From a bacterium (GTDB lineage Bacteria; AUK180): 7,046 bases of DNA. This document shows, in pieces, positions 1-7,046 of this stretch. The DNA lies in assembly GCA_030622125.1 (NCBI GenBank), contig JAUXGM010000112.1:1-7046 (forward strand). Reading direction: 5' to 3'. The notes beneath the pieces are model-generated. The model had not been told where the DNA came from, did not search any database, and worked only from the letters and a program-made list of their open reading frames with translations. Numbering within the stretch: position 1 is the stretch's first letter; each line of letters opens with the position of its first letter. The position numbers and the translations under genes were made by a program.

Positions 1-37
1 CACTTCTTCACTTCCTACTTCTTCACTTCCCACTTCT
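1..37. repeat. 15-bp tandem repeat, about 2.5 copies
   Basis: Positions 1-15 and 16-30 differ only at their first base, and 31-37 begins a third copy. The unit reads (C/T)ACTTCTTCACTTCC. The same unit recurs at 1007-1041, on the other side of the leuD-like gene. It is a pyrimidine-rich strand with no open frame of note. The array may continue to the left beyond the window. Confidence 0.85.
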
Positions 38-144
38 ATTGGTGTGTCCCGGACTCTTCCTTAGATAACGATAAACTACCCGAGAACAATATAGCCAAAG
101 AAAAGGAGGAAATACAAAAATACAAGCACCGTCTTTATTTTCCC

Positions 145-173
145 TTGATTTTTATGAAGAAAAAAATTATAAT
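145..173 (+). promoter_or_regulatory. sigma-70-type promoter for the leuD-like gene
   Basis: A -35 box TTGATT (145-150) and a perfect -10 box TATAAT (168-173) are separated by 17 nt, the ideal spacing. Transcription would start near 180, giving a leader of about 20 nt that contains just the SD. This suggests the leuD-like gene is transcribed on its own, at least in part, although a gene left of the window could also read into it. No hairpin, leader peptide or T-box is visible between promoter and gene. Confidence 0.65.
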
Positions 174-189
174 AAGGTAGAAAAAAAAT

Positions 190-194
190 AGGAG
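190..194 (+). promoter_or_regulatory. Shine-Dalgarno site that fixes the leuD-like start
   Basis: AGGAG at 190-194 lies 6 nt before ATG at 201. An in-frame TTG at 195 directly abuts the SD and cannot use it, so the gene is taken to start at 201. Confidence 0.75.
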
Positions 195-200
195 TTGAAT

Positions 201-728
201 ATGCAAAATAAAATTATTAAGGGAAAAATTTGGATCTTGAGGGATAGTAGCGAAAAGGTAATTGATGATATCGATACCGATCAGATCTTTCATAATCGGT
301 ATCTGGCGATTACAGACATAAATGAGATGGGTAAATACACACTTGACAATCTCGAAGGGTGGAATGATTTTTCTCAAAAAGTAGAACCCGGAGATATTGT
401 AATTACGGGAAGGAATTTTGGTTCCGGTTCATCAAGGCAACAGGCGGTAGATTGCTTTAAATCCTTAAAGGTAAATGCGATTGTTGCCGAATCGTTTGGT
501 GCTATATACAAAAGAAATGCCATAAACAGCGGTTTTCCAATACTAATCTGGAAAGAAATAAAAGAAATGGTAGAAAGTGGAAAGATAAATGATCGGGATG
601 AGATTGAGATAAATTTGGAAACCGGAAGCATGAAAAATATAACAAAAGATATTGCCTGTGAAATGGAACCATTTTCAAATGTCCAGATGGAGATCTACGA
701 AGCAGGGAATATTTTTAAGAGCGAGTAA
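201..728 (+). CDS. leuD: 3-isopropylmalate dehydratase / homoaconitase-type small subunit (LeuD family)
   Basis: A 175-residue swivel-domain subunit of the aconitase superfamily. With a large Fe-S subunit (LeuC/HacA type) it would isomerise 2-isopropylmalate to 3-isopropylmalate in leucine synthesis, or act on a related tricarboxylate. Family motifs are all present: the DDIDTD motif (residues 22-27), the GRNFGSGSSR phosphate/substrate loop (70-79), and ESFGAIYKRNAINSG (97-111). The length of about 175 fits the short archaeal-type LeuD rather than the roughly 200-residue enteric form. The substrate-specificity loop reads YLAI (about 34-37), where characterised members have YLRT, YLVY or YLRM. 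Lack of Arg there argues against a homocitrate-type substrate, but this is inference. No large-subunit gene is visible nearby; it may lie left of the window or elsewhere. The gene has its own promoter (145-173) and SD (190-194). The next gene is convergent. The family is secure, the exact substrate is not. Confidence 0.9.
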   Translation: MQNKIIKGKIWILRDSSEKVIDDIDTDQIFHNRYLAITDINEMGKYTLDNLEGWNDFSQKVEPGDIVITGRNFGSGSSRQQAVDCFKSLKVNAIVAESFGAIYKRNAINSGFPILIWKEIKEMVESGKINDRDEIEINLETGSMKNITKDIACEMEPFSNVQMEIYEAGNIFKSE

Positions 729-795
729 AAAACAGATCTTTTTTGTTATTCCAAAGTTAAAATGTGAATTTTTTATTCCTTTAAAAAAAATATTG

Positions 796-820
796 CAAAT
801 GTCTTTTTGAACGACATTTG
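796..820. repeat. inverted repeat, 8-bp stem
   Basis: CAAATGTC (796-803) and GACATTTG (813-820) are perfect inverted copies around a 9-nt loop that itself contains GAAC. It sits about 70 nt past the leuD-like stop. No T-tract follows on the plus strand, so it is not a standard terminator. Confidence 0.6.
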
Positions 821-888
821 AAGATAAGGAAATAGGAAAATAAGGAAAATGAGTTGATGGGTTAATGAGTAAAGAAAAAAACCGTAGG

Positions 889-906
889 GGTCGTTTGTGA
901 ACGACC
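889..906. repeat. GGTCGTT/AACGACC hairpin repeat
   Basis: GGTCGTT (889-895) pairs perfectly with AACGACC (900-906) across a 4-nt loop TGTG. G888 and T907 can add a wobble pair. It has the look of a small dispersed palindromic element embedded in non-coding DNA; only this copy is in the window. Confidence 0.65.
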
Positions 907-935
907 TGTTTGGAATTTGGGATTTAGAGTTTTTC

Positions 936-980
936 TGTCATTATGAACTTTCACAAAGTGAAAGTGTAATAATCTCATTT
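936..980. repeat. dispersed-type palindromic element (TGTCATT...AATCTCATTT)
   Basis: The core ACTTTCAC (947-954) pairs perfectly with GTGAAAGT (958-965) across a 3-nt loop AAA. The flanks TGTCATTATGA and TAATAATCTC resemble the widespread bacterial repeat of the form GTCATTCTGAG, stem, AATCTC. I compare from memory, so the family is inferred. A partial echo, GTAATAATCTC, is at 2231-2241. Confidence 0.55.
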
Positions 981-1006
981 ATTATTTTTTATTCTTAGTT
1001 TGTTTT

Positions 1007-1041
1007 TACTTCTTCACTTCTCAGTTCTTCACTTCTCACTT
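1007..1041. repeat. 15-bp tandem repeat, second locus
   Basis: TACTTCTTCACTTCT (1007-1021) is followed by CAGTTCTTCACTTCT (1022-1036) and the start of a third unit. The period and consensus match the array at 1-37, so two loci of the same short unit flank the leuD-like gene. Confidence 0.8.
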
Positions 1042-1050
1042 GATATTGCC

Positions 1051-1100
1051 TGTCATTCCTAACTTGCTTTGCCCCGTTTTTCGGGGATTAGGAATCCAGT
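1051..1100. repeat. palindromic element with nested stems
   Basis: The outer arms ATTCCTAA (1055-1062) and TTAGGAAT (1088-1095) are perfect complements. Inside them CCCCG (1072-1076) and CGGGG (1082-1086) form a second stem around five T. The outer frame TGTCATTCC...GGAATCCAGT resembles the common bacterial repeat of the form GTCATTCC, stem, GGAATCCAG. The family link is from memory and is inferred. Confidence 0.65.
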
Positions 1101-1212
1101 ATTTACGCTTTCTTTTTTCTTGTTTATTTATGTATTTTCCCAACATCAAACTCCAAACTTCTTTTATCCCCCCGTCTCCAATTTTACATGTTGACGGGCA
1201 AAAATTAGCTAT

Positions 1213-1320
1213 CTAATTGATATTCAAAACATACCCATGATAATTCCCATCTCTGGAACTATCACTAAATTCATCCGACATTGTAATTCCTGATACTATA
1301 AAAAACAGTATCAATTTCAT
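1213..1320 (-). CDS. doubtful 35-residue ORF with a signal-like N-terminus
   Basis: An ATG at 1320-1318 opens a 35-codon frame ending in TAG at 1215-1213. The product starts MKLILFFIVSGIT and continues with a polar SDEFSDSSRDGNYHG segment. The hydrophobic start after a Lys looks like a signal peptide or membrane anchor. Against it, no SD is visible upstream, a perfect inverted repeat (1291-1313) lies inside it, and the region is repeat-rich. It could be a small secreted peptide, the decayed 5' end of a lost gene, or chance. I do not recognise it. Confidence 0.2.
   Translation of the reverse strand: MKLILFFIVSGITMSDEFSDSSRDGNYHGYVLNIN
1291..1313. repeat. inverted repeat, 7-bp stem
   Basis: TGATACT (1291-1297) and AGTATCA (1307-1313) are perfect complements around a 9-nt A-rich loop. 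It overlaps the doubtful small ORF at 1213-1320. An operator or a repeat remnant are both possible. Confidence 0.45.
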
Positions 1321-1358
1321 ATAATGTTTCAGGGTTTTGTAAATTGCGAAATATTTGG

Positions 1359-1402
1359 GCGAACGAAGTAAGCCGCAAAGCCTATGTTAGGCAATGCGGC
1401 TA
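1359..1402. repeat. compound hairpin repeat, copy 1 (3' of the lipoprotein gene)
   Basis: AGCCGCA (1371-1377) pairs with TGCGGCT (1395-1401), and inside it GCCTA (1380-1384) pairs with TAGGC (1388-1392). The stems are separated by symmetric AA/AA mismatches, and the loop is TGT. It starts with GCGAACGAAGT (1359-1369) and contains CAATGCGGC (1392-1400). Both words recur in the same order at 4377-4387 and 4405-4413, so the two loci are diverged copies of one family. It lies about 65 nt past the lipoprotein stop on the minus strand but lacks a T-tract. Confidence 0.65.
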
Positions 1403-1466
1403 CATTTTGTTTCAAAGCCTTACGGAAAGACGACATTCACTCGTGCCTTCATTTCCCTCCCGCAGG

Positions 1467-1937
1467 CTATTGATTCGCTGTAAAATGCTTGATCTTAACC
1501 GTTTTTGCTTTAACGAATTTATCGTAGCCAACATAAGCAGAACCAGTCTCTACTTTAAAAGGAAAAGATACGTTAGGTTTTACATTTTCCGCTTTCCCAT
1601 TTTCACCACAATCAGCTCCATCCACATGAAACAACTTGTTACCAGCCTCATCATAGAATTCGAACCGAATGTCCCACGAATAGTCTTTGAAATCCTTGGC
1701 ACCAACCTTAACAGGATGATATATAGCTTTTCCTGTTATCTTCAAGTTGTCACCAGCTTCCTTGTCCATAGACGTTTTCTCCATTTTGCACTCCAGCACT
1801 TCAACCTTGGGTTCCGTAAGTGCCTTTTTTGCTACACTTTTTGTTCCCGGAAGTCCGGGTGTTGGCAGGCTTGCACAACCGCTCAACATTGCAATTACGA
1901 CCACTGCCACCATTGTTGCTGCAATTTTGTTCTTCAT
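1467..1937 (-). CDS. predicted outer-envelope lipoprotein with an FxLYD/LEA-like beta-sandwich
   Basis: A 156-residue lipoprotein of unknown role. The N-terminus has Lys residues, a hydrophobic core (about 6-17) and the lipobox LSGC with Cys21 as the lipidated residue. The +2 residue is Ala, which in Lol-type systems would mean outer-membrane sorting. A Pro/Gly linker (about 24-32) precedes a domain from about 44 to 153. That domain has the pattern LKITGKAIYHP, then WDIRFEFYDEAGNKL (88-102), then FPFKVETGSAY (125-135). This resembles FxLYD-type Ig-like beta-sandwich domains, by pattern only. The start was set at ATG 1937 because GGAGGT (1942-1947) lies 4 nt upstream; the longer ATG at 1949 overlaps that SD. 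The gene converges with the leuD-like gene and has no close operon partner. No clear promoter was found upstream. Confidence 0.75.
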   Translation of the reverse strand: MKNKIAATMVAVVVIAMLSGCASLPTPGLPGTKSVAKKALTEPKVEVLECKMEKTSMDKEAGDNLKITGKAIYHPVKVGAKDFKDYSWDIRFEFYDEAGNKLFHVDGADCGENGKAENVKPNVSFPFKVETGSAYVGYDKFVKAKTVKIKHFTANQ

Positions 1938-1941
1938 CACA

Positions 1942-1947
1942 ACCTCC
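1942..1947 (-). promoter_or_regulatory. Shine-Dalgarno site that fixes the lipoprotein start
   Basis: On the minus strand GGAGGT is followed by TGTG and then ATG (1937-1935). An in-frame ATG at 1949 sits at the 5' edge of this SD and would add four residues before the signal peptide, so it is rejected. Confidence 0.75.
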
Positions 1948-2015
1948 ATTTTTGGATGGTGTTTTTATTTTTTTGTTCTTTTCTCAATCAAATCCAACGA
2001 ATTTATCCCATCCGT

Positions 2016-2043
2016 AATAAACCTTTGGACCCGATAGGGTTCT
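2016..2043. repeat. 28-bp hairpin repeat, copy A
   Basis: This 28-bp stretch matches 2683-2710 at 25 of 28 positions, and all three differences are transitions. The core GGACCC-GATA-GGGTTC (2027-2042) folds into a 6-bp hairpin with one G-T pair where copy B has A-T. It lies upstream of the lipoprotein gene, in what would be its 5' region. Confidence 0.8.
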
Positions 2044-2067
2044 CCAAAATTGCGTAATTTGTACTTG

Positions 2068-2092
2068 CCTGTCTACATACAGTATGCACAGG
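2068..2092. promoter_or_regulatory. operator-like interrupted dyad
   Basis: CCTGT (2068-2072) and ACAGG (2088-2092) flank a tight palindrome CATAC-A-GTATG (2076-2086). The whole dyad is 25 bp long, about the size of a dimeric regulator site, and lies about 130 nt upstream of the lipoprotein start. It could equally be another repeat remnant. No promoter was recognised next to it. Confidence 0.3.
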
Positions 2093-2130
2093 TAGAACAA
2101 AAAGTCTTGGAACACATTAAAAGAACAAGT

Positions 2131-2180
2131 CAAAAGTAACGAAGTCAAGGACAAAGTCCCACATTAGGAACGTTACTTTG
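2131..2180. repeat. nested inverted repeats
   Basis: AAAGTAACG (2133-2141) pairs perfectly with CGTTACTTT (2171-2179). Inside, GGAC (2149-2152) and GTCC (2156-2159) form a small second hairpin around AAA. No T-tract follows. It fits a non-coding palindromic element. Confidence 0.5.
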
Positions 2181-2265
2181 AACAAAGTGAAAAGTGCGTC
2201 CTGATACCTTATGATTTGAGAGCGTTTTCCGTAATAATCTCTCATTTCGAAGGTTCAAGGAGTAA

Positions 2266-2297
2266 TCGTACTAAGTACTAAATTTTTCGTACTGAGT
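2266..2297. repeat. short direct repeat, 21-bp spacing
   Basis: TCGTACTAAGT (2266-2276) recurs as TCGTACTGAGT (2287-2297), one mismatch in 11, offset by 21 bp, which is two helical turns. It may be chance in repeat-rich DNA or a paired binding site. Confidence 0.3.
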
Positions 2298-2334
2298 TTA
2301 AGAAATTTCATTTCTATTTACTCAACACGGAATA

Positions 2335-2351
2335 CGGTATACTGGATACCG
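2335..2351. repeat. inverted repeat, 6-bp stem
   Basis: CGGTAT (2335-2340) and ATACCG (2346-2351) are perfect complements around ACTGG. It adjoins the 14-bp tandem repeat at 2358. Confidence 0.4.
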
Positions 2352-2357
2352 ATTTCC

Positions 2358-2382
2358 AACTCTCAATTCTTAACTCTCAATT
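2358..2382. repeat. 14-bp tandem repeat, nearly two copies
   Basis: AACTCTCAATT at 2358-2368 is repeated exactly at 2372-2382. It is of the same general style as the 15-bp CTTCACTTC arrays but a different unit. Confidence 0.6.
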
Positions 2383-2638
2383 ATTAAAAGAACATCCCAC
2401 CTGTTTTACCAAGTTTCACAATGCAAAAAATATAGTTCACAAAATAACTTTTTACATAGTGGTTGGAATAAAATAGAGTTTGGTTATTTTTCCCAGCCCC
2501 AAACTATTTGAGTATACAATTTTTTTTGGCAAATGTCAAGTAAAATATAAAAAAAACAAAACTAATTTAAAAAAGTTAAAGAAAATTATAAACTGCGAAT
2601 TTGCTTATTTTAAAAAAATATTGCTTTTCCTCTTAAAT

Positions 2639-2773
2639 TCAAATATTTACGAATATGTTAACAATACTGATCCCGAGAACAAAATAAACCCTTGAACCCA
2701 ATAGGGTTCTATCATCTGTTTTTGCATCAGTTCCTTCCTTTGCCGTTGCATAGTCAATTTTTACTCTCACCAT
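2639..2773 (-). pseudogene. 44-codon frame after the FecR gene, possible remnant
   Basis: ATG at 2773-2771 opens a 44-codon frame ending in TGA (2641-2639). It is in the same frame as the FecR-domain gene, only four codons past its TGA stop. The product begins MVRVKIDYATAKEG, more protein-like than random A/T-rich sequence, and ends in a hydrophobic stretch. It runs straight through repeat copy B. No SD precedes it. It may be the eroded 3' end of a once longer gene, or chance. Confidence 0.15.
2683..2710. repeat. 28-bp hairpin repeat, copy B
   Basis: The core GAACCC-AATA-GGGTTC (2694-2709) is a perfect 6-bp hairpin; the whole repeat matches copy A at 2016-2043. It lies about 73 nt beyond the FecR gene stop. 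On the minus strand the hairpin is followed after a few bases by T-rich sequence (TTTATTTTG), so it could help end that transcript, though the T-tract is weak. Confidence 0.8.
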
Positions 2774-2782
2774 TTTTGGGGT

Positions 2783-4321
2783 TCATTTGTTTGCCTTCTT
2801 TAATTCTTCTACCTTTTTTTCAGCTTTCTCTAATAATTTTGAAAAATGCTCAGGATTTTCGTCAGTAAGTTTTTCTTGATAGGTTGCGTAATCCTCATAA
2901 GTAACATCAAATTTCTTGCAAATTTTTTCTATTTCTTCGCCCATCTTAATTGAGCCCATAGGGTCATCCTGGTATTTATTACTCAAATATATCCAATATG
3001 CAACAATCTCCACATATATCTCGTCACTCATCTTTCTTTTAGTTACTTCTTTGGCTGGGGCTTTTGTCCCATATGGAGGAGTATTTGAAGTTATTCCCAT
3101 TATCTTTTCCATAATCTCAGCAAAGTTTTTTTCTGTAAATGTCCTTTGTTTTTTTACTATCGTATCCCCTTCCTCACCCCACCATTTTTGAATTTTGTTT
3201 GTTTTAATCGATGCTGGCTTTGATGGGAATGCACCAGTTTTACAGATTGATTTTTGATTCTTTTTTACTATTACAGTTTTCTTTTTATTTATGTCTGAAA
3301 ACTCCACTTCACCATCAAGGACTGTTAATACTGTTGACCCATCATCTTTAACATTAAGGTCAAAATTAGTCCCATTTGTCTTCACTATGGCATTTTTCGT
3401 GAAGAAATAATGGTGTTTTCCACCTTCCCAAATGTCAACTTGTATATATCCTTTATAAAGATGAGATGAAATAACCCCATCAAGGATTTTTCTGGTTACA
3501 ATTTCTATCTCTGTGCCATCTGAACCAATAATTTTAGAATATTCTGTAATAAAGATTTCAACACAACCATCCTCAGAAACTATTTTTATTTTATCATTGG
3601 TTTTCGTAATCTTTGTCCCATTTGGAAGAATTTTTGTTTCGTCTTGGTATTCTGTGCTAAGAAACATATTCAGAGGAATTTTATCCCTTTTTGTACAGAA
3701 TTCCTTATGAAGTATAAATTTAAATTTAAGTGGACCTGTTATTCCATTATATGAAAGTGTTACCCATTTCTCGTTTTCAATGAACTTGAATTTCCGAAGA
3801 ATAATGGTTTCCATAGTGGGCTCCATAATTCCTGGAGGAGGGTTTTTAAAAATTTCGGGAATAGATAATTCCTTATTTATTATTGTTCCATATCCATGAA
3901 GGCTCTGGGTAAATTTTATCTTTTTTGAAGGATCGTAACTAAAAGTGAATAACCCATTTTCATCTATCTTCCCCTTTATGGCAATTACTAAATCCGATGG
4001 TACATATTTCCAATTAGTTTTTATTTCACCGAGGTGTACATAACCTGTTGGACTCCATTTTAATTCTACCATACCCTCAATACTTAAGTCTTCGTTAATA
4101 ATAAGGTCAATAAATTTCATTACAATTTTATGCCCTGAATATATTATAATATCATCTTCCCCCATAGGTACTTCAAAATGAGCACAACACCATTCAAACT
4201 GTCCATACCATCTTCCATGAAGGATTTCTCTTAATGAGTCCATTTTCTCTTCTGCAAAGATATTGAAACTTCCTGAAATTGAAATCACCAGAAGAAGAAA
4301 TAACATTAAATATCTTTTCAT
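2783..4321 (-). CDS. secreted FecR-domain protein of unknown function
   Basis: A 512-residue exported protein. Residues 1-23 are a signal peptide (basic start, core LMLFLLLVISISGSF, cleavage likely after IFA) with no lipobox Cys. Residues about 30-180 form a beta-rich region beginning GRWYGQFEW. Residues about 295-370 look like a FecR domain (PF04773 type): KNAIVKTNGTNFDLNV, then DDGSTVLTVLDGEVEFSD, then KKTVIVKKNQKS. From about 395 the protein is helical and charged, ending in a Lys/Glu-rich tail. FecR domains in the periplasm often sense or bind envelope ligands, but no sigma factor or TonB receptor gene adjoins this one, so classical iron signalling is not supported. SD AAGGAGGT (4327-4334) lies 5 nt before the ATG. 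It follows the zinc-ribbon operon after 106 nt. FecR assignment is by pattern. Confidence 0.75.
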   Translation of the reverse strand: MKRYLMLFLLLVISISGSFNIFAEEKMDSLREILHGRWYGQFEWCCAHFEVPMGEDDIIIYSGHKIVMKFIDLIINEDLSIEGMVELKWSPTGYVHLGEIKTNWKYVPSDLVIAIKGKIDENGLFTFSYDPSKKIKFTQSLHGYGTIINKELSIPEIFKNPPPGIMEPTMETIILRKFKFIENEKWVTLSYNGITGPLKFKFILHKEFCTKRDKIPLNMFLSTEYQDETKILPNGTKITKTNDKIKIVSEDGCVEIFITEYSKIIGSDGTEIEIVTRKILDGVISSHLYKGYIQVDIWEGGKHHYFFTKNAIVKTNGTNFDLNVKDDGSTVLTVLDGEVEFSDINKKKTVIVKKNQKSICKTGAFPSKPASIKTNKIQKWWGEEGDTIVKKQRTFTEKNFAEIMEKIMGITSNTPPYGTKAPAKEVTKRKMSDEIYVEIVAYWIYLSNKYQDDPMGSIKMGEEIEKICKKFDVTYEDYATYQEKLTDENPEHFSKLLEKAEKKVEELKKANK

Positions 4322-4326
4322 AAATT

Positions 4327-4334
4327 ACCTCCTT
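4327..4334 (-). promoter_or_regulatory. very strong Shine-Dalgarno site of the FecR-domain gene
   Basis: On the minus strand AAGGAGGT is followed by AATTT and then ATG. It closely matches the SD and spacer of the preceding zinc-ribbon gene (AGGAGGT AATT ATG at 5116-5103). Confidence 0.8.
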
Positions 4335-4346
4335 TCTTTACCGCCG

Positions 4347-4413
4347 GTTCGCCTAACTTACAGATATACGAAGTTAGCGAACGGAGTGGTTTATATAGTC
4401 CTTTCAATGCGGC
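4347..4413. repeat. hairpin repeat, copy 2 of the 1359-1402 family
   Basis: GTTCGC-C-TAACTT (4347-4359) pairs with AAGTTA-GCGAAC (4371-4382), a 12-bp stem with one bulged C and an 11-nt loop. It is followed by GCGAACGGAGT (4377-4387) and CAATGCGGC (4405-4413), the two words also found in order at 1359-1402. It fills the gap between the 225-residue zinc-ribbon gene and the FecR-domain gene. It has no T-tract and would sit in a shared mRNA, where it could act as an RNA stability or partial termination element. Confidence 0.65.
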
Positions 4414-4427
4414 ATTATATTTTTTAT

Positions 4428-5105
4428 TTATTCTAATTTCGTTCCGCATTCTCCGCAAAATTTTGTTCCCGCCGGATTTTCAGCCCCGCATTTCGGACAT
4501 TTTAACAATCCGAGCGGTGCTCCGCAATTTGCACAAAACTTTCCTTTTCCTGCCGGTTTTCCACATTTTGGGCAGATCGTTTGTTTACTTTCTATCTCTC
4601 CGGTAAAGACCTGTGTCTCTGCTGCTTTTTTATGAATATCATCAACCATCTTTCCCGCTTTTGCAGCTGCCACCTCAACATTCTCTCTTGGTGCACAGGT
4701 TACACATAGACCTTCCTGTTCATTCCAGCAATTTTCGCATACCCAATGGGTACACTTCGGACATCTTTTAAAATGTTCCTTTGTCTCGTTTTGTGCTTGC
4801 ATAAATGCCTTTTCATGTTCTTTATGCCATGCAGGAGACATTCCCTGAAACTTTTCCGCCAGTGCATCGGTTCCTCTACTGACACCGTAGCCAACATTGT
4901 ATTTTCCAGCTACGCGTGCTGCGGCGCCGAAAAGACCGCCGACAGTTTTTAGTAATCTTCCCTTTTTATAGGATTTAGATTCCATAAATCTTGTCTTGTA
5001 GCCCTCTTTACAATTGTCACAAAAGAATGTAAATTGAAAACCTGCCTCAGTGCTGTTATCGGCAAAATTATCTGAAAACCCAATCAAATTACCACCTTGT
5101 GCCAT
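4428..5105 (-). CDS. zinc-ribbon protein with a Gly/Ala-rich insertion, function unknown
   Basis: A 225-residue cytoplasmic protein with 16 Cys in eight CxxC pairs. The first pair, C29-C32, is followed by a long insert with a Gly/Ala-rich, mildly hydrophobic stretch (about 51-78, LLKTVGGLFGAAARVAG). A cluster then follows: C115-C118, C123-C126 and C134-C137, spaced like a treble-clef or cross-brace fold. An alpha-helical linker covers about 140-170. Two classic C-terminal ribbons end it: C178-C181 with C191-C194, and C203-C206 with C217-C220. There is no signal peptide. Such ribbons usually bind Zn and mediate protein or nucleic acid contacts. ATG 5105 is only 2 nt past the stop of the four-ribbon gene, and its SD is made of that gene's last codons, so coupling is likely. 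It resembles conserved hypothetical zinc-ribbon proteins; no function can be named. Confidence 0.85.
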   Translation of the reverse strand: MAQGGNLIGFSDNFADNSTEAGFQFTFFCDNCKEGYKTRFMESKSYKKGRLLKTVGGLFGAAARVAGKYNVGYGVSRGTDALAEKFQGMSPAWHKEHEKAFMQAQNETKEHFKRCPKCTHWVCENCWNEQEGLCVTCAPRENVEVAAAKAGKMVDDIHKKAAETQVFTGEIESKQTICPKCGKPAGKGKFCANCGAPLGLLKCPKCGAENPAGTKFCGECGTKLE

Positions 5106-5107
5106 AA

Positions 5108-5440
5108 TTACCTCCTATATTTTAATGGTTTCCTACATTTTATACATTTATCTCCGATCGGCGGCTGCTCTGTCTTACATTTCGGACAGACAACGACCAA
5201 TCGTTCATCGCATTTATCACAGTAATCCCCAAAGAATGTTTTTTCTCCGCAAAAGGGACAGGTAATCTCCAATTTTAATCCGCACCCGGGGCATACCTTA
5301 TAATCCTTCTTTATCGGTTCATGACATTTCGGACATCGCAGTGAACCAAGCGGATTGACCTTTCCACAGTATGGACAAAGATTTGAATCCGCATCAATCA
5401 ACTTACCACAATAACGGCAGGGATGTTTATATCCTACCAT
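5108..5440 (-). CDS. four-zinc-ribbon protein, function unknown
   Basis: A 110-residue protein that is almost entirely zinc ribbons: 16 Cys in eight evenly spaced pairs, C8-C11/C22-C25, C36-C39/C50-C53, C61-C64/C74-C77 and C85-C88/C99-C102. Each ribbon is CxxC, 10, 10, 9 and 10 residues, CxxC, so the protein looks like four copies of one unit. Most pairs have Pro after the first Cys (CPYC, CPKC, CPGC, CPFC). There is no catalytic, membrane or export signal. The start was set at ATG 5440, since AGGAGG (5447-5452) lies 6 nt upstream; the longer ATG at 5461 is upstream of this SD and inside the preceding gene. It starts 2 nt after the stop of the PH-like gene. Its own C-terminal Arg-Arg codons, AGG AGG, form the SD of the next gene. 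It is probably an adaptor or scaffold; that is inference. Confidence 0.85.
   Translation of the reverse strand: MVGYKHPCRYCGKLIDADSNLCPYCGKVNPLGSLRCPKCHEPIKKDYKVCPGCGLKLEITCPFCGEKTFFGDYCDKCDERLVVVCPKCKTEQPPIGDKCIKCRKPLKYRR
5110..5116 (-). promoter_or_regulatory. Shine-Dalgarno overlapping the upstream stop codon
   Basis: AGGAGGT on the minus strand is made from the last two codons (AGG AGG) plus the first base of the TAA stop of the four-ribbon gene. The next gene's ATG follows 4 nt later (5105-5103). This arrangement favours translational coupling. Confidence 0.8.
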
Positions 5441-5442
5441 AT

Positions 5443-6813
5443 TTAGCCTCCTTTTTTCCATTTTTCATTATCATCTCTTGAATTAATATTGAATTTTAAA
5501 AGATTCTTCACATCATTTTCCCACTGCTCTTCACTACCGTGGATAATCCTTCCGATAAACAATTTCCTTAATAATCTAAGTGACGGTATTTTTTCTATCG
5601 CAAATTGGTATTTTTCATATCTCGGTTCATTTATTTTTTCATCTGAAAGATAAATCGGTTCTCTTCTGAAATTTATCTCTATCATACATCTATTTATTGT
5701 TTTAATAAACTCATTCGCTCTCTTATGAAGATCATCGATATTCTTAATATTTGAATATTTATCCCGTTCCCCCATTCTAAAAAAATAGGTTGCCTTTCCC
5801 TTTACGACCTCTTCTTCTGATATCGTGCCTGCTTCCATTGCAAAAGCATTTCCATATTCCTTTGAGGCAATGTCATATATCGGTATCAAGAACCATATAT
5901 ATTCACCGGTTAGATCCCCTAATAATCCTCTTTTAAAGCCGATACATAGTTTACTTTTTTGAGAAATTGATTTTAGATGATTGTATTCATCTTTTATTCC
6001 TGCAAGTTCAAGACGCTTTTCCAATTCTCCCCATATCTTTGGAGAGATCTTATCTATATCAGTTTTTTTCGCCGCCATTCCTTCCTTCATCAATCTTGAA
6101 ACCCTTCTTATTATCAATGGTCCTTCCTTTGGTAAAAGTTCCTTGATCGTTGATTGCAGTTCTATATTAAGTTCATTTATCACATCCGATAATGTATGGA
6201 CAACCGAATCGTATTTATAACCCATCATTGAAAAAGTATATTTATCGCCGAACTCACAGGTGATATTTAGTTCATAATTCTCAGAATTTATATTTGAAAT
6301 ATATGAGTATGGAATTCTTTTTATCTCACTTTTTTCCGGAATGATCACAAGCCCCGTATCAAGCAGACGAAGTTCACAAATCTCATTTTTAATTATTTCT
6401 TTTCCCTCATTGGTAGAGGTAACCGTTGCCTTGATCCCGCTTTTTCGAATTGATTCATTTATGAGCAGATCCTTTATAAGAATCTCATTTCTTAATTTAA
6501 AAAGTATTCTCAAAAAATCTTCATACTTATAACCGAGATCGTAGATGGTCAGGATCTCCTTTGTTTTGAATTGAATATGTAATCGATAATCATCTCCCCA
6601 TATTTTAAAGATATCTCTGTATGAAATTAGGAGAGTTTCGCTAAATTTCGGAATAATAAAAACGGCATCTTCGGTAAGTTGCAGATTGCCCTGCCCCTTA
6701 TCAAGTTCTGTGCCTTCTTCATCGGAAAGGGTAAAACTCATCTTTGCTTCAAAGATAATTATAATTTCTTCATCATTCGAATTCTTTTCCTGTTCTTCAT
6801 CATCTGAATCCAT
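5443..6813 (-). CDS. cytoplasmic protein with two tandem PH-like repeats, function unknown
   Basis: A 456-residue soluble protein. After an acidic N-terminus (DSDDEEQEKNSNDEE) come two homologous units, about 41-112 and 144-216. They share IIP near the start (54-56 and 157-159), then SE, I-Y, Y-L-I, GYKY (94-97 and 198-201) and a final NE. The beta-strand pattern closed by a helix suggests PH-like folds, as in bacterial PH-domain proteins; this is a fold guess. The C-terminal half (about 230-440) is unrelated and carries GLLGDLTGEYIWFLIPIY (296-313) and NAFAMEAGT (322-330). No membrane segment or signal is seen. ATG 6813 is chosen because AGGA (6821-6824) lies 7 nt upstream; GTG 6819 is too close to it. 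It is the first gene of a coupled three-gene operon with its own promoter (6844-6872). Confidence 0.75.
   Translation of the reverse strand: MDSDDEEQEKNSNDEEIIIIFEAKMSFTLSDEEGTELDKGQGNLQLTEDAVFIIPKFSETLLISYRDIFKIWGDDYRLHIQFKTKEILTIYDLGYKYEDFLRILFKLRNEILIKDLLINESIRKSGIKATVTSTNEGKEIIKNEICELRLLDTGLVIIPEKSEIKRIPYSYISNINSENYELNITCEFGDKYTFSMMGYKYDSVVHTLSDVINELNIELQSTIKELLPKEGPLIIRRVSRLMKEGMAAKKTDIDKISPKIWGELEKRLELAGIKDEYNHLKSISQKSKLCIGFKRGLLGDLTGEYIWFLIPIYDIASKEYGNAFAMEAGTISEEEVVKGKATYFFRMGERDKYSNIKNIDDLHKRANEFIKTINRCMIEINFRREPIYLSDEKINEPRYEKYQFAIEKIPSLRLLRKLFIGRIIHGSEEQWENDVKNLLKFNINSRDDNEKWKKGG
5447..5452 (-). promoter_or_regulatory. Shine-Dalgarno inside the upstream gene's last codons
   Basis: AGGAGG on the minus strand is drawn from the Lys-Gly-Gly codons just before the TAA stop (5445-5443) of the PH-like gene. 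ATG 5440 follows after 6 nt. It decides against the longer start at 5461. Confidence 0.8.
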
Positions 6814-6820
6814 TTTCACT

Positions 6821-6824
6821 TCCT
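6821..6824 (-). promoter_or_regulatory. Shine-Dalgarno site of the PH-like gene
   Basis: AGGA, within AAAAGGA on the minus strand, lies 7 nt before ATG 6813 and only 1 nt before an in-frame GTG at 6819. The ATG is therefore the better start. This SD is weaker than those of the two downstream genes. Confidence 0.6.
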
Positions 6825-6843
6825 TTTAAGGTTTCTTTATTGT

Positions 6844-6872
6844 ATTATATAAAAAAGAATAGAAAAATTCAA
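6844..6872 (-). promoter_or_regulatory. sigma-70-type promoter of the zinc-ribbon operon
   Basis: On the minus strand a -35 box TTGAAT (6872-6867) and a perfect -10 box TATAAT (6849-6844) are 17 nt apart. Transcription would start near 6837, leaving a leader of about 24 nt before ATG 6813. The -35 box includes the TGA stop codon of the preceding peptidase gene. The same box types and spacing occur in the leuD-like promoter (TTGATT, 17 nt, TATAAT). Confidence 0.65.
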
Positions 6873-7046
6873 GTTCTTTTTCTCTTTCCGACCCAGCCTC
6901 TCTTATGATAGAACATATCATTGATTGCACCTTTTAAGATAGCGAATGTGTCCTGGCGGTAGATCTTTTTCAAAATGTTGTATAATTTTTTATGCCTTGC
7001 AAGCATATTTCCCGGATTTTCAAAAAAATACTCACTCACAACAGCA
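6869..7046 (-). CDS. M90-family (MtfA-like) zinc metallopeptidase, C-terminal fragment
   Basis: Only the last 58 residues are in the window; the gene runs off the right edge. The frame was read by hand and ends in TGA at 6871-6869. It begins AVVSEYFFENPGNML, followed by LYNILKKIYRQD and a basic tail ending KRKRT. The pattern AVxSEyFFE-P, then LY-xLxxxYRQD, is the hallmark C-terminal part of the MtfA / glucose-regulated metallopeptidase family (PF06167, MEROPS M90). In enterics MtfA is a cytosolic Zn peptidase that binds the repressor Mlc. The HExxH zinc site lies further upstream, outside the window, so activity cannot be judged. The gene ends 55 nt before the PH-like gene on the same strand and may share its transcript. 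The role here need not match that in enterics. Confidence 0.7.
   Translation of the reverse strand, partial: AVVSEYFFENPGNMLARHKKLYNILKKIYRQDTFAILKGAINDMFYHKRGWVGKRKRT

Follow-up and report, generated by a model that had tools for sequence, protein, structure and literature searches.

The nearest working analogy to the locus described here is pspA-ydjGHI of Bacillus subtilis, a small phage-shock/SPFH operon that comprises the zinc-ribbon protein YdjG and a membrane-side assembly and is linked to envelope stress (PMC8581546, PMC9239133). A bPH-like domain also occurs in one archaeal neighbour of Psp (PMC9239133). The window, the whole stretch of DNA that was analysed, is an entire contig of 7046 bases (G000:C99) from a draft genome of 2.08 Mb in 192 contigs. 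Its minus strand carries, in order of transcription, the tail of an M90 peptidase gene, the genes PH, ZR4, and ZR225, and the gene of a FecR-type exported protein. The analogy of the three middle genes to pspA-ydjGHI is that of a small operon in which a zinc-ribbon protein and a cytoplasmic assembly are tied to the membrane. In contrast, the unit contains no PspA or SPFH protein, and Pfam scans link none of PH, ZR4, and ZR225 to the Psp proteins. PspA/ESCRT-III and SPFH are also absent from the window proteins and from the top 25 recurrent families of 85 scanned neighbours. With no gene for PspA or SPFH among them, the unit is not a phage-shock operon.

Other known systems share single folds with the locus. 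The eukaryotic tandem-PH proteins (FACT Pob3/Spt16, BBS5, and Dok7 PH-PTB) have two successive PH folds, as does PH, but the similarity is per domain, the inter-domain arrangement differs, and the C-terminal domain of PH remains unaligned. FYVE, RING, and treble-clef fingers, including Prok-RING_2, have the same eight-ligand order as ZR225, C-C...C-C-x4-C-[CD]...C-[CD], whereas ZR225 has a helical insert of about 80 residues between ligand pairs 1 and 2 and scores below the cut-off. ZR4 and the C-terminus of ZR225 are built of the same ribbons as the DZR (PF12773) proteins, although DZR is a generic fold and gives them no functional family. FecR/anti-sigma transmembrane signalling is similar in that genes for FecR-domain proteins repeatedly lie within the operon or next to it. 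It differs in that the module has neither an ECF sigma factor nor a TonB receptor (none was found among the window ORFs with Pfam and NCBIfam), most loci lack FecR, and the window domain is degenerate. No paper on the PH-ZR4-ZR225 gene set was found in the open-access literature. Judged against Pfam, NCBIfam, PDB, PADLOC, and open-access papers, the unit is apparently undescribed, and a prior name is possible.

Gene coupling and protein composition

All five genes are consecutive reading frames on the minus strand, as the sequence-only reading had stated, and the tight spacing that it noted in the middle of the set is equally real. The PH stop (5443-5445) and the ZR4 ATG (5440) are separated by 2 nt, as are the ZR4 stop (5108-5110) and the ZR225 ATG (5105). 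A strong Shine-Dalgarno sequence lies ahead of ZR4 and of ZR225, each overlapping the preceding stop. Judged from these junctions, PH, ZR4, and ZR225 are translationally coupled in the window. The FecR-type gene begins 106 nt downstream of ZR225 and, because of this gap, is not coupled to it. An RNA family scan and promoter and terminator scans gave nothing beyond chance. Elsewhere, the window encodes a small subunit of the LeuD/HacB type whose N-terminus is unusual (195-728, plus strand; 129 bits against the LEUD_arch cut-off of 109, far under the equivalog cut-offs) and a putative lipoprotein of 160 aa without a family match in Pfam or NCBIfam (1467-1949, minus strand).

PH, the first core gene (5443..6813, minus strand), is supported by its ORF, its Shine-Dalgarno sequence, an AlphaFold2 model, fold matches, and relatives in 50+ loci. 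It starts at the ATG at 6813, which has its own Shine-Dalgarno sequence, and encodes 456 aa; an alternative frame from the GTG at 6819 gives 458 aa. The AlphaFold2 model, built from a 51-sequence alignment (pLDDT 91.2, pTM 0.88), comprises two seven-strand-plus-helix units and a C-terminal alpha/beta domain that is also confident. In the 458-aa frame, the first PH fold covers residues 23-117 (6469..6753, minus strand; VIA-align Z up to 13.6 over 18-120) and the second residues 124-228 (6136..6450, minus strand; Z up to 12.6 over 111-219), both placed by the secondary structure of the model. The two units match solved PH/PTB/FERM-F3 domains at Z 11.7-13.6, which bears out the two PH-like repeats first seen in the sequence. 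The C-terminal domain, residues 290-458 (5446..5952, minus strand), is supported by the family alignment and by the confident model, and contains most of the invariant residues among relatives, namely G294, K296, E329, Y345, F384, Y404, R418, G423, and H427. Pfam has no family for PH, nor does PDB contain a relative by sequence. As a single query against species genomes it found no relatives; these were recovered with the ZR225 query. The PH proteins of L005, L032, L035, and L045 have an additional C-terminal domain of about 230 residues, for which no Pfam match was found in L032, the one scanned.

ZR4 (5108..5440, minus strand) is a protein of 110 aa with four zinc ribbons and 16 Cys in eight CxxC pairs. 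It matches the Pfam double zinc ribbon DZR (PF12773) at 59 bits (E 5e-16), well over the cut-off of 27.3. Among 43 relatives, twelve of its Cys are invariant and four are kept in 42. ZR225 (4428..5105, minus strand), identified by its ORF, Pfam, the species-genome scan, and Cys conservation, has 225 aa and is the most conserved component. The count of 16 Cys in each of the two proteins agrees with the earlier reading, and all of those in ZR4 and 14 of the 16 in ZR225 (66 relatives) are invariant or nearly so. The C-terminal part of ZR225, C178-C220 (4446..4574, minus strand), is a double zinc ribbon at 36.7 bits against the same PF12773 cut-off of 27.3 (E 4.8e-9), with its Cys invariant in 66 of 66 relatives.

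The N-terminal part of ZR225 (4695..5021, minus strand) comprises a putative zinc site of eight ligands with a helical insert, recognised from column counts and from weak Prok-RING_2 and FYVE-like matches. Its pattern is C29-x2-C32-x82-C115-x2-C118-x4-C123-x2-[C/D]126-x7-C134-x2-[C/D/E]137. In all 66 relatives, six of these ligands are invariant Cys and the other two are Cys or Asp, rarely Glu. RING and FYVE fingers arrange their ligands in this same cross-brace order. Weak matches to Pfam Prok-RING_2 are present in 23 of the 66 members, the window protein scores under its curated cut-off, and a model of ZR225 weakly matches the FYVE-type fingers 2yqm, 5x6t, and 2zet (Z 2.5-3.0). The pattern and the model are thus suggestive of, rather than conclusive for, a RING/FYVE-like cross-brace finger. 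A whole-fold match for ZR225 was rejected, as the best Foldseek E was 0.35 and structural alignments stayed under Z 4.

Distribution and inheritance of the core unit

Family profiles of PH, ZR4, and ZR225 were searched across 386 related genomes. PH occurs in five of them, and ZR4 and ZR225 occur in the same five. ZR225 is additionally present in two genomes as distant, isolated genes, and the chance of all five PH genomes falling within this seven-genome set is about 3e-10. The proposal that the families of 456, 110, and 225 residues occur together is thereby strongly supported. ZR225-like proteins of remote similarity (E about 1e-40), with neither ZR4 nor PH, are encoded in L155 (G369, 6987-7613) and L156 (G450, 6692-7342), and that of G369 directly follows a CsgG-family gene.

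The species-genome scan yields at least 137 relatives of ZR225, which span about 20 bacterial and archaeal phyla; 80 of these were examined, and they show 58-75% identity. With taxon names as in the MAG records, the bacterial hosts are Bacillota, Actinomycetota, Chloroflexota, Elusimicrobiota, Aminicenantes, Fermentibacteria, Stahlbacteria, Patescibacteria, Margulisbacteria, Acidobacteriota, and Coprothermobacterota. The archaeal hosts are Methanomassiliicoccales and other Thermoplasmatota, Bathyarchaeota, Nitrososphaera, Altiarchaeota, and Ainarchaeum. ZR4 lies directly upstream of ZR225 in 73 of 79 loci, and PH lies within 5 kb of ZR225 in 51 of the 67 loci with sufficient flank. Two of the 16 loci without a nearby PH have it on a different contig. 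Eleven others (L033, L044, L051, L053, L056, L058, L064, L066, L069, L078, and L083) belong to Elusimicrobiota or to bins that mostly group there in the ZR225 tree, and have no PH in the genome; they keep ZR225, mostly with ZR4. In L033, L066, and L069, a membrane protein of 176-198 aa is encoded directly upstream, in the place of PH. Since the Elusimicrobiota clade keeps the pair without PH, PH is not essential to whatever ZR4-ZR225 does.

The pairwise divergences of PH, ZR4, and ZR225 are correlated (Mantel r 0.33, 0.61, and 0.57; reached in 0 of 5000 permutations). The trees only loosely track taxonomy. One archaeal PH, from Thermoplasmata, groups with those of Stahlbacteria, Aminicenantes, and Fermentibacteria, and G003, a member of the window's own family that also carries the unit, has the most divergent PH of all. 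This mismatch between trees and taxonomy suggests that PH-ZR4-ZR225 has repeatedly been transferred as a block, with bin contamination possible in single cases. L009 (Stahlbacteria) and L032/L035 (Saccharicenans/Aminicenantes) have a near-identical module and the same FecR gene, which may reflect either recent cross-phylum transfer or mixed bins. Carriage on mobile elements was rejected, as searches of plasmids, phages, and IMG/VR viral contigs gave only generic-ribbon matches. In L151 (G242, a one-contig genome), the module is flanked by transposase-like fragments that share a repeated N-terminal peptide.

Taken together, PH, ZR4, and ZR225 almost certainly work together as one unit. The five-gene set had been put forward as an undescribed cassette, and this stands for the three core genes, which share the same five of 386 genomes and are adjacent in most of the 80 loci. 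It does not stand for M90, which is unlinked elsewhere, and FecR is a recurring accessory outside the core.

Envelope partners

The accessory protein of the window (2783..4321, minus strand), defined by its ORF, Pfam, and homology, has 512 aa and comprises a degenerate FecR domain and a C-terminal helical domain. Its N-terminus has a signal-like hydrophobic stretch, as read from the sequence. The FecR-like stretch, residues 287-340 (3302..3463, minus strand), reaches 15.5 bits against PF04773 (E 0.024), below the cut-off of 24. Residues 231-400 are similar (E 1e-7 to 2e-5) to proteins with a genuine FecR domain, and the region is homologous to the operon FecR proteins of L062, L017, L032, and L009, which pass PF04773. 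Its description as a FecR-domain protein is upheld by homology but weakened by the degenerate, sub-threshold domain. The C-terminal domain, residues 426-512 (2786..3046, minus strand), is related to the lipoprotein of L011 that is encoded between PH and ZR4 (phmmer E 5e-6). Homologous FecR-domain genes also lie between PH and ZR4 in L009, L017, L032/L035, and L062. The expected FecR neighbour therefore occurs inside the operon in these loci, but is absent from most others. A further family, c3, has an N-terminal domain of about 300 residues, mostly with a C-terminal FecR domain. Among the fetched loci, c3 genes occur only in or adjoining the operon (L008, L009, L011, L017, L032/L035, L045, and L062). 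The c3-type FecR proteins have no signal peptide, which counts against the proposed envelope reading.

Lipoproteins and fusions of ZR4 are the other envelope partners. CsgG/FlgO-type lipoprotein genes lie directly upstream of PH in L019, L020, L026, L054, L059, and L073, and between PH and ZR4 in G242; a full CsgG is found downstream of ZR225 in L051 and L058. In L008, L025, L028, L029, and L036 (Patescibacteria, Altiarchaeota), a fusion protein runs from a signal peptide through PPC-like repeats and a transmembrane segment to ZR4, which is the C-terminal and presumably cytoplasmic end of these exported proteins. In L012 (Ainarchaeum), ZR4 follows a signal peptide and a transmembrane anchor alone. 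Over all loci, N-terminal hydrophobic segments are not significantly more frequent in genes between PH and ZR4 (4/15) than in others (156/743). As this blanket test is negative, the envelope link rests on the named families and the fusions, and these accessory families were chosen after inspection of the loci. Many loci have no neighbouring envelope partner. The unit is present in monoderms, diderms, and archaea, and so cannot depend on an outer membrane.

Competing explanations and proposed role

The M90 (MtfA-type) gene is present in the window as a 3' tail cut by the contig end (6869..7045, minus strand), which is a neighbour outside the unit. Its last 58 codons are recognised by PF06167 (E 4.3e-7, profile positions 214-243); the catalytic part lies outside the window. 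A five-gene cassette linking FecR envelope sensing to a regulated M90 peptidase would fit the shared strand and close spacing in this window, as well as the FecR partners in a minority of loci. A genome-wide search with PF06167, however, found no M90 gene in 48 of 50 module-bearing genomes, and in the other two none was seen beside the module. M90 was accordingly rejected as a member of the unit and is a chance neighbour. The expected recurrence of M90 beside the module fails, the tie between envelope sensing and a regulated peptidase is left unsupported, and the five-gene cassette is extremely improbable.

In a PDB sequence search, single ribbons come closest to those of eL40, DNA polymerase D, and the like, which raises the possibility of a nucleic-acid, ribosome, or transcription-associated factor. 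The ribbons would then bind nucleic acid (RNA or DNA) or RNA polymerase, and the PH pair would serve as a chromatin- or nucleoid-like binding unit, as in FACT; the top Foldseek matches of the PH model are indeed the tandem PH domains of Pob3/Spt16/SSRP1. However, these matches hold per domain, and a FACT-like tandem arrangement was rejected (rmsd about 11 A over 229 columns). Six loci have ZR4 joined to exported and transmembrane regions, and the scanned neighbours are not enriched for nucleic-acid functions, so that this explanation is unlikely. Protein modification or quality control would make ZR225 a RING-like, ligase-type adaptor whose ribbons bind a ubiquitin-like or substrate protein. 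The cross-brace ligand pattern kept in 66/66 relatives, the weak Prok-RING_2 matches in 23/66, and a weak fold likeness between the C-terminal ribbon and the NZF fingers that bind ubiquitin are in line with it. In contrast, the fold matches stay under Z 4, the Prok-RING_2 score of the window protein is below the curated cut-off, and no ubiquitin-like, E1/E2, or JAB neighbour recurs, with a RadC-like JAB in one scanned neighbour; this role is quite improbable. A defence or conflict system spread by transfer would account for the very patchy distribution (5/386 genomes) and for close relatives in unrelated phyla. It is nevertheless very improbable, as PADLOC models do not match the four proteins searched at E 0.1, the scanned neighbours lack recurring defence genes, and the unit is absent from plasmids, phages, and viral contigs. 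ZR225 also evolves slowly, at 58-75% identity across domains, which sets it apart from the rapidly changing effectors of defence systems.

The reading proposed here, a tentative one that could well prove wrong, is that PH-ZR4-ZR225 is a cytoplasmic, membrane-side scaffold or adaptor with exchangeable envelope partners. We infer complex formation, a position on the membrane side, and a sensing or scaffolding role. The exported ZR4 fusions and the lipoprotein partners make the earlier scaffold or interaction reading more specific. The three genes would be inherited, and often exchanged between lineages, as one functional block. The tandem-PH protein may act as a hub that binds a membrane surface or a partner. 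ZR225, with its eight-ligand RING/FYVE-like site and two ribbons, and ZR4, with its four ribbons, would act as protein-binding arms stiffened by zinc. The unit would couple to exchangeable envelope proteins, namely a FecR-domain protein, a CsgG/FlgO-type lipoprotein, or an exported PPC-domain-TM-ZR4 fusion, and would probably report or organise the state of these partners. The proposed mechanism includes neither an enzyme activity nor a role for M90. A broader extension, which is decidedly doubtful, is that the unit is an undescribed membrane-surface recognition system of bacteria and archaea and a prokaryotic counterpart of the eukaryotic PH/FYVE effector complexes. Its tandem-PH hub and FYVE/RING-like zinc adaptor would read the state of the membrane or envelope via interchangeable exported sensors.

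Apart from generic ribbons, Pfam, NCBIfam, PDB, and PADLOC offer no named family for the proteins of the unit. These proteins join folds, the tandem PH and a possible FYVE/RING-like finger, that are mostly considered in the context of membrane signalling in eukaryotes. The module yields three family profiles, and the question that it raises is which envelope signal or structure the exchangeable partners bring. The unit spans Methanomassiliicoccales, Bathyarchaeota, Patescibacteria, Elusimicrobiota, and Actinomycetota, with ZR225 conserved throughout at the identities given above, which implies a definite, portable function.
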